Shown here one piece after another: positions 1-64,000 of a stretch of DNA of 64,000 nucleotides. The translations under genes and the position numbers were made by a program. The notes under the pieces are model-generated. The model searched no databases. It worked only from the letters and a program-made list of their open reading frames with translations, and was not told where the DNA came from. The stretch is from Gemmatimonadota bacterium (lineage in GTDB: Bacteria; JAAXHH01), in contig JAPOYX010000081.1 in assembly GCA_026706345.1 (NCBI GenBank), positions 1 through 64,000 of the forward strand. Direction: 5' to 3'. Position 1 is the first letter of the stretch; each line of letters begins with the position of its first letter.

Positions 1-708
1 CAATCCGTACTTCGACGCCAGTTGCCCGTAATGGCGACGGGCTGTTTCGGTGTGTTCCGGATGGATGACCTCCAGGCCATCTAGGCCACGTTCGATAAAA
101 CCGGGGATCAGTTCGTCCCGCCGAAGGGAGCCCGGATGGGCAAGCACCGCCATGCCGCCGGCCCCGTGTATGATCTCAATCGCGTCCTCTACGGCAAAAA
201 AGACCTTGGGCACGTATGCGGGCGCGTGATTTCCGAGGTACCGGACAAAGGCATCCTGTATCGATTCGACGTGGTTATTCTCCAGCAGAGCGCGGGCGAC
301 ATGCGGTCTGCCGATGCTGGTTCTTCCGTCCTGTGCGCATGCGATCACCGACTCCAGTTCGAGCGCCACTCCCAGGTCGTTGAGCTTCCGCACGATACCC
401 TTCGCCCGGCTCAACCGGTGCGACCTGAAGGTTTCCAGGTACGAAAGCAACGCCTGGTTCGCGGGATCGAAGCAGTAACCCAGGATGTGCACGTCGAAAG
501 CGCCTTCCCGCGCACTGAGTTCCACGCCCGGTACGATCTCCAGGCCCTGAGGCGAAACACGCCGGGCCCGTTCGACGCCGTCCACCGCGTCGTGGTCCGT
601 AATCGCCAGGGCGCGCAAACCTGCGCCGCGGGCTTCCGAAACGAGTTCTTCCGGGGAATGGACGCCGTCGGAACAGTCGCTGTGGGCGTGTAAGTCAATA
701 TAGCACAT
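1..708 (-). CDS. PHP-domain metal-dependent phosphoesterase (3' end outside window)
   Basis: The reading frame opens with ATG at 708 and stays open to the left edge, so the C-terminus is missing (236 codons visible). The N-terminus has the PHP-domain metal motif HAHSDCSDG (residues 7-15), then TDHD (37-40), a PGVELSA motif and AHPGS near residue 190. These are the metal ligands of the TrpH/YciV-like PHP family, which hydrolyses phosphate esters such as 3',5'-nucleoside bisphosphates or short RNA ends. The gene begins 5 bp after the valS stop and is probably cotranscribed with it. The family is clear from the motifs; the substrate cannot be told from sequence. Confidence 0.85.
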   Translation of the reverse strand, partial: MCYIDLHAHSDCSDGVHSPEELVSEARGAGLRALAITDHDAVDGVERARRVSPQGLEIVPGVELSAREGAFDVHILGYCFDPANQALLSYLETFRSHRLSRAKGIVRKLNDLGVALELESVIACAQDGRTSIGRPHVARALLENNHVESIQDAFVRYLGNHAPAYVPKVFFAVEDAIEIIHGAGGMAVLAHPGSLRRDELIPGFIERGLDGLEVIHPEHTETARRHYGQLASKYGL

Positions 709-713
709 GACGC

Positions 714-3383
714 TTATCCAGCACAAATCATTTCGAGATTGCGATTCAGTCTGCCGATCATGTCCTCGTAGCTGTCCTGTTTTTTCTTCTCTTTCTCGAC
801 GACCTCTGCCGGCGCTCTTTCAAGGAACTGGCCGTTTGAGAGGCGCTTGAGGACCTTTTCCAGCTCCTGCTCGACCCGGGTCCGCTCCCTGGACAGGCGT
901 TCCGTTTCGATTTCCAGGTCGATCAGGCCGCTGAGAGGAATGTAGAACTCCATGTCCCGGAGCACGCCGGACGCGCAGCCGGCGGGCCGGGCCTCGTCCC
1001 CATCGACGAACACCAGGGCGCTTCTGGCGAGGGACTGGACTGTGGCGGCCTGACGGGAGAACACGTCAATCAGGCCCGTGTCGCCAACCTGGCAGTACAC
1101 CGTCATTTCATGGGTCGGATGCACCCTGAAATCCGCGCGCACGCCCCGGATGGCCCCGATCAGTTCCTGGATGAGGCGTACGTTCCGTTCGGCGCCCACC
1201 TCAATCCGATCCGGGTCCGTCTCCGGCCAGGGCGCTACGACGATGCTGACCGGTCCCGCTTCCTCAGCCGGTTGATAAGGTCTCAACTGCTGCCAGATTT
1301 CCTCGGTGATGAACGGCATGAACGGATGAAACAGGCGTAGCGTCCGCTCCAGCACGAACAGGGCCGTGCGCCGCGCCTGATCCCCGGAATCGAAGTCGGT
1401 TTCGTCGTAGACGCGCTGCTTGATCGCCTCGAGATACCAATCGCAGTAGTCGTGCCAGAAAAAATCGTAAAGCAGCAGCGCCGCCTCGTGGAAGGCATAC
1501 TTCGTCAGGGAATGCGTCACCTGCTCGACGGTCCGCGCCAGACGTGACAGAATCCAACGGTCCCAGAGGTTTTCAGGACATAAGGTTCCGGTTTCCGGCC
1601 GCTTCTGATGCATGAGCACCAGCCGCGCGGCATTCCACATCTTGTTCGCGAAATTCCGCCCTACTTCAACCTGTTCATTGGAATAGAGCACATCCTGGCC
1701 GTGGGGCGCGATCAGCATCATCGCGTATCTCAGCGCGTCCGTGCCATAGGTGTCCATGACCTCGAGCGGATCGGGCGAATTGCCCAGCGATTTGCTCAGT
1801 TTGCGTCCCTTGATGTCACGTAACAGGCTCGTGAGATAGACATCGTCGAAGGGCCGGTCATCCATGAATTCATAGCCCATCATCATCATGCGAACGACCC
1901 AGAAGAAGAGGATATCGTGGCCGGTAACCAACGTGGAGGTGGGATAGAAGGCCTCGAGTTCCGCGGTCCGCTCCGGCCAGCCCATGGTCGAAAAGGGCCA
2001 CAGGGCCGAAGAAAACCACGTGTCGAGCACGTCTTCGTCCTGGATCAGGACTTCGTGACCGCAGCGGCCGCAGCGATCCGGCGCCTCGACGCTCGCGTGC
2101 ACGCTTTCACACGAACCGCAATACCAGATCGGAATGCGGTGCCCCCACCAAAGCTGCCGCGACAGACACCAGTCCTCGATATGCTCGAGCCAGTGGCAGT
2201 ACGTCTTCTCCCAGTGATCCGGCGTGAAGCGCGGGAATCCATCTTCTTCCAGGGCGCGAAGCAGACGCTGCGCGAGGGGACGGGTCTTCAGAAACCACTG
2301 GCGTGAAAGCCGGGGTTCGAGGGTCGAATCGCAGCGCTGGCAGTGGCGAACGGCGTGGACGTGCCCGTCGACCCGTTCGAGCAGGCCGAGATCCTCCAGA
2401 TCCTTCACGACTCTGCGCCTGCAGTCGAACCGGTCCGATCCCCGGTAGGCGGGGCCGGCGGCTTCGTTCATCACGCCGTCCTCGTCCATGATCACGATCT
2501 GGGGCAGATCGTGTTTGTTTCCCAGCATGAAGTCATTGAAATCGTGGGCCGGCGTCACTTTCACGGCGCCCGAACCGAATTCCGGGTCGACCAGTTCGGC
2601 GTCGGCAATGATCGGGATCGTACGGTCCGTCAGAGGCAGTCTTACCCGTTTGCCGATCAGGTGCGCGTGACGTTCGTCGTCCGGATGGACGGCCACGGCC
2701 GTATCGCCGAGCATGGTCTCCGGCCTCGTCGTGGCGATGCTGATCCCTCCTTCGCCGTCTGCCAGGGGATACCGGATATGCCACAGCGAACCCCGCTCGT
2801 CCAGGGGAACGGCCTCTTCGTTGGACAGGGCGGTATTGCAACGGGGGCACCAGTTTATGATGCGATAGCCCCGATAAATCATCTTCTTTTCGAATAGCTC
2901 GATGAATACCGTGGCAACCGCCCTGGACAGCCCTTCATCCATGGTGAAACGCTCGCGCTTCCAGTCACAGGAGCAACCCAGTTCCTTCAATTGGCGGACA
3001 ATAGTGCCACCGTATTGCTCCCGCCACTTCCATACTTCTTCAACGAATCTTTCCCGGCCTATTTCCTCCCGGTCGATGCCTTGCTCGGCGAGCATCCTCT
3101 CCACCACCACGTGCGTGGCAATGCCAGCATGATCCGTTCCTGGCATCCAAAGGGTTTCGAAGCCCTGCATGCGCTTGAAGCGCACGAGGATATCCTGGAT
3201 CGTATTGTTCAGCACGTGGCCGAGATGAAGTATGCCGGTAATGTTCGGAGGGGGAATGACGATGGTGTAGGGCGGCTTGTCGGAAACCGGGTCGGCGTGA
3301 AAGAACTGGTTCTCTTCCCAGAAAGCGTACCACTTCCGTTCCACGGTTCCCGGGTCGTATTGCGGGGGCAGGCCCTCGGCCAT
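714..3383 (-). CDS. valS: Valine--tRNA ligase (ValRS)
   Basis: An 889-residue class Ia aminoacyl-tRNA synthetase that charges tRNA-Val in the cytoplasm. The HIGH-type motif appears as GILHLGH (about residues 50-56, inside PPPNITGILHLGH) and the KMSKS loop as KLSKS (about 525-530). The centre contains the editing (CP1) domain, and a C-terminal coiled-coil arm of alternating acidic and basic residues ends the protein, as is specific for ValRS. Length is typical of the family. A GGGAG stretch lies about 12 nt upstream of the ATG. A separate promoter-like element lies about 150 bp upstream, so it need not depend on the upstream dcw cluster. Confidence 0.97.
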   Translation of the reverse strand: MAEGLPPQYDPGTVERKWYAFWEENQFFHADPVSDKPPYTIVIPPPNITGILHLGHVLNNTIQDILVRFKRMQGFETLWMPGTDHAGIATHVVVERMLAEQGIDREEIGRERFVEEVWKWREQYGGTIVRQLKELGCSCDWKRERFTMDEGLSRAVATVFIELFEKKMIYRGYRIINWCPRCNTALSNEEAVPLDERGSLWHIRYPLADGEGGISIATTRPETMLGDTAVAVHPDDERHAHLIGKRVRLPLTDRTIPIIADAELVDPEFGSGAVKVTPAHDFNDFMLGNKHDLPQIVIMDEDGVMNEAAGPAYRGSDRFDCRRRVVKDLEDLGLLERVDGHVHAVRHCQRCDSTLEPRLSRQWFLKTRPLAQRLLRALEEDGFPRFTPDHWEKTYCHWLEHIEDWCLSRQLWWGHRIPIWYCGSCESVHASVEAPDRCGRCGHEVLIQDEDVLDTWFSSALWPFSTMGWPERTAELEAFYPTSTLVTGHDILFFWVVRMMMMGYEFMDDRPFDDVYLTSLLRDIKGRKLSKSLGNSPDPLEVMDTYGTDALRYAMMLIAPHGQDVLYSNEQVEVGRNFANKMWNAARLVLMHQKRPETGTLCPENLWDRWILSRLARTVEQVTHSLTKYAFHEAALLLYDFFWHDYCDWYLEAIKQRVYDETDFDSGDQARRTALFVLERTLRLFHPFMPFITEEIWQQLRPYQPAEEAGPVSIVVAPWPETDPDRIEVGAERNVRLIQELIGAIRGVRADFRVHPTHEMTVYCQVGDTGLIDVFSRQAATVQSLARSALVFVDGDEARPAGCASGVLRDMEFYIPLSGLIDLEIETERLSRERTRVEQELEKVLKRLSNGQFLERAPAEVVEKEKKKQDSYEDMIGRLNRNLEMICAG

Positions 3384-3530
3384 ATCGGGTGTTTCTCCCT
3401 GTCGTATCGAGCGTCACAGCATATAACAGGTTATGGAATGACCGTAATCAGACCGGGTACCGGACAGGAAAGACTACGCCCTCCATCGTGATGATATCTC
3501 GAATCCAGCAACGCCTGAATCGCCTGCCTC

Positions 3531-3559
3531 AAAATATCGTCCCGACGCGGACCTGTCAA
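3531..3559 (-). promoter_or_regulatory. Predicted sigma70-type promoter of valS
   Basis: On the minus strand, TTGACA (3559-3554) is followed after exactly 17 bp by TATTTT (3536-3531). The -35 is a perfect consensus and the -10 matches four of six positions. It lies in the 238-bp gap between ftsZ and valS and points at valS. The rpmE promoter has the same layout with the same TATTTT. Confidence 0.55.
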
Positions 3560-3584
3560 TTTAAATTGCCCGGCGGCTCAGATA

Positions 3585-3617
3585 CCCGAATCTCCCCGGG
3601 GATGTCGGGTGATTCGG
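3585..3617. other. Inverted repeat in the ftsZ-valS gap
   Basis: CCGAATC and GATTCGG face each other across an 18-nt loop that itself contains CCCCGGGG. The element lies directly after the ftsZ stop codon. There is no T-run on either side, so it is at best a weak or factor-dependent terminator, or a 3'-end-protecting hairpin for the dcw transcript. Confidence 0.3.
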
Positions 3618-3621
3618 CTTT

Positions 3622-4794
3622 CTACGAACCGAAGGCCCGTCTGCGGCGCATGTAGGTCGGCACATCCAGTCCGTTGTTGTCGACCGCATCGTCGGAAGGG
3701 TCGCCGCCGGCCACTTCTTCCGTATCGAACCCGTTGCGCTTGACCCGCTGAAAGGCCGGAGTTTCCAGCTCGTCCGGGCGGTCGGGCTGGAATTTCAGGA
3801 TGTTGCGCGTCAACATCTCGTCATGGGAAGCAATCGCATGATCCAGTCCCGTGGCGATCAACGTTACCCGGATCCTGCCCTCGAGGCTTTCGTCGAGGAC
3901 CGTCCCCATGATGATGTTGGTATGCCCCGCGGCCGCCTGTACCGTGGTCATTACCTCTTCCACCTCGAACAGGGTCATATCCTCGCCACCCGATATATTG
4001 AGCAGAATGTCCTTGGCGCCGTCTATGTCCATGTCCGCCAGCAGCGGGTGCTTCATGGCCCGTTCCGCGGCTTCGAGTGCGCGCTTGTCTCCCTCGGCTT
4101 CGCCGGTTCCCATCAGGGCTTCGCCCTTGTTCTCCATGGTTGTCTTGATATCGGCGAAATCGACGTTGATCAGTCCGGGCAGGGTTACCAGATCCGATAT
4201 GCCGCGCGTGGCCTGCAACAGGACCTCGTCGGCTACCTTGAGCGCGTCTTTGAAAGACGTGGTGTGGCTTACGGTTTCTTTGAGTTTCTGGTTAGGAATA
4301 ATGACTACCGTATCCACATGTTCCTTTAATGCGGCCAGGCCGGTTTCGGCGTTCGCCGCCCGCTTGGGCCCCTCGAAGGCAAAGGGCTTGGTCACGATCC
4401 CGACGGCCAGCACGCCCAGTTCCTTCGCGATCTGCGCGATCACCGGCGCGGCACCGGTTCCCGTACCTCCACCCATGCCCGCGGTAATAAAGACCATGTC
4501 GATATCGGTCAGGTGTTCCGAGATGACGTCCCGGCTTTCCTCCGCGGACTTTCGGCCCACGTCGGGGTTGGCGCCGGCGCCCAGTCCCCGGGTGATTTCG
4601 TGTCCCAGTTGAATCTTGTACTTCACATTGGACCCTGCCAGGTCCTGCGCGTCCGTGTTTGCGACGAGGAAATCCACACCCGGAACGCCGATTTCAACCA
4701 TGTGGTTGACGGCGTTTTTGCCCGCACCTCCCACGCCGATGATTTTCATGCGAGCAAACAGTCCCGGTTCCGCATCGAAATCGAAAGTAGACAT
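3622..4794 (-). CDS. ftsZ: Cell division GTPase FtsZ
   Basis: A 390-residue tubulin homologue that polymerises at midcell to form the Z ring. The signature GGGTGTG (about residues 105-112) sits inside GMGGGTGTGAAP, the N-terminus carries GVGGAGKNAVNHM for GTP binding, and the protein ends with a DVPTYMRRRR tail. That tail matches the conserved C-terminal peptide which docks on FtsA. The start at 4794 (MSTFDFD) was chosen because GGAGG lies 6-7 nt upstream; an in-frame ATG 11 codons earlier has no such site. It is the last gene of the dcw cluster, 71 bp after ftsA. Confidence 0.97.
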   Translation of the reverse strand: MSTFDFDAEPGLFARMKIIGVGGAGKNAVNHMVEIGVPGVDFLVANTDAQDLAGSNVKYKIQLGHEITRGLGAGANPDVGRKSAEESRDVISEHLTDIDMVFITAGMGGGTGTGAAPVIAQIAKELGVLAVGIVTKPFAFEGPKRAANAETGLAALKEHVDTVVIIPNQKLKETVSHTTSFKDALKVADEVLLQATRGISDLVTLPGLINVDFADIKTTMENKGEALMGTGEAEGDKRALEAAERAMKHPLLADMDIDGAKDILLNISGGEDMTLFEVEEVMTTVQAAAGHTNIIMGTVLDESLEGRIRVTLIATGLDHAIASHDEMLTRNILKFQPDRPDELETPAFQRVKRNGFDTEEVAGGDPSDDAVDNNGLDVPTYMRRRRAFGS

Positions 4795-4865
4795 TATTGC
4801 CTCCGTTCGTTGGTGTAAAAGCAGCAACCTGCAAGACCTTCATAATCACGACGCATCGTGGGGTG

Positions 4866-6086
4866 TTACAGCATGGCCACGATCCGGCTTCTCACACGAT
4901 CCAGCCATCCTCCTTCCGTACCATTTCGCCACTCCTTTCCCGACGGGTTGCCCATGACGTAGCGCAACAGGCCCGCACCCGTCGCGTACACTGGCGCGTC
5001 CTCATCTCTGGCCAGGCCGGTAACTTCAACTGGCGCACCGATTTTCGCGGACATGCCGAAGACCTGTTCCGCCAGTTTCGCAATGCCCGGTATCTGGGCG
5101 CCACCGCCTGTGATTACGATACCGGTACCGATCAGGTGTTCGTATCCACTTCTCCTGATCTCCTGCCGGGCGAGGATCAGAAGCTCCTTTATCCGCGGTC
5201 CTGCGACGAACGCCAGTTCTTCCCGTGTCACCTGCCGCGACGGACGGCCGCCGACTCCGGGCACTTCGATCATGTCCTCCCTGTCCGGACGGACATAGAC
5301 CGCACTTGCGTAGCGGCGCTTTATTCGTTCGGCATCCTCATGGGGCGTGCGGAGCCCGATCGCGATATCGTTCGTCAGATTGACCCCACCGGCCGGGATT
5401 ACCGACGAATGCCGGATGCTGCCCCCGTGGAACAACGCGACGCCCGTGGTTCCTCCTCCCAGGTCGAGGAGAACGACACCCAGTTCCTTCTCATCGCTTG
5501 TGAGCACCGCGTGGCCCGCCGCCATCGAATCCAGGACGAGGTCCGTGACGCGCATTCCGGACTCCATGATGCATTTACGGACATTCTGAAGGGGGGTAAC
5601 CGCTCCCGTGACGATGTGCACCAGCACTTCGAGACGGACGCCCGACATGCCGCACGGGTCGGGAATCCCGTGCTGGTCGTCCACGATGTAGTCCTGCGCG
5701 ATCACGTGGAGGACCTGGCGGTCGGGTAAAATCTTCAGGGCCGTCGCGGAGTCATGCGCGCGTGCAACGTCCTCTTGCGTCACGCCGCCGTCCCCGTCGG
5801 ACGCGATGGCCACGGCGCCTCTGCTGTTGACACTTTCGATGTGCTCGCCGGAGATCCCGGCGACGACGTCGTTTACCTTGACTCCCGCCGCCTGTTCCGC
5901 CGCATCGAGCGCCTGCATGATCGTGCGGGTGGCCTCGTCCATATTCACCACGACACCTCGCCTGATGCCGTGTGAAGGACAGGTTCCTTCGCCCAGAATA
6001 TGGAGGCCGTCGTCTGTCATCTCGCCGATCAGCACGACGGTCTTGGTAGTGCCCATGTCGAGGGCGGCTATGAATTCACCGGCCAT
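4866..6086 (-). CDS. ftsA: Cell division protein FtsA
   Basis: An actin-like ATPase of 406 residues that tethers FtsZ to the inner membrane. ALDMGTTKT at the N-terminus is phosphate loop 1, LDLGGGTTGVA is phosphate loop 2, and ITGGGAQIPG is the adenosine motif. The C-terminal segment WLDRVRSRIVAML is a classic amphipathic membrane-targeting helix. It lies between ftsQ (17-bp gap) and ftsZ, the standard dcw order. Length and domain order are typical of FtsA. Confidence 0.96.
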   Translation of the reverse strand: MAGEFIAALDMGTTKTVVLIGEMTDDGLHILGEGTCPSHGIRRGVVVNMDEATRTIMQALDAAEQAAGVKVNDVVAGISGEHIESVNSRGAVAIASDGDGGVTQEDVARAHDSATALKILPDRQVLHVIAQDYIVDDQHGIPDPCGMSGVRLEVLVHIVTGAVTPLQNVRKCIMESGMRVTDLVLDSMAAGHAVLTSDEKELGVVLLDLGGGTTGVALFHGGSIRHSSVIPAGGVNLTNDIAIGLRTPHEDAERIKRRYASAVYVRPDREDMIEVPGVGGRPSRQVTREELAFVAGPRIKELLILARQEIRRSGYEHLIGTGIVITGGGAQIPGIAKLAEQVFGMSAKIGAPVEVTGLARDEDAPVYATGAGLLRYVMGNPSGKEWRNGTEGGWLDRVRSRIVAML

Positions 6087-6103
6087 GTGAAACTCCTTTA
6101 CCG

Positions 6104-6946
6104 CTACGAACGCCGCTCCGGAGACCGGGCGGACACGATCGGCCGGACAATCACCTGGTCCTTGAACCGCAGATCGATCAGCCTGGTCCTGATGGCGTCG
6201 GCTTCCAACCGGTCCACCGTTCGTTTCAGCATCTCGATCTTCCTGGGGTAGTGGCCCGTCCCGAATCTTATGGCCAATCCGCCTTCGACCATGTAGGCGA
6301 TCGGATCATGCTGGCTCGATACGTGAACCTCGGACAATTCGTCATACAGCCCCGGAGAAAGCGTTCTCAGCACTCGCATCAGGTAGAGCGCGCGGCCCAC
6401 CTCGGGATTAACCAGCATGGCATCCCTGAGCGTTTCGAACACTTGGTCCTGCCGGGTCGTGTTGTCTTGCGCGGGGTGGTCGCCTGGCGCGCCGACCGTG
6501 ATCACGGGGAGGTCCGGCAGTCCGTTTCCCGGCGACAGCGGGATCAATTCGGCGCGCTCGGTGACGCCATAGAGTCGATTCAGCTGTACGAAGGCGACAG
6601 GCTGCAGTTCTTTCACCCACACGACGACGGTACCGGGCAGCCGCCTCGTCAGCGCGACGTGTGCGAACCGGCGGTCCAGCATCAGCCGCCGTTCGATCGC
6701 CGCCAGGTTGGCCGACCAGATGTTCCGCCCCCTTTCAAGGCCGGAAATCGTGACGATGTCTTCTTTGCCGACGTTCATGTTCCCCGTTACGACAATGGTG
6801 TCCAGATTGAACGCCGGCGAGGTTTTCGTCCACTTGGACAATGTCAGGCTTCCAAGGATAATCCCCGTTGTCGCGCCGGCCGTGAGCAGGACGATGGCCA
6901 GTCCGCGCACCAACCGGTATATGGGCCGCTTCCTGTTCAGATTCAT
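6104..6946 (-). CDS. ftsQ: Cell division protein FtsQ (POTRA domain)
   Basis: A 280-residue bitopic membrane protein. A short basic N-terminus (MNLNRKRPIYRLV) is followed by one transmembrane helix (about residues 13-35), then a POTRA-like region with NLDTIVVTGNMNVGKEDIV and the FtsQ beta domain with RRLPGTVVVWVKE. FtsQ links early and late divisome proteins through FtsB/FtsL. Its ATG overlaps the murB stop (ATGA), so the two are translationally coupled. Sequence similarity is naturally low in this family; position between murB and ftsA supports the call. Confidence 0.9.
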   Translation of the reverse strand: MNLNRKRPIYRLVRGLAIVLLTAGATTGIILGSLTLSKWTKTSPAFNLDTIVVTGNMNVGKEDIVTISGLERGRNIWSANLAAIERRLMLDRRFAHVALTRRLPGTVVVWVKELQPVAFVQLNRLYGVTERAELIPLSPGNGLPDLPVITVGAPGDHPAQDNTTRQDQVFETLRDAMLVNPEVGRALYLMRVLRTLSPGLYDELSEVHVSSQHDPIAYMVEGGLAIRFGTGHYPRKIEMLKRTVDRLEADAIRTRLIDLRFKDQVIVRPIVSARSPERRS

Positions 6947-7869
6947 ACTACACCCGATTTCATCACGCGCACCTCGAGTTCAAGGGCTACGCCGGTCCGC
7001 TCGAAGACGCGCTCGCGAACCAGATCGATCAGCCGCAACGCGTCCGTAGCCGTAGCGCCTCCCTGGTTGACAACGAAATTCCCGTGGACGTCGGACACCC
7101 GGGCCCCGCCGACCTGAAGGCCCTTGCAACCGGCCGCGTCGATCAGCCTTCCGGCCTTGTCGCCCATCGGGTTCTTGAACATGCATCCCGCACTCTGGTC
7201 CGAGGACGGCTGGGTGCGCTTTCTGTACTCGGTAAAGACACGGATGCGTTCATACACGTTTTCCGGTTCGTCCGGCGTCAATCTGAACACGGCTCCGGTC
7301 ACGATGCTGTCCCGGTCGATACCGCTTTCCCGGTAGGAAAACCCGGCCTCGGAAGCCCTGATCGTCACGACGTTACCGGGAGGCTGAAGCAGCTCTACGG
7401 ACTCCAGCACCCGGCTCAGGTCACTCCCGTGGGCTCCGGCATTGCCCCGGATGGACCCGCCGACCACCCCGGGTATCCCCGTGCAAAACTCCAGTCCGCT
7501 CAGTCCGGCCGCGGCTGCGGACCAGGCGAGTCGAGGCAGGCTTACTCCGGCGCCCGCCCGGATGTATTCACCTTCCTGTTTCAAATGCCACAGCGTCCCC
7601 TCCGCCGGAGTCGAGCCCCGTATCTTGATCACCAGCCCCCGGAAGCCTTCGTCTGAAAAGAGGACGTTGCTTCCGTTTCCCAACACCAGCCAGGGTATCT
7701 CGCGCACGTGAGCGGCGGTGACGACTTCCAGCAGTTCCGACCGGGTTTCCGGCAGACACATCGCGTCGGCCGGTCCCCCGACCCGGTAGGTGGTATGCCG
7801 GTCGAGGCCCTCGTTGCGCCGAAGCCGGTCCGCGGGGACCAGCCCGCTGAGGATGTCGAAGATCTCCAT
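6943..7869 (-). CDS. murB: UDP-N-acetylmuramate dehydrogenase
   Basis: A 308-residue FAD enzyme that reduces UDP-GlcNAc-enolpyruvate to UDP-MurNAc with NADPH in the cytoplasm. Visible family signatures are NTTYRVGG-like HTTYRVGGPAD near the N-terminus, VLGNGSNVLFSD (FAD binding), GIPGVVGGSIRGNAGAHG and, near the C-terminus, GCMFKNP followed by KGLQVGGARVSDVHGNFVVN. Residue order matches the compact type I/II MurB fold. It lies 4 bp after murC and overlaps ftsQ by 4 bp within the dcw operon. Confidence 0.95.
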   Translation of the reverse strand: MEIFDILSGLVPADRLRRNEGLDRHTTYRVGGPADAMCLPETRSELLEVVTAAHVREIPWLVLGNGSNVLFSDEGFRGLVIKIRGSTPAEGTLWHLKQEGEYIRAGAGVSLPRLAWSAAAAGLSGLEFCTGIPGVVGGSIRGNAGAHGSDLSRVLESVELLQPPGNVVTIRASEAGFSYRESGIDRDSIVTGAVFRLTPDEPENVYERIRVFTEYRKRTQPSSDQSAGCMFKNPMGDKAGRLIDAAGCKGLQVGGARVSDVHGNFVVNQGGATATDALRLIDLVRERVFERTGVALELEVRVMKSGVV

Positions 7870-7873
7870 GGGT

Positions 7874-9274
7874 CTAGGCCCCGCGTTTCCGCAACAGTTC
7901 GCATATCTGCCGTCCGACCTCGTCGATGTCCCCGGCGCCGAGCGTCAGTACCATATCCCCCTCCTCGAGATCGTCCACGAGGGCGGCCGCCACCCGGTCT
8001 TTGTCGGAGACGTACGCGACGTCCCCGCCGAATTCCCGCGAAGCCTGGACGATCATCTCGCCTGTAACCCCCTCCCGCGGCGTTTCCCTGGAAGGGTAGA
8101 CGTCCGTCACGACCGTCCGGTATGCCGGGAATAGCCCGAGAACGCGTCCGAATTCACGGCGCATATGCTGCGTACGGCTGTACAGGTGCGGTTGGAACAC
8201 CACGAACATGCGCCGGGCACCCGTGTTGGAAAGGGCGAGCAACGCCGCCTCGATTTCCACGGGATGATGGGCATAGTCGTCCACCACCGCGATGCCCTGT
8301 ATCCTGTCCAGCACCTCGAAACGTCTCTTCAGTCCCCGGTATGCCGCCAGGGCCGCCACGGCCCGCTCGACGGGTATTTCGAGATAATCGGCCACGCCGA
8401 TGGCCGCCAGGGCGTTGAGCAGGTTGCACTCGCCCGGTTGAGGCAATACCAGTCGACCGGCCGGAACATCCCGCACGTACACCTCGGCGGTAACGCGCCA
8501 ACCCTCCGATACCACCCGGTCGGCCCGGATACAGGCATGCCTGGAAAGCCCATAGGTGACCAGCCGGCGCCGCAGCGCAGCACTTACTCTGCTTATGCCC
8601 GGGTCGTCCGCGCACACGAATACCGGCCCGTCCACGGGCACGAGATGGGCGAAGGCGACGAAGGCTTCATCAATGGCCTCTTGCGAACCGTAGTACTCCA
8701 GGTGGTCAGCATCTATCGAAGTGATCACGGCTATCTTCGGGGCCAGGGCATGGAACGATCGATCGTATTCATCGGCTTCCACGACCATCCAGGCGCCGCT
8801 TCCACGCCGCACGTTGGATCCGTTTTCCGTCATGATCCCGCCTATTGCGGCGGTCGGGTCCAGGCCGGCGGCGGAGAGCACCCTGACGATCATGGCCGAC
8901 GTAGAAGTCTTTCCGTGGGTGCCCGCCACGGCGATGCCCTGCGTCCCGCGCATCAGCGTGCCGAGCAGGTCCGCGCGGGTGACGGCAAGCTGGCCCCGCC
9001 TGCGGGCGGCCGCGAGCTCGGGATTGTCCGCCGGTATGGCGGAAGAGTATACGATCAGATCGGCCCCCGACGCGTTATCGGGCTTGTGGCCGCAGAAGAC
9101 GGAAGCGCCGAGAACGCGAAGACGTTCCGTCAGCGGCGTACGCCGGAGATCCGACCCGCTTACTTCGTATCCGTAATCAAGCATCAGCTCACCCAGTCCG
9201 CTCATTCCGATTCCGCCGATACCGATGAAATGCACGCGGCGGCATGCAAGCAAAGACTTACGCCGGTCAGTCAT
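7874..9274 (-). CDS. murC: UDP-N-acetylmuramate--L-alanine ligase
   Basis: A 466-residue Mur ligase that adds L-alanine to UDP-MurNAc using ATP. IGIGGIGMSGL near the N-terminus is the MurC-type UDP-binding glycine motif, GTHGKTST (about 116-123) is the P-loop, and DDYAHHPVEI is the MurC-specific signature of the C-terminal half. It overlaps the ftsW stop by 8 bp. In most dcw clusters murG lies between ftsW and murC; here the overlap leaves no room for it. Confidence 0.96.
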   Translation of the reverse strand: MTDRRKSLLACRRVHFIGIGGIGMSGLGELMLDYGYEVSGSDLRRTPLTERLRVLGASVFCGHKPDNASGADLIVYSSAIPADNPELAAARRRGQLAVTRADLLGTLMRGTQGIAVAGTHGKTSTSAMIVRVLSAAGLDPTAAIGGIMTENGSNVRRGSGAWMVVEADEYDRSFHALAPKIAVITSIDADHLEYYGSQEAIDEAFVAFAHLVPVDGPVFVCADDPGISRVSAALRRRLVTYGLSRHACIRADRVVSEGWRVTAEVYVRDVPAGRLVLPQPGECNLLNALAAIGVADYLEIPVERAVAALAAYRGLKRRFEVLDRIQGIAVVDDYAHHPVEIEAALLALSNTGARRMFVVFQPHLYSRTQHMRREFGRVLGLFPAYRTVVTDVYPSRETPREGVTGEMIVQASREFGGDVAYVSDKDRVAAALVDDLEEGDMVLTLGAGDIDEVGRQICELLRKRGA

Positions 9275-10409
9275 ACTGGAGTCTCTGTCGACGGTAGGTC
9301 ATTCTGGAAATATTCAGCAGGATCCCTATGCTCATCATGCAGAACAGCAGCCAGGAACCTCCGTAACTCAGAAAGGGGAGCGGCAGCCCCGTAGTGGGCA
9401 GCATGCCCGTCACCACTCCGATGTTCACCAGTACGTGCAACGCGATGAGCATGGTCAGTCCCGATGCCAGGAAGAAGCCGAAGTCATCGGGCGCCTGGCG
9501 GGCGATGCGGATCCCTCGCCAGGCGAAGACGCCAAAGAGGCCCAGTACCGCAAGCGACCCCAGAAATCCGAGTTCTTCGCCGATCACCGCGAACACGAAA
9601 TCCGTATGGGGATCGGGAAGAAACAGGAACTTCTGCCGGCTTTGCCCCAGGCCGATGCCGAATACGCCCCCCGTGCCCAGGCCGATCAACGCCTGTTGCA
9701 ACTGGTAATCCGCGCCTTGCAGATTGACGGCCTGTTCGACGGAACTGCTGAAAAACCGGTCGATATAGGTCATGAGACGCTGGCGGCTGTGCGTGGACGA
9801 ATACAGCCTGAAGAAGAGGACCGGGAGCATGATCCCCACGGCGCACGCGAGGTGCAGCAGACGGGCCCGGCCCACGTACAGCATCGCGAATGCCGTTACC
9901 GCCAGGACGATCGCCGTGCCGTAATCCGGCTGCAGCACAATCAACAGGCAGGTGGCTCCCGCCACGGCAAGTCCGGGCAGCAATCCGACAACAAACCTCT
10001 CCATCACGTTCTGTTGCTTCGCCAGCCAGTAGGCCAGGAACAGCACCAGGGCGATCTTGATCCCTTCGGCAGGCTGAATCGTCATGGAGAACAGATTCAA
10101 CGTGCGCGTCGCGCCCCGGATGGTCAGCCCGATGCCGGGGACAAACAGGAGCAGAAGAAACACCAGGCCGACGGCCATCCATACCGGGGCCCACTTTTGC
10201 TGTTTCTGGTAATTCAGGCTGGCGAACAGGACCAGGATGACGATCCCGAGGATCAACCTGACCAGGTAGCGTCTTACGAAGAATCCGCTGTCACCGGAAA
10301 ACATCTCTTCGGCAACGGCCGAACTCGCGCTGTAGACCATCACCGATCCCACGCCCAGCAGGAGCAGGGACGAGACCAGCAAGGGAAGATCTATGCGCTG
10401 ACGTAACAC
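9267..10409 (-). CDS. ftsW: SEDS glycosyltransferase FtsW
   Basis: A 380-residue polytopic membrane protein of the SEDS family (FtsW/RodA/SpoVE), which polymerises lipid II into septal glycan together with FtsI. About ten hydrophobic segments are seen. Family features include QPDYGTAIVLAVT, the extracytoplasmic loop QLQQALIGLGTGGVFGIGLGQ and the C-terminal TTGLPLPFLSYGGS. The start is GTG at 10409, preceded by GAGGGG. It lies 4 bp after murF, so the usual mraY-murD pair is missing between them. Assigned as FtsW rather than RodA because of its place in the dcw cluster. Confidence 0.94.
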   Translation of the reverse strand: MLRQRIDLPLLVSSLLLLGVGSVMVYSASSAVAEEMFSGDSGFFVRRYLVRLILGIVILVLFASLNYQKQQKWAPVWMAVGLVFLLLLFVPGIGLTIRGATRTLNLFSMTIQPAEGIKIALVLFLAYWLAKQQNVMERFVVGLLPGLAVAGATCLLIVLQPDYGTAIVLAVTAFAMLYVGRARLLHLACAVGIMLPVLFFRLYSSTHSRQRLMTYIDRFFSSSVEQAVNLQGADYQLQQALIGLGTGGVFGIGLGQSRQKFLFLPDPHTDFVFAVIGEELGFLGSLAVLGLFGVFAWRGIRIARQAPDDFGFFLASGLTMLIALHVLVNIGVVTGMLPTTGLPLPFLSYGGSWLLFCMMSIGILLNISRMTYRRQRLQYD

Positions 10410-10413
10410 GGGT

Positions 10414-11832
10414 TTACCCCTCTACGGGCTTGCAAAGCGCTGTTGTCATGGATTCCACGACGGTTTCCATTCGCATGCCGCGCGATCCCTTGACCAGGAC
10501 CACGTCGCCGTCTCTGATTTCCGCCAGTGCCACGGCGGCCGCCTCGTCGTTGGATGAACAGGCCACGACGCGAGAGGCCCGCATGCCTTCGTCCACGGCG
10601 GCTTCGGCGATGTCGCGGGCCAGATCGCCCACCGTGATGATCCGTTCCGCCACGCCGGCGGCGTGTTTTCCGATTTCCCTGTGCGCCGCCTTGCCTGTCC
10701 CGCCCAGTTCCAGCATGTCCCCGAGGACGGCCAGTTTACGGCCGTCGGTGGCCGCCAGCGCGTCCAGGGCCGCTTTCATGGACGACGGATTGGCATTGTA
10801 CGTATCGTCGATCAGGTGCACGGCGCCCAACTGCCTGTATTCCATCCGCATGGGCGTGGGACCTACGCGCTGCAGCGCACGCGCGATGCATTTGTCGTCG
10901 ATTCCGAAGAGCCTGCCCACCGCTACGGCTGCCACGGAGTTCATGACCTGGTGATCCCCCATCAGGTTTGTGCGAAAGACGGCTCCATTCGACAAAGTAA
11001 AAATCGATCCCGACAGTTCGGTCCCGGAGCGGACCAGCCTGACATCAGCTCCGGCGCCGCGCCCAAACGTAGTCACCTGCGCCGGACTGCGGCCGGACTG
11101 CTTCATGACGAGAAGGTCGTCGGCGTTCAGTATCGCGCGGCCATCCGCCGGCAGGTGGTCCAGGATCTCGCCCTTGGCCCGGGCGATTCCTTCGATCGAC
11201 TCGAAAAACTCGATATGCGCGGGTCCCACGTTGGTGATTACACCCACGGACGGACGGGTCATGCGGGCCAACCGGTCCAGTTCGCCTGCCCGGTTCATAC
11301 CCAGTTCGAGCACCGCGGCGCCGTGGCCTTCCTCCAGAGTAAACAGCGCCTCGGAGACGCCCAGTTGACTATTCAGGTTCCCCGGCGTCTTGAAAACCCG
11401 GTAGCGCTCACTCAGCACAGCGGCAATCATGTTCTTCGTAGTAGTCTTTCCGTTAGAACCCGTGACCGCGATTACCGGAAGCTCGAATCGGCTTCGGTGC
11501 CAGCCCGCGAACGCCTGCAGCGCCGGAAGTACTTCGGGCACGACGATCCGCGCGCCGTCCGGAGATTCACGGTCCGGCCGGCCCTCGTGCCAGTCGGCCG
11601 CAACCAGGGATGCGCAGGCGCCCGATCGCATAGCTTCAGGCACGAAATCGTGACCGTCGTAACGTTCGCCAGCAATCGCGACGAACAGGTTGCCCTCCCG
11701 GATACGCCGGGTATCTGAACAAACGCCCGTGATCCGGCTGTCACGAAGTGCCGGGACGGGAACGTGCAGTCTTCCGCCCGTGATGCCGGCTATTTCCAGC
11801 AGCGTGGGAGCCGCCCCGTTGCGATTATCCAT
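10414..11832 (-). CDS. murF: UDP-MurNAc-tripeptide--D-alanyl-D-alanine ligase
   Basis: A 472-residue Mur ligase that adds D-Ala-D-Ala to complete the pentapeptide precursor. GSNGKTTTKNM (about residue 125) is the ATP P-loop, followed by TPGNLNSQLG and ELGMNRAGEL, which are typical of MurF, and IDDTYNANPSSM in the C-terminal half. I place the start at 11832 (MDNRNG), which overlaps the murE stop by 8 bp and has GAGG upstream; an ATG 13 codons earlier would extend further into murE. It is followed 4 bp later by ftsW. Confidence 0.94.
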   Translation of the reverse strand: MDNRNGAAPTLLEIAGITGGRLHVPVPALRDSRITGVCSDTRRIREGNLFVAIAGERYDGHDFVPEAMRSGACASLVAADWHEGRPDRESPDGARIVVPEVLPALQAFAGWHRSRFELPVIAVTGSNGKTTTKNMIAAVLSERYRVFKTPGNLNSQLGVSEALFTLEEGHGAAVLELGMNRAGELDRLARMTRPSVGVITNVGPAHIEFFESIEGIARAKGEILDHLPADGRAILNADDLLVMKQSGRSPAQVTTFGRGAGADVRLVRSGTELSGSIFTLSNGAVFRTNLMGDHQVMNSVAAVAVGRLFGIDDKCIARALQRVGPTPMRMEYRQLGAVHLIDDTYNANPSSMKAALDALAATDGRKLAVLGDMLELGGTGKAAHREIGKHAAGVAERIITVGDLARDIAEAAVDEGMRASRVVACSSNDEAAAVALAEIRDGDVVLVKGSRGMRMETVVESMTTALCKPVEG

Positions 11833-13306
11833 AGTGTGCCTCGAGACATTCCCGGGCCTTGATCCGGTCATCGAACTCGATGTGCGATTCGCCCACGATC
11901 TGGTAGGCCGTGTCCCCTCTTCCGGCGATCAGCACGGTGTCCCCTTCACCCGCTTCGCTCAGGGCCTTGTGGATCGCTTCGCCGCGGTCCTGGACGATAT
12001 GGGACCGGACATGGGGCAGGAGACCGGGCTCGATGTCCCGTATGATCCGGTCTGGCGATTCCGTTCTCGGGTTGTCGGTCGTCACGATGACCACGTCGGC
12101 ATGGGTGGACGCCGCCCGGGCCATAAGCGGCCTCTTCCCCGGATCCCGGTCCCCGCCGCAACCGAACACGACCGTCAGGTTTCCCCGGGTCCATTCGCGG
12201 CAGGCTGACAGCACGGCGCCGAGCGCGTCAGGCGTATGGGCAAAATCCACGAGCACGTTGAAGGGCTGTCCGGCGTCGACGCGCTCCAACCGCCCCGGAA
12301 CCCTTACACCGGCCATGGCCCGGTTCATCAGGTTGCAGTCGATACCGAATCCGAGTCCCACGGCAACCGCCCCCAGGGCGTTGTAAGCGTTGAAACGGCC
12401 CAACAGCGGCAGGGTCAGTCTGAAAGAGAGGCCGGATTGAACCTGTACTTCGAAGGAGGTCCGGTCCGCGTAGTAACCTATCGGCCCCGCTCTGCGGACG
12501 TCCGCCTTCTTGTCCAGTCCGTATGAACGCACCCGCGCGCGCGCGGCGTGCTTGAAATGGACGTAGGCCGGATCATCCATGTTCAGTGCGGCGTGGCCGT
12601 CCTCCTCGAGGTATTCGGAGAAAAGCAACATCTTGGCTTCCCGGTAAGCGTCGAAGGTCTTGTGGTCGTCCAGATGTTCCCGGGAGAGATTCGTAAAAAC
12701 ACCCGTGTTGAACCGCAGGCCTGCCAGCCGCTGCCAGACCAGGCTGTGCGAGGATACTTCCATGACGGCCCATTCGGCCCCCCGGTCCCGTATCTTTCTC
12801 AAGGTGCGGTGCAGTTCCATCGGATAGGGTGTGGTATGACCCAGCTTCCAGTCGAGCATTTCGCCCATGAACCGGCTGCCCAGTGTGCCGATTCCGCCCA
12901 CGGACCAGCCGCATTCCCGAAGTATGGCCTCGATCAGCAGGGATACGGTCGTCTTTCCGTTGGTTCCCGTAATGCCGATCAGACGCAGGCCGCTCGCCGG
13001 TTGTCCGTGGTACGCGGCGGCCATCAGACCCAATGCCCTGGAGGTGTCCGGGACGATTACCACGGTCGCGTCATCGAGGTGCTCCGTACTTTCCTGGACC
13101 ACAACCGAGGCGCCCCGCGCCACCGCGTCGCGAGCGTACCTGTGGCCGTCGCGGCCCGATGGCTCGCGCAGCGCGACGAAAACGTCGCCGGGCTCTGCGG
13201 ACCTCGAATCGTGTACAATGGTTCTTATTTCCTGATCCGTCTGGTCCGCCCGGCCTGTAACCGTTTTTCGAGGCAGCGCATCCAGCAATTTCGACAGCTG
13301 TATCAA
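11825..13306 (-). CDS. murE: UDP-MurNAc-L-Ala-D-Glu--2,6-diaminopimelate ligase
   Basis: A 493-residue Mur ligase that adds the third amino acid of the peptidoglycan stem peptide. GITGTNGKTTVS is the P-loop (about 112-123). The specificity motif DNPR (about residues 409-412, in TTDNPRTESP) is the form associated with meso-diaminopimelate, indicating a Gram-negative-type stem peptide. A DDHKTFDAYREAK segment carries the conserved MurE carbamylated-lysine region. It lies between ftsI (50-bp gap) and murF (8-bp overlap). Confidence 0.95.
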   Translation of the reverse strand: MIQLSKLLDALPRKTVTGRADQTDQEIRTIVHDSRSAEPGDVFVALREPSGRDGHRYARDAVARGASVVVQESTEHLDDATVVIVPDTSRALGLMAAAYHGQPASGLRLIGITGTNGKTTVSLLIEAILRECGWSVGGIGTLGSRFMGEMLDWKLGHTTPYPMELHRTLRKIRDRGAEWAVMEVSSHSLVWQRLAGLRFNTGVFTNLSREHLDDHKTFDAYREAKMLLFSEYLEEDGHAALNMDDPAYVHFKHAARARVRSYGLDKKADVRRAGPIGYYADRTSFEVQVQSGLSFRLTLPLLGRFNAYNALGAVAVGLGFGIDCNLMNRAMAGVRVPGRLERVDAGQPFNVLVDFAHTPDALGAVLSACREWTRGNLTVVFGCGGDRDPGKRPLMARAASTHADVVIVTTDNPRTESPDRIIRDIEPGLLPHVRSHIVQDRGEAIHKALSEAGEGDTVLIAGRGDTAYQIVGESHIEFDDRIKARECLEAHYG

Positions 13307-13356
13307 CGCCTTGACCCTCTATGTCGTCGTCCGCGCGTAAGCGAACGATCAAACGG

Positions 13357-15426
13357 CTAGTTGTAGGGACTGCATTCGATGAGGCACTGGTCGCCCGCGT
13401 TGAGCACGCGGCCCGGCGCGGGAATCTGGCGCCGGACATAGCCCTTTCCCACGATGGTCGCTTCAATACCCTGTTCGGCCAGGGTCTTGACCGCTTCCCG
13501 TATGCTCATACCGATCACGGACGGCAGCAGTATCCGCGCCCGTTCCTGCCTGCCGCCGACGCCGAACCCTTCGATTTCCCAGGGGCCGCCGAGCGAAAGC
13601 GCTTCCTTGCGCGCGGATCCGCCGTCGCCTGGATCCGGCATATACGGAGCGCGGCCGGAGCCGGCATTCGGCTTGATGGAGGCCAGATGCAAAGGCAGAC
13701 CATCCTCGGATTCGGGTACCGATTCTACGGGTCCGCCGGGTAAATGGACGAGACGGCGAACGATTTTGTTGAAAACAGGCGCGGCCACCGATCCTCCGTA
13801 GAAACCGCGTTTTTTCGGTTCGTCGATCATGACGAGCACGACGATTTCCGGATTCTCCGCGGGAAACATACCGACAAACGACGACCGGTAGTTCCGGGTA
13901 TATCCCCTGCCGTCCTCACGCGCCTTCCAGGCCGTACCGGTCTTTCCGGCGACTTTGAATCCCGGTACCGCGGCCTTTGTGCCCGTACCCCGGTCCACCA
14001 CGCCGGCGAATACGCCCAGCAGGGTTTCGGCGGTTTCTTCTTTCATTACCCTGCGAACGACCGTCCTTGGCGTGGATTCCACGGATCCGTCGTTTCTCAA
14101 GATGGACTTGACGATTCGGGGTTGCAGGAGCAGCCCACCGTTGGCTACCGCGCAATAGGCGGACGCAAGTTGTACCCCGGTAACGGAAACCCCGTAGCCG
14201 ATGGACATTGCGGGAAGGGTCGACCGGGACCAGTCCGCCCTTTTATGCAGGATCCCCCTGGCCTCGCCGGGAAGCCCCACGCCCGTCTTTATGCCGAAGC
14301 CGAATGCCCGGGTGTATTTGAAGAACGCCCGCTCACCGAGCGTCAGGGCGATTTTCACGGTACCCACGTTGCTGGAATGCTCGATGACTTCCCGCACGCT
14401 CAGTTCGTCGAAGACTTCGTGGTCCGAAATCGTCTGAGAACCCAGTTCGATCCGGCCTCCACTGGTGTCGATCCGGTCCTCCAGCGAGAACGCGCCGGTC
14501 TCCAGGGCCGCGGTCGCTGCGACAATCTTGAAAGTCGAACCAGGTTCATATATATCCACCACCGGCCGGATCTTCTGGGCTTCGAAGGGAAAACGGCCCG
14601 GCGTGTTCGGATCGAAGTTCGGCGCACTTGCCATAGCCAGAATGTCGCCGTCGACCGGATCCATCATGATCACCATGCCACCGAGCGCCTCGTGCCATGC
14701 TATCGTCTCTTCCAGCACCTCTTCCGCGGCCATCTGGGCCGCTATATCGATCGTCAGCACGACGTCCGCGCCATTCTGCGCCGACTTCTGGTAGGAATCC
14801 AGCCACGAATACGCCCGTCTCTGGGCGTCGATCTGAACCACGCTGTATCCTTCTATACCGGATAGCAACTGGTTGTGTTCCATTTCGAATCCGGCCTGGC
14901 CGATGCCGTCCACCGCGAAACCCAGTACCTGGCCGGCGGCGGTCCGGTAGGGATAGACCCGCCGGGCTTCCTTTTCCATGCGGATGTAGGATTCGAACCG
15001 GGGATAGGTGGAGAGCCTTCTTATCCGTTCGCTGGTTTCAGGATTCGCCCAGCGTACCAGGTACCTGAAATCGGAGGTTCCGGATATCCGATCGATGATA
15101 TGCTGGGGACGCTCTCCCGTGATCTGGGAGAGTTGAACGGCCAGATTTCCGACGTCGGAGGCATTCAACTGATCCCAGTCGAGATCCTGTATGCCAAAGG
15201 AGTCGAACTCGACGCTCAGCGCCAGGGCATGCCGGTTGCGATCGAAGATACGGCCCCGGCGGGGGTCAATGGTGACGACCCGGTGCTGCTGGTCACGCGC
15301 TCGCTGCCTGTAGGTCTCGCCGTCGCGAATCTGAATCAGTGCGATACGAATCCCGAGACCCGCACACAGAACCGCACCGACCACGACCAGGAGGGTCAGC
15401 CTGCGTATACAGGATTTCGCGACCAT
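13357..15426 (-). CDS. ftsI: Septal peptidoglycan transpeptidase FtsI (PBP3) with PASTA domain
   Basis: A 689-residue class B penicillin-binding protein. It has one N-terminal transmembrane helix, a PBP dimerisation domain with GRIFDRNRHALA, and a transpeptidase domain with the three active-site motifs: STFK (SxxK, about residue 296), SSN (SxN, about 351) and KTGTA (KTG, about 495). The C-terminus (about 630-689) is a single PASTA domain starting VIGMSIREAV, more usual in Gram-positive or spirochaete-like FtsI/SpoVD than in E. coli PBP3. It crosslinks septal peptidoglycan alongside FtsW and is placed between ftsL and murE. Confidence 0.95.
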   Translation of the reverse strand: MVAKSCIRRLTLLVVVGAVLCAGLGIRIALIQIRDGETYRQRARDQQHRVVTIDPRRGRIFDRNRHALALSVEFDSFGIQDLDWDQLNASDVGNLAVQLSQITGERPQHIIDRISGTSDFRYLVRWANPETSERIRRLSTYPRFESYIRMEKEARRVYPYRTAAGQVLGFAVDGIGQAGFEMEHNQLLSGIEGYSVVQIDAQRRAYSWLDSYQKSAQNGADVVLTIDIAAQMAAEEVLEETIAWHEALGGMVIMMDPVDGDILAMASAPNFDPNTPGRFPFEAQKIRPVVDIYEPGSTFKIVAATAALETGAFSLEDRIDTSGGRIELGSQTISDHEVFDELSVREVIEHSSNVGTVKIALTLGERAFFKYTRAFGFGIKTGVGLPGEARGILHKRADWSRSTLPAMSIGYGVSVTGVQLASAYCAVANGGLLLQPRIVKSILRNDGSVESTPRTVVRRVMKEETAETLLGVFAGVVDRGTGTKAAVPGFKVAGKTGTAWKAREDGRGYTRNYRSSFVGMFPAENPEIVVLVMIDEPKKRGFYGGSVAAPVFNKIVRRLVHLPGGPVESVPESEDGLPLHLASIKPNAGSGRAPYMPDPGDGGSARKEALSLGGPWEIEGFGVGGRQERARILLPSVIGMSIREAVKTLAEQGIEATIVGKGYVRRQIPAPGRVLNAGDQCLIECSPYN

Positions 15427-15438
15427 AACGGGTATTCC

Positions 15439-15861
15439 TCATCGGGTATCCACTCTAGCCGCCGGGTAAGACGCCAGGATCAACGCGTCATCCGTCGGTT
15501 TTCCCGCGATCGCCCTCACATCGGGCCCGGTGTGGGCCAAAGCCATTGCCGTGTCGACCGCATCCATGGTCACGACCTGTCCGACCGCCGCATGACCCAG
15601 TTCGAAACGGTTCATGGCCATGGTTTCGTTCCGGAGCTGTTCCGAAAGTCGCACGATACGTACGTGCAGGTAGGCGCTTTCCTTCTTCATGGCTTCCTTC
15701 CGGTGCTCCAGTTGGAGGATCTCCCGCATCAGTACCCTGGTTTCCACCTGGTGCCAGATGTAGCCCATACTCAACGATGTTGCCAGCGCGATCGTACCGA
15801 TCCAGCTGATCAGTTGTCCCATGTAGGCGTGATCGCTGCGGAATCTTAAAGCGGATTTCAT
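15439..15861 (-). CDS. ftsL: FtsL-like division protein
   Basis: A 140-residue protein with a basic N-terminus, one transmembrane helix (about residues 17-35), then a heptad-rich segment (about 36-80, REILQLEHRKEAMKKESAYLHVRIVRLSEQL) able to form the coiled coil by which FtsL pairs with FtsB. The remaining tail is unremarkable. Primary sequence is poorly conserved in this family, so the call rests on topology and on location between rsmH and ftsI, the invariable ftsL slot. Confidence 0.8.
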   Translation of the reverse strand: MKSALRFRSDHAYMGQLISWIGTIALATSLSMGYIWHQVETRVLMREILQLEHRKEAMKKESAYLHVRIVRLSEQLRNETMAMNRFELGHAAVGQVVTMDAVDTAMALAHTGPDVRAIAGKPTDDALILASYPAARVDTR

Positions 15862-15897
15862 ATCTGGCCTCTCCGGTCGAATAACGTGATGCGGATT

Positions 15898-16860
15898 TCA
15901 GGCTGCGGGTTGGTTGTTCGGCAAGCGTTCAATCATTCGAAACCTGGCACTTCGGGCCCGTGGATTTGTCGTGACCTCTTCCCGTGACGCCACGACGGGC
16001 CGTTTCGTGTGCAGCACGGCGACGCGCCTGTGCCGACACACGCATTGCGGAAGGCCGGGCGGGCAAATGCAGTCCGAAGCCCAGGTTTCGAACGTCCGCT
16101 TGACCATGCGATCCTCTAAAGAATGATAGGAGATGACGCCGAAACGACCCTGGTCGCTCAACAGGGGAAGCATGGTCTCCAACGCCGTTTTCAATCTGTC
16201 CAGTTCCTTGTTGACGGCAATTCGAAATGCCTGAAACACCCGGGCGCAGGACTTGGTCGCCCACCGGCGGCGGACCGCGGACCTGATCGTATCAGCCAGC
16301 CTGGCGGTGGAGGTCATCGGTGCCTTTGCGCGGGTTCTGACGATCGCGTTCGCGACACTGCGCGCCTGCCTTTCCTCGCCGTATTCCCGTATGATCCGCT
16401 CGATTTCATCCCTGGAACTCCCATTGACGATATCGGCCGCAGTAAACGCCTCTCCCCGGTCCATGCGCATGTCAAGCGGACCTTCCGCCTGGTATGAGAA
16501 ACCCCGGCCATGTGAATCGATCTGGTGGGATGACACGCCCAGGTCCAGCAGCACGCCGTCTACCCGGGAGACGCGTTCCGCGTCCAGGACGGACGCCAGT
16601 TCCGTAAAATCGCGATGCATGACTTTAACCCGGGGGTTTCTTCCGCCCGCGATTCTCGCACGGGACACGCTGACCGCTTCAGGATCCCTGTCGAGTCCGA
16701 TCAGCCGTCCGGACTCGTCAAGCCGATCCAGAATGGCGCGCGCATGACCGCCTCCGCCTACGGTACCGTCCACGTATATGCCGGATTTGTTCCAGACGAG
16801 CATTTCGGCTACCTTCCCGGTAAGAACGGGAACATGGATGTACGTATCTGCCAGCCCCAT
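15898..16860 (-). CDS. rsmH: 16S rRNA (cytosine1402-N4)-methyltransferase
   Basis: A 320-residue SAM-dependent methyltransferase (formerly MraW) that modifies C1402 in the ribosomal decoding centre. Signatures are HVPVLTGKVAEML at the N-terminus, the SAM-binding DGTVGGGGHARAIL, LDLGVSSHQID, and RRWATKSCARVFQAFRIAVN-like helix region, with SYHSLEDRMVKR near the C-terminus. The start at 16860 (MGLADTY) gives the normal family length; in-frame ATGs at 16887 and 16899 also exist between it and mraZ but have no convincing ribosome-binding site. Confidence 0.94.
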   Translation of the reverse strand: MGLADTYIHVPVLTGKVAEMLVWNKSGIYVDGTVGGGGHARAILDRLDESGRLIGLDRDPEAVSVSRARIAGGRNPRVKVMHRDFTELASVLDAERVSRVDGVLLDLGVSSHQIDSHGRGFSYQAEGPLDMRMDRGEAFTAADIVNGSSRDEIERIIREYGEERQARSVANAIVRTRAKAPMTSTARLADTIRSAVRRRWATKSCARVFQAFRIAVNKELDRLKTALETMLPLLSDQGRFGVISYHSLEDRMVKRTFETWASDCICPPGLPQCVCRHRRVAVLHTKRPVVASREEVTTNPRARSARFRMIERLPNNQPAA

Positions 16861-16898
16861 GGTTATTCCACTTCCGAAAGACCTCATGGGTGGGAACA

Positions 16899-17339
16899 TC
16901 AGACGAACAGGGACTCCGCGATCGATTCGTACGTGTGCCCTGATTCGTTCATCGCTTTCTCGTATTCCCTGGGACTCCAGAGTTCGAAATGGTCGAGCGT
17001 TCCGACGATCAGCACCTCGGTTTCGATGCCGGCGAGTTCGATCAGCTGCCGGGGCAGGGCGATGCGCCCCTGCTTGTCCATGGAAACCGCCACTGCCTGG
17101 GACGAGAGCATCCTGATGAAGATCCGCGTGTTCTGCCTGGTGATGGGCAGTTCGCGCAAGCGGGTGTCGATCTGTTCCCATTCGTCGATCGGATAGACAA
17201 AAAGACATCCGTCGAGTCCCCGCGTAATGATCAGGGTGTCATCCTCGTCGGTCCGGATGTGCTTGCGAAACTTCACAGGGACATTCACCCGGCCTTTATG
17301 ATCCACGGTGTATGTGTATGAACCCAGGAAGTTGACCAT
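16899..17339 (-). CDS. mraZ: Transcriptional regulator MraZ
   Basis: A 146-residue AbrB-like regulator built from two SpoVT/AbrB repeats: the first contains YTVDHKGRVNVP with the DxxGR motif, the second SMDKQGRIALPRQL. MraZ forms rings and binds direct TGGGN repeats in front of its own operon, repressing the dcw cluster. A matching triple repeat lies about 100 bp upstream of this start codon. It is the first gene of the cluster. Confidence 0.96.
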   Translation of the reverse strand: MVNFLGSYTYTVDHKGRVNVPVKFRKHIRTDEDDTLIITRGLDGCLFVYPIDEWEQIDTRLRELPITRQNTRIFIRMLSSQAVAVSMDKQGRIALPRQLIELAGIETEVLIVGTLDHFELWSPREYEKAMNESGHTYESIAESLFV

Positions 17340-17436
17340 CCGCGATCTCCCTGAAATACGAAGGAGTTAACACCTTGACCTGAGGTGTTTATCCAGTAAT
17401 ACTATACAAGTGTTTGGTAATTAAGGTGTTATGAGA

Positions 17437-17462
17437 CCCACTTTGTCCCACTTTCACCCACT
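17437..17462 (-). promoter_or_regulatory. MraZ operator: three GTGGG boxes at 10-bp spacing
   Basis: On the minus strand AGTGGG occurs three times, at 17462-17457, 17452-17447 and 17442-17437, each exactly 10 bp from the next. Known MraZ sites are TGGGN repeats separated by 5 nt, which gives the same 10-bp period. The boxes begin at or next to the predicted -10 and cover the expected transcription start, as expected for repression by MraZ. Confidence 0.85.
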
Positions 17463-17491
17463 ATACTATATTGTGCCCCCCATGTTGTCAA
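17463..17491 (-). promoter_or_regulatory. Predicted promoter of the dcw (mra) cluster
   Basis: TTGACA lies at 17491-17486 on the minus strand. Two overlapping -10 candidates follow: TATAGT (17470-17465, 15-bp spacer, five of six consensus) and TAGTAT (17468-17463, 17-bp spacer, four of six). The MraZ boxes begin immediately downstream. Confidence 0.6.
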
Positions 17492-17819
17492 CAAAAAATA
17501 GACTTACGGCGATTTTCTTTACCTTTGGATAAGGAAAACTCTGTAACTCCCAGTGCTCAAAAGACTATATAAATGTTGATACACATCATACGTTGACACC
17601 ATATACTATGGCATTTCGCCTGGCCTGGCACTATATGGCGCCGGAAGCGCAGAAAGCTACCCTGGAGGCAGAATCCTCCTGATCGCGAAGCCTGCTATCC
17701 AGTCTGTACGTTGAAAAAGCGAAGGGGTCTGCTATATCGAGATGATGCGCCGCGAGGCAGGCCGGTTTGCAGACACCCATCGGCCTGCTTGTCCCACATA
17801 TAAGACCCAGGGGGCGGGT
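17492..17819. other. AT-rich gap between proC and the mra promoter; hairpins but no gene
   Basis: No coding region is supported here. The mra-proximal half is unusually AT-rich for this window. Two inverted repeats are visible: GCAGGCCG (17757-17764) with CGGCCTGC (17781-17788), and AGACCC (17803-17808) with GGGTCT (17816-17821), the second overlapping the proC stop codon. Neither has a clear T-run, so they are at most weak candidates for ending the proC transcript. Confidence 0.4.
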
Positions 17820-18638
17820 CTATTTGCCGTCCCGGAGCTCTCTCGACCGCTGGGTGGCCGTTTCGACCGCGCTGATCAGCATGCTGCGCAATCCGCGGAT
17901 TTCCAGGTCGTGTACCGCCGCAATGGTGGTACCGCCCGGCGTCAGGACCTGGTCGCGTAACACCGCCGGATGCTTGCCGGTCTCTTGAATCAGCCGCGCG
18001 GCCCCGAGTACGGTCTGGGCCGCCAGGTCCAGGGCGACGTCCCTGGGCAGGCCCATTTTCACTCCGCCGTCGGACAGCGCCTCTATTACCATATATATAT
18101 AGGCGGGGCCGCTGCCGCTGAGTCCGGTTACGGCGTCCAGGAGATGTTCGTTGACGAAGACGACGCGTCCCACGGCCTGGAAGATCCGGGCCGCCATCTG
18201 CTTGTGTTCTTCGCCGGCATACCTGCCGGGAGAAATGGCGGCGGCCCCTTCGTCCACCAGGGAGGCGATATTCGGCATCACCCGGACGACGGGATTCTCG
18301 GTGCGTACCATTTCGGTGATCCCCGAAGTCGTCACACCCGCCGCGATCGTGATCAGCAGTTGATCGGGACGGAGACAGTCGCGCACATGTTCCGCCACGC
18401 GCTCGATGGCCTGGGGCTTGAGACAGATCATGACAATATCCGCTTCCCGTACCGCTTCCCGGTTGTCCGTGGTCCAGCGTACGTCCCATTTATCCGCCAG
18501 GTCCTTCAGATGATCGGACCGCAGGCCGGTGATCACGATTTGATCCGGGGGAACGAGATTCGCTCTTCGTATGCCGCCGAGCAGACAGGATCCCATGTTT
18601 CCCGTTCCGAGTATCATGATGCGGCGGTTATTAAGCAT
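17820..18638 (-). CDS. proC: Pyrroline-5-carboxylate reductase
   Basis: A 272-residue NAD(P)H enzyme that makes the last step of proline synthesis. The Rossmann motif is LGTGNMGSCLLGG at the N-terminus; VRVMPNIASLVDEG and the C-terminal DAVTGLSGSGPAYIY plus LRDQVLTPGGTTIAA are ProC signatures. The start at 18638 (MLNNRR) is supported by GGAAGG 6-7 nt upstream. It is the last gene of rpmE-prfA-prmC-proC, 29 bp after prmC. Confidence 0.95.
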   Translation of the reverse strand: MLNNRRIMILGTGNMGSCLLGGIRRANLVPPDQIVITGLRSDHLKDLADKWDVRWTTDNREAVREADIVMICLKPQAIERVAEHVRDCLRPDQLLITIAAGVTTSGITEMVRTENPVVRVMPNIASLVDEGAAAISPGRYAGEEHKQMAARIFQAVGRVVFVNEHLLDAVTGLSGSGPAYIYMVIEALSDGGVKMGLPRDVALDLAAQTVLGAARLIQETGKHPAVLRDQVLTPGGTTIAAVHDLEIRGLRSMLISAVETATQRSRELRDGK

Positions 18639-18667
18639 TTTGCACCTTCCGGTCGGTGATGCCGGAG

Positions 18668-19657
18668 TCACCCGGCGTATATGGCGGACACGATTCGGTC
18701 CAGGCCATTGTAGTCCTTGACGATCTTCATGTTTCCATACACACGGCTGTCGGTCATTAAACGGGTCACTTCCCCGGACTGTTCCGCGCCGATCTCCAGG
18801 GCGATCATCCCGCCTTTGTTCAGGTAGCGCGGAGCCCGCCCGATGAGCGCGCGATGGCATTCCAGGCCATCTTCGCCGCCGTGGAGCGCGAGCCGGGGTT
18901 CGAACTCGTGAACCTCCTCCGGCAGGCCATCCATTTCACCGGAAGCGACATAGGGCGGATTCGACACGATCAGGTCCAGCGCCGGGACGGAAAGGGCGTT
19001 CAGCGGCGCCAGCAGCGAACCCTGCCTGAAGGTAATCCGGCTGCCCCGGTCCCGCAGCAGGTTTTCGGCATTCTTACGCGCGACGCCGAGGGCTTCATCG
19101 GAAACATCGGTAGCATACCCCTGCGCGAACGGACATTCCAGGGCGAGCGTTACCGCGAGGACACCCGCGCCCGTACCGATATCCGCGAATCTCACCGGGA
19201 GGCCGAAACGGGTTTCGCCAGCCGTTCGAGGCCGGACATGCGCGGCCGCCTCTTCGGTCCTCCGGCGCCGAAGCGCATCCAGGAAGGGACGCGCGTGATC
19301 GACGAGCCGTTCGGTCTCGGGCCGGGGGATCAGCACGGCGGGTGAAACCGCGAACTCGCGTCCGTAAAACTCCGTGCTTTCCGTGAGATACTGGACGGGT
19401 TCCCCGCGCACTCTTCGGTCTACCAGCGCTGAAAACCGGGAAGACTCGAGCAAATCGAGCCGCCTGTCATGATTCAGGTACAGATCGAGGCGGCTCGATG
19501 CGCACACCTTCCCGAGCAACAATTCCGATTCGACCCGACCGGCGGGATCTGTCCGGCTGCCGTGATCCGCCCGTCCGTCCAGTTTCCGGGCCGCCCAGGC
19601 GACCGCCTGGAGCACGGTCGACGAGGCAGGGCATTCAAATCCGTTCATGGGACACAT
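18668..19657 (-). CDS. prmC: Peptide chain release factor glutamine N5-methyltransferase
   Basis: A 329-residue SAM methyltransferase (HemK family) that methylates the glutamine of the GGQ motif in release factors. The catalytic NPPY motif is at about residues 231-234 (LIVSNPPYVASGEMDGLP), with the SAM-binding DIGTGAGVLAVTLA upstream and a helical N-terminal release-factor-binding domain containing PVQYLTESTEFYGREF. It directly follows prfA (6-bp gap), the gene for its substrate, an arrangement common in bacteria. Confidence 0.94.
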   Translation of the reverse strand: MCPMNGFECPASSTVLQAVAWAARKLDGRADHGSRTDPAGRVESELLLGKVCASSRLDLYLNHDRRLDLLESSRFSALVDRRVRGEPVQYLTESTEFYGREFAVSPAVLIPRPETERLVDHARPFLDALRRRRTEEAAAHVRPRTAGETRFGLPVRFADIGTGAGVLAVTLALECPFAQGYATDVSDEALGVARKNAENLLRDRGSRITFRQGSLLAPLNALSVPALDLIVSNPPYVASGEMDGLPEEVHEFEPRLALHGGEDGLECHRALIGRAPRYLNKGGMIALEIGAEQSGEVTRLMTDSRVYGNMKIVKDYNGLDRIVSAIYAG

Positions 19658-19663
19658 CCAGGA

Positions 19664-20746
<1,083 letters not shown>

Positions 20747-20841
20747 GGAGGCATGGGAGAGGGAAGGGAGGAGAGGCGCCATCCTACGATCGAGGACAGC
20801 CTGGTCCGGCGCGCCTGCCAGGCCAGGGCGGTCCGACGAGC

Positions 20842-20886
20842 CAGGCGGACCAGGCGGACCAGGCGGACCAGGCGGACCAGGCGGAC
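20842..20886. repeat. 9-bp tandem repeat, five perfect CAGGCGGAC units
   Basis: Five identical 9-bp units run without interruption between rpmE and prfA, flanked by degenerate copies (for example near 20820-20841). The unit belongs to the same family as repeats at 23214, 38272 and 39727. On the minus strand it stays open, reading as a Leu-Val-Arg repeat. Confidence 0.9.
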
Positions 20887-20905
20887 CAGCAACTTCGGCT
20901 GCGAC

Positions 20906-21109
20906 CTACTCGTCGATTCCGTACTTCCTGTTGAAGCGTTCCACGCGGCCCGCGCTGTCGACCATTTTCTGCTTTCCGGTATAGAAGGGATGGCAGGCCG
21001 AACAGATCTCCACGTGGATCGTGTCAATCGTCGAGCGTGTCTGGAACGTATTGCCGCAGGCGCAGGTTACCGTGATTTCCTTGTATTCCGGATGAATGCC
21101 GGTCTTCAT
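20906..21109 (-). CDS. rpmE: 50S ribosomal protein L31 (zinc-binding type)
   Basis: A 67-residue L31 with the four zinc cysteines C16, C18, C36 and C39 in CACG and CSACHPF, i.e. the C+ form, and the typical HPEY and [20 protein letters not shown] segments. AAGGAG lies about 10 nt before the ATG at 21109; longer in-frame starts are not needed. It heads the rpmE-prfA-prmC-proC transcript. Confidence 0.95.
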
Positions 21110-21179
21110 TTGGCTGACTCCTTGGGATCTTCGGCCGGGAGAACGAGATTTCCGGACCGCTGGTTGAAACGCGCTGGCA

Positions 21180-21208
21180 AAAATAGGCGAAGGAGCCGGG
21201 ACTGTCAA
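21180..21208 (-). promoter_or_regulatory. Predicted sigma70-type promoter of rpmE
   Basis: TTGACA (21208-21203) and TATTTT (21185-21180) on the minus strand are separated by exactly 17 bp, about 70 bp upstream of rpmE. The layout is identical to the valS promoter. Confidence 0.6.
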
Positions 21209-21248
21209 GCATCTTTTGCCCGTGCTCCGGCCTTCCGGGACAAATGAG

Positions 21249-21277
21249 TTGCCGGCACAGGACCGGTCTGTTATATT
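21249..21277 (+). promoter_or_regulatory. Predicted promoter of the PpiD/SurA-like gene
   Basis: TTGCCG (21249-21254) and TATATT (21272-21277) on the plus strand have a 17-bp spacer and lie 76 bp upstream of the coding start. It diverges from the rpmE promoter, 40 bp away. Confidence 0.5.
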
Positions 21278-21352
21278 TACTTGTCTTTTTCGATTCGTTT
21301 CGAATTACGCTGAAAGCACGAACGGCACATGTCCGCAAGGAGCGGTGGCAAG

Positions 21353-23173
21353 ATGGCCCTAATGAAACTGTTGAGAGAGCGAACCCACGTCGTCATGATT
21401 ATCCTGGTGATCGCGTTCGTGGGACTGATCGGCCTGGAATGGGGCGCCGACATGACAGGCAGGGGCCCGGGCGGACAGAACGCCGTGGGATCGATCAACG
21501 GCGAGTCGGTGTCCTATGAAGAGATCCGGTTTGAAGTGGAACGATTGCAGGAGTTCGATCGCCAGCAACAGGGCGGAAGCCTGGACGAATTCAGGAGCCG
21601 GGAGATCATAAACGAGGTATGGGACCGGCGGATAGACCTCACGCTGCTGGAACAGAGTGTGCAAAAGCAGGGTATCGTCGTCACCGACGCCGAAATACTC
21701 GAAGCGATTCGCAACAGTCCGCCGGAATTCGTCAGGCAGCAGGAAATGTTCCAGACGGATGGCGAATTCGACGAGACCAAGTATCTGCAGGCGCTGAACG
21801 ATCCGGCCGTCGAAGGCTGGGCGTATCTGGAAGACCAGTATCGCATGTCGCTGCCCCGGCAGAAGCTCGTCAAACGAGTGATATCGGGCGCCCGCGTAAC
21901 GGACCTCGAAGTCCGTCAGGCCTTTGTGCAGCAGAACGAACAGTTGACGGCGAAATATCTCTTTTTCGATCCGGAAGACCAGGAGGTGGAACCGGAATCT
22001 GTGTCCGACGATGACATCGCCTCGTACTACGGGGAACACCCCGAAGCGTTCATGGAGGACGCCCAGGTTTCGCTGTCCTACGTCATGATTCCGAAGCAGC
22101 CGAGCGTGGCCGATTCCCAGCGTGTAGAACGGCAGATCAACGAGCTTTATGACCAACTCGCGAAAGGCGCCGATTTCGAAACGCTGGCCAGAGACTTCTC
22201 CGAGGACATGTCCAATGCCGCCGATGGTGGCGACCTGGGATTCTTCGGCAGAAACATCATGGTCCCGGAATTCGAGGCGGTCGCCTTCGAAACGCCGCCC
22301 GGCACCATCTCCAGACCCGTGAAGACGCAGCACGGCTGGCACATCATCCAGGTGGAAGAGACCACGGTCAGGGACGGCGAGGAACAGGTCCGCGCCCGCC
22401 ATATTCTTTTGAAGACCGTTACCGGCCAGCAGACCCTGAGCACCCTGCTCGAGCAGGCGAGGCAGCTTCGGAGCCGGGCACTCGAAAGCAACCTGGAGGA
22501 AGCCGCCCTGAGCATGCCGGATTCCCTGGAAACCGAGGCCACCGGATACTTCGCCGACCGCCCCGACGGGTTCATCCGCGGCATCGGGTACTTGGCCGGC
22601 GCTTCGTCCTTCGCCTTCGGATCGGAACCCGGCGACATCGGCGAAGTACTGGAAAACGCCAACGGCTATTACGTCCTTGCGAACGCGGGGGAAAAGCCGG
22701 CGGGCGTGCTGCCCCTCGAGGAAGTGGAGCTGCGCATCCGGTCGATCCTCGTGCGGAATCAGAAGATGGAAAAGGCCAGGTTGCGGGGAGAAGAGGTCAG
22801 GGCGGGTCTCGGCGGCGGAAACCTGGACGCGTTGACCGGTGAGTGGACGGACCGGATCGCCACCACGGATCTCATCACCCGGCAACAGGCTTTCATTCCT
22901 CGAATCGGCCAGGATCTGGCTTTCATCAGGGGTGCCTTTCAACTGGCCGGCACCGGAGCGCTGAGCGAACTGGTCGAGGGAGAGCGGGGTTACTACCTGA
23001 TTCAGCTGGAAACCAGGGTACCGATTGATGAATCAACTTACGAAATAATGAAGGAAAGCCTGAAACGGCAACTCCTGCTTCAGAAGCAGAATCAGTTGTA
23101 CCAGGAATGGCTGTCCAAGCTGCGGGAAGACGCGAACATCGAGAATAACCTGAGGTCCTTCTTCGCCATATAG
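21353..23173 (+). CDS. Membrane-anchored peptidyl-prolyl isomerase, PpiD/SurA-like
   Basis: A 606-residue protein with one N-terminal transmembrane anchor (about residues 11-31), a SurA_N-like chaperone region (about 40-200), one clear parvulin (PpiC) domain (about 225-330) and a second degenerate parvulin-like region starting RARHILLKT. The clear domain contains GADFETLARDFSEDMSNAADG-type sequence and ends GWHIIQVEE. This is the architecture of PpiD, a periplasmic folding factor for outer-membrane and secreted proteins. The start at 21353 is preferred because AAGGAG lies about 10 nt upstream. Exact orthology to ppiD is not certain. Confidence 0.88.
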   Translation: MALMKLLRERTHVVMIILVIAFVGLIGLEWGADMTGRGPGGQNAVGSINGESVSYEEIRFEVERLQEFDRQQQGGSLDEFRSREIINEVWDRRIDLTLLEQSVQKQGIVVTDAEILEAIRNSPPEFVRQQEMFQTDGEFDETKYLQALNDPAVEGWAYLEDQYRMSLPRQKLVKRVISGARVTDLEVRQAFVQQNEQLTAKYLFFDPEDQEVEPESVSDDDIASYYGEHPEAFMEDAQVSLSYVMIPKQPSVADSQRVERQINELYDQLAKGADFETLARDFSEDMSNAADGGDLGFFGRNIMVPEFEAVAFETPPGTISRPVKTQHGWHIIQVEETTVRDGEEQVRARHILLKTVTGQQTLSTLLEQARQLRSRALESNLEEAALSMPDSLETEATGYFADRPDGFIRGIGYLAGASSFAFGSEPGDIGEVLENANGYYVLANAGEKPAGVLPLEEVELRIRSILVRNQKMEKARLRGEEVRAGLGGGNLDALTGEWTDRIATTDLITRQQAFIPRIGQDLAFIRGAFQLAGTGALSELVEGERGYYLIQLETRVPIDESTYEIMKESLKRQLLLQKQNQLYQEWLSKLREDANIENNLRSFFAI

Positions 23174-23213
23174 CGGCACCCTCCGATTCCATCGGCCATC
23201 CTCGGATACCAGC

Positions 23214-23240
23214 GGTCAGCCCGGTCAGCCCGGTCAGCCC
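23214..23240. repeat. 9-bp tandem repeat, three GGTCAGCCC units
   Basis: Three perfect units lie in the short convergent gap between the isomerase gene and the phosphohexomutase gene. The reverse complement differs by one base from the 38272 unit. Confidence 0.8.
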
Positions 23241-23262
23241 GGCCGTCACCGGATGAAGCACC

Positions 23263-25482
23263 CTACATGACCAGTTCGCCCATCGCGGCGATAACCCTCC
23301 GGGCACGCAGCCTCGCCTCCTGCTTCTGTTCCGCGAGGCGGCTCCGCGACAGGTTCTCCGCCTTCAACTGTATGTGAAACCTGAAGCACTGGGACGTGCC
23401 CGAAGGACGCACGGTCAGGTAATTGAGTCTCTCCTCGTCGAAGTAGAATCGAATGCCTTCATCGGGAAAGCCGGGCCACTGGTGCGCATCCGCGTACTTG
23501 CCCGCCACGAAAGTTTCCGACGAGAGCACGGGGAGGCCGTCCAGCGAAAGGGATTCGCCGGCCCTGACGCGTTCTCCCAGCTCGGCGCATCTTTTCAGGA
23601 TATCGATCTTCCGCGTCAATCCCTCCAGACCCTTGAATTCTCCCCACTGCGGAACGGGCACGACATCGGTCACGAAACCCCCGATGTCGGGATCCAGGTA
23701 GATCTGCTCGTCGATCAGATCGTAGATCGTCGTCCCTTGAGACGCGGCGTAGGCCGCCACCTCGGCGAGCAGGATCGCGGCGAAGACCCCGTCCTTGTCG
23801 CGAACGTGTCCGTTCCTTCCCATGGCCGTGGCCGTGGCCGGCGGGCCGCCCAGGATACTGAAGCCGTTACTCTGCTCCAGGCAGGCCACGTTGTAGCTCC
23901 GAGGCTTATCGTCCATATCCACGGTCTGGTAGATGATGTCCCCGAACCGAGGATCGGACAGGTCGTCTCCCGACCACACGCGCTCCACCGCGTTGGCTAT
24001 CAAACCGAAACCGACCCAGGTCCTGATGACGCCGACCCCATACTTTCGGGCAAGCCGGACCAGCGCATCGGTCGTTATGTGGGAAAGCACGATGAAGGCC
24101 TCCTCCCGCCTCGGCTGGCTTTCCCCTGAATCCACGGCCCCCTGGGACAGGCGGTACCAGAGCAGCAGGGACCAGGCGTCGTCCGCCGAGAGCAGGACAT
24201 GGGACCGGTTCTCGTGGTATGCGCGGTCTTTCCGGGGGACCTTGATCACGAGTCCCGCCCGGTCGGCGTCCGGATCGGTCCCTATCATCATGTCGAGGCG
24301 TTCCATGGACTCCGCGCCGTACTGTTCGCCGTACGCATTCACCGCAATCTCGGCCGCCATGGGATCACCGGGATCCGGTTGCTGTTCCGGATGGTCCTGA
24401 AACGCGGGGAAGAGGCCGTCAAGCTCGTCCAACCGGCGACTCGTCACCCTGGCCACGCGGGTAAAGCCAAAATCGTCCAGCAACCGGGGCACGGCTCTTC
24501 GTCCGGCCCCGTGAAACGCGCAATACCCGATCCCGATGGAAGGCGCCCACGACTTCATCATCGCCGGGTTGGATATGAATGTCCTGATCTGATCCTGATG
24601 CATCTGGTGGATATTGACGAGGGGGCGGTCTGAATAGTCGAATCCGGGCAGCGGGGCGCCGCCACCGAGGAATACGAGTTTGTTGCCGTCCAGGTAAGGA
24701 TCGTCGGGACGACCCGGATCGGCACCGGCTTCATCGAAGTCCACGAGGGTCACATGGGCCGGAGTCGTTTTCCGGATGTAGTCGTTGTAGATGATCGAAC
24801 GTTCCCGTGGAGGAAACTGCGATCCGGTCCCGGCGGAAAGCTTGTATCCGTTGTATCTTCGGTCGTTATGGCTCGCCGAAATCAGGATGCCCATGTCGGC
24901 GTCCAGCGTCGGAATGGCGAAGGTCATCTCCGGATAAGGGCAGGCTTCGTCAAACAGATAGACTTTCAGTCCCGCGGCGAGGAATACCCGGGATACCAGC
25001 CGGGCGAAATCCTGGCCCGCGACCCGGCTGTCATAGCCGATGACGATGGACCGGAGACCATGATCGGTGGCGTACTTCGCCACGCCGGTGGACTTCAACA
25101 GGAGAACGATGTTGTTGAGGGTATTCGGCCCCTTGAGGATGGGGGCATCCATGCCGTCGCGGGAGAGGATCAGCAGTTCTTCGTCCGTCATCGCGGCTTT
25201 GCCGCGTATGCCCGCTGTGCCGAACTTGATCTCGTCCACGTAGGCTTCAACCAGATCGGCCCACCTCGCCTCTTCGACAGCGGTTCTCAATCCGTCTCTG
25301 AGCCTGGGGGACAGTCGGTTGATGTGTTGGTCAGTCAGCCAGTGACGAAAACCGGGGATTACGTTCTGGCGGGCCTGGTCGTACAGTCCTTCATCTATCA
25401 GGCCGCGGCGGAACTGCTCGGCCAGGAAGGCGAAAACACCGACTTTCGCCTTCCGAACGACGGCGGCGTCGTCGATCGCCAT
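23263..25482 (-). CDS. Alpha-D-phosphohexomutase (phosphoglucomutase/phosphomannomutase family)
   Basis: A 739-residue member of the phosphohexomutase superfamily, which interconverts hexose 1- and 6-phosphates. The catalytic phosphoserine loop is SASHNDRRYNGYK (about residue 200), the metal loop is GTDPDADRAG (about 400), the sugar-specificity region follows, and RPSGTSQ near the C-terminus binds phosphate. FGTAGIRG near residue 87 is a PGM2-like feature. It is longer than the usual 550-600 residues. It is the last gene after rng-rplU-rpmA (4-bp gap to rpmA). Substrate preference cannot be told. Confidence 0.9.
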   Translation of the reverse strand: MAIDDAAVVRKAKVGVFAFLAEQFRRGLIDEGLYDQARQNVIPGFRHWLTDQHINRLSPRLRDGLRTAVEEARWADLVEAYVDEIKFGTAGIRGKAAMTDEELLILSRDGMDAPILKGPNTLNNIVLLLKSTGVAKYATDHGLRSIVIGYDSRVAGQDFARLVSRVFLAAGLKVYLFDEACPYPEMTFAIPTLDADMGILISASHNDRRYNGYKLSAGTGSQFPPRERSIIYNDYIRKTTPAHVTLVDFDEAGADPGRPDDPYLDGNKLVFLGGGAPLPGFDYSDRPLVNIHQMHQDQIRTFISNPAMMKSWAPSIGIGYCAFHGAGRRAVPRLLDDFGFTRVARVTSRRLDELDGLFPAFQDHPEQQPDPGDPMAAEIAVNAYGEQYGAESMERLDMMIGTDPDADRAGLVIKVPRKDRAYHENRSHVLLSADDAWSLLLWYRLSQGAVDSGESQPRREEAFIVLSHITTDALVRLARKYGVGVIRTWVGFGLIANAVERVWSGDDLSDPRFGDIIYQTVDMDDKPRSYNVACLEQSNGFSILGGPPATATAMGRNGHVRDKDGVFAAILLAEVAAYAASQGTTIYDLIDEQIYLDPDIGGFVTDVVPVPQWGEFKGLEGLTRKIDILKRCAELGERVRAGESLSLDGLPVLSSETFVAGKYADAHQWPGFPDEGIRFYFDEERLNYLTVRPSGTSQCFRFHIQLKAENLSRSRLAEQKQEARLRARRVIAAMGELVM

Positions 25483-25486
25483 GGGA

Positions 25487-25741
25487 TCACCCGTCGGCGA
25501 TATGGACCTGTGTGCGGTTCTTCCCGTACCGGCGGAACTGGACGATGCCGTCTGTCAGGGCGAACAGGGTGTCGTCGTTGCCGCGCCCCACGTTGTTGCC
25601 GGGCAGAATCCGCGTTCCACGCTGGCGCACGAGGATGTTGCCGGCCCGGACGCGCATGCCGTCTCCGGTTTTCACCCCGAGAAACTTGGGGTTGCTGTCT
25701 CTACCGTTTCGAGAGCTCCCTACACCTTTCTTGTGGGCCAT
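25487..25741 (-). CDS. rpmA: 50S ribosomal protein L27
   Basis: An 84-residue L27 starting [16 protein letters not shown], with [20 protein letters not shown] and DGIVQFRR, all conserved in the family. The start at 25741 has AAAGGA about 9 nt upstream; an upstream in-frame ATG six codons earlier is less likely. L27 reaches toward the peptidyl transferase centre. It follows rplU by 18 bp, the normal L21-L27 pair. Confidence 0.96.
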
Positions 25742-25759
25742 GTCGAGGTTCCTTTCCAA

Positions 25760-26086
25760 TCAGTTCGCTGCGCTTGGATCGTAGTTGATACCGGTTATTT
25801 CAAGGGCGGTATAAGGCTGCCTGTGCCCTCTCTTCCGGCGGTAGTTCTTACGGCGCTTCATCTTGAACACCACGATCTTAGGATGACGCCCCTGCTCCGT
25901 TACCCTGGCCGTCACGGTGGCGCCGGCCACCGTCGGCGTACCGACCAGCGTCTCTCCGCCGCCCAGGAGCAGCACCTGGTCGATGGTGATCTCGTCTCCC
26001 ACTTCGGCGGCGATCTTCTCGACCTCGATCGTGTCCCCTTCGTTGACACTGAACTGCTGATCGCCCGATCTGATGACAGCGTACAT
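25760..26086 (-). CDS. rplU: 50S ribosomal protein L21
   Basis: A 108-residue L21 beginning MYAVIRSGDQQFSV, the typical N-terminus, with VLLLGGG and FKMKRRKNYRRKRGHRQPYT in the rRNA-binding half. It lies 35 bp after rng and 18 bp before rpmA. Confidence 0.96.
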   Translation of the reverse strand: MYAVIRSGDQQFSVNEGDTIEVEKIAAEVGDEITIDQVLLLGGGETLVGTPTVAGATVTARVTEQGRHPKIVVFKMKRRKNYRRKRGHRQPYTALEITGINYDPSAAN

Positions 26087-26121
26087 CTATTGCTCCTTGT
26101 CCCTTTGGTCCGGTGGTCCGC

Positions 26122-27654
26122 TTACTTGAACTCGTCGGTTACGTCCAGGTCCCGTTTACCCGAAAACACGCGAAACTCTTCCACGTGCAGAAACGGATCT
26201 TCCTCGACCTGAAGTTGCATCTTGTATTCGTCCTGCAGGTTCACCAGTTTCTCCTGGCCGTTTTCGTTCAGACTCAATGCCACGGTGGGATGTACCTTGA
26301 GCTTGAGTTTCCGTTCTCTCAACCCCGGCCTGGCCCGCTTCAGCCACCGGCCTATCTGGGTCACCATGGTGATGCGCGACATGATTCGTCCCGTTCCGTC
26401 GCACACCGGGCACGCTTCGCTGAAGGTGAACAGCAGGCTCGGACGAATCCGCTGGCGGGTCATTTCGATCAGTCCGAATTCGCTGATCTCCTTGGACATG
26501 CGCGTCCTCGCGCGGTCGTGGGACATGGCCCGCTCCATCTCCTGGTGCACCTGCCGCCGGTTTCCGCGATCTTCCATATCGATGAAGTCGATGACGATAA
26601 TGCCCCCGATATCCCTGAGTCGAAGCTGCCGCGCGACCTCCGCGCAAGCTTCCAGATTGGTCTGGAACACGGTTTCCTCGTGCCCCCTGGATCCCGCGTA
26701 CCGCCCCGAATTCACGTCTATCGTAACCAGGGCTTCGGTCGGTTCGATGAGGATGTATCCGCCGTTCTTCAGCCAGACCTTCCGGTGCAGCGCCTTGCCG
26801 ATTTCGTTCTCGATCCCGTAGGCGTCGAACACCGGTGCCGTCCCGTCGTACATGTGGACGCGTTCGCGAAGTTGGGGGGCCACCCCCTTGAGGTACGCCA
26901 AGATCTCCTTGTACACCGGCTTCGAATCGATGATCACGCTGTCGATGTCGGGCGTGAACAGGTCGCGTATCATCCCGGACGTCATCTCGACGTCCTTGTG
27001 GATCATGGCGGGAGCAGGTGTTTTCCCGACCTGTTTCTCTATGTTCCGCCACGTCCTGGTCAATTGCTTCAGATCGTTCTTCAACTCGGAATCCGATTTT
27101 CCGAGAGCGGCGGTCCGCACGATGACCCCGCAGTCGTCGGATTTGAGCATTCTCGCCAGGTCTCTCAGCCTGCGCTTTTCGCTCCAGTCGTCGATCCGTC
27201 GCGAAACGCCGACGTAATTGGCATGAGGAACCACCACGAGAAACCTCCCCGGCAGAGAAATCTGAGAGGTGACCCGCGGTCCCTTGGTGCCTATGGACTC
27301 CTTCGTGATCTGGACGACGATTTCCTGGCCTTCCTTGACCATCTCCTGGATCCGGTACTCCCGGTCCCTGCCCCGGCCCGATCCGGAATCCTGATTCTCG
27401 TCGTCGTCAAAATCTATCCAGTCGGCCCCCCCGGTGACGTCCGATGCCTGCAGGAAGGCCGCCTTGTCCATTCCGATATCCACAAAGGCCGCCTGTATGC
27501 TCGGTATGACCGCTGTTACAACGCCCTTGCAGATATTCCCGACCACGCGTTCGTGTTCCGGGCGTTCGACCAGAAGCTCGACGAGATGATTGTCTTCGAG
27601 CATGGCGATACGCGTTTCATGCGTGGCCGTTTCAACTACGATATCTTTCCGCAA
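26122..27654 (-). CDS. rng: Ribonuclease G/E family endoribonuclease
   Basis: A 510-residue enzyme of RNase G length, without the long scaffold tail of RNase E. It has an N-terminal S1 RNA-binding domain (GNICKGVVTAVIPSIQAAFVDIG), the catalytic aspartates in VTIDVNSG and IVIDFIDM, and the zinc-link motif CPVCDGTG. It processes 16S rRNA 5' ends and mRNA. It heads rng-rplU-rpmA; the promoter upstream overlaps the end of the glycan cluster. Confidence 0.94.
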   Translation of the reverse strand: MRKDIVVETATHETRIAMLEDNHLVELLVERPEHERVVGNICKGVVTAVIPSIQAAFVDIGMDKAAFLQASDVTGGADWIDFDDDENQDSGSGRGRDREYRIQEMVKEGQEIVVQITKESIGTKGPRVTSQISLPGRFLVVVPHANYVGVSRRIDDWSEKRRLRDLARMLKSDDCGVIVRTAALGKSDSELKNDLKQLTRTWRNIEKQVGKTPAPAMIHKDVEMTSGMIRDLFTPDIDSVIIDSKPVYKEILAYLKGVAPQLRERVHMYDGTAPVFDAYGIENEIGKALHRKVWLKNGGYILIEPTEALVTIDVNSGRYAGSRGHEETVFQTNLEACAEVARQLRLRDIGGIIVIDFIDMEDRGNRRQVHQEMERAMSHDRARTRMSKEISEFGLIEMTRQRIRPSLLFTFSEACPVCDGTGRIMSRITMVTQIGRWLKRARPGLRERKLKLKVHPTVALSLNENGQEKLVNLQDEYKMQLQVEEDPFLHVEEFRVFSGKRDLDVTDEFK

Positions 27655-27715
27655 ATAGCTACCTTCTGTCTGATCCTTTTAGAGACCGGCTGACGTAGAC
27701 CTTCCAAAGTAGTCA

Positions 27716-27744
27716 AATATAACATGTGGACCATGTGGTGTCAA
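27716..27744 (-). promoter_or_regulatory. Predicted sigma70-type promoter of rng
   Basis: TTGACA (27744-27739) and TATATT (27721-27716) on the minus strand are separated by 17 bp. The -35 overlaps the stop codon of the preceding glycosyltransferase gene. Confidence 0.6.
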
Positions 27745-28781
27745 GCTTCGACTGGCATGAACGAACGCACCTTCGCCAGTACCTCCCGGGGTTCCAGGGT
27801 CGTCATGCATATGTTGCCGATGGGACAGTCGACCCGGTTGCAGCCGAGACAGTCGACGGTTTCCTGCCGCACCACCCCGTGTCCATCGCCCCAGGGGCCC
27901 TGGGCCCGGGGGTCGGTGGGCCCGAAGATACCGAGCGTCGGGACGTTCAGCGCCGCGGCCATGTGCATCGGACCGCTGTCGTTGCTGACCAGCAGACGAC
28001 AGCGTTTCAGGAAGGCGCCCAGTTCCGAAAGCGTCACCGCCGGAAGAAGGAGGGGGCGGTTGTTCATGGCCCCGGCGACCTGCCCGGCGAGCCCTTCCTC
28101 GCCCGGCCCCCACAGGATCAGGACGTCGGCGCCGTATTCATCGATCAGGGCATCGGCGAGGCGGCCGAAAAACTCGGGCGGCCAACGCTTGACGGCCCAT
28201 CCTCCTCCGGGATTCAGCCCGATGACCGCTCGCCCTCCCCGGGCGTTTTCACGCAGCCACCGGACAGCCTTTCCGTCGGCCGTCCCGGGAATGGCGACAC
28301 TCGGCCGGTCGGCGGCAACCGGGACGTCGATCGCCTCCAGGGCTTCCAGGTGGAACAGGACCTCGTGTCTGGTCTGGCCCGAGGGCGTGATCACGGTGTT
28401 GTAGGCGTGGCGGCGCCCCCGGAAGGCGTAACCGACCCGTTCAGGCGCCCCGGTCAGCCAGGTCAGCACGGCGCTGCGCGGATTGCCGAACAGGTCGATC
28501 GCGAGATCGAAGCGTCTCCGGCGCAGGTTTCGGTAGAACCGCGCCTGCTCGCGCCAGGATCCCCGGAAACCGGCGCGTTCCCAGCGTCGAATCGGCAGCG
28601 CGATGAGTTCATCCAGGAACGGATTCCAGCGCACGATGTCCGCGGAGGCCTCTTCCGTCAGAAAAGAGAGACGGGCCCGGGGGAACCGCCGCTTCAGGTT
28701 CTCGATGACCGGTGTCGCGAGGACGACGTCCCCGGTGGCGCGCAGTTTGATGACCAGGATGCGGTCGGGATCGGCGGACAT
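27741..28781 (-). CDS. Glycosyltransferase family 9 (heptosyltransferase-like)
   Basis: A 346-residue GT9 enzyme. RILVIKLRATGDVVLATPVI at the N-terminus and LVSNDSGPMHMAAAL followed by ALNVPTLGIFGPTDPRAQ in the C-terminal half are the ADP-heptose-transferase signatures; GLNPGGGWAVKRWP lies between. Such enzymes add heptose (or another sugar) to lipopolysaccharide inner core. The start at 28781 (MSADPD) leaves a 23-bp gap to the preceding paralogue. The actual sugar is unknown. Confidence 0.9.
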   Translation of the reverse strand: MSADPDRILVIKLRATGDVVLATPVIENLKRRFPRARLSFLTEEASADIVRWNPFLDELIALPIRRWERAGFRGSWREQARFYRNLRRRRFDLAIDLFGNPRSAVLTWLTGAPERVGYAFRGRRHAYNTVITPSGQTRHEVLFHLEALEAIDVPVAADRPSVAIPGTADGKAVRWLRENARGGRAVIGLNPGGGWAVKRWPPEFFGRLADALIDEYGADVLILWGPGEEGLAGQVAGAMNNRPLLLPAVTLSELGAFLKRCRLLVSNDSGPMHMAAALNVPTLGIFGPTDPRAQGPWGDGHGVVRQETVDCLGCNRVDCPIGNICMTTLEPREVLAKVRSFMPVEA

Positions 28782-28804
28782 GGACGTATCCCGGAGAGGG
28801 GTGA

Positions 28805-29848
28805 CTAAGTGGACCGCCCGAGCGCGGACGCGGCGGTCTCGAGCACTGTACGCGGCGATATCGATTCGATGCACGGCGTCGGCCTGATGCAGTAATCGCG
28901 GCCGCAGCAGGTGTCCGTTTCCGCCCGCAATGCCACGTGCCCGTCCGCATTGGGGTAGGGAAACCAGATTTCCGGACGGCTCGGACCGAAGAGGCCGATC
29001 GTGGGCGTACCCACGGCGACGGCGATATGCATCGGACCGCAGTCATTGGCAACGTACAGATCGCAACGGCGAATCAACGCCGCCAGCCGGGTGAGTGAAT
29101 CGGTTTCCACGACGGGACAGACATGGCCCGACCACGCGTTCAAACCGGCCATGGTCTCCCACTGCCCGGGTCCCGCGACCAGCAGGACCGTGACGTTCAA
29201 TTCCTCGATCAGTCCCCGGGCCAGTTCGGCGAACCGCTCCACGCTCCAGGTCTTGGCCGGCCAGCTGGCGCCGGGGTTCAGTGCGACTGTCGGGCGCGTG
29301 CCGTCGATTCCCCGCTCCACCAGCCAGGATTCGGCCCAATTCGCGTCTTCGGCGGAGAAATGGACTTCGGTGCGGTCATCATCCGCGGGAACGCCGATCG
29401 TGCGGATGGCGTCCAGGCAGGCATCCACTGCCCGAGGGGAAGCCGACCGCCTGATTTTGACATTGTACGCCCTGCCCCGTCCCCGCACATCGTAGCCGAC
29501 CCGGTACCTGGCCCCCGTGGCCAGGGTCAACAGCGCGCTACGCGGATTCCCGAAGAGATCGATCGCCAGGTCGAATCGCCGCTGCCGCAGGGAACGGAGA
29601 AAACGTGCCTGTTCCCGGCACCGGGTCAGGACGGACCGGGCCGGAAGGAGTTCGTCCGGCAGCACGATCACCTCCTCCAGGTGGGGGTTGTGGGCGAGGA
29701 CCGCCGCGGGTCCCGCCTCCGCCAGGTAGTACAGGCCCGCTTCCGGGTACTGCCGCTTCAGCGCCCTGATCACCGGCGTGGTAAGTACCACGTCGCCGAT
29801 GAACCGCAACCGGGAAAGGAGGATCCGTTTTGCTTCGGGAGCTTCCAT
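28805..29848 (-). CDS. Glycosyltransferase family 9 (heptosyltransferase-like)
   Basis: A 347-residue paralogue of the preceding gene, alignable end to end: RILLSRLRFIGDVVLTTPV at the N-terminus, NPGASWPAKTWSVERFA in the middle and VANDCGPMHIAVA in the nucleotide-sugar-binding half, then cysteines (CCGRDYC) near the C-terminus. Adjacent paralogous GT9 genes usually add consecutive core sugars. Confidence 0.9.
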   Translation of the reverse strand: MEAPEAKRILLSRLRFIGDVVLTTPVIRALKRQYPEAGLYYLAEAGPAAVLAHNPHLEEVIVLPDELLPARSVLTRCREQARFLRSLRQRRFDLAIDLFGNPRSALLTLATGARYRVGYDVRGRGRAYNVKIRRSASPRAVDACLDAIRTIGVPADDDRTEVHFSAEDANWAESWLVERGIDGTRPTVALNPGASWPAKTWSVERFAELARGLIEELNVTVLLVAGPGQWETMAGLNAWSGHVCPVVETDSLTRLAALIRRCDLYVANDCGPMHIAVAVGTPTIGLFGPSRPEIWFPYPNADGHVALRAETDTCCGRDYCIRPTPCIESISPRTVLETAASALGRST

Positions 29849-29897
29849 CGGGTATCAAGTGTTTCCTTCGAGTCCGGTGTCCGTCGATCGGACGTCT

Positions 29898-30923
29898 TCA
29901 CGCGTCGTCCGGTTTTCGCGCACTGGTCCGGCGGTCTCGCGCGCCGTTCCGGTTTTCGCGCGCCGGTCCAGCGTCGTCGCGCGCCGCCCAACGGGATGTC
30001 GACCGCAGAATCTCGCGGTCGGATACGACGGGATCCGGGTCGGACCGCCGCCGCGTCATCACCGCATCCCTGAGGCGCGCCGCGTCCGCCAGCGCGCCCG
30101 GAAAAGTCAGGTCGCCCTTCAACACCGCACCGAGAAACCGCGCGACCATCCAGAAGGCATGTTGGACCAGGTAACGCCCGTCCCGCACGTTGCGCCACAC
30201 GAACAGGATCCGGTTTCTCATGCTGACGCGGTCGATGAGGGCCTGGTCGTGCCGGGAGCCGATCGTCGCGCCGTGGTCGTGGTCAACCCGGCTTTCCGGT
30301 TCGTAGCGCACGGTCCAGCCCCGGAGGTACGCGCGGTAGGACAGGTCCAGGTCTTCCGAGTAGAAGGGGGCGTACAGCGTGTCGAATCCACCCAGCGCCA
30401 GGTACTTGTCCCGGGAGACCGCCATGGCGGCCCCGTTGGCGTACAACGTCAGCCCACCGGCTTCTCTCTGGGACTCCCGCTCGGCCCACCTGAGCCGAAG
30501 CAGCCCGCAGTGCATGGTACCCCGCACCAGCCCACCGCCGGGACGGCCGTCCCCGGCCTGGTAGACCCGGGCATTGACGGCGAACACCCGCTCGTCGCGG
30601 AAGTGCGACAGGAGCGGGTCCAAGAACGGCCCGGTCGCGATGACGTCGTTGTTGAGCAGGACCACGACCTCGTGCGAAGCCCGGGACACGCCCGTGTTGC
30701 ACGCCGCGGCGAAACCCCTGTTCTCATCGTGCCTCACCAGGACCGAATCCGGACAGGCAGCCCGTATCCTTGAGGCGGTGTCGTCCGTGCCGCCATCGTC
30801 GACGACGACGATCTCCGCCCGGTCCGCTTCCCCGTGATCTTTCAGCGCGCGCAGGCACCTTTCGACCAGAGGACCCGCGTTCCACGTCGGAATCACGATA
30901 CTGCATCGCTTGCCCTGTGCCAT
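29898..30923 (-). CDS. Glycosyltransferase family 2 (rhamnosyltransferase-like)
   Basis: A 341-residue GT2 enzyme with the GT-A fold: SIVIPTWNAGPLVERCL, VVDDGGTDDT, LLNNDV as the metal-binding DxD-like motif, and GGFDTLYAPFYSEDLDLSYRA, the ED acceptor region. It has a hydrophobic segment after residue 245. The C-terminal 40 residues are Arg/Ala/Asp-rich low-complexity sequence arising from an imperfect 40-bp direct repeat (29908-29973), so the tail is probably not part of the fold. Confidence 0.88.
   Translation of the reverse strand: MAQGKRCSIVIPTWNAGPLVERCLRALKDHGEADRAEIVVVDDGGTDDTASRIRAACPDSVLVRHDENRGFAAACNTGVSRASHEVVVLLNNDVIATGPFLDPLLSHFRDERVFAVNARVYQAGDGRPGGGLVRGTMHCGLLRLRWAERESQREAGGLTLYANGAAMAVSRDKYLALGGFDTLYAPFYSEDLDLSYRAYLRGWTVRYEPESRVDHDHGATIGSRHDQALIDRVSMRNRILFVWRNVRDGRYLVQHAFWMVARFLGAVLKGDLTFPGALADAARLRDAVMTRRRSDPDPVVSDREILRSTSRWAARDDAGPARENRNGARDRRTSARKPDDA
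29908..29973. repeat. Imperfect 40-bp-spaced direct repeat in a glycosyltransferase tail
   Basis: Two copies of a segment of about 26 bp (core CCGGTTTTCGCGC) lie 40 bp apart, roughly 23 of 26 bases identical. Because 40 is not a multiple of three, the copies are read in different frames. Confidence 0.6.
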
Positions 30924-30943
30924 GATTCAGTCCGAATCGGCCG

Positions 30944-31732
30944 TCACGCGGAGGACCGCTCCCGGCGTTCCGTCCCGTCCTCCGCCGCGGATTCACGCTG
31001 CCATACCTTGACCAGCCTCAGGAACGAGTAGATCCCCATGCACAGGCTGAAGAGAAGACCGGGAAAACCGTCCCTGTACGCCCCCTTCACGATGTAGCAC
31101 TTCCAGGCCATCCCGAGGGGAGAAAGCACCAGGCGCAGACGTCCCACGCGCTGGCCCGCCTCTATGCGCTCTCCGGCGTCCACCGAACTGTACTGGTTGA
31201 TCCGGGAGATGAAATCGGAGAGCGTGTTGTGCGAATCGTGGTAGAGGTCTTCGTGGATGAGCCCCAGCTCGCCGTGAGCGTTTAGCTCGATGTGCGCGTG
31301 GGCGCCCCCCATCCAGTACCCCTTCCCCTTTCTCATCAGCCGGGGCTGGTAGCTGGGGTTCAGGGTCCCGTGCCGTATGGGAAACCCAAGGAAGTGTTCC
31401 AGCCGGTGGATCTTGTACGCGTCGTAGTCCCCGCCGTCCCGCAGCAGGTTGCGGATTCGCTCTTCGAGACCGCCGGTGACGTATTCGTCGGCGTCGAGAA
31501 AGAGGATCCAGTCCCCGCGGGCCTGCTCCATGCCGAAGTTTCGCTGGCCGGCGAAGCCCGGCCACGCCCGCTGAAACACGCGGCCGGTGTAGTTTCCCGC
31601 GATTTCCAACGTGGCGTCGGTACTGAAGCTGTCGACCACGACGATGTCATCGGCCCAGGAAACCGGTTCCAGGCACCGCCGGAGCTTCCGCTCCTCATTG
31701 TACGTGATTACGACGACGGACAGCGATTGCAT
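30944..31732 (-). CDS. Glycosyltransferase family 2 (WaaE/KdtX-like)
   Basis: A 262-residue GT2 enzyme: LSVVVITYNEERKLRRCLEP-type N-terminus, DDIVVVDSFSTDAT, FLDADEYV as the DxD motif, then PIRHGTLNPSYQPRLMRKGKG. The C-terminal GMAWKCYIVKGAYRDGFPGLL is characteristic of the LPS-core GT2 group (WaaE/KdtX). It closely resembles the next upstream gene and the one at 40830. Confidence 0.88.
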   Translation of the reverse strand: MQSLSVVVITYNEERKLRRCLEPVSWADDIVVVDSFSTDATLEIAGNYTGRVFQRAWPGFAGQRNFGMEQARGDWILFLDADEYVTGGLEERIRNLLRDGGDYDAYKIHRLEHFLGFPIRHGTLNPSYQPRLMRKGKGYWMGGAHAHIELNAHGELGLIHEDLYHDSHNTLSDFISRINQYSSVDAGERIEAGQRVGRLRLVLSPLGMAWKCYIVKGAYRDGFPGLLFSLCMGIYSFLRLVKVWQRESAAEDGTERRERSSA

Positions 31733-31757
31733 GGGAGACGCCGGTGGATGTGCGGTT

Positions 31758-32546
31758 TCAGGAGGATCGACTGCCCGCCGGTCCAGACTCGACGTCGGCG
31801 GAGCCGCGGACGTGCAGGTGCCATAGCTTGGCGTACTTGGTGAAAACGTGACACGCGGAAAGGCCGCACAGGATGAAGCCCGGCAGGCCGTCCCGGAAAC
31901 CCCGCTTCAACACGTACATCTTGAACAGGGTAAAAATCGGACGGAACACCAGATCTGTCAAACGGAAACGCCTGCCCGACAGGTAGAGCTGGCGCGCGCC
32001 GAGACTGGTAAAGCTGTTGAACTTGGAAAGGTAGTGATGGAGAGTGGGATCGGTATCGTGGATCATGGGGTGCTTCAGATATCCGGTCGTGCCCCGGATG
32101 CGCAGCGACTCGTGGACCTCGTCGTCCGTGAACCGGGGGGCGGCCCCGCGCCGGAAGAGGCGCAGCACGTAGCCGGGATACCAGCCGCAGTGCCGGATCC
32201 AGTGCCCGAGGAACAGCGTCTTCCGGGCGATATGGTATCCGGCGTGCGCGCCCGTATCCACAACGGCGAGGATTTCATCGCGCAGGTCCGTGGGCACGTG
32301 CTCGTCCGCGTCCAGCCAGAGCACCCACTCCCCCGTGACGTGCTCCAAGGCCACCTGCTTGGTCGGCCCGTAGCCCAGCCACTCCGTTTCGATGACGCGG
32401 TCGGCGTACTTCTGCGCTATGGCCACGGTATCGTCCGTGCTCCCCGAGTCCACCAGCACGATCTCGTCGGCGAACCGGGCGCTCCGGAGGCAGGGTTCGA
32501 TCCGATCCGCTTCATTCCGTGCTATGATTATGATGGAAATGGACAT
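31758..32546 (-). CDS. Glycosyltransferase family 2 (WaaE/KdtX-like)
   Basis: A 262-residue paralogue of its downstream neighbour, with ISIIIIARNEADRI, VLVDSGSTDDT, LWLDADEHV, HCGWYPGYVLRLFRRG and LFKMYVLKRGFRDGLPGF in the same positions. The two are tandem copies, probably from duplication, and are likely to act on the same glycan. Confidence 0.88.
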   Translation of the reverse strand: MSISIIIIARNEADRIEPCLRSARFADEIVLVDSGSTDDTVAIAQKYADRVIETEWLGYGPTKQVALEHVTGEWVLWLDADEHVPTDLRDEILAVVDTGAHAGYHIARKTLFLGHWIRHCGWYPGYVLRLFRRGAAPRFTDDEVHESLRIRGTTGYLKHPMIHDTDPTLHHYLSKFNSFTSLGARQLYLSGRRFRLTDLVFRPIFTLFKMYVLKRGFRDGLPGFILCGLSACHVFTKYAKLWHLHVRGSADVESGPAGSRSS

Positions 32547-32564
32547 GCTGCCGGCTCCCGTGGA

Positions 32565-34418
32565 TCAGTGTTCCGGGGCCGCCTCGATCATCACCGCGGG
32601 ACCCGCGTCCTCCGGTTCTCTGACCGAGTCGATCATGGCCTCGATTTCCCGGCCGGGCCTGGGGAAGAGCGGCGTGAGCGACAGGGTCACGGCGAAGTTG
32701 ATCAGCATGCCGATCGTCCCGATCCCCTGGGGACTGATGCCGTTGGCGAACAGCCCGAAGGTCCAGGTTTCCATGCCGAAGAACACGCACGCGATGATGT
32801 AGAAAGCCGTAAAGCCGATACCGGCCAGGATACCGCACACGGCGGGTATCGTACCCACGCGCTTGCTGAAAATGCCCAGTACGATGGCGGGGAAGAAGCT
32901 CGCGGCGGCGAGGCCGAAGGCGAAGGCTACCACCTGGCTGACGAAACCCGGCGGGTAGATACCGAATACACCGGCCACGATCACGGCTACGCCGATCACG
33001 CTGCGGCCCACGGAAAGGCGCTGGCTCTCGCTCGCGTTCGGGCGCAATACGCGGTAGTACAGGTCGTGGGAAACACTGGACGAAATAACGAGCAGCAGCC
33101 CGCTGGCCGTGGACAGGGCCGCCGCCAGACCGCCAGCCGCGACGAGCGCGATGATCCAGCTGGCCAGTTCGGCCATTTCCGGCGTCGCCAACACGATGAT
33201 GTCACGGTCCGGACCGGAAAGCCCCCGGGCCCTGAGGGCCGTGCGCCCATCCGCACCCTCCGCGCCGTCCGAATCGAGCCAGGACTGGTGGTCGACCTGT
33301 ATGGAGGACAGTTCCGTGTGCGACAGGGACCCGCCGCGGAAAATCTCGTTGTCGTCACCGGCCGAATACCGCATGACGCCGTCTCCGTCGTCCATCCACA
33401 GGATCAGGCCGGTCTTCTCCCAGTTCTCGAACCAGGACGGAAGTTCCTGGACAGTCTTCCCGTTCAGGCTGTCGATCATGTAGTACCGCGCGAAGGCCGC
33501 GGTCGCGGGCGCGGTAAGGTACAGCAGGGAGATGAAGAGCAGCGCCCAGAAGGCGCTCCACCGGGCCGCCTTGACCGATTTGACGGTATAGAACCGGACG
33601 AGCACGTGGGGCAGGCCCGCCGTGCCCACCATGAGGGCGAGGGCCACGCAGAATACGTTGACCTTGTCCCACCCTCCCACGAAGGTGGCCGTGTAGCTGC
33701 TGAACCCCAGGTCGGCCTGTATCTGGTTGAGCTTCTCCAGCAGGTATACGCCCGTCTCGCCCGCGATCGAAGGCTCCAGCGTGCTGCCGAGTCCCGCCTG
33801 CGGCAGGGGGCTGCCCGTGAGCTTGATGCTGATGGCGATTGCGGGGATGAGAAACGCGGTGATGAGCACCCAGTACTGGGCGACCTGGGTCCACGTGATG
33901 CCCTTCATTCCCCCGAGCGTGGCGTAGATGAAGACAATGGCCATCCCGATGATGACGCCGATATGAATGTCCACTTCGAGGAACCGGCTGAAGACGACGC
34001 CCACGCCGCGCATCTGCCCCGCCACGTAGGTAAAGCTGATGAAAATGGCACACGAGACGGCCACCACGCGCGCCAGGTCCGACGCGTAACGGTCGCCCAC
34101 GAAATCCGGCACGGTGTAGTGGCCGAATTTCCGCAGGTACGGGGCGAGCAGCAGCGCCAGCAGCACGTAGCCGCCCGTCCAGCCCATGAGGTAGACGCCG
34201 CCGGCGTACCCCATGGTGGAAATCAGGCCGGCCATGGAAATAAAGGAAGCCGCGCTCATCCAGTCGGCGGCCGTGGCCATGCCGTTGGCCGCCGCGGGCA
34301 CGCCCCGCCCGGCCACGTAGAAGCCCCGGGTGTCCCGGACCCGGGTCCGCCACGCGATAAAGAGGTAGAGGCCGAAAGAGAGGGCTACGAAGAAATAGGT
34401 CCAAGCCTGTACCGACAT
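32565..34418 (-). CDS. Sodium:solute symporter, VC_2705 type (large subunit)
   Basis: A 617-residue polytopic transporter of the SSS family with about 13 hydrophobic segments. DWMSAASFISMAGLI and DFVGDRYASDLARVVAV are conserved in the ActP/VC_2705 group, and GIMPAMF-type helices follow. A hydrophilic insert sits near residues 310-390. In this group the permease is always preceded by a small DUF4212 protein, as here (9-bp gap). Substrate is probably a short-chain monocarboxylate, but this is inference. Confidence 0.9.
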   Translation of the reverse strand: MSVQAWTYFFVALSFGLYLFIAWRTRVRDTRGFYVAGRGVPAAANGMATAADWMSAASFISMAGLISTMGYAGGVYLMGWTGGYVLLALLLAPYLRKFGHYTVPDFVGDRYASDLARVVAVSCAIFISFTYVAGQMRGVGVVFSRFLEVDIHIGVIIGMAIVFIYATLGGMKGITWTQVAQYWVLITAFLIPAIAISIKLTGSPLPQAGLGSTLEPSIAGETGVYLLEKLNQIQADLGFSSYTATFVGGWDKVNVFCVALALMVGTAGLPHVLVRFYTVKSVKAARWSAFWALLFISLLYLTAPATAAFARYYMIDSLNGKTVQELPSWFENWEKTGLILWMDDGDGVMRYSAGDDNEIFRGGSLSHTELSSIQVDHQSWLDSDGAEGADGRTALRARGLSGPDRDIIVLATPEMAELASWIIALVAAGGLAAALSTASGLLLVISSSVSHDLYYRVLRPNASESQRLSVGRSVIGVAVIVAGVFGIYPPGFVSQVVAFAFGLAAASFFPAIVLGIFSKRVGTIPAVCGILAGIGFTAFYIIACVFFGMETWTFGLFANGISPQGIGTIGMLINFAVTLSLTPLFPRPGREIEAMIDSVREPEDAGPAVMIEAAPEH

Positions 34419-34427
34419 CGGCCGCGT

Positions 34428-34769
34428 CTACCCTTCCTGTCTGGTGGTTTCGAGTTCCCGGCGATGCCGGTTGTCCAGGCGATTCATGTACAGGCAGTAG
34501 GCCAGTATGAGCAGCACGAACACGATGATGCTGCCCTGGTGAGCGAACCAGAACCCCAGGGGAAAGCCTGTGCCGGATATGCGATACGCGTTGAGCGTGT
34601 CTGCGAACAGGATGCCGGCCCCCAGTCCGGCCAGGGCCCACAGCCCGAGCAACAAGGCCATGATCCGTATGTTCGCCCGCCAGTAGCGGCGCAGCGCCGC
34701 GGCGGCCCTGCTGCCGGCGGCATCCGGCGAGGCAGCCCTGCTGCCGGCGGCGTCCGTCGAATCAGACAT
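34428..34769 (-). CDS. DUF4212 small subunit of sodium/solute symporter
   Basis: A 113-residue membrane protein with two transmembrane helices, RYWRANIRIMALLLGLWAL and FWFAHQGSIIVFVLLILAYC, the DUF4212 pattern. It is paired with the SSS permease immediately downstream. Its first 25 residues repeat the peptide DAAGSRAA, encoded by a 30-bp tandem duplication. Confidence 0.9.
   Translation of the reverse strand: MSDSTDAAGSRAASPDAAGSRAAAALRRYWRANIRIMALLLGLWALAGLGAGILFADTLNAYRISGTGFPLGFWFAHQGSIIVFVLLILAYCLYMNRLDNRHRRELETTRQEG
34701..34760. repeat. 30-bp tandem duplication in the DUF4212 N-terminus
   Basis: Two adjacent 30-bp copies, 27 of 30 bases identical (34701-34730 and 34731-34760), encode the repeated SRAA(S/A)PDAAG-like head of the protein. 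Confidence 0.85.
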
Positions 34770-34797
34770 TTAATTCCTCCGGTTCATCCCATCCCGT

Positions 34798-35298
34798 TCA
34801 AGGCTTGACCACGGTCAGATTCGCCTCGACGTACATGCCGGGCAATATGAACGCGAGGTATTTCTCCCACCGGCGGGGAAACCAGTTCGCGAGCAGGCTG
34901 ACGCCGAGCACCCGGTAGATGTCGCTGAAGATCAGCCTGCAGCCGTCCATTCGGAACCGGCCGTCCCGGCACATCTGGGTGATCGTCACGTAACCGAAAT
35001 GATGATAGTGGGTCAGGTCGCCATAGGACAACTGCGAAGAGTAATGGGGCGTGACGATGCGGACCGACGCGCCCGGCCGCGCGATGCGGTGCACTTCGTC
35101 CATGGCCCGGGACGGCTGGCGGATGTGTTCCAGTATGTGGGACATCTCGATGTGGTCGAATTGTTGGTCGTCGAAGGGATAGGGATATTCGTCCAGGTCG
35201 TGGACCACGTCCACGTGCGCCGCATCATTGACATCCAGGCCGATGGCCCCCTCCAGCTTCCCGAAAGGTCCGCAGCCCAGATCAAGTTTCGTCGCCAT
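34798..35298 (-). CDS. Class I SAM-dependent methyltransferase
   Basis: A 166-residue protein with the SAM motif LDLGCGPFGKLEGAIGLDVND, the acidic DFDHIEMSHILEHI-like motif II region and a conserved GASVRIVTPHYSS. It is short and minimal, like the methyltransferases that sit in polysaccharide clusters. A GTG start two codons upstream (35304) is equally possible. It has its own predicted promoter and precedes the symporter pair. Substrate unknown. Confidence 0.8.
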   Translation of the reverse strand: MATKLDLGCGPFGKLEGAIGLDVNDAAHVDVVHDLDEYPYPFDDQQFDHIEMSHILEHIRQPSRAMDEVHRIARPGASVRIVTPHYSSQLSYGDLTHYHHFGYVTITQMCRDGRFRMDGCRLIFSDIYRVLGVSLLANWFPRRWEKYLAFILPGMYVEANLTVVKP

Positions 35299-35345
35299 GT
35301 TCACCCGTTCCCGTGCCTTTTAAGGCGTTCGCCTGAGCGGGCAAC

Positions 35346-35374
35346 ATGGTACGGGCGGGCCGGGGTCGTGTCAA
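35346..35374 (-). promoter_or_regulatory. Predicted sigma70-type promoter inside the glycan cluster
   Basis: TTGACA (35374-35369) and TACCAT (35351-35346) on the minus strand, 17-bp spacer, 48 bp upstream of the methyltransferase. Inverted 9-bp GC arms (GGGCGGGCC at 35353, GGCCCGCCC at 35388) flank the -35. Confidence 0.45.
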
Positions 35375-35401
35375 GTGAATTAGGCCGGGCCCGCCCCAGG
35401 C

Positions 35402-36547
35402 TCAGACCCGGATTATCCCGTCCTGTTCGGCGCCGTGGGAATCAGCCAGCATGGCGATGATTTCGCGGCACACCCGGTCCGGCGGGATCTCGTCGATCCG
35501 TTGACTTTCCGCGTAAAAGGCGCGGTGCCGAGTGCCGGGCGGTTTCCAGCAGGCCGGATCGCTGGTGGCGTGGAAGGACAGGGTGGGCGTCTTCACGGCG
35601 GCGGCCAGGTGGAGCACGCCGGTATCGTTGCATACGAGCAGATCCGCGGCGTGGATCACGCCCGCGACCTCTCGCAGCGACAGGGGCGGCGCGCTGTGCG
35701 CCGGGGTCGATGTAGCTTCTCGGAACGTACGCAGCAAATCATCTTCACCCGGCGCCGGTATGACCACGATCCGCACCGGGAAGCGGTCGGCCAGTTCATC
35801 GCAGACGCGGGCCAGTTGTCCGACGGGGTATCTTTTTCTCACGTCCCCGGTACCGAAATGGACGGCGACCACGGGTCCGCGGGGCTTTCCGGGGCCTCCC
35901 GCCAGGCTTTCGATTACCTCGCGGCCTCCGGTCTGTTCCTCCTCGGACATGACGTACCGGTAGGAAAGATCGTCCGTATCCGCACCGATGTGCCGCACCA
36001 CGTCCAGGTTGCGCTGGATCTGGTGCCTGGGTTCGGGATCCACGGGTACGTTAATCGTGTAGAACGGATTATGATCGAGATGATCGAAAGTGGGGGTGGC
36101 AGGCCCCATGACCACCGGAGCGCCGGACAGCCAGGCGATGAGGTCGCTCGAAAAGGAGTGGGAGACCGTATTGAACACGACCGCCAGGTCGACGGGATCA
36201 CGCATCAGGCCGACGAAGGACCCGATGTCCCGGGGCCGCCATCTCCAGCCGGATTCGTGGAAGACCAGTACTTCGTCCACGTCCGGATTTCCCCGGGCCA
36301 CGGGGGACAGGTAGGCGCGGATCACCAGGGACAGGTGGGCGTCCGGAAACCGCGTCCGTAGCGCGTAGATCGCGGGGGTGGTCAGCAGGAAATCGCCGAA
36401 CTGATCGTGTTGCCGGATGATCAGGATCCGCCTGATGCCGTCCGGGTCGATCGCCCCGGGCGGCGTACGGCGTTTCCCCAGGGGGTGGCTGGCCAGCCAT
36501 TTGAGTACCCGGGTCTTGAAACGCTTCTCGATAGGATACCACATCAT
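35402..36547 (-). CDS. Glycosyltransferase family 9 (heptosyltransferase-like)
   Basis: A 381-residue third GT9 enzyme: RRILIIRQHDQFGDFLLTTP at the N-terminus (after a 40-residue basic extension), VAVHFGTGDVRKRYP, and LLVCNDTGVLHLAAAVKTPTL in the donor-binding half. Sequence is distinct from the pair at 27741/28805. The basic head is probably membrane-associating. It ends the MsbA/GT4 sub-operon. Confidence 0.88.
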   Translation of the reverse strand: MMWYPIEKRFKTRVLKWLASHPLGKRRTPPGAIDPDGIRRILIIRQHDQFGDFLLTTPAIYALRTRFPDAHLSLVIRAYLSPVARGNPDVDEVLVFHESGWRWRPRDIGSFVGLMRDPVDLAVVFNTVSHSFSSDLIAWLSGAPVVMGPATPTFDHLDHNPFYTINVPVDPEPRHQIQRNLDVVRHIGADTDDLSYRYVMSEEEQTGGREVIESLAGGPGKPRGPVVAVHFGTGDVRKRYPVGQLARVCDELADRFPVRIVVIPAPGEDDLLRTFREATSTPAHSAPPLSLREVAGVIHAADLLVCNDTGVLHLAAAVKTPTLSFHATSDPACWKPPGTRHRAFYAESQRIDEIPPDRVCREIIAMLADSHGAEQDGIIRV

Positions 36548-36563
36548 CGCCGTCCGCCGTCCG

Positions 36564-38507
36564 TTATTCCGCGACCGGTTCCTGGTCCCGGAACTGCAGG
36601 TTGTAAAGCTTCCTGTACAGGCCGTCTTCCTGGATCAGCGAACCGTGGACGCCGGCCTGGACGATCCGGCCGCGGTCGACCACGGCCACCCGATCCGCCT
36701 TCTGCACCGTCGACAGGCGATGGGCGATGACCAGGGCCGTCCTCCCCCTCATCAGCCGGTCGATGGCCTCCTGGACCAGCAGTTCGGACTCCGTGTCCAG
36801 GCTGGAGGTGGCCTCGTCGAATATGAGGATCTGGGGATCCTTCAGGATGGCCCGGGCGATGGCGATCCGCTGGCGCTGGCCCCCGGAGAGACGCACGCCC
36901 CGCTCCCCGAGAAAGGTATCGTATCCGGCGGGCAACTGATCGATGAAAGCATCCGCGTTGGCGGCGGCCGCGGCGGATCGAATCCGGTCCAGGGGCGTGG
37001 TCTCCACGCCGTAGGCGATGTTGTTGCGGACCGTGTCGTTGAACAGGATGACGTCCTGTGTCACGATGCCCATCTTCTCCCGCAGGGAAGCCACGGTGAC
37101 CGACCGCAGGTCGCGCCCGTCGATCTCGATGCGGCCGCCGGTCGGGTCATAGAACCGGGCGACCAGGTCCACCAGGGTGGACTTGCCTCCCCCGCTGGGC
37201 CCCACCAGGGCCACGGTTTCTCCCGACCGGACCTCGAGGTCGATCTCCTCCAGGGCGGGCCCGGAGGCCTGATGGTACCGGAAGGTAACACGATTGAAGC
37301 GGATTTCCCGCCGTAGGTCGGGTAGCGGCTGCGCATCCGGCGCGTCCGTGATCTCGGGCGCCGTGTCCAGGATCGAGAAAACGCGGTCGGCGGCGGCGAT
37401 CCCTTCCTGGATCCGGTTGTGTACCTGTCCGAGTTCCTTCACCGGTTTCATCATGGAAAAGAGGGCGAGGAAGAAAGTCAGGAAGTCCTCGGGCGCCAGC
37501 AGGTCGCCTTCCAGGACCTGACGCCCCCCGTACCAGAGAATCGCCAGGCCGACAGCGCTGCCCAGGATTTCCGTTATGGGGCTCGCCAGGTTGTGCATGT
37601 GGGTCAGGCGGAGCAGCGTGCGGAAGTAGTGCTGCGTCTGCCGCTTGAACTTGCCTATTTCAAAAGACTCCATGTTGAAGGCCTTGACCACCCGCACGCC
37701 GGCCACGGTCTCCTGAAGCGTCGAGGTCAGATCGGCCATGGCTTCCTGGGAGGCCGTGCTGCTCCGGCGCAGCCGCCTGCCCACCGTGGTAATGACAAGG
37801 ACGCTCAAGGGAAGCAGGACCAGGGAGACCAGCGTCAGTTGCCAGCTCAGGATCAGGAGGATCGCGAGAAAGACCACCACCAGCATGGGTTCTTTGATCA
37901 GCGTGCCGAAAGCGGCCGAGATCGTCCCGTTGATCTTCATGACGTCGTAGGATACGCGGGAGATGAGCTCCCCCGTGCGTTCCCCGTGGAAGTAGGACAG
38001 GGAAAGACGGTGCAGATGGATGTATAGGTGGTTCCTCAGGTCTTTTATGACGCCGTTCTCGGCGAAGGCCATGAGGTAGGCCTGCAGGTAGCTGCTGATG
38101 TTCTTGAGCAGGAGGATGGCCAGAATGATCAGGCAGAGGCGTTCGAGGGTCGCCTGCTTGGTGGGCCGGGTGATCAGGTCGCTGGTTCGTTCTTTCAACG
38201 ACTCCCGCAGGTCCGTCATCCCCGTCCGCTGTTCAAGCCGGTTCGCCGAATCCTGTGCCAGGTCGAGCTGTCCGGTCCGCCCGGTCCGCCCGGTCCGCCC
38301 GGTCCGCCCGGTCCGCCCGGCCTGCCCAGGCTGACCGGATGGTTCCGTCTGCACCGTCTCCTGGCCGAAGAGGGTCTGCAGAAAGGGCAGGGCCACCCAG
38401 ACCGTGGCGCTGCTGGTGATCGCGAAGCAGGCCATGCAGACCATGGCGCCGGCCATGAAGTACCAGTAGGGCTTCACATAGGACAGTATTCGGAGGTACA
38501 GGTTCAT
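36564..38507 (-). CDS. ABC exporter, MsbA-like
   Basis: A 647-residue half-transporter: six transmembrane helices (about 1-340) and a nucleotide-binding domain with Walker A GPSGGGKST, signature LSGGQRQRIAIARA, Walker B ILIFDEATSSLD and switch histidine VIAHRLS. It is the size and order of MsbA, which flips lipid A-core across the inner membrane, consistent with the glycan neighbours. The extracytoplasmic loop between TM1 and TM2 carries an in-frame Gly-Arg-Thr repeat (about residues 61-80) from a 9-bp tandem repeat. Confidence 0.92.
   Translation of the reverse strand: MNLYLRILSYVKPYWYFMAGAMVCMACFAITSSATVWVALPFLQTLFGQETVQTEPSGQPGQAGRTGRTGRTGRTGRTGQLDLAQDSANRLEQRTGMTDLRESLKERTSDLITRPTKQATLERLCLIILAILLLKNISSYLQAYLMAFAENGVIKDLRNHLYIHLHRLSLSYFHGERTGELISRVSYDVMKINGTISAAFGTLIKEPMLVVVFLAILLILSWQLTLVSLVLLPLSVLVITTVGRRLRRSSTASQEAMADLTSTLQETVAGVRVVKAFNMESFEIGKFKRQTQHYFRTLLRLTHMHNLASPITEILGSAVGLAILWYGGRQVLEGDLLAPEDFLTFFLALFSMMKPVKELGQVHNRIQEGIAAADRVFSILDTAPEITDAPDAQPLPDLRREIRFNRVTFRYHQASGPALEEIDLEVRSGETVALVGPSGGGKSTLVDLVARFYDPTGGRIEIDGRDLRSVTVASLREKMGIVTQDVILFNDTVRNNIAYGVETTPLDRIRSAAAAANADAFIDQLPAGYDTFLGERGVRLSGGQRQRIAIARAILKDPQILIFDEATSSLDTESELLVQEAIDRLMRGRTALVIAHRLSTVQKADRVAVVDRGRIVQAGVHGSLIQEDGLYRKLYNLQFRDQEPVAE
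38272..38325. repeat. 9-bp tandem repeat inside the ABC exporter, five CCGGTCCGC units plus one degenerate
   Basis: Five perfect 9-bp units at 38272-38316 and a sixth variant at 38317-38325. Because 9 is a multiple of three, the repeat reads as (GRT)n in the transporter and does not shift the frame. The reverse complement differs by one base from the 20842 unit. Confidence 0.95.
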
Positions 38508-38525
38508 GAAGAAGCCGGGACCGGA

Positions 38526-39671
38526 TCAGGCGGGATGGACCGTTGAAGTGGCATAGAGCGCTTCCACGCGGTCGGTCATGGCATCGAGATTGAAGCGCTC
38601 TCTGGCCTGCCGGTAACCGTTCTCCGCGATACGTTCGCGCAGACGCTCGTCCGTCAGCAGCGATTCGACCGACCGCGCCAGCCCTTCCGCGTCTCCACCC
38701 TGAAAGACCAGGCCCGTCTCGCCTTCCACAACCGTGTCCAGCGTTCCGTCGGACCGGGTCGAAACGCAGGCCACGCCCATGGCCATCGCCTCGATGACGG
38801 TCGCGCCGAATCCCTCCGCTCTGGAGGGAAATATAAAAACGTCCATGGCCTTGAGCAAGGCGGGAATATCCCGTCTGAAGCCCGTGAAGAGTACGGTTTC
38901 AGCGATATCCAGTTCCCGGGCGTATTGTACGATTCCGTCGTGGTATGCTTCCTCGCCGTAGCTGGCCGAACCCACGACCAGGAATCGTAGAGGCTTATCC
39001 GGATGGCGGTCCCGAAGCATCCGGGCGGCCTGCAGGAACTCCTCGTAACCCTTTCCCGGCGAAACGCGTCCCACGGTACCCGCCACGATAGCGCCGACCG
39101 GAATACCAAGCGATCTTCTCGTGTCCTCCCGGTCGTAGCGGGCCGGATCGAAACGGTCCATGTCCACGGCCGGATGGACGGTCACCACGCGGTCCGGTGG
39201 GACAGGACAGGTCTCCCGCACGTTCCTGTTCAGTGTCTCCGACACCGTGATGATGCGGGAAACGCGCCGATACAGCCACCGGTGCAGCGGGTCCCTCTTC
39301 GTCACGTATGAACCGACGTGTTTGGTGAGGAGGATCGGTCCGTCGAAACCCGCCAGCAGCGCGGCGGGCACCGTCTGCCAGAGGTCGCGTGACAGATGGA
39401 GATGGATGACGCCGGGCCGGAAGCGCCGTATGCAACGCTGAAGCGCCCAGGTCGAAGCGAGATTCACATATCCGCCTGCGCGGATGGTCTCGGTCGGAAT
39501 ATCCCGCCCCCGTGCTTCCCGGACGATGGATCCCCCGGGGTGGAGCACGAGACGCACGTCGTGGCCGCGATTCCTGAGCTTTTCGGAAAGGATCGGCACG
39601 TGCATCTCCGTGCCGCCCCAGGCCAGGGAGGAACACACCTGCAGAATGCGCGTGGGCGCCAGGCCGGCCAT
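38526..39671 (-). CDS. Glycosyltransferase family 4
   Basis: A 381-residue GT-B enzyme. [21 protein letters not shown] is the acceptor-side Gly-rich start; [18 protein letters not shown] and [19 protein letters not shown] (the E-x7-E motif) are the GT4 donor site. The start at 39671 is preceded by AAAAGGA. The frame stays open 42 codons further upstream through degenerate 9-bp repeats, an extension I reject. Confidence 0.9.
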
Positions 39672-39726
39672 GGGCATTCCTTTTGGCGCAGGTAAATCAG
39701 ACAGGGGGCGATTGCGGGCACCCGGG

Positions 39727-39816
39727 CGGCCCATGCGGCCGGTGCGGCCCGGCAGGTCCACTGGATCCATGCGGCCCACGCAGACCATGCGGTCCAAGCG
39801 GTCCAGGCGGACCGGC
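39727..39816. repeat. Degenerate 9-bp repeat array (about ten CGGNCC(A/G)NG units)
   Basis: The space between the radical SAM gene and the GT4 gene parses into ten consecutive 9-mers with shared CGGNCC core, in unbroken phase. It looks like an old, diverged copy of the family seen at 20842 and 38272. Confidence 0.7.
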
Positions 39817-39836
39817 AGATTGCGGGTCTGCTGGCA

Positions 39837-40823
39837 TCACTTCCACACCTGGTGCCAGGCGCATTCCGTCTGAAAGATGTAGTTGTTGCACTGGCTGCAG
39901 ATTTCGAGCTCGTCGTACCGGTTCTCGATCATCTTCTGGCGGATTTCCTGGATCGGAGCGCCGTTCCAGACTTCCCTGATCGATTGCTTCGAGACGTCGC
40001 CCACCTCTACCTTGAAGTCGAAATCGAGACAGCAGATGGACACGCGGCCGTCGTTGGCGATGACGAATTCCTCCCAGGGATGCTTGCAGGGAAAGGTGAA
40101 ACCGCCCGTGGCCGATGCCGCGGCCTGGTCGCCCACGTTCTTGTCTTCCACGCTGCCCGTCCAGGTGGTATAGCTCTGCACCACTACGTTGTCGGCGATG
40201 GGCGTCCACAGGTCCCGGAACGCATCGATCTCGTGCTGGGTCTCGGCCATGTTGATGATGGTCACCGTGATTTCCGGCGTCTTGCTGCGGACGGACCGTT
40301 TCAGTTCCATCAGGTACCGCGCGTTCTCCACCACCTGTTCGTAATCGAGCCCGACGCGCACCGCTTCAAAGGTCTCCGCCGTCGCCCCGTCGATGTCGAT
40401 GTTGATCTTGTCCAGCCCGCAGTCGATGAGCTCCTGCGCCTTCTGTGGCGTGATCAGGGAACCGTTGGTACTCACGCTGACCGGCACGCGGGGCAGTTTT
40501 CGTTTCGTATACGCGATCATCTCGACGAGCTGCCTGTTGATAAAGGACTCCCCGAACATGAAGGGCTGTATGAGCCGGATGTACCGGGCGTTTTCGGCAC
40601 ATTCGTCGATGATCTTGCGGTACAGGTCCATGGACATGTTGCCCTTCTTGCGGCTCAATAGTTCACGCGGGCACATGATGCAGTCGGCGTTGCAGAAACT
40701 CGACCCCTCGATGCTGATCACTTCCGGGAACCTCAGTTTCCGCGCTACAATGGAATCCCGAAGGACCCGCTGAAGCGGTTCGTATCGCGATGCGGTTTTA
40801 TAAAGCGTGTCTTTCAGGCTCAT
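39837..40823 (-). CDS. Radical SAM/SPASM domain protein
   Basis: A 328-residue enzyme. CNADCIMCP near residue 44 is the CxxxCxxC cluster motif that binds SAM; CCLDFDF and CSQCNNY in the last third are cysteines expected of a SPASM auxiliary cluster. [30 protein letters not shown] matches the core barrel. Such proteins modify peptides or sugars; glycan-cluster members often act in polysaccharide maturation. Lies 7 bp after a GT2 gene and no small peptide substrate gene was found nearby. Confidence 0.85.
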
Positions 40824-40829
40824 CCGGTA

Positions 40830-41705
40830 TCAACCATCCTTCCAGTTGAATTCTTCGTCACCGTCCCTTATCAGCCGGTTGTAGCCCGGCTGCCGCGTCC
40901 TTACCTCTTCGGTACGTATGGGCGGGAACATCCGGCTGCCCCGCTCCCTGTACATCCGGTACTCCCAGGTTTTCGCGTATCCGGACATGACCGACACCGA
41001 GGAAAGCAGGCAGAGCAGAAGCCCCTGCATCCCATCGAGATAGCCCCTTTTCACCACGTACATCTTCCAGAACGCGCCCAGGGGGGCTAGGGCGATGTGC
41101 ACCCAGGTTATGCTGCGGTCCGGATGCGCCTTCAGCCGGTTTCTCACCTCGATCGACGTATACTCGTTCAGCTTCTCGATATACTGGTACAGACTGGTAT
41201 AGGCATCGTGTATCAGGGGTGAATCAAGACCGCCGGTCGGTCCGTCCACGACAAAGGTCTCGTGTACCTGGGTCCTGGTGACGCTTGTTTTCGTCCGGCG
41301 GAACAACCTCAGCGGCCGGTCGTCTCCCCATCCCGCCGCGTGCCGGATGTGACGGGAGAGGAAGTAGTTCTCCCGCGGAACATGATAGCCGTCGCAGGGC
41401 GCTGGCGACGCGAGAAGACCCTGGATCTCCGACGCCAGGGATTCGCTGAGCCACTCGTCCGCGTCCAGATTCAACACCCATTCGGAAACCGCCCGGTCCA
41501 GCGCCTGCTGTTTCTGCTGCCCGCTGCCGTGCCGGTCTTCGTGAAACAGCCGGACCTTTTCGTGGCGGTTGCAGATCTCGACCGTCCGATCAGTGCTTCC
41601 GCAATCCACCACCACGATTTCATCGGCCCAGGAAACACTTCGCAAACAGGTATCGATATGCGGTTCTTCGTTATAAGTAATGACGATTACGGATATGGAA
41701 TCCAT
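40830..41705 (-). CDS. Glycosyltransferase family 2 (WaaE/KdtX-like)
   Basis: A 291-residue GT2 enzyme: ISVIVITYNEEPHIDTCLRS, EIVVVDCGSTDRT, LNLDADEWL, RHAAGWGDDRPLRLFRR and FWKMYVVKRGYLDGMQGL in the same order as the genes at 30944 and 31758. The start at 41705 (MDSISV) begins 7 bp after the polyprenyl synthase stop; ATG 12 codons upstream overlaps that gene. Confidence 0.88.
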   Translation of the reverse strand: MDSISVIVITYNEEPHIDTCLRSVSWADEIVVVDCGSTDRTVEICNRHEKVRLFHEDRHGSGQQKQQALDRAVSEWVLNLDADEWLSESLASEIQGLLASPAPCDGYHVPRENYFLSRHIRHAAGWGDDRPLRLFRRTKTSVTRTQVHETFVVDGPTGGLDSPLIHDAYTSLYQYIEKLNEYTSIEVRNRLKAHPDRSITWVHIALAPLGAFWKMYVVKRGYLDGMQGLLLCLLSSVSVMSGYAKTWEYRMYRERGSRMFPPIRTEEVRTRQPGYNRLIRDGDEEFNWKDG

Positions 41706-41712
41706 ACACGCG

Positions 41713-42600
41713 TCATCGATCCCGTTCAATGGCGTAATCAACCATGTTCAACAGCGCATGTTTCGCCGGGCTCTCCGGTTCGTCGACGAGGATCGCCTTG
41801 GCCTCTTCGGCGTATTCCAGCGCCTTGCTCCTCGCGTAGCGGATGCCGTCGTGCACATGCACGAAGTCGACGATTTCATCGCAGACCCCTTCGCTCCACT
41901 CGGCTTCAAGCAACTGCTCCACGCGCCTGCTTCCGTCGGTCGAAGCGTTCCCCAGGGCATGGATGAGCGGCAGGGTAACCGTGCCCTCCCGAAAATCGTT
42001 CCCCCTCGGTTTGCCGATGACGTCTTCGTCTCCCGTGAAATTCAGGATGTCGTCGGTAATCTGGAAAGCCATGCCGAGCTTCTCGCCGAAGGCGCCGAAC
42101 CGGCAGGCCGTTTCGGTCGAACGGCTCGTAAGAAAGGCCCCGGAGTCGCAGCCGCACGCGATGAGTGAAGACGTCTTGTTGCTAATGATGCGATAGTACT
42201 CGGTCTCCGAAGTCTTGATGTTGAACCGGCGTATGGCCTGGTGCAATTCGCCCTCGGTAAGCCGTTCGACGCATTCCGCGATTTTCGACGTGATCCTCGA
42301 ACAGTCCAGCTTCGCGATCAGCGTCAACACCCTGGCGATGACGTTGTCGCCCATGAGCACCGAGACGTGATTGTCCCAGATGGAATTCAGCGTGGGCAAT
42401 CCGCGACGGGTCGTAGCCCGGTCCACCACGTCATCGTGTATCAGCGTCGCGGTATGGCAAAGTTCGATAATGAACGCCGCCAGCATGGTCTCTCTGCACG
42501 GCGAGCCGTATGCCGAAGCGGACAGGAAAACCAGTGCGGGTCTCAGCCGCTTGCCCTTGGTACGAACCAGGTGGGACCAGATCTGGTTGATGACTTCCAC
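41713..42600 (-). CDS. Polyprenyl diphosphate synthase (trans-isoprenyl type)
   Basis: A trans-prenyltransferase giving long isoprenyl chains, either for the quinone tail or for the undecaprenyl-type glycan carrier. It shows GKRLRPALVFLSA, the first Asp-rich motif LIHDDVVDRATTRRG and the second DDILNF with GKPRGNDFREG. The only canonical start is GTG at 42600, but the family N-terminus (DFRTISAPVQGHLDEF, then EISQSDVEVINQIW) is encoded in frame upstream to about 42684 without ATG, GTG or TTG. The true start is probably upstream at a rare codon (ATA at 42684 follows GGGGGT), or a base is missing in the G-run. Confidence 0.88.
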   Translation of the reverse strand: MEVINQIWSHLVRTKGKRLRPALVFLSASAYGSPCRETMLAAFIIELCHTATLIHDDVVDRATTRRGLPTLNSIWDNHVSVLMGDNVIARVLTLIAKLDCSRITSKIAECVERLTEGELHQAIRRFNIKTSETEYYRIISNKTSSLIACGCDSGAFLTSRSTETACRFGAFGEKLGMAFQITDDILNFTGDEDVIGKPRGNDFREGTVTLPLIHALGNASTDGSRRVEQLLEAEWSEGVCDEIVDFVHVHDGIRYARSKALEYAEEAKAILVDEPESPAKHALLNMVDYAIERDR

Positions 42601-42729
42601 GTCGGACTGGGATATCTCCCTGATCTTGCATTCAAACTCGTCGAGATGCCCCTGTACCGGCGCGCTGATGGTCCTGAAGTCTATGAATACCCCCGATTGG
42701 CTACACGGTACGGCCCGCTGGAATACATG

Positions 42730-42760
42730 AATATATGGCGCAAAACCGCCTGAAAGTCAA
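42730..42760 (-). promoter_or_regulatory. Predicted promoter of the polyprenyl synthase and glycan sub-operon
   Basis: TTGACT (42760-42755) then CATATA (17-bp spacer) overlapping TATATT (42735-42730, 19-bp spacer) on the minus strand. The same overlapping CATATATTC occurs at the dioxygenase promoter (60113-60143). It implies transcription starting near 42723. Confidence 0.45.
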
Positions 42761-42811
42761 CCCAATTCGCCGGTTTGGGCGCAGGGGCGGGGGGTGGCGG
42801 AAAGGAAGGGG

Positions 42812-44278
42812 TTACGGCAGCGTCACGACCGCCCGTTCGGCCAGTTGCAGCAATTCCGAGGGGAAAACGCCCATGGCCAGAATGGCCAGGGCGGAGAGAC
42901 AGAGCGCGGTCATGCCGCTGAAGGACAGACGCCCGACCGCCTCGGCGGGCGCTCCAGCCGCGGGCCGCATGTACATCCAGACCACGACACGGAGGTAATA
43001 GTATAGCGATACGCCGCTGAACAGCAGGCCGATCACCGCCAGCGCGATATATCCCCCGGTCACCACCGCGCTGAAGAGGTAGAACTTTGCCATGAACCCG
43101 GCCGTGGGCGGTATGCCGGCCAGGGAGAACATGACCACGGCCATGACCGCGGCGAGGAGGGGATGGCGGCTGCCCAGGCCGGCCAGGTCATCCAGTGTCG
43201 CGCATTCAGCTCCGCGGGCCGAGAGCACGGCCAGCACGCCGAAGGCGCCCAGATTCATCGCCGTGTATACGATCAGGTAGAAGATGATGCTCGCGCTTCC
43301 GTCCTGGCTGTTCGACACGAACGGCAGCAGCATATAGCCGGCGTGGGCGATGCTCGAATAGGCCAGCAGCCGTTTCAGGTTGGTCTGTACCAGCGCCACG
43401 ATGTTGCCGACGGCAATCGTGAGGACGGCCAGCACCGAAATCAGCGGGATCCACTCCATCTGAAGCCCGGGGAAGACCGTCACGAGCAGCCGTATCAACA
43501 CTACGAAGGCGGCGGCCTTGGAGCCGGTGGACAGAAAGGCGGCGACGGGGGTCGGAGCGCCTTGGTACACGTCCGGGGTCCAAGCGTGGAACGGGACCAT
43601 GGAGATCTTGAATCCGATGCCGACCAGGAGCAGGCCCAGTCCGCCGAGCAGCAGGAGATTCACGGCGTCGCTTCGCTCCCCGGCCAGGGTACGCGCTATG
43701 GCGCCGTACCCGGTGCTGCCGCTGGCGCCGTAGAGCAGGGCCATGCCGTATAGAATGAACCCGCTGGCGAAGGCGCCCAGCAGGAAGTACTTCAACGCGC
43801 CTTCGTTCGAACCCGCGTCCCGCTGTTCGAAGCCGATCAGCACGTAGAGCGAGATGGAGAGCACTTCCAGGCCCAGGAAGAAGGAGAAGAGGTCGGTACT
43901 CGCCGCCATCATGCTCATGCCCGATACGGCGTAGATCAGCAGCGCGTAGTACTCCCCGCGGTCGATCGAACGGGCTTCGGCATAGGAGATGGAAATCAGT
44001 ACGGTCAGCACGGCGCCGGCGATGAACACCAGGGTGGCCACCAGGCTGAAGTCGTCCATCACCATCATGGGCGACGTGTCCGAGAAGGCGACGGGGCCCT
44101 GTCCCAGCTGGTTCACGGCAACCACGCCGGAGACCGCCAGGAGCAGCAGGCTCAGGTAGGGGATGCCCTTGCGAAACCGCTCGAACAGGCCGATGATCAG
44201 GACCACGGTCGCGGCGGACACGAGGAAGATCTGCGGCATCACGGCGTAGAGATTGATCGCGGGCAGTACCGTATTCAT
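42812..44278 (-). CDS. nuoN: NADH-quinone oxidoreductase subunit N
   Basis: A 488-residue antiporter-like membrane subunit of complex I, about 14 helices, with KISMVPFHAWTPDVYQGAPTPV, the conserved NuoN proton-channel stretch. Overlaps nuoM by 4 bp (ATGA). Last gene of the nuo operon. Confidence 0.95.
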   Translation of the reverse strand: MNTVLPAINLYAVMPQIFLVSAATVVLIIGLFERFRKGIPYLSLLLLAVSGVVAVNQLGQGPVAFSDTSPMMVMDDFSLVATLVFIAGAVLTVLISISYAEARSIDRGEYYALLIYAVSGMSMMAASTDLFSFFLGLEVLSISLYVLIGFEQRDAGSNEGALKYFLLGAFASGFILYGMALLYGASGSTGYGAIARTLAGERSDAVNLLLLGGLGLLLVGIGFKISMVPFHAWTPDVYQGAPTPVAAFLSTGSKAAAFVVLIRLLVTVFPGLQMEWIPLISVLAVLTIAVGNIVALVQTNLKRLLAYSSIAHAGYMLLPFVSNSQDGSASIIFYLIVYTAMNLGAFGVLAVLSARGAECATLDDLAGLGSRHPLLAAVMAVVMFSLAGIPPTAGFMAKFYLFSAVVTGGYIALAVIGLLFSGVSLYYYLRVVVWMYMRPAAGAPAEAVGRLSFSGMTALCLSALAILAMGVFPSELLQLAERAVVTLP

Positions 44279-45879
44279 GGCGTATCCTGGCCGGTTTCAC
44301 GGGTCGCGTCCAGGCCGTCCAGGCTGGCCGGCAGCGACGCCGATTCGATGGGTAACCGGGTTGTTCCGTCCGGCGGCAACGCCGATTCGATGGATGTCCG
44401 GGGCATGCCGGCAGGCGGCGTCTCGGCCAGCCGGTGGGTCTGGACCAGCAGTTTCTGCACCGAGGCCTCCATGGTCCGCAGGAATGGATTGGGATACACC
44501 CCGATCCAGACGATGAAGAGCGTCATGCAGGCCAGCACGGCCGACTCCCGAAACGACAGGTCCTTGATTCCCCGATTCTCTTCCCTGGTCAACGGACCGA
44601 AGACGACCTTCCTGTACATCCTGAGCATGTAGGCGGCCGCCAGGATGATTCCGGTGGCGGCGACTACCGCGATCACCACGTGTTTCTGAAACACGCCGAC
44701 CAGAATGAGGAATTCCCCGACGAAATTGCTCAGGCCCGGCAGGCCGACGGAGGCCAGGGTGAATACAAGCAGGAACGCGGAGAAAACCGGTATCGTATGC
44801 CACAGCCCGCCGTACGATTCCATGTCCCAGGAATCCCGGCGCTGCGCGAGCATCATGGCCGCCAGGAAAAGTCCGCCCGTGGAGAGCGCCAGGCTGACGA
44901 TGTGAACGACCGCGCCCTGGATGCCGTGCTGGTTCAGGGCGAAAACGCCCAGCACCACAAACCCCGCGTGACTGATCGTCGAATAGGCGATCAGCCTCCG
45001 GATATCCGACTGTGCCAGGGCGATCAGGGCGCCGTAGACGATTCCGGCCGCGGCCACCGCGCACATCAGGGGCGCCAGCTCGGCCAGGGCATCGGGAAAC
45101 AGGGGAAGGGTCAGGCGAATGAACCCGTAGGCCGCCATCTTGACGAGTACCACGGCAAGGACGATAGCATCGGGCAACCACGTATGAAAGGGCACCATGG
45201 GCACCTTCACCGCGAAGGCGGCGATGAAGGCGAGGGCGAGCCAGAACTGAACTTCCGGAGGGATGGCAAGCTGGTACAGCGCGGCCATCTCGAAGGTGAG
45301 AACCCCATGGGCCTGGTGATAGAGAAAGGCCAGCGTGATGACCGCGGCCAGCATCAGCAGGCTGCCGAACACGGCGAACAGGAAGAACTTCAGGGCCGCC
45401 CGGGCGCTGTTTTCGTAACCCCAGATGCCGATCAGAAAGTACATGGGGATCAGCATGCCTTCCCAGAAGAGGAAGAACAGGAACAGGTCGAGGGAGAAGA
45501 ACACGCCCATCAGCGTGGTTTCCATCAGCAGCATGAAGACCTGGTAGGCCCGCACCCGCTCGCTTACGATCGTCCAGGTACCGAGCAGCGCCAGGGGCCA
45601 CATGAGTGCGGTGATCCCGGCGAGGAGGATGCTGATGCCGTCCGCCCCGACGTGATAGGACACGCCAAGGGACTCGATCCAGGGTATGCGCTCCACGAAC
45701 TGCGGATCGCCCACGTGGGACTTGAATGCGCCGAAACAGGCCGCAAATAGGACGAGCACCAGGGCGGAGACGCCGAACCCCACCCACCTGGCGGCCGTGT
45801 CTCCTTTGACGACGAGGAGGAGCACCGCGCCGAGTACGGGCAGCCAGATGATGAGGGAAAGCAGGGGCAGATCGGTCAT
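44275..45879 (-). CDS. nuoM: NADH-quinone oxidoreductase subunit M
   Basis: A 534-residue antiporter-like subunit of complex I. FAVKVPMVPFHTWLPDAIV and SDIRRLIAYSTISHAGFVVLG are the Mrp-antiporter signatures. The start at 45879 (MTDLPL) is used; a GTG three codons upstream is possible. The C-terminal tail carries a 14-residue repeat (IESA-rich) from a 42-bp duplication. Confidence 0.95.
   Translation of the reverse strand: MTDLPLLSLIIWLPVLGAVLLLVVKGDTAARWVGFGVSALVLVLFAACFGAFKSHVGDPQFVERIPWIESLGVSYHVGADGISILLAGITALMWPLALLGTWTIVSERVRAYQVFMLLMETTLMGVFFSLDLFLFFLFWEGMLIPMYFLIGIWGYENSARAALKFFLFAVFGSLLMLAAVITLAFLYHQAHGVLTFEMAALYQLAIPPEVQFWLALAFIAAFAVKVPMVPFHTWLPDAIVLAVVLVKMAAYGFIRLTLPLFPDALAELAPLMCAVAAAGIVYGALIALAQSDIRRLIAYSTISHAGFVVLGVFALNQHGIQGAVVHIVSLALSTGGLFLAAMMLAQRRDSWDMESYGGLWHTIPVFSAFLLVFTLASVGLPGLSNFVGEFLILVGVFQKHVVIAVVAATGIILAAAYMLRMYRKVVFGPLTREENRGIKDLSFRESAVLACMTLFIVWIGVYPNPFLRTMEASVQKLLVQTHRLAETPPAGMPRTSIESALPPDGTTRLPIESASLPASLDGLDATRETGQDTP
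44328..44393. repeat. 42-bp-period duplication in the nuoM C-terminus
   Basis: Copies at 44328-44351 and 44370-44393 are 22 of 24 bases identical. The period of 42 bp keeps the frame and gives two IESA(L/S) peptide repeats. Confidence 0.8.
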
Positions 45880-45903
45880 GAAGAGCACCTTCTAATCCTT
45901 CGG

Positions 45904-47829
<1,926 letters not shown>

Positions 47830-47842
47830 GTCGTTCTCAAAG

Positions 47843-47878
47843 AAGCCGGACAGGCCGGACAGGCCGATCAGGCCGGAC
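47843..47878. repeat. 9-bp tandem repeat, four AGGCCGGAC-like units
   Basis: Four consecutive 9-bp units (two perfect matches to AGGCCGGAC plus one with one change and one with two changes) fill the nuoK-nuoL junction. Confidence 0.8.
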
Positions 47879-47884
47879 AGCGAA

Positions 47885-48187
47885 CTACCAGCGCAGGGAC
47901 CGGACCTCGTCAATGTTGACCGTTCCGCGATTGCGGAACAGCAGGATCACCAGGGCGAGGCCGATCGCCACCTCGGCGGCCGCCACCGTAATCACCAGGA
48001 ACACGTAGATGTGACCGTCGGCCATGCCGAACTGCCGGGCGAAGGCCACGAAGGACAGATTCGCCCCGTTGAGCATCAATTCTATGCTCATGAGCACGAT
48101 AATGGCGTTTCGCCGGACCAGCACGCCGGTCGCGCCCACCAGGAAGAGCACCGCGCTCAGAATCAGATAGTAGGAAATCGGGATCAT
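47885..48187 (-). CDS. nuoK: NADH-quinone oxidoreductase subunit K
   Basis: A 100-residue, three-helix membrane subunit. [21 protein letters not shown] is the NuoK signature with its proton-relay glutamate. It lies 29 bp after nuoJ. Confidence 0.96.
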
Positions 48188-48216
48188 GAATTGATCGGTT
48201 CCATCACAGCCAGCGT

Positions 48217-48732
48217 TTATTCGCCCACGGAAACCGTGCCCTTGCGGGTCAGCACCACCGCCCCCACGATGGCGATCAGCAGGAGGACGGCCGCAATCTC
48301 CACGGGCAGCAGGTACTTCGTGAAAAGCAAAGACCCGATCTGTTCCACTTCGCCGTATCCGGCCTGGCCCCCGTCCGCCGGCGAAGCCGTTCCGCCGCCC
48401 GCGTAAGACATCACCATGGCCGCCACGGGAAGGAACAGGAGCGCGGCCAGGATGACGGCCAGCGGTTTCTGGATCCGGAACGTCCCGCCTTCCTCGCGAC
48501 TCAGGTTCAGCAGCATGATGACGAAGAGGAACAGGACCATGATGGCGCCGGCGTACACGACGATCTGGATGATCGCGACGAACTGGGCATCCAGCATCAG
48601 GTACAGGCCGGCAATGGAGATCATGACCATGATGAGCAACAGCACGCAGTAGATCGGGTTGCGCTGCAGGATCATCGCCACGCTGCTCACCACGGCTACG
48701 ATGGCGAAAAAAAGGAAGAAGTAGAGTTCCAT
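48217..48732 (-). CDS. nuoJ: NADH-quinone oxidoreductase subunit J
   Basis: A 171-residue membrane subunit with four to five helices; [20 protein letters not shown] is the family motif. It lies 30 bp after nuoI. Confidence 0.95.
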
Positions 48733-48762
48733 AGTATTCGTCGGGGCACGGACCCCGGCCTT

Positions 48763-49332
48763 TCAGTGGCCGCCCGGTCCCCCGGGACTGGAAAGCTGAT
48801 CTCCCCTGGGGCGTGTAAAGGGCTTCCGGTTTTTTCGAAGGACCTGGCCCAGCGTGCCTTCCTGGTCCCGTGTGTCATCATAGTTTTTCAGCAAGCGCTC
48901 ACGGTCCCAGATCATCTCTTCCCGCGTCGTGGCCACGAGATCGATGTCGTCCGTCATGTCGATGGCGTCCTCGGGACAGGCCTCTACGCACATGCCGCAG
49001 AATATGCACCGGAGCATGTCGATCTGGAAGGTGCGGGGAATCTTCTCCCGGTCGCTCCACTCGGTTTCCATGCCTTCTATGGTGATGCAGTCGGCGGGAC
49101 AGGCCACGGCGCACATTTCGCACGCCACGCACTTGATCCGGTCCTGGTCGTCCTTGTTGAGCCGATGGGCGCCGCGGTAGCCGGGCGGCAGGATCTTCTG
49201 CACCTCCGGGTACTGCATCGTAATCTTCTTCCTGAAGAGGTGCGCGAGGGTCAGGAGCATGCCCTTGATCACCGCCGGCAGGTACAGCCTTTCCGACAGG
49301 GTCATCTTGCGCGCTTCAACGACGATTGCCAT
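48763..49332 (-). CDS. nuoI: NADH-quinone oxidoreductase subunit I
   Basis: A 189-residue peripheral subunit. Two ferredoxin motifs, [12 protein letters not shown] and [12 protein letters not shown], bind the N6a and N6b [4Fe-4S] clusters that relay electrons to N2. It lies 16 bp after nuoH. Confidence 0.96.
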
Positions 49333-49348
49333 GGATCACACTCCCGTA

Positions 49349-50407
49349 TCAGACCAGCATCCAGATACCGGTGATTACGACGTTCAACAGGGCCAGCGGC
49401 AGCAGCACCTTCCATCCGATCGCCATCAGCTGGTCGTACCGGAACCGGGGCAGCGACCACCTCACCCAGATATAGACAAAAAGGAAGAAACCCGTCTTGA
49501 GCAGGAATCCCGCCACCTGGTACAGCGTCACCAGGCCAGACCCGACCTGGTCCTCGAAGGGCATGTGCCATCCGCCGAAGAAGAGGGTCGCCATCAGGGC
49601 GGAGGCCGCGATCATGCTGGCGTATTCCGAGATCATGAACATGGAGAAACGCATGCTGCTGTATTCCGTGTGGTAGCCGCCGACGAGTTCCTGCTCGCAT
49701 TCGACCAGGTCGAAAGGCAGGCGGTTGTTTTCGGCGAAGGCCGCGATAACGAAGATCACGAAGGCCAGCGGCTGGCGGAAGATGAACCAGTCGAGGAACC
49801 CGTCCTGCGCCGCGACGATCTGGCTCATCTGCAGCGATCCCGTGAGCATGAGGATGCCGACGATCGACAGGCCCAGCGAGAGCTCGTAGCTGATCATCTG
49901 CGCCGACGACCGTATCCCGCCCAGCAGGGTGAACTTGTTGTTGGCGCTCCACCCGCCCAGGGCGATCCCGTACACGGCTATGGAGGTCATGCCCAGGACA
50001 TACAGGATCCCGACGTTCAGATCGATGATCTGCAGCGTGGTCGTGGTTTCCTGGATCTGCAGGCCGAAGAGATCGAAAGCCGGAATGGTCACTTCGCCGC
50101 CCGCGGGAATCACCGCGAAGATCAGCAGGGCGGGAACGAGGATAAGGGCCGGAGCGATGGCGAAGAGGATACGATCGGCGTTTGCCGGTATGAACTCTTC
50201 CTTCCACATGAACTTGATGCCGTCGGCCAGCGGCTGCAGCAGACCCATGGGACCGACGCGATTGGGGCCGAGCCGGTCCTGGATCAGGGCACTCACCCGG
50301 CGTTCCATGAAGGTGAGGTAGGCAACGGTTGTGAACACCACCACCAGCAGAATGCCGATTTTGACCAGGGCGATGGCACCTTCCAGGATTATGGGGTCCA
50401 CGACCAA
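49349..50407 (-). CDS. nuoH: NADH-quinone oxidoreductase subunit H
   Basis: A 352-residue membrane subunit with eight helices. MERRVSALIQDRLGPNRVGP and GYHTEYSSMRF are the conserved NuoH loops next to the quinone chamber. It lies 4 bp after nuoG. Confidence 0.96.
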   Translation of the reverse strand: MVVDPIILEGAIALVKIGILLVVVFTTVAYLTFMERRVSALIQDRLGPNRVGPMGLLQPLADGIKFMWKEEFIPANADRILFAIAPALILVPALLIFAVIPAGGEVTIPAFDLFGLQIQETTTTLQIIDLNVGILYVLGMTSIAVYGIALGGWSANNKFTLLGGIRSSAQMISYELSLGLSIVGILMLTGSLQMSQIVAAQDGFLDWFIFRQPLAFVIFVIAAFAENNRLPFDLVECEQELVGGYHTEYSSMRFSMFMISEYASMIAASALMATLFFGGWHMPFEDQVGSGLVTLYQVAGFLLKTGFFLFVYIWVRWSLPRFRYDQLMAIGWKVLLPLALLNVVITGIWMLV

Positions 50408-50411
50408 TCCA

Positions 50412-52022
50412 CTAACCTCCCGCTGCCTCGGACGGTTCTTCGCCGCCCTTCATGGCGCCCTGATCGCCGATCAGGTCATAGGTGAGTCCCGTGTATCCTT
50501 CCACGCGGCCGGCGATTTCCTCCAGGATTTCTGCGGGCTCCGTCCCACCCAGGTCGGCTCCCATGCGCTGTCCCACATACCTGAGTATCGCGCCGTCCTC
50601 GCGCGCGCCGCCGGGCGGTGGAAAGGTGGGGTTCAGCCGCTGCACGCGGCCCTTCGCATTGGTCATGGTACCGTTCTTCTCGAAGGGAGTCGTCCCGGGG
50701 AAGACCACGTCGGCCAGGTCGGCGAGGTCGGAGCGATGCATGTCGTGCACCACCAGAAATTCGAGCTTGCGGAAGGCCTCCGCCACCTCCGGCGACAGGG
50801 TCTGGCCGATATCTCCGCCCAGCACGTAGAGCCCCTGTATTGTCCCGTCGCCGATACCCTGCAGGAGGTCGTCCAGCGAGTCGGCGCCCAGCATGTCACT
50901 CGCGCCCCGGGTGTTGGGCGTCCTGTCCGCGTCGATGTGGAATCCGCTTTTCGACGTCCACGCTTCTCCATCGGGCTTGCGGGCGAGGCCGGTCCGAGGC
51001 GATCCGAAGGCCTCTGCGCCCAGTTTGCACAGCAGGTAGTTCTCCTCGTTGGTCGCCATGGACGATCCGACCACCCCCATGGCGGAATCCCCTTCACCGT
51101 CCAGGACGGCCCGGATGCCGCTGATGGCCGCGTCCATGGCATCGGGCCACGTGGCCTGCACGAGTTCACCGTCCACCCGCATCAGCGGCGCCGTCAGCCG
51201 GTCCGCGTCCTGCCAGCCGTGGTAGCAGAACCGCCCTTCGTCGCACATCCAGTACCCGTTTACCGCCTCGTTGTGCCGGGGCTTGGTACGGTAGATCTTC
51301 TGGTGCAGGACTTCCAGCGTGGTGTTGCACCCCGTGGCGCATCCCGGGCACACGGTGTCCACCTTTTCATAATGCCAGATGCGGGGCTTGTAGAGGAAAT
51401 CCTTGGTGACCAGGGCGCCCACGGGACAGATGTCCGCCACGTTCGCTGACATCTTGTTGTCCAGGGGAAGGCCTTCGAAGGTCGCGATCTCGGACTTGCT
51501 TCCCATCTGGACGACGCCCAGTTCCGACGTTCCCGAGATCTCGTCGCAGAAACGGGTGCAGCGCTGGCACAGGATGCAGCGCGTCGTGTACAGCGTGATG
51601 TGCGGACCGAGGTCCTTCTTCGGCGGGACGCGCTTGGTCTCGACGAACCGGCTGTGGCCGCGGCCGTGGTCGAAGGAATGGTCCTGCAGCTTGCACTCCC
51701 CAGCCTGGTCGCACCAGGGGCAGTCCAGGGGGTGGTTGATGAGCAGGAACTCCATGATTCCCTTGCGGTTGTCCAGTACCGCCGGGGAATTGAACCGGAA
51801 GTTCATCCCGTCCTTGATCCGTATCGTGCACGAGGTGACGATGCCGAACTGTCCGGGCCGGATCTCCATCTCGGTGAGGCACATCCGGCAGTTTCCGTCC
51901 GGCGCCAGGCCCGGGTGATAGCAGAAATGGGGGATGTCGATGCCCAGGTCCGCCGCGGCGTCGATCAGGTTGCGCCCCTCTTCCACGGTGTACTGCTGTT
52001 CGTCTATGGTAATGGTCGCCAT
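50412..52022 (-). CDS. nuoG: NADH-quinone oxidoreductase subunit G
   Basis: A 536-residue subunit: N-terminal [2Fe-2S] (CYHPGLAPDGNCRMC), [4Fe-4S] region CPWCDQAGECKLQDH, CILCQRCTRFC, then molybdopterin-type CPGCATGC. It is much shorter than the E. coli NuoG (about 900 residues) because the molybdopterin-like part is reduced. The start at 52022 (MATITI) is preferred over ATG 10 codons upstream, which overlaps nuoF. Confidence 0.94.
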   Translation of the reverse strand: MATITIDEQQYTVEEGRNLIDAAADLGIDIPHFCYHPGLAPDGNCRMCLTEMEIRPGQFGIVTSCTIRIKDGMNFRFNSPAVLDNRKGIMEFLLINHPLDCPWCDQAGECKLQDHSFDHGRGHSRFVETKRVPPKKDLGPHITLYTTRCILCQRCTRFCDEISGTSELGVVQMGSKSEIATFEGLPLDNKMSANVADICPVGALVTKDFLYKPRIWHYEKVDTVCPGCATGCNTTLEVLHQKIYRTKPRHNEAVNGYWMCDEGRFCYHGWQDADRLTAPLMRVDGELVQATWPDAMDAAISGIRAVLDGEGDSAMGVVGSSMATNEENYLLCKLGAEAFGSPRTGLARKPDGEAWTSKSGFHIDADRTPNTRGASDMLGADSLDDLLQGIGDGTIQGLYVLGGDIGQTLSPEVAEAFRKLEFLVVHDMHRSDLADLADVVFPGTTPFEKNGTMTNAKGRVQRLNPTFPPPGGAREDGAILRYVGQRMGADLGGTEPAEILEEIAGRVEGYTGLTYDLIGDQGAMKGGEEPSEAAGG

Positions 52023-52029
52023 GAGGATC

Positions 52030-53406
52030 TCATCCAGCCGCGTCGGCTTCATCTGTCTTTAGACGGAAATTGCCGGGCAAGGGAGGTATGTGTTCATACT
52101 GGCCGGGCCGCAGGTACGATTCCTCCACGGGCAGGACGACCAGTTCTTTCCGTTCGATGCAGGCCCTGAATTCGGGCCAGTACTTGACGAGTATCGTGCG
52201 TACAGGCCAGACGCCCGGCGCCTGTCCGAATACGCAGACGGTGTGGCCGTGTATCTGCTTGCAGATATCGAGCAGCAGGTCCAGGTCCTCTTCGCGGCCC
52301 TGTCCGTTGCGGATCCGCCGCAGGATGTCGTTCATCCAGGGCACCCCTTCGCGGCAGGGCGTGCATTGGCCGCAGGACTCGTGGGCGGCGAAGGACGACG
52401 CGTTGAGCAGGGCGTCCACCATGCTGGTGGTCTCGTCCATCACGATGATGCCGCCGGTGCCGCCCATGGACCCCAGCTTGCCCAGGGCGCCGAATCCCAT
52501 GGGCGTGTCGATTTCCTCCGGCGTCAGGATCGGCGCCGAGATACCGCCCGGAATGACGCCTTTCAGCCGGTTGTCGTCCCGGATGCCGCCGGCCGCGTCG
52601 TAGATCAGTTCCCGCAGCGTGACATCGGAATCGTACTCGTAGATACCGGGGTTCTTCACGTGGCCGCACAGGCCGAAGAGCCGCGGCCCGGTGGTATCCT
52701 CCTCCGTGCCGATGGCCTTGTAGGCCTCCGCGCCCATTTCGACGATGGTCGTGATCTGGGCCATGGTTTCTACGTTGTTGACGATCGTGGGCTGGCCCCA
52801 GAGACCGATGGCGGCGGGGAAATACGGCGGCTTCAGCCGGGGGTAGGGGCGGTTGCCCTCGAGGGATTCGATCAGTCCCGTCTCTTCGCCGCAGATGTAG
52901 GCTCCGGCTCCGGGATGGACGTAAAGTTCCAGGTCGAAGCCCGTATCGAGTATGTTGGCACCGAGAAAGCCGTTCTTGCGGGCGTCCTCGAGGGCGGCTT
53001 CCATCTGGTCGATGATCTGGAAGAACTCGCCCCGGATATAGACGTAGCCCAGGTTGATCCCCAGGGCGTAGCTGGTGATGATCATGCCTTCGATGATCTG
53101 GTGGGGCTTCGATTCCAGCAAGAGCCGGTCCTTGAAGCTGCCCGGTTCGCTTTCGTCGGCGTTGGCGCACAGGTAGCGGGGATAGCGATCGGCGCACAGG
53201 TTCCATTTCATCCCCGTCGAGAACCCGGCCCCGCCGCGGCCCTTGATGCCCGAGGCGTTGATCTCCTCGATCAACTCGGCCTGGCTCATGGCCGTGAGCG
53301 CCTTCCGTACCACGCCGTAACCGCCGCCGGCCATGTAGGCGTCGATGTCGCCGGGGTCGGCGCCCGCCGGGATCGGTGCCGTCAGGATTTCGAGCTTTGC
53401 GGCCAT
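52030..53406 (-). CDS. nuoF: NADH-quinone oxidoreductase subunit F
   Basis: A 458-residue flavoprotein. GRGGAGFSTGMKW is the FMN-binding loop, CGEETGLIESLEGNRPYPR binds NADH, and ESCGQCTPCREG holds the N3 [4Fe-4S] cluster. The start at 53406 (MAAKLE) is 4 bp after nuoE. Confidence 0.96.
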   Translation of the reverse strand: MAAKLEILTAPIPAGADPGDIDAYMAGGGYGVVRKALTAMSQAELIEEINASGIKGRGGAGFSTGMKWNLCADRYPRYLCANADESEPGSFKDRLLLESKPHQIIEGMIITSYALGINLGYVYIRGEFFQIIDQMEAALEDARKNGFLGANILDTGFDLELYVHPGAGAYICGEETGLIESLEGNRPYPRLKPPYFPAAIGLWGQPTIVNNVETMAQITTIVEMGAEAYKAIGTEEDTTGPRLFGLCGHVKNPGIYEYDSDVTLRELIYDAAGGIRDDNRLKGVIPGGISAPILTPEEIDTPMGFGALGKLGSMGGTGGIIVMDETTSMVDALLNASSFAAHESCGQCTPCREGVPWMNDILRRIRNGQGREEDLDLLLDICKQIHGHTVCVFGQAPGVWPVRTILVKYWPEFRACIERKELVVLPVEESYLRPGQYEHIPPLPGNFRLKTDEADAAG

Positions 53407-53410
53407 TACG

Positions 53411-53902
53411 CTATCTCTCTCCCAGACCTTCGAGTATCTCGTCGACCTTATCCGTGGTGAGATGGGTGTGCAGACGGCGGTTGACCAGGAGCACCGGGCC
53501 CCGGTCGCAGGCCGCGAGGCACTCCGACTTCCGCAGGGTGAATCGGCCATCCGCCGTGGTTTCCCCGAGCCCGACGCCGAGCTTTTCCGACAGGTGATCG
53601 AAAATGCCCGCGCAGCCGGTCAGCGCGCAGGGAAGCGTGTGGCAGACCGCCAGGATGTGCTCGCCCACGGGTTCCTTGTTGAACATGGGATAGAACGTCG
53701 CGATCTCCGCGACCTTGACGGGCGAGCAGCCGATCAGCCTTGCCACGCAGGCCATGGCCTCGGGCGAGATGTATCCCCACTCTTCCTGCGCGAGATGCAG
53801 GAGCGGCACGACGGCCGATTTCCTGTATTCTTCGGGGTATCGGCCCAGGATCTTCTCGGCGCGCTCCCGTGCCGCGTCCGTAAACTCAAGCGGTGTCGCC
53901 AA
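53411..53902 (-). CDS. nuoE: NADH-quinone oxidoreductase subunit E
   Basis: A 163-residue thioredoxin-like subunit with the [2Fe-2S] N1a ligands: CHTLPC and CLAACD. Its stop is 4 bp before the nuoF start, and it begins 1 bp after nuoD. Confidence 0.96.
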   Translation of the reverse strand: MATPLEFTDAARERAEKILGRYPEEYRKSAVVPLLHLAQEEWGYISPEAMACVARLIGCSPVKVAEIATFYPMFNKEPVGEHILAVCHTLPCALTGCAGIFDHLSEKLGVGLGETTADGRFTLRKSECLAACDRGPVLLVNRRLHTHLTTDKVDEILEGLGER

Positions 53903-53903
53903 T

Positions 53904-55166
53904 CTAGCGGTCCAGTTCTCCGGCGATGACGTTCAGGCTGCCCAGTACCGCCACCACGTCCGATAGCATATGCCCCCTGATCAACATGGGGAACATCGAA
54001 AAGTTCACGAACGACGGCGGACGCACCCGGATCCGGTAGGGTTCCCGGCTGCCGTCGCTGACGATGAAAAACCCGAGTTCTCCGTTCGGCGCCTCGGTGG
54101 CGGCGTATACCTCGCCCACCGGCGGCGTCGGCCCGTGTCCTTCCATGGTCATCTTGAAATGGTAGATCAGCGATTCCATGGATTCGTACACTTCCGATTT
54201 CTCGGGCAATACGGCGTGCTCCTCCTCGGCGTTCACGGATCCCGCAGGCAGGTCCTCCACGGCCTGACGGATGATCTTCGCACTCTGCCTGATCTCCTCC
54301 ATCCGCACGAGATAGCGGTCGTACACGTCCCCGTTGCGGCCGATGGGGAGGTCGAAATCGTAGGCTTCGTACCCGAGGTACGGCTCGTTCTTCCGGATGT
54401 CCCATTCGACGCCGGACGCCCTGAGCACCGGTCCCGTGGCGCCCCAGGCCACGGCGTCTTCCGGGGAAAGGACGCCCACGCCTTCGGTCCGGTCGCGCCA
54501 GATGCGGTTGTGCGTCAGGAGCCGGTCGATTTCCGCGGTGGCCCGCAGGGTTTCGTCCACGGACTCCCGCGCCATTTCCGCGAAGTTTTCGGGTACGTCA
54601 CGCAGGAGCCCGCCCACGCGCGTATAGCTGGTGGTGAGCCGGGTGCCGCATACCGCTTCGAACAGGTCGTACAGCACTTCCCGCGCCCGGAATCCGTAAA
54701 GGAAGGCGGTGAAAGCCCCGATATCGAGAGCGGCCGTACCGACGCAAAGCAGGTGGTCGGCGAGGCGGGAAAGTTCGGCCAGGGCGACCCTTACCACACG
54801 ACAGCGCGGCGTGATTTCGATGTTCATCAGCTTCTCGACCGCGTGGGTGTATCCGATGTTGTTGCAGAGGGGGGACAGGTAATTCATCCGGTCGGTCAGG
54901 GTCACGAACTGGTTGTAGCTCCGGTACTCGCCCAGTTTCTCAAAGCCGGTGTGCAGGTAGCCCAGGTGCGGCGTGGCGCCCGCGACTTTTTCCCCGTCCA
55001 GTTCAAGCACCATGTGCAGCGTCCCGTGGGTCGCCGGGTGCTGGGGACCGAAATTGAGGATCATGTGCTCGGAGGGCATGTCGGGCGTGCGCTCGAAGGT
55101 CACCCGTTCGTTCCGGATTTCCTCGAGGTCCGCCTCGGAGAGCTTGTCGATCGGCGTGGCATTCAC
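53904..55166 (-). CDS. nuoD: NADH-quinone oxidoreductase subunit D
   Basis: A 420-residue subunit that forms the quinone pocket with NuoB. LNFGPQHPATHGTLHMVLELDGE is the family start, and the C-terminal half has the conserved GELGFFIVSDGSREPYRIRVRPPSF. I place the start at GTG 55166, preceded by GGAAG; ATG at 55232 would add a 22-residue head made of degenerate 9-bp repeat sequence. Confidence 0.92.
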   Translation of the reverse strand: MNATPIDKLSEADLEEIRNERVTFERTPDMPSEHMILNFGPQHPATHGTLHMVLELDGEKVAGATPHLGYLHTGFEKLGEYRSYNQFVTLTDRMNYLSPLCNNIGYTHAVEKLMNIEITPRCRVVRVALAELSRLADHLLCVGTAALDIGAFTAFLYGFRAREVLYDLFEAVCGTRLTTSYTRVGGLLRDVPENFAEMARESVDETLRATAEIDRLLTHNRIWRDRTEGVGVLSPEDAVAWGATGPVLRASGVEWDIRKNEPYLGYEAYDFDLPIGRNGDVYDRYLVRMEEIRQSAKIIRQAVEDLPAGSVNAEEEHAVLPEKSEVYESMESLIYHFKMTMEGHGPTPPVGEVYAATEAPNGELGFFIVSDGSREPYRIRVRPPSFVNFSMFPMLIRGHMLSDVVAVLGSLNVIAGELDR

Positions 55167-55184
55167 GGTACGTGCTTCCAATGA

Positions 55185-55229
55185 CCGGTCCGTCCGATCC
55201 GCCCGGGATGGGCGGTCCAGGCAGTCCGG
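55185..55229. repeat. Degenerate 9-bp repeat array at the nuoC-nuoD junction
   Basis: Five consecutive 9-mers (CCGGTCCGT, CCGATCCGC, CCGGGATGG, GCGGTCCAG, GCAGTCCGG) in unbroken phase, similar to the other arrays. Confidence 0.6.
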
Positions 55230-55253
55230 CATAACCGGGGTAAACAGTGAGCG

Positions 55254-55790
55254 CTAGAAAACGAAGTTGTCTCTCTCCCCCCTGCCATGGAGGGGATAGT
55301 CCTTCCGCAAGGGATAGGAACCGAAATCATCGGGCATCAGGATTCGGCGCAGGTCGGGATGGCCTTCGAAGACGATCCCATACATATCGTACGCCTCCCG
55401 CTCCAGCCAGTTGGCGCCCGGCCAGACGGATACCACCGACTGGATCCGGGGATCCGCTTCCGGCACGGGAACGCTGACGCTGAAACGGCGGTTATGTTTG
55501 TAGGAATAGAGCTGGTAAACCACGGCGAACCGGATGGCCTCGTCGAGCCGCAGACGGTCCACGACGGTCACGTCGACGAGATAATCGAAGGATAGTTCCG
55601 GATCGTCTCTCAGGAAGATCATGAACGGAAGAAGCGTATCCCGCTCCGCGACGACGCTTTCGCAACCCACCGCGTTGCCGCTGCGGACCGACGCGTCGCC
55701 GAACCGGGCCCGGATGCGCATCGCGACTGCGCCCGGGTCTGATTCGGGCCGGCCAACGCCTTCGGTCTGGAGTTCCTCCTGGTTATCCAC
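55254..55790 (-). CDS. nuoC: NADH-quinone oxidoreductase subunit C
   Basis: A 178-residue subunit with WLEREAYDMYGIVFEGHPDLRRIL, the standard NuoC signature, ending PLHGRGERDNFVF. It lies 13 bp after pyrE. Confidence 0.95.
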   Translation of the reverse strand: MDNQEELQTEGVGRPESDPGAVAMRIRARFGDASVRSGNAVGCESVVAERDTLLPFMIFLRDDPELSFDYLVDVTVVDRLRLDEAIRFAVVYQLYSYKHNRRFSVSVPVPEADPRIQSVVSVWPGANWLEREAYDMYGIVFEGHPDLRRILMPDDFGSYPLRKDYPLHGRGERDNFVF

Positions 55791-55803
55791 GTTCGTCCCC
55801 TTT

Positions 55804-56445
55804 TTATTCGAACCCCATCTTGCTGCCCCAGCCCCGCGGATCCGCCTGCCAGTCCATGGCGATATTCCGGTCGTCGTCCGAAAGCTCGCCCCGTTCGCTC
55901 ATCACGTCCAGAATGGTCACGAAGTCCGCCATGCTCCATTTCGGCAGACCCGCGTTCTGAAATCCCTCCGCGGCGGCGGGAAGGCCATACTCGAATATGG
56001 TGGCCACGCCGATCACTTCCACGTTGAATTTGACCGCGTCTTCGGCGGCCTTCAGGACGCCCCCGCCCGTAGTGACGAGGTCTTCGGTGAACAGCACCTT
56101 CTGGCCCGGAACCAGCGTGCCCTCGATCCGATGCTCCTTGCCGTACCCCTTCTGGCCCGAACGCGCGTAGACCATCGGCAGGTCCAGCCGGTCGGAAACC
56201 CAGGCCGCGAAGGGAATGGCGGCGGTGGCGGTTCCCGCGATGACATCCGGAGGCGTATCGAGCGCGTCGATGATCTCGAGAAAGGCGTCGATAACCACCT
56301 TGCGCTCTTCCAGGCAGGAAATGATCAGCCGGTTGTCGCAGTATATCGGCGAGATGATACCGGAACTATAATGGTAGGGCGCTTCGACGTTGATGGTGAC
56401 GGCTTTGATCTCGAGCAAGAGCTCTGCGATGGCTTTTCTGTTCAT
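55804..56445 (-). CDS. pyrE: Orotate phosphoribosyltransferase
   Basis: A 213-residue PRPP-dependent enzyme that converts orotate to OMP. VLFTEDLVTTGGGV is the PRPP-binding motif; YARSGQKGYGKEHRIEG is the substrate loop. Its ATG overlaps the nuoB stop (TAATG), and nuoC starts 13 bp after its stop, so it is fully embedded in the nuo operon. PyrE and complex I are linked through the quinone pool used by dihydroorotate dehydrogenase in many bacteria. Confidence 0.92.
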   Translation of the reverse strand: MNRKAIAELLLEIKAVTINVEAPYHYSSGIISPIYCDNRLIISCLEERKVVIDAFLEIIDALDTPPDVIAGTATAAIPFAAWVSDRLDLPMVYARSGQKGYGKEHRIEGTLVPGQKVLFTEDLVTTGGGVLKAAEDAVKFNVEVIGVATIFEYGLPAAAEGFQNAGLPKWSMADFVTILDVMSERGELSDDDRNIAMDWQADPRGWGSKMGFE

Positions 56446-56915
56446 TAGTTCGCTTTAGCCTGGGCGACTTTCTCCTGGATCTTCATCAACGCCTGGATGA
56501 CGTTCTCGGGTCTGGGCGGACAGCCGGGTATATACACGTCCACCGGGATGTACTGGTCCACGCCCTGGACCAGCGTATAGGTATTGAACACGCCGCCGGA
56601 GGAGGCGCAGGCCCCCATGGAGATGACCCACTTGGGCTCTGGCATCTGGTCATAGATCTTCTTCAGCACGGGCATCATCTTGATGGATACCCGCCCTGAA
56701 ACGATCAGCAGATCGGACTGGCGGGGGGAAAACCGGATGGCTTCGGCTCCGAAGCGGGCCAGGTCGAACCGGGAAGCCAGGGTCGCCATGAGCTCAATGG
56801 CGCAGCACGCGGTGCCGAAGGGCATGGGCCAGAGGGAGTTCTTACGGGCCCAGCCGACCATCTCGTCGACCTTGGTGGTCATGACGTTTTCCTGTAACTG
56901 GTCTTCTAATCCCAT
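56445..56915 (-). CDS. nuoB: NADH-quinone oxidoreductase subunit B
   Basis: A 156-residue subunit carrying the N2 [4Fe-4S] cluster. [11 protein letters not shown] (adjacent cysteines), GACASSGG and IPGCPPRPE give the ligands. It overlaps nuoA by 10 bp and pyrE by 3 bp. Confidence 0.96.
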
Positions 56916-57256
56916 TCAAGGGCTCCCCGTTTCCATTCGTATAGGAATCCGATGACGAGCAGGAGGAAGAACACGCCCATGGCCGCGGCGCCGTATAACT
57001 GAAGATCGCTATAAACCACGGCCCATGGGTAGAGGTAAATGATCTCCACGTCGAAAAGGATGAAAAGTATGGCGATCAGGTAGAACTTGACGGAGAAGTT
57101 CTTTCGCGCGGAATCCTTGATCGGAACGCCGCATTCGTAAGACGCTAGCTTGGATGCACTGGTTTTTTTTCTGCCGATGAAAGAGGAAAGGGTAACGATT
57201 ACGGCCGCCACGAGGAGGACGAGGACGACGAGCAGGATAAGGGGAAGGTAGGACAT
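56906..57256 (-). CDS. nuoA: NADH-quinone oxidoreductase subunit A
   Basis: A 116-residue subunit with three helices. [36 protein letters not shown]-type sequence (the conserved ECG loop and FDVE) is the family pattern. First gene of the operon. Confidence 0.95.
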
Positions 57257-57338
57257 TGAACCGAATTACTGGATGTACGGAAAGATCGGTCGACGAAACG
57301 CAACTTCCTGGGTACATCTATCCTTGAACTCGCCGATC

Positions 57339-57366
57339 AAGATAAACCGCCGGGGGAAGTTGTCAA
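57339..57366 (-). promoter_or_regulatory. Predicted promoter of the nuo operon
   Basis: TTGACA (57366-57361) then TATCTT (57344-57339), 16-bp spacer, minus strand, about 80 bp upstream of nuoA. No operator was found. Confidence 0.5.
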
Positions 57367-57474
57367 GGACTAATCGATTTTATCTTTGAGCGTCCCTTCA
57401 GGAGTCTCTAAGTCGTTGCTTCTCCGAGATACGCCATGCATGAGATGTCGGGAAATCGGCCATCGCGAACGTGG

Positions 57475-57852
57475 TCAGGAACGGAAGATCTTCAGATTGA
57501 GATCGTTGATTTCCCGATAATGTTTTCTATTGGCCGCGCAGAGGGTCAAATGATGTTCGACTGCGGTTGCCGCAATCAGGGCGTCGGCCAGGTACAGCGC
57601 CGTCTTGAGCGTGTATTCTTCCATATAGACGGACGCTCTGTGTCCGATGTTTTCTGTGAGAGGCAGAGTCTGAAAGGCGAGATCATTGAGGAGATTCTTT
57701 ATTTTCTTCATTTCCTGCCGATTTCTGACACCCTGGATGAACTCCGTGTAGGTAACCATTGATATCCGGCGGTCATCAGCAGCTTCGACAAGTTGCGCGG
57801 CCCCTTCGTGTCCCCTGAAAACCCAAATCAACACATCGGTATCAAAAATCAT
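57475..57852 (-). CDS. vapC: VapC-type PIN-domain ribonuclease toxin
   Basis: A 125-residue PIN protein. Conserved acidic residues are D4 (FDTDVLIW), E37 (YTEFIQG) and D90 region (YLADALIAATA), with LCAANRKHY as the fourth motif. PIN toxins cut tRNA or rRNA when released from their antitoxin. It overlaps the upstream antitoxin gene by 11 bp, typical of coupled toxin-antitoxin modules. Confidence 0.88.
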   Translation of the reverse strand: MIFDTDVLIWVFRGHEGAAQLVEAADDRRISMVTYTEFIQGVRNRQEMKKIKNLLNDLAFQTLPLTENIGHRASVYMEEYTLKTALYLADALIAATAVEHHLTLCAANRKHYREINDLNLKIFRS

Positions 57853-58087
57853 CCAGGCGGCCTTTTCTCAGATTGCGTACGTAAGTATCGACATCGGCTG
57901 TTTCTTTCCTGTCTCGCCACATCCCGAACGCCTCATGGTCTTTTACGGATTTGTCCGTTCGATGCCGGCTGGGAGAAAGAATGGCCTTTTCTTTGCCGCG
58001 ATAAAAAATGGTAACCGATTCGTTACGGTCAAGCGCGAGCAGAACGTCTCTCATGCGTCGTCGCAGGTCAAGTATGGATGCTTTCAT
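57842..58087 (-). CDS. vapB: VapB-like antitoxin (Phd/YefM type)
   Basis: An 81-residue protein: MKASILDLRRRMRDVLLAL and ESVTIFYRGKEKAIL match the Phd/YefM antitoxin N-terminal DNA-binding fold, and the C-terminal part (TYVRNLRKGRL) would contact the toxin. The start at 58087 has AAGGAGGAG 6-7 nt upstream; a longer in-frame start at 58153 is unlikely. It would repress its own promoter. Confidence 0.8.
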   Translation of the reverse strand: MKASILDLRRRMRDVLLALDRNESVTIFYRGKEKAILSPSRHRTDKSVKDHEAFGMWRDRKETADVDTYVRNLRKGRLDDF

Positions 58088-58099
58088 AACTCCTCCTTG

Positions 58100-58140
58100 A
58101 AGTGTACACTTGATATGATCAATTGTCGAAAAGACGTCAA
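58100..58140 (-). promoter_or_regulatory. Promoter and operator of the toxin-antitoxin operon
   Basis: On the minus strand TTGACG (58140-58135) and CATATC (58117-58112), 17-bp spacer. Between them and the start codon lies a perfect palindrome AAGTGTACACTT (58100-58111) and the inverted repeat TTGAT-ATG-ATCAA (58110-58122), a plausible operator for autoregulation. Confidence 0.6.
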
Positions 58141-58380
58141 GTTGCAAATCCACTTACCGACCTGTCACCGACCCGCGCCTGCATCCGTGGAACGAATATA
58201 TGGAACAACCATCCGAAGATGTTCCTTGACGTCCCGCCAGACGCTTTCTCATCTTATCCTCACCGAAACGCCCGGAAGCGCTTGATCATCGAACCGCGCA
58301 GTCAGTTCTTAGTGGGCGAGACTCCGCGCGGGGCATAGCAGTAGAACGCATATGGATTACGGAAAGGAACGCGCGCTATA
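58141..58380. other. Gap between toxin-antitoxin promoter and MTA phosphorylase gene
   Basis: No gene is supported. A TTGACG at 58226-58231 could be the -35 for the phosphorylase but no convincing -10 follows at normal spacing. AAAGGAA lies about 10-14 nt before the ATG at 58381. Confidence 0.4.
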
Positions 58381-59244
58381 ATGGCGGAAGCACAGATCGC
58401 GGTCATCGGCGGGACGGGGTTCTACGGGATGGAGGGCCTGACGGACGTTGAGGAAGTGCGGCCCGAAACCCCCTTCGGCGATCCGAGTGACGCCATCGTG
58501 ACCGGCACCCTCGAGGGCCGGCGCGTGGCGTTTCTGGCCCGCCACGGCCGGGGCCACCGCGTCGCGCCGTCTGAAATCAACGTGCGGGCGAACATCTTCG
58601 CGCTGAAGACGCTGGGCGTCCGGTGGATTCTCTCGGTAAGCGCCGTGGGCAGCCTCCAGGAGAACATACGTCCGCGGGATTTCGTCATACCGGACCAGTT
58701 ATACGACCATACCCGGCATCGCACGACGAGCTTTTTCGGAAGCGGCCTCGTGGTGCACGTGGGACTCGCCGAACCCTTCTGCGGACCGCTTCGCCGCTTG
58801 CTTGTCGGCGGCGCCGAATCGACGGGGCTGACGGTGCATGACGGCGGAACCTATCTCTGCATGGAAGGACCGCAGTTCTCTACCAGGGCGGAGTCGAACG
58901 TCTACCGGGGCTGGGGGTTTTCGGTCATCGGGATGACGGCGGCGCCGGAAGCCAAGCTCGCCCGGGAGGCGGAGATCTGCTACGCCGCCATCGCGTGTTC
59001 CACCGACTACGACTGCTGGCACGAGGAACACGCTTCCGTCACGGTCGATATGATCATCGAGAACCTGCACGCGAACGTGGAACAGGCGCGCCAGGTGGTC
59101 CGCCACGTCGTGCCGGCCATTCCGCTGGAAAGCACGTGCCGCTGTCACAACGCGCTGGCCAACGCCATCGTTTCCGACCGCGGCTCGGTGCCCGCCGCCA
59201 CGCTGGAGAAGCTGAAGCCGATCGTGGGCCGGTATTTCGAGTAA
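58381..59244 (+). CDS. mtnP: S-methyl-5'-thioadenosine phosphorylase
   Basis: A 287-residue nucleoside phosphorylase: IAVIGGTGFYGMEGL, the phosphate loop GHRVAPSEINVRAN, YLCMEGPQFSTRAES and IGMTAAPEAKLAREA are the MTAP/PNP II signatures. It splits 5'-methylthioadenosine to adenine and 5-methylthioribose 1-phosphate in methionine salvage. AAAGGAA precedes the ATG. Confidence 0.93.
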   Translation: MAEAQIAVIGGTGFYGMEGLTDVEEVRPETPFGDPSDAIVTGTLEGRRVAFLARHGRGHRVAPSEINVRANIFALKTLGVRWILSVSAVGSLQENIRPRDFVIPDQLYDHTRHRTTSFFGSGLVVHVGLAEPFCGPLRRLLVGGAESTGLTVHDGGTYLCMEGPQFSTRAESNVYRGWGFSVIGMTAAPEAKLAREAEICYAAIACSTDYDCWHEEHASVTVDMIIENLHANVEQARQVVRHVVPAIPLESTCRCHNALANAIVSDRGSVPAATLEKLKPIVGRYFE

Positions 59245-59267
59245 AAACCAGGAAAGGTTAAACGCGC

Positions 59268-59339
59268 GGACGCCGGGCCAGTCCACTCGCATGTCAAGGT
59301 GTTAAAACGGCACGGACGCCGGGCCAGTCCACCCACATG
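59268..59339. repeat. Duplicated 3' end of the dioxygenase gene
   Basis: The segment coding DMxVDWPGVRA occurs twice in tandem (about 59268-59293 beyond the stop and 59313-59338 within the gene), about 24 of 26 bases identical. The gene copy ends with the stop at 59294; the distal copy is noncoding remnant. Confidence 0.75.
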
Positions 59340-60082
59340 TCGTCGCCGGGAGGCGCGTCCTCGTCCAGGTCCGCCCGCTTGTAGTCGTAAAGGACCGCCT
59401 GGCGGATCCGGCCCGTCCGGTTGTGACCGACGGAATGGCCCATGCGGTGGTGCCAGAACACGATATCGCCGGCCTTGCCGTGGCAGTCCATGTAGGGCAT
59501 TTGGCTCACCTCGTCCTTGTGGGCCAGGTATTCGGCTGTCTTGTCGAAGACATAGCGCCGCGTGAAATCCCGGAAGAAAATCCGGTGACTGCCCGGCCAT
59601 ACGGTGAATCCGCCGCCGCCGGGCTCCACGTCGTCAATGTACCCCACGACGCCGAGATGAAAGGGATGGGCGTCCACGTGGCAACCCAAGGGACGGGGCG
59701 GCTTGGCGCCCTCGGGGAGGACGCAGTAAATGCCGCGGATCCGGTCCGGCTCGACCAGCTTGCCCTTCCCGAGCAACTGCTCCGCCATGCCCATCACGGA
59801 AGGATCGGTGGCGAGGAGGCGGACCATCCAGTCCTCTCCGCCCGGTTTCCGGTACTTCCACATGAAGTTGTGGCGATGGGAGGCGCTGTCGTCCACCGGT
59901 TCGGCGAAGGGTCCGATCCAGGTTTCCGGCTTGCCGCGCTCGAGGGGCGGCGGCAGGTTGCTCCACATGCGTTCCCTGCCCCGGGCCATCAGGTCGGGAT
60001 CCAGCACGTTGCGCTTGACCAGGTAGCCTTCGCGGACGAAAAATCGGATGTCGTCGTCGTTAAGACGGACCATGTCCATCAA
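59294..60082 (-). CDS. Phytanoyl-CoA dioxygenase (PhyH) family oxygenase
   Basis: A 262-residue Fe(II)/2-oxoglutarate-dependent oxygenase. The facial triad is seen as HVD (in CHVDAHPF, about residue 133) and a distal histidine in GHSVGH (about residue 217), followed by an arginine (RTGRIRQAV) for 2-oxoglutarate. Gly-rich GGGGFTVWPGSH precedes. Family members hydroxylate varied substrates. The substrate is unknown; divergent from an M1 peptidase. Confidence 0.87.
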   Translation of the reverse strand: MMDMVRLNDDDIRFFVREGYLVKRNVLDPDLMARGRERMWSNLPPPLERGKPETWIGPFAEPVDDSASHRHNFMWKYRKPGGEDWMVRLLATDPSVMGMAEQLLGKGKLVEPDRIRGIYCVLPEGAKPPRPLGCHVDAHPFHLGVVGYIDDVEPGGGGFTVWPGSHRIFFRDFTRRYVFDKTAEYLAHKDEVSQMPYMDCHGKAGDIVFWHHRMGHSVGHNRTGRIRQAVLYDYKRADLDEDAPPGDDMWVDWPGVRAVLTP

Positions 60083-60112
60083 CTCTGTCGGTTCGGATAG
60101 ATGTGAACGGTG

Positions 60113-60143
60113 AATATATGGGACGGACCGCGGGACGTGTCAA
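60113..60143 (-). promoter_or_regulatory. Predicted promoter of the dioxygenase gene
   Basis: TTGACA (60143-60138) then CATATA (17-bp spacer) overlapping TATATT (60118-60113, 19-bp spacer), minus strand, 31 bp upstream of the start. Same layout as the polyprenyl synthase promoter. Confidence 0.45.
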
Positions 60144-60156
60144 GGAGGAACACAAC

Positions 60157-61773
60157 GTGAAGAAATGGATCATCAGGTGGACTGTCGCGGCGGCGCTGCT
60201 CCTCTGGGGTCTCACGCCCGATGCCGGCGCGGCCAACGACGGATACCCCCGCCTGGAGGACGTGGATATACTCCACTACCGGATCCGCCTGGAGATCGGC
60301 GAAACAGGCAAGGCCATTCAGGGCGAGACCACGATCCTGGCGGAGATGCTGGCCGTCGGCCGGAACGTCCTGCCCCTCGACCTGGGCCCGCTCACCGTGG
60401 AGCGGGTTACGGTGGGCGGACAAAACGCGGCTTTTGCGCATCGCAACAACCGGTTGAGCATTACGCTGGGGAACGACATCGCAGAGGGTGACACGGTCGC
60501 GGTGATCGTGTCGTATCGCGGCGAACCCGTGGACGGGCTGTTCATACAGGCAAACAAGTTCGGCGACCGGTCGGTGTTCGCGGACAACTGGCCGAACCGG
60601 GCCCGGCACTGGTTCCCCGGGGTGGACCACCCCTATGACAAGGCCACGGTCGAGTTCATCGTCACCACCCCCGCTGCGTACGACGTCGTGGCCAACGGCC
60701 GAATGCTGGAGAGGACGGCCGTCTCGCCGGAACGCAAGCGGACGCACTGGAGAACCGACGCGCCCATACCCACGTACTGCATGGTGGTCGGAGCGGCGCG
60801 CTTTTCCATCGTCCGGCCGGGGTCCTGGCAGGGAATCCCTGTTTCGTACTACCTGTTTCCCGGTGACCGTGACGCGGGAACGGCGGACTTTTCCCGCTCC
60901 ACGGACATGCTGGCCTTCTACACCGGCCTGATCGGACCCTATCCCTACGCGAAACTCGCGCTGGTGCAGTCTTCCACCCGGTTCGGCGGCATGGAGAACG
61001 CCAGCGCCATCTTCTTTTCGGAACGGAGCATAACGGGCACCAAACGGAACGAAGCCGTGGTCGCTCACGAGATCGCCCACCAGTGGTTCGGCGATTCGGT
61101 GACGGAATCCGACTGGCACCACCTGTGGCTCAGTGAAGGGTTCGCCACCTACTTCGGCGCCCTGTTTTTCGAAGAAGCCGACGGCGACGAACGGTTTCAC
61201 GAAATGCTGGCCCGGAGCAGATCCCGGTATTTCGATGCGAACCGCCGCGCGCCGGCCCCCATCTTCAATCCGGGCATAACCGACCTGTTCGACCTGCTGA
61301 ATGCATACAACTACAGCAAGGGCGGGCTGGTACTCCACATGCTCAGGGGCCTGATGGGCGACGAGGCCTTCTTCGCGGGCATACGGGATTTCTACGCCAC
61401 ATTCCGTGACCAGACCGTGCTGACCCGGGATTTCCAGTCCGTCATGGAAACCCGGCTTGGAGAAGATCTCGGGTGGTTCTTCGACCAGTGGATCTACCGT
61501 GCGGGTCATCCCGTGGTCGAGGCGGTCTGGTCCTGGGATGACCGGAACGGGGAGGTATCCGTGCGACTGAACCAGGCGCATCGGCAGGAGCCCTTCAGGC
61601 TGCCCGTAACCCTCGCCTTCGTGGCGGGAGACCGGCAGGATCGCAAACAAATCGAGCTTCTCGACCGTTCGCAAGAATTTCGCTTCAAACTGGACGCCGC
61701 GCCCGAGAATCTCCTGGTCGATCCCGATGGCTGGCTGCTGATGGAGGTGCAGGTAAAGCGTGAGGATGGATAA
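60157..61773 (+). CDS. Secreted M1-family aminopeptidase
   Basis: A 538-residue zinc aminopeptidase with a signal peptide (KKWIIRWTVAAALLLW, cleavage after GAA). It shows the GGMENAS substrate motif (about residue 277), the HEIAHQWFG zinc helix (about 304) and WLSEGFATYF with the third zinc ligand. The start is GTG at 60157 with AAGGAGG 8 nt upstream; an in-frame ATG at 60103 has no ribosome-binding site. Acts on the N-terminal residues of peptides in the periplasm or outside the cell. Confidence 0.93.
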   Translation: MKKWIIRWTVAAALLLWGLTPDAGAANDGYPRLEDVDILHYRIRLEIGETGKAIQGETTILAEMLAVGRNVLPLDLGPLTVERVTVGGQNAAFAHRNNRLSITLGNDIAEGDTVAVIVSYRGEPVDGLFIQANKFGDRSVFADNWPNRARHWFPGVDHPYDKATVEFIVTTPAAYDVVANGRMLERTAVSPERKRTHWRTDAPIPTYCMVVGAARFSIVRPGSWQGIPVSYYLFPGDRDAGTADFSRSTDMLAFYTGLIGPYPYAKLALVQSSTRFGGMENASAIFFSERSITGTKRNEAVVAHEIAHQWFGDSVTESDWHHLWLSEGFATYFGALFFEEADGDERFHEMLARSRSRYFDANRRAPAPIFNPGITDLFDLLNAYNYSKGGLVLHMLRGLMGDEAFFAGIRDFYATFRDQTVLTRDFQSVMETRLGEDLGWFFDQWIYRAGHPVVEAVWSWDDRNGEVSVRLNQAHRQEPFRLPVTLAFVAGDRQDRKQIELLDRSQEFRFKLDAAPENLLVDPDGWLLMEVQVKREDG

Positions 61774-62029
61774 GGGGATAGACTGAGCCAGAGGGTGATG
61801 AATCTGTCGCCACGATAAGTGCGACAATAAAAAAGTGTTGACTTTTCCGGGAGTTATGATTTATTGACTATCAGGATTTGTCTCTGTCTCCTGCATGATC
61901 GTAAAACAACAGACGATGCGGCACGGATCAGAACTAACGGTCCTGCCGTTTTTCTATATGCGGGTTGAAAGTCGAACAGAGACTTCGTTGTAGATGTATC
62001 TATACATGCCTGAAAGGTGGTGAGCAATA
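61774..62029 (+). other. Gap and leader upstream of the cold-shock gene
   Basis: No gene is supported. A small hairpin (AACGG, 5-nt loop, CCGTT, then TTTTCT) at 61936-61955 and AAGGTGG immediately before the coding start are the visible elements, consistent with a structured cspA-type leader. TTGACT at 61838 lacks a good -10. Confidence 0.45.
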
Positions 62030-62230
62030 TTGGCAGTCGGTAAAGTAAAGTGGTTCAACGACCACAAGGGCTACGGTTTTATCGAGCACGATGGTGGCGA
62101 TGACGTATTCGTACACTACTCCGCGATCCAGGGAGAGGGTTTCAAGTCCCTGTCGGAAGGTGATGCGGTCGAGTTCGATATCACGGAAGGGCCCAAGGGA
62201 TTTCAGGCCGCTAACGTCGTAAAGCAGTAA
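62030..62230 (+). CDS. Cold-shock protein (CspA family)
   Basis: A 66-residue OB-fold RNA-binding protein. [29 protein letters not shown] carries RNP1 (KGYGFI) and RNP2 (VFVHY). The start is TTG at 62030 with AAGGTGGTGAG upstream. It acts as an RNA chaperone or antiterminator. It is followed by a strong terminator. Confidence 0.95.
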
Positions 62231-62257
62231 AGCGGTAACTATCCCCGACGAAACGAC

Positions 62258-62296
62258 ACGGGCGCCGGAGCAATCTGTTCCGGCGCCCGTTTTTTA
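62258..62296 (+). terminator. Rho-independent terminator of the cold-shock gene
   Basis: A perfect 12-bp stem (ACGGGCGCCGGA / TCCGGCGCCCGT) with a 9-nt loop is followed by a T-run, 28 bp after the stop codon. Confidence 0.95.
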
Positions 62297-62378
62297 TTTG
62301 AGTCAGGCAATCTGCCGAAGCGATGGCCGGCCTTCACCTCGCCGGCCCAATCCAGTCAGACATAGAGTCAGTCCGCCT

Positions 62379-63335
62379 CTACTCTCCGATGTGATACCGC
62401 AATCCCAGCGTTAGGCCCCAGAAATGCGAAGGGCTCCCCTTGATCTCGTATTGAACGGGCATGTCGTAGCCGGTTCCCGAAGTCGGCCCCACGGTGGATT
62501 CGTGTCCCCGCAGCAACCTCCAGGGGTTTTCACCATCCAGGAACTCACCAACTCTTCCGTACCGCAGCTTCAGGCCAGCCGAAAATCGCTCGTCCATCGC
62601 GTAGTCCACGCCGGCGAGGAACTGGTAGCTGAAAATCCTGTCCGAGAGCTTGGCATCGGCGAGCGATGCCAGCCCGGCGGCGTGGCTATTGCGTCCCAGT
62701 TGCCGCATCCTCTCCCGGTCGTTGGTCCGGACGGAGACCGCCGAATAAAACAGCTTCTGACGTGCCAGCCCGGCGCCCACGCCCAGGTACGGGGTCGCGT
62801 TGGGTGAAAGCATGCCGCGGAAGTCATAGTAGAGATTCGCGAATAGATTATCCGTCCGGAAATCGCTGATCTTCTCGCTGCGTTCAACGAACTCGGCCTG
62901 TTTCGCGTCGCCCGGAATGACCAGCGGCAGGAACGCCCCGCTCTGGCCTCTGCGAAAAAACTCGACCTCGATACGCAGGGCCCTCAGGACATACCCGGCC
63001 TGGACACCGGCCAGGATACCCTCTCCCAGTTCGAATCCGTTGGGACTCCCCGGAAACAAGCGCGGCGAACACTCAGACAGCGGCAGGGGAACCCTGGTTC
63101 CATCGTTCAGCGTCTCTCCGGGAAGCCACTGATCGCAGTTGGTGGGTATGCTCCTGGTGTTTGTTCTCGTGGACTCGTACTCTCCGGGAAGGGATACCCC
63201 GGCCTGCATGCCGAAATAGAATCCCCGGCGGCTTTCGTCTTCCTGGTCCAGTGCGGCCGATTCCGGCGGGAAGGCCAGGAACGCCAGCATGCATATGCAC
63301 AGGGCCGGTATGGCGCTGATTGTCTTCATGATCAT
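62379..63335 (-). CDS. Outer-membrane beta-barrel protein
   Basis: A 318-residue protein with a signal peptide (AIPALCICMLAFLAFPPESAA) and alternating hydrophobic/aromatic strands: GFYFGMQAGVSLPGEY, YVLRALRIEVEFFRRG, LFANLYYDFRG, PYLGVGAGLARQ, YQFLAGVDYAMDERFSAGLKLRYG and ending HFWGLTLGLRYHIGE. It has the OmpA-like eight-strand pattern with a Cys-containing first loop. Function is unknown. Confidence 0.85.
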   Translation of the reverse strand: MIMKTISAIPALCICMLAFLAFPPESAALDQEDESRRGFYFGMQAGVSLPGEYESTRTNTRSIPTNCDQWLPGETLNDGTRVPLPLSECSPRLFPGSPNGFELGEGILAGVQAGYVLRALRIEVEFFRRGQSGAFLPLVIPGDAKQAEFVERSEKISDFRTDNLFANLYYDFRGMLSPNATPYLGVGAGLARQKLFYSAVSVRTNDRERMRQLGRNSHAAGLASLADAKLSDRIFSYQFLAGVDYAMDERFSAGLKLRYGRVGEFLDGENPWRLLRGHESTVGPTSGTGYDMPVQYEIKGSPSHFWGLTLGLRYHIGE

Positions 63336-63595
63336 CCATTCTCTTGGTCACGGGGTGGGTATGTTGTGTCGGAAAATACCGGTGCCGGCTTCTGACAACA
63401 AGCGGTTTCGAGGAGACAGCCCCGGTCATCAGGCTGCATGGCAAGGCCTTTCCCCATTCGGCGACGTTGGGCTTGACAGGACGTATCGATCCATCCAGAT
63501 TTCCAGTCCGGTTCGATATTCAGATGTTCATGCCGAATGATTTCTGCTGGTATCGGCTCATCTACTATCCTATCCATCTACCCGGGGCGAAAACA
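63336..63595. other. Divergent promoter region, outer-membrane gene and TonB-dependent receptor
   Basis: No gene is supported. On the minus strand TTGTTG (63401-63396) and TATTTT (63378-63373), 17-bp spacer, could drive the barrel gene. On the plus strand TTGACA (63473-63478) and a weak CAGATT 17 bp later could drive the receptor gene. Confidence 0.4.
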
Positions 63596-64000
63596 ATGCA
63601 TACCGGCGTTTTGTTTCCTTTCCCTGAAACTACCTGGCAGCGTGCGGCGAACTCTGGCATTTCCACTGGACTGTGGGCGGTCCTGTGTCTGGTCTTTGTC
63701 TTCATCGCCGGTGTGACAGCCGCGCAGGATAACCGTCCGGCGCCTGGAAACCCGAGCGAGTCCCCCCGCGCCGGCGAGGCGGAAGAACCCGAGCAGTCCG
63801 GATCTTCCGGGCAATCCAAACGGCCTGGCCCGGAAAGCGCGAGCCCGCCTGGTGAACCCGCCATCGTGATGGAAGAAGTCGTGGTCACGGCGCGCAAAAG
63901 GGCGCAGCCCGCCTTCGAGGTCCCGCTGTCCCTGTCCACGATACAGGAGACGAAGTCCACCGCCCTTCGCGCTTCCGGCATGGACCTGCGGTTTCTTTCG
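63596..64000 (+). CDS. TonB-dependent receptor (5' part, runs off window)
   Basis: The first 135 codons of an outer-membrane receptor. A signal peptide (about residues 24-45, hydrophobic core WAVLCLVFVFIAGVTAAQ) is followed by a Pro/Ser/Gly/Glu-rich linker (about 46-88) and EEVVVTARKR, the TonB box and start of the plug, then VPLSLSTIQ and LRASGMDLRFLS. The rest is outside the window, so the ligand is unknown. Confidence 0.85.
   Translation, partial: MHTGVLFPFPETTWQRAANSGISTGLWAVLCLVFVFIAGVTAAQDNRPAPGNPSESPRAGEAEEPEQSGSSGQSKRPGPESASPPGEPAIVMEEVVVTARKRAQPAFEVPLSLSTIQETKSTALRASGMDLRFLS

Follow-up and report, generated by a model that had tools for sequence, protein, structure and literature searches.

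A dcw cluster without mraY, murD and murG, and a HEAT-linked MurG-MraY module elsewhere in the genome

In the canonical dcw cluster, MurG and the lipid I synthase MraY are encoded within an mraY-murD-ftsW-murG block. To our knowledge, it is not settled whether MraY, MurG and the flippase MurJ function together in a single complex. Co-immunoprecipitation of MraY with MurG in E. coli has been described (PMC5039524, in its accessible part), and the known Mur fusions (MurE-MurF, MurB-MurC, MurG-MurC, MurC-Ddl and MraY-MurG, as given in the available portion of PMC6420597) join neighbouring steps and have been taken as a sign of complex formation. There is also MglA, the alternative MurG of Kitasatospora and Streptomyces, a homologue encoded outside dcw and able to supply lipid II (PMC8092295, in the sections available). 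The module described here resembles all of these in part. Like the canonical block, it has a MraY above the cut-off of the equivalog TIGR00445, a MurG fold and the catalytic residues, but it lies outside dcw, its MurG carries HEAT repeats, both enzymes form separate groups in trees, and two conserved His residues are absent from its MraY, one of them the third of the HHH motif. MglA is an extra copy besides the dcw murG, whereas here no MurG other than the HEAT-linked one was found, and it is paired with mraY and HEAT; the term HEAT has no occurrence in the available main text on MglA. As in the known fusions, neighbouring steps are joined, but HEAT and MurJ are absent from the fusion list in the portion of PMC6420597 mentioned above, and the module shows MurG, MurJ and HEAT fused in two different orders. 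Literature searches, which covered few subscription papers, returned no title or abstract dealing with a MurJ-MurG fusion or with HEAT as a partner of either MraY or MurG.

The window (i.e., the whole stretch of 64,000 nucleotides that was analysed, from a contig of 64,905 bases) contains a dcw cluster interior to the contig, with all its genes on the reverse strand. It starts with a presumed mraZ-like gene (16899..17339), whose translation matches the ORF before rsmH in the relative G006. The rsmH ORF (15898..17208; TIGR00006, 319 bits over residues 122-428) has its true start internally; its first ~110 codons overlap mraZ in another frame. It is followed by a small ftsL-like gene without family match, named by position only (15439..15861), and by an ftsI-type penicillin-binding protein gene (13357..15426), whose best match, TIGR02214 with 408 bits, is below the cut-off of the model. 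Then come five genes above their cut-offs, namely murE (11825..13306; TIGR01085, 466.3 bits), murF (10414..11871; TIGR01143, 406.6 bits), ftsW (9267..10409; TIGR02614, 345.7 bits), murC (7874..9274; TIGR01082, 442.2 bits) and murB (6943..7869; NF010480, 326.5 bits). The cluster ends with ftsQ, assigned from its position and a weak match below the cut-off (6104..6946; NF004039, 32.4 bits, 5e-8), ftsA (4866..6086; TIGR01174, 418.8 bits) and ftsZ (3622..4827), an ORF that is 95% identical to the last cluster gene of G006 and was named from its sequence and place.

The gene order is thus intact except for mraY, murD and murG, and ORF analysis, NCBIfam scans and the comparison with G006 all bear out the preliminary description, which had reported a classic order minus these three genes. 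Its two junctions also hold on the coordinates: a gap of 4 bp (10410-10413, reverse strand) separates murF from ftsW, in the usual slot of mraY and murD, and the ends of ftsW and murC share 8 bp (9267-9274, reverse strand), in the usual slot of murG. The arrangement is unusual, since among 96 control mraY loci murF lies upstream in 76 and murD downstream in 74, within the stretch retrieved for each. It is shared by the relatives: murF-ftsW-murC without an intervening gene was found in 15 of the 16 genomes searched in the order to which the window belongs (G000-G009 and G011-G015), the sole exception being G010 (87% complete), from which no dcw ftsW was obtained. In G006, on a 2.87-Mb contig, the cluster runs from the mraZ-like gene to ftsZ without mraY, murD and murG. 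At locus L177 (in G043), no ftsW was seen beside murC, and the locus was scored as a miss.

Where, then, are the three genes? All of them were located in the same genome, as had been considered possible, and the idea of missing pathway steps was rejected. murD lies alone on contig C41 (TIGR01087, 381.3 bits; cut-off, 211.95), while murG and mraY lie together on contig C147, 7 bp apart and with mraY downstream. The order on C147 is a MurG with a C-terminal HEAT-repeat solenoid, a divergent MraY and a vWA-domain protein, which is the third gene of the locus in this order of bacteria, across which the module arrangement is fixed. Besides HEAT, the fusion has the Pfam domains PF03033 (93.8 bits) and PF04101 (77.8 bits), both above the gathering score; it falls below the cut-off of the MurG equivalog TIGR01133 (207.1 bits versus 250.25), and the adjacent MraY is above that of TIGR00445 (301.9 bits versus 192.05). 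They are the only MurG and the only MraY that the genome search found. The reading of the junctions as long-settled deletions stands as to their being settled, and deletion and dispersal describes murD, which moved separately from the other two; it does not describe murG and mraY, which form a HEAT-linked unit. Rather than a pathway with steps missing, the more probable consequence is an enzyme complex that has changed.

The module is not restricted to this order. In 60 of 63 loci, the gene or domain that immediately precedes mraY is a homologous HEAT one; the holders include Thermodesulfobacteriota, Latescibacterota, an Acidobacteria-labelled bin and further families, most module-bearing genomes being metagenome assemblies. 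Desulfoferrobacter (D. suflitae, at L098) and Desulforhabdus are cultured examples. In some lineages MurJ is joined to it by adjacency or fusion, with MurJ-MurG-HEAT as a single frame in nine loci and MurG-MurJ-HEAT in one. HEAT adjoins mraY without murG in six loci, six genomes with the HEAT-mraY pair carry a dcw-type MurG instead of MurG-HEAT, and in G123 and G393 mraY is distant from MurG-HEAT. A single MraY above the cut-off was found in 26/27 and 30/30 module-bearing genomes (two sets), and the MurG equivalog cut-off was passed in one of 27, by the dcw-type MurG of G047; save for the dcw-type MurG of those six genomes, no second canonical MurG or MraY above the cut-offs was found beside the module. 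Among the rows compared, L411 (G146) was, on account of its murG and HEAT neighbours, counted with the HEAT-linked set instead of the controls, L335 was dropped from the controls as the same gene as L427, the HEAT rows L075 and L089 are one gene, L082 and L085 were taken as genes of G008 and G001, and the control rows L401 and L419 come from the same genome.

The catalytic Asp and Asn residues and the first His (D118, D119, N200, D203, D206, D275 and H334), whose roles were taken from PMC4790310, are at least 90% conserved in both control and HEAT-linked MraYs. The columns that diverge most between the two sets include two His conserved in the controls, one of which lies in the loop of the highly conserved HHH motif, proposed to set the specificity for UDP-MurNAc-pentapeptide (PMC5039524, accessible part). 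Its third His is kept in 3/50 HEAT-linked MraYs (L099, which has no such loop, being left out), all three with an intact motif and from one family, versus 93/94 controls. In the MraY of the window's genome the motif reads PLHHAFQYRG, where the first two His are retained, the third is lost and Glu is replaced by Gln. In an unrooted tree with the loop columns removed, 51 HEAT-linked MraYs and 94 controls are split by one branch (SH-aLRT 100). The same split appears with support of 100/99 in a more careful unrooted tree of 42 HEAT-linked MraYs and 45 randomly drawn controls, whose bootstrap had not settled and which omitted 23 named controls (long branches and similar), controls of 330 residues or fewer and nine HEAT near-duplicates. 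Likewise, 45 HEAT-linked MurGs form one group in an unrooted MurG tree (support 100). In the MraY and MurG trees many branches are weak or long.

Regarding structure, the predicted model of the relative L082 (mean pLDDT 84.8) shows a MurG fold, a disordered linker (430-457) and a helical solenoid. Its MurG part matches P. aeruginosa MurG (3s2u) with Z 34.1 and rmsd 2.5 over 329 aligned residues, and the matches listed by the structure search were MurG-type folds (model residues 29-428), so that the search bears on this part of the model. HEAT repeats are generic, and the sequence profile of the HEAT part matches many unrelated HEAT scaffolds, along with artificial binders of the alphaRep kind. 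For a MurJ-MurG-HEAT frame of 1199 residues, the MurJ part folded poorly (mean pLDDT 72.5, pTM 0.55), so no domain arrangement is claimed for it.

The genomic observations underlying the module are firm, and the lack of mraY and murG in this dcw cluster is probably explained by an alternative, HEAT-scaffolded module for lipid II synthesis, encoded at another place in the genome, which would have displaced the dcw copies. Displacement is a better fit than relocation of the lineage's own copies, because both MurG and MraY are separate from the dcw type in the trees, and we infer that the module displaced those copies rather than arose from them. Judging from sequence and fold, its enzymes are expected to have the same activities as ordinary MraY and MurG, with MurG-HEAT as the predicted maker of lipid II from lipid I. 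Since the pair recurs widely, sometimes fused to MurJ, the enzymes for last-precursor synthesis and export may work as one complex, and gene order and fusions point to a putative physical MraY-HEAT-MurG-MurJ assembly. In it, the HEAT solenoid would bind the cytosolic face of MraY near the changed loops, the HHH loop included, the flexible linker would tether MurG to HEAT at MraY, and the tethered assembly would hand lipid I to MurG and then lipid II to MurJ. More tentatively, and with chances somewhat short of even, bacteria might possess lipid I synthases of two types, the second being a MraY subtype whose substrate loop is remodelled and which depends on a HEAT subunit of its own, a subunit that may contribute to the UDP-MurNAc-pentapeptide site. 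Together with MurG and MurJ, this subtype would form a synthesis-and-export complex that has displaced the dcw enzymes in lineages of several phyla.

It is unlikely that the lineage's own dcw mraY and murG simply moved jointly, with murG gaining HEAT and the sequences diverging, which would mean operon break-up only. Dispersal of genes from dcw is known, e.g., in Cyanobacteria (PMC8871954, in the part available), and the trees, which are unrooted and contain no close module-free relative, are compatible with in-place divergence as well as with displacement. However, the same HEAT-mraY neighbourhood recurs across lineages with different phylum labels, whose MraYs fall into a single group, as do their MurGs; moves made independently would not have ended each time with one and the same partner and an identical loop change. 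That the window is misassembled or contaminated is scarcely conceivable: the assembly has 293 contigs and an estimated contamination of 4.61%, but other genomes, assembled separately and belonging to the same genus, family or order, show these junctions and this module as well, with the slots empty in the relatives too, and an assembly artefact was therefore rejected.

Other alternatives concern the role of HEAT and of the loop. HEAT could be a localisation or regulatory tag for MurG and MraY (e.g., to the cytoskeleton), away from the MraY active site, the changed loop being just a lineage marker. This is doubtful, though by no means far-fetched, as HEAT solenoids are generic protein-binding scaffolds and MraY retains its first His and its catalytic residues; against it, the six loci with HEAT beside mraY and no murG indicate that the tie is to MraY, and the two control-conserved His, one of them in the proposed specificity loop (again per the accessible part of PMC5039524), are among the most divergent columns. 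The position of that change would also suit a different lipid-linked precursor, one whose stem peptide or sugar is altered, in which case the loop would accommodate another substrate. This is improbable, given that the module's MraY and MurG are the only ones in nearly all holder genomes, that the window's genome has the full murB-murC-murD-murE-murF set, and that six genomes combine the module's MraY with a dcw-type MurG.

The natural MurJ-MurG-HEAT and MurG-MurJ-HEAT frames beside mraY are direct test objects for a MraY-MurG-MurJ complex, and a MraY group without the third His, nearly always beside HEAT, makes the role of the HHH loop testable. Because antibiotics target MraY, a subtype whose active-site loop has changed is relevant to the generality of MraY inhibitors.

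In G057, murG is split between two distant places (L173 and L174), whose DNA comparison gave no match, and it was not counted as evidence. Second MurG-like matches below the cut-off (107-115 bits) occur in three genomes of family f96, and second MraY-like ones reach 97.6 and 89.3 bits in the two genome sets; the latter we take to be of the WecA type.

The dcw cluster lies on the minus strand of the window in the order mraZ-like gene, rsmH, ftsL-like gene, ftsI-type gene, murE, murF, ftsW, murC, murB, ftsQ, ftsA and ftsZ, with a gap of 4 bp between murF and ftsW and an overlap of 8 bp between ftsW and murC, so that it has no space for mraY, murD or murG, and their absence, claimed in the preliminary description, is exact. 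An assembly artefact is ruled out as the cause by the relatives, given that 15 of the 16 genomes searched from this bacterium's order have ftsW flanked directly by murF and murC, with nothing between, and that in G006 the entire cluster is found on one contig of 2.87 Mb; in the remaining genome of the order (G010, 87% complete), the dcw ftsW was not found. Among 15 outgroup ftsW loci, murG adjoins ftsW in 11 and murD lies on the opposite side in 11, and among 96 control mraY loci murF is upstream in 76 and murD downstream in 74, within the stretch fetched. At 15898-17339 of the window, the longest rsmH ORF overruns the mraZ-like gene in a different frame, and a longest-ORF annotation would put the rsmH start in the wrong place.

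The homologues that the preliminary description proposed to seek elsewhere are all present in the same genome (4.49 Mb in 293 contigs, 97.86% complete), where a whole-genome search returned one match to the MraY family domain and one to the MurG C-terminal domain. Another contig, C147, carries murG (706 aa), 7 bp, mraY (369 aa) and then a gene for a vWA-domain protein of 364 residues (L009:11019-12113); a vWA gene is located 3' of mraY in all 11 loci of the order where the stretch reaches far enough, and was not seen after mraY in module loci of other lineages. Apart from both, murD is encoded on contig C41 (L011:7252-8787, 511 aa; TIGR01087, 381.3 bits), and its product contains two inserts of low complexity, each rich in Gly and Glu and some 30 residues long; an mpl gene lies on contig C167.

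The MurG of C147 is a fusion, with the MurG domains at about residues 36-364 and HEAT repeats at the C-terminus (HEAT_2, 7.6e-30), and its score with the MurG equivalog model is 207.1 bits, under the cut-off of 250.25. A structure model of a relative (L082, 714 residues; mean pLDDT 84.8, low confidence at 1-28 and 430-457) places a helical solenoid beyond residue 460, and its MurG part matches P. aeruginosa MurG with a Z of 34.1. The HEAT part holds a conserved stretch (GGD, VGF, RRN). Two MurG-HEAT frames of family f54 (L246 and L248) have some 270-390 residues ahead of MurG with no Pfam match, which may be partly non-coding.

The pairing of the HEAT domain with mraY is widespread. An alignment scan of named records yielded 35 HEAT loci, in Latescibacterota, Thermodesulfobacteriota (e.g., Desulfoferrobacter suflitae and Desulforhabdus), an Acidobacteria bin, unplaced bins and bins of the window genome's order labelled Gemmatimonadetes or Zixiibacteriota. 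In a survey at 1e-12, 40 of 384 genomes had a HEAT match, namely the 16 of that order and 24 of the 368 others, spanning 15 family codes; this count is a lower bound, since G146 scored under the threshold and was recognised by its neighbours. A tally of 63 loci took in 16 from the order, 23 from named records and 24 from the survey. In 60 of them mraY follows immediately after the HEAT frame on the same strand, the end of the frame lying -36 to +261 nt before the MraY domain; the exceptions are L100, which stops at a contig end, and G123 and G393, from one family, with mraY elsewhere. MurG-HEAT forms a single frame in 42 loci (L108 with part of MurG only), MurJ-MurG-HEAT in nine and MurG-MurJ-HEAT in one, Pfam confirming MurJ in one example per fusion order (L101 and L244); murG, HEAT and mraY are three separate genes in three, HEAT-mraY stands without an adjoining murG in six, and HEAT is interrupted by a contig end in two. 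A standalone murJ adjoins the module in three further loci (L105, L238 and L239). HEAT, MraY and MurG, and in some lineages MurJ, are genetically coupled, with two fusion orders.

Two sets of module-bearing genomes, in which some genomes are counted under two handles (e.g., G022 and G063), yielded a single MraY above the cut-off in 26 of 27 and 30 of 30 cases; the remaining one has only an MraY fragment at a contig end. Strong MurG matches are one per genome, except in G057, a chromosome-level metagenome assembly with murG split in two: its MurJ-MurG-HEAT frame seems divided between two distant sites (L173 and L174), both including MurG model positions 142-217, and a DNA comparison of the two gave no match. 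Outside the order, ftsW directly precedes murC in 20 of the 22 module-bearing genomes with murC located; of the other two, G047 retains murG before murC and one has no visible ftsW. Upstream of ftsW, murD is visible in 11 of the 22, the stretch being too short to tell in the others. The six genomes with HEAT-mraY alone have a dcw-type MurG, encoded between ftsW and murC (four), beside murC (one) or beside murJ (one). The missing dcw genes point to an alternative lipid II module, which is conserved.

A distinct type of MraY accompanies HEAT. In a tree computed without the diagnostic loop columns, one branch divides the 51 HEAT-linked from the 94 control MraYs (SH-aLRT 100), and a more careful tree of 42 and 45, whose bootstrap had not fully settled, supports it with 100/99. 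Likewise, 45 HEAT-linked MurGs form one group (support 100), outside which fall the six dcw-type MurGs from HEAT-mraY genomes; all these trees are unrooted, with many weak inner branches and rows without close module-free relatives. The HHH motif (PXHHHXEXXG) of the fifth cytoplasmic loop is termed highly conserved, and proposed to help set the specificity for UDP-MurNAc-pentapeptide, in PMC5039524 and PMC4790310. Its third His is present in 93 of 94 controls and in 3 of 50 HEAT-linked MraYs, all three from family f96, whereas the first is kept in 50/50 and the second lost in 6/50; the Glu of the motif is replaced by Gln in 41/50 HEAT-linked as opposed to 5/94 control MraYs. Another His, at position 68 (numbering of the window genome's MraY), occurs in 95% of controls but is absent from every HEAT-linked row compared. 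The catalytic residues are retained. Divergence alone does not account for this loop change, because MraYs of great divergence are also found among the controls; the HEAT-linked rows form a single group, however, so that few events may lie behind the changes.

In the likeliest mechanism, HEAT would sit against the cytosolic side of MraY, close to the loops that changed, with the linker keeping MurG at hand, and lipid I and lipid II would be handed on. A bolder reading, which is possible and can be tested directly, is that the module contains a second kind of lipid I synthase, one dependent on a HEAT subunit. MraY-MurG association in E. coli was detected by co-immunoprecipitation, as told in PMC5039524, and a scaffold role has been suggested for MurG itself (PMC6420597); in the HEAT-linked module, that role would fall to a domain of its own. 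Mur fusions as such are on record (PMC6420597), so that the novelty would lie in the HEAT and MurJ parts.

Among controls, the HHH motif is broken differently in L410 (QHH, G151) and L421 (HHI, G101). Finally, the MraY frames of L236 and L237 (family f130) and of L093 have a central insertion of about 90-100 residues, between model positions 165 and 166.
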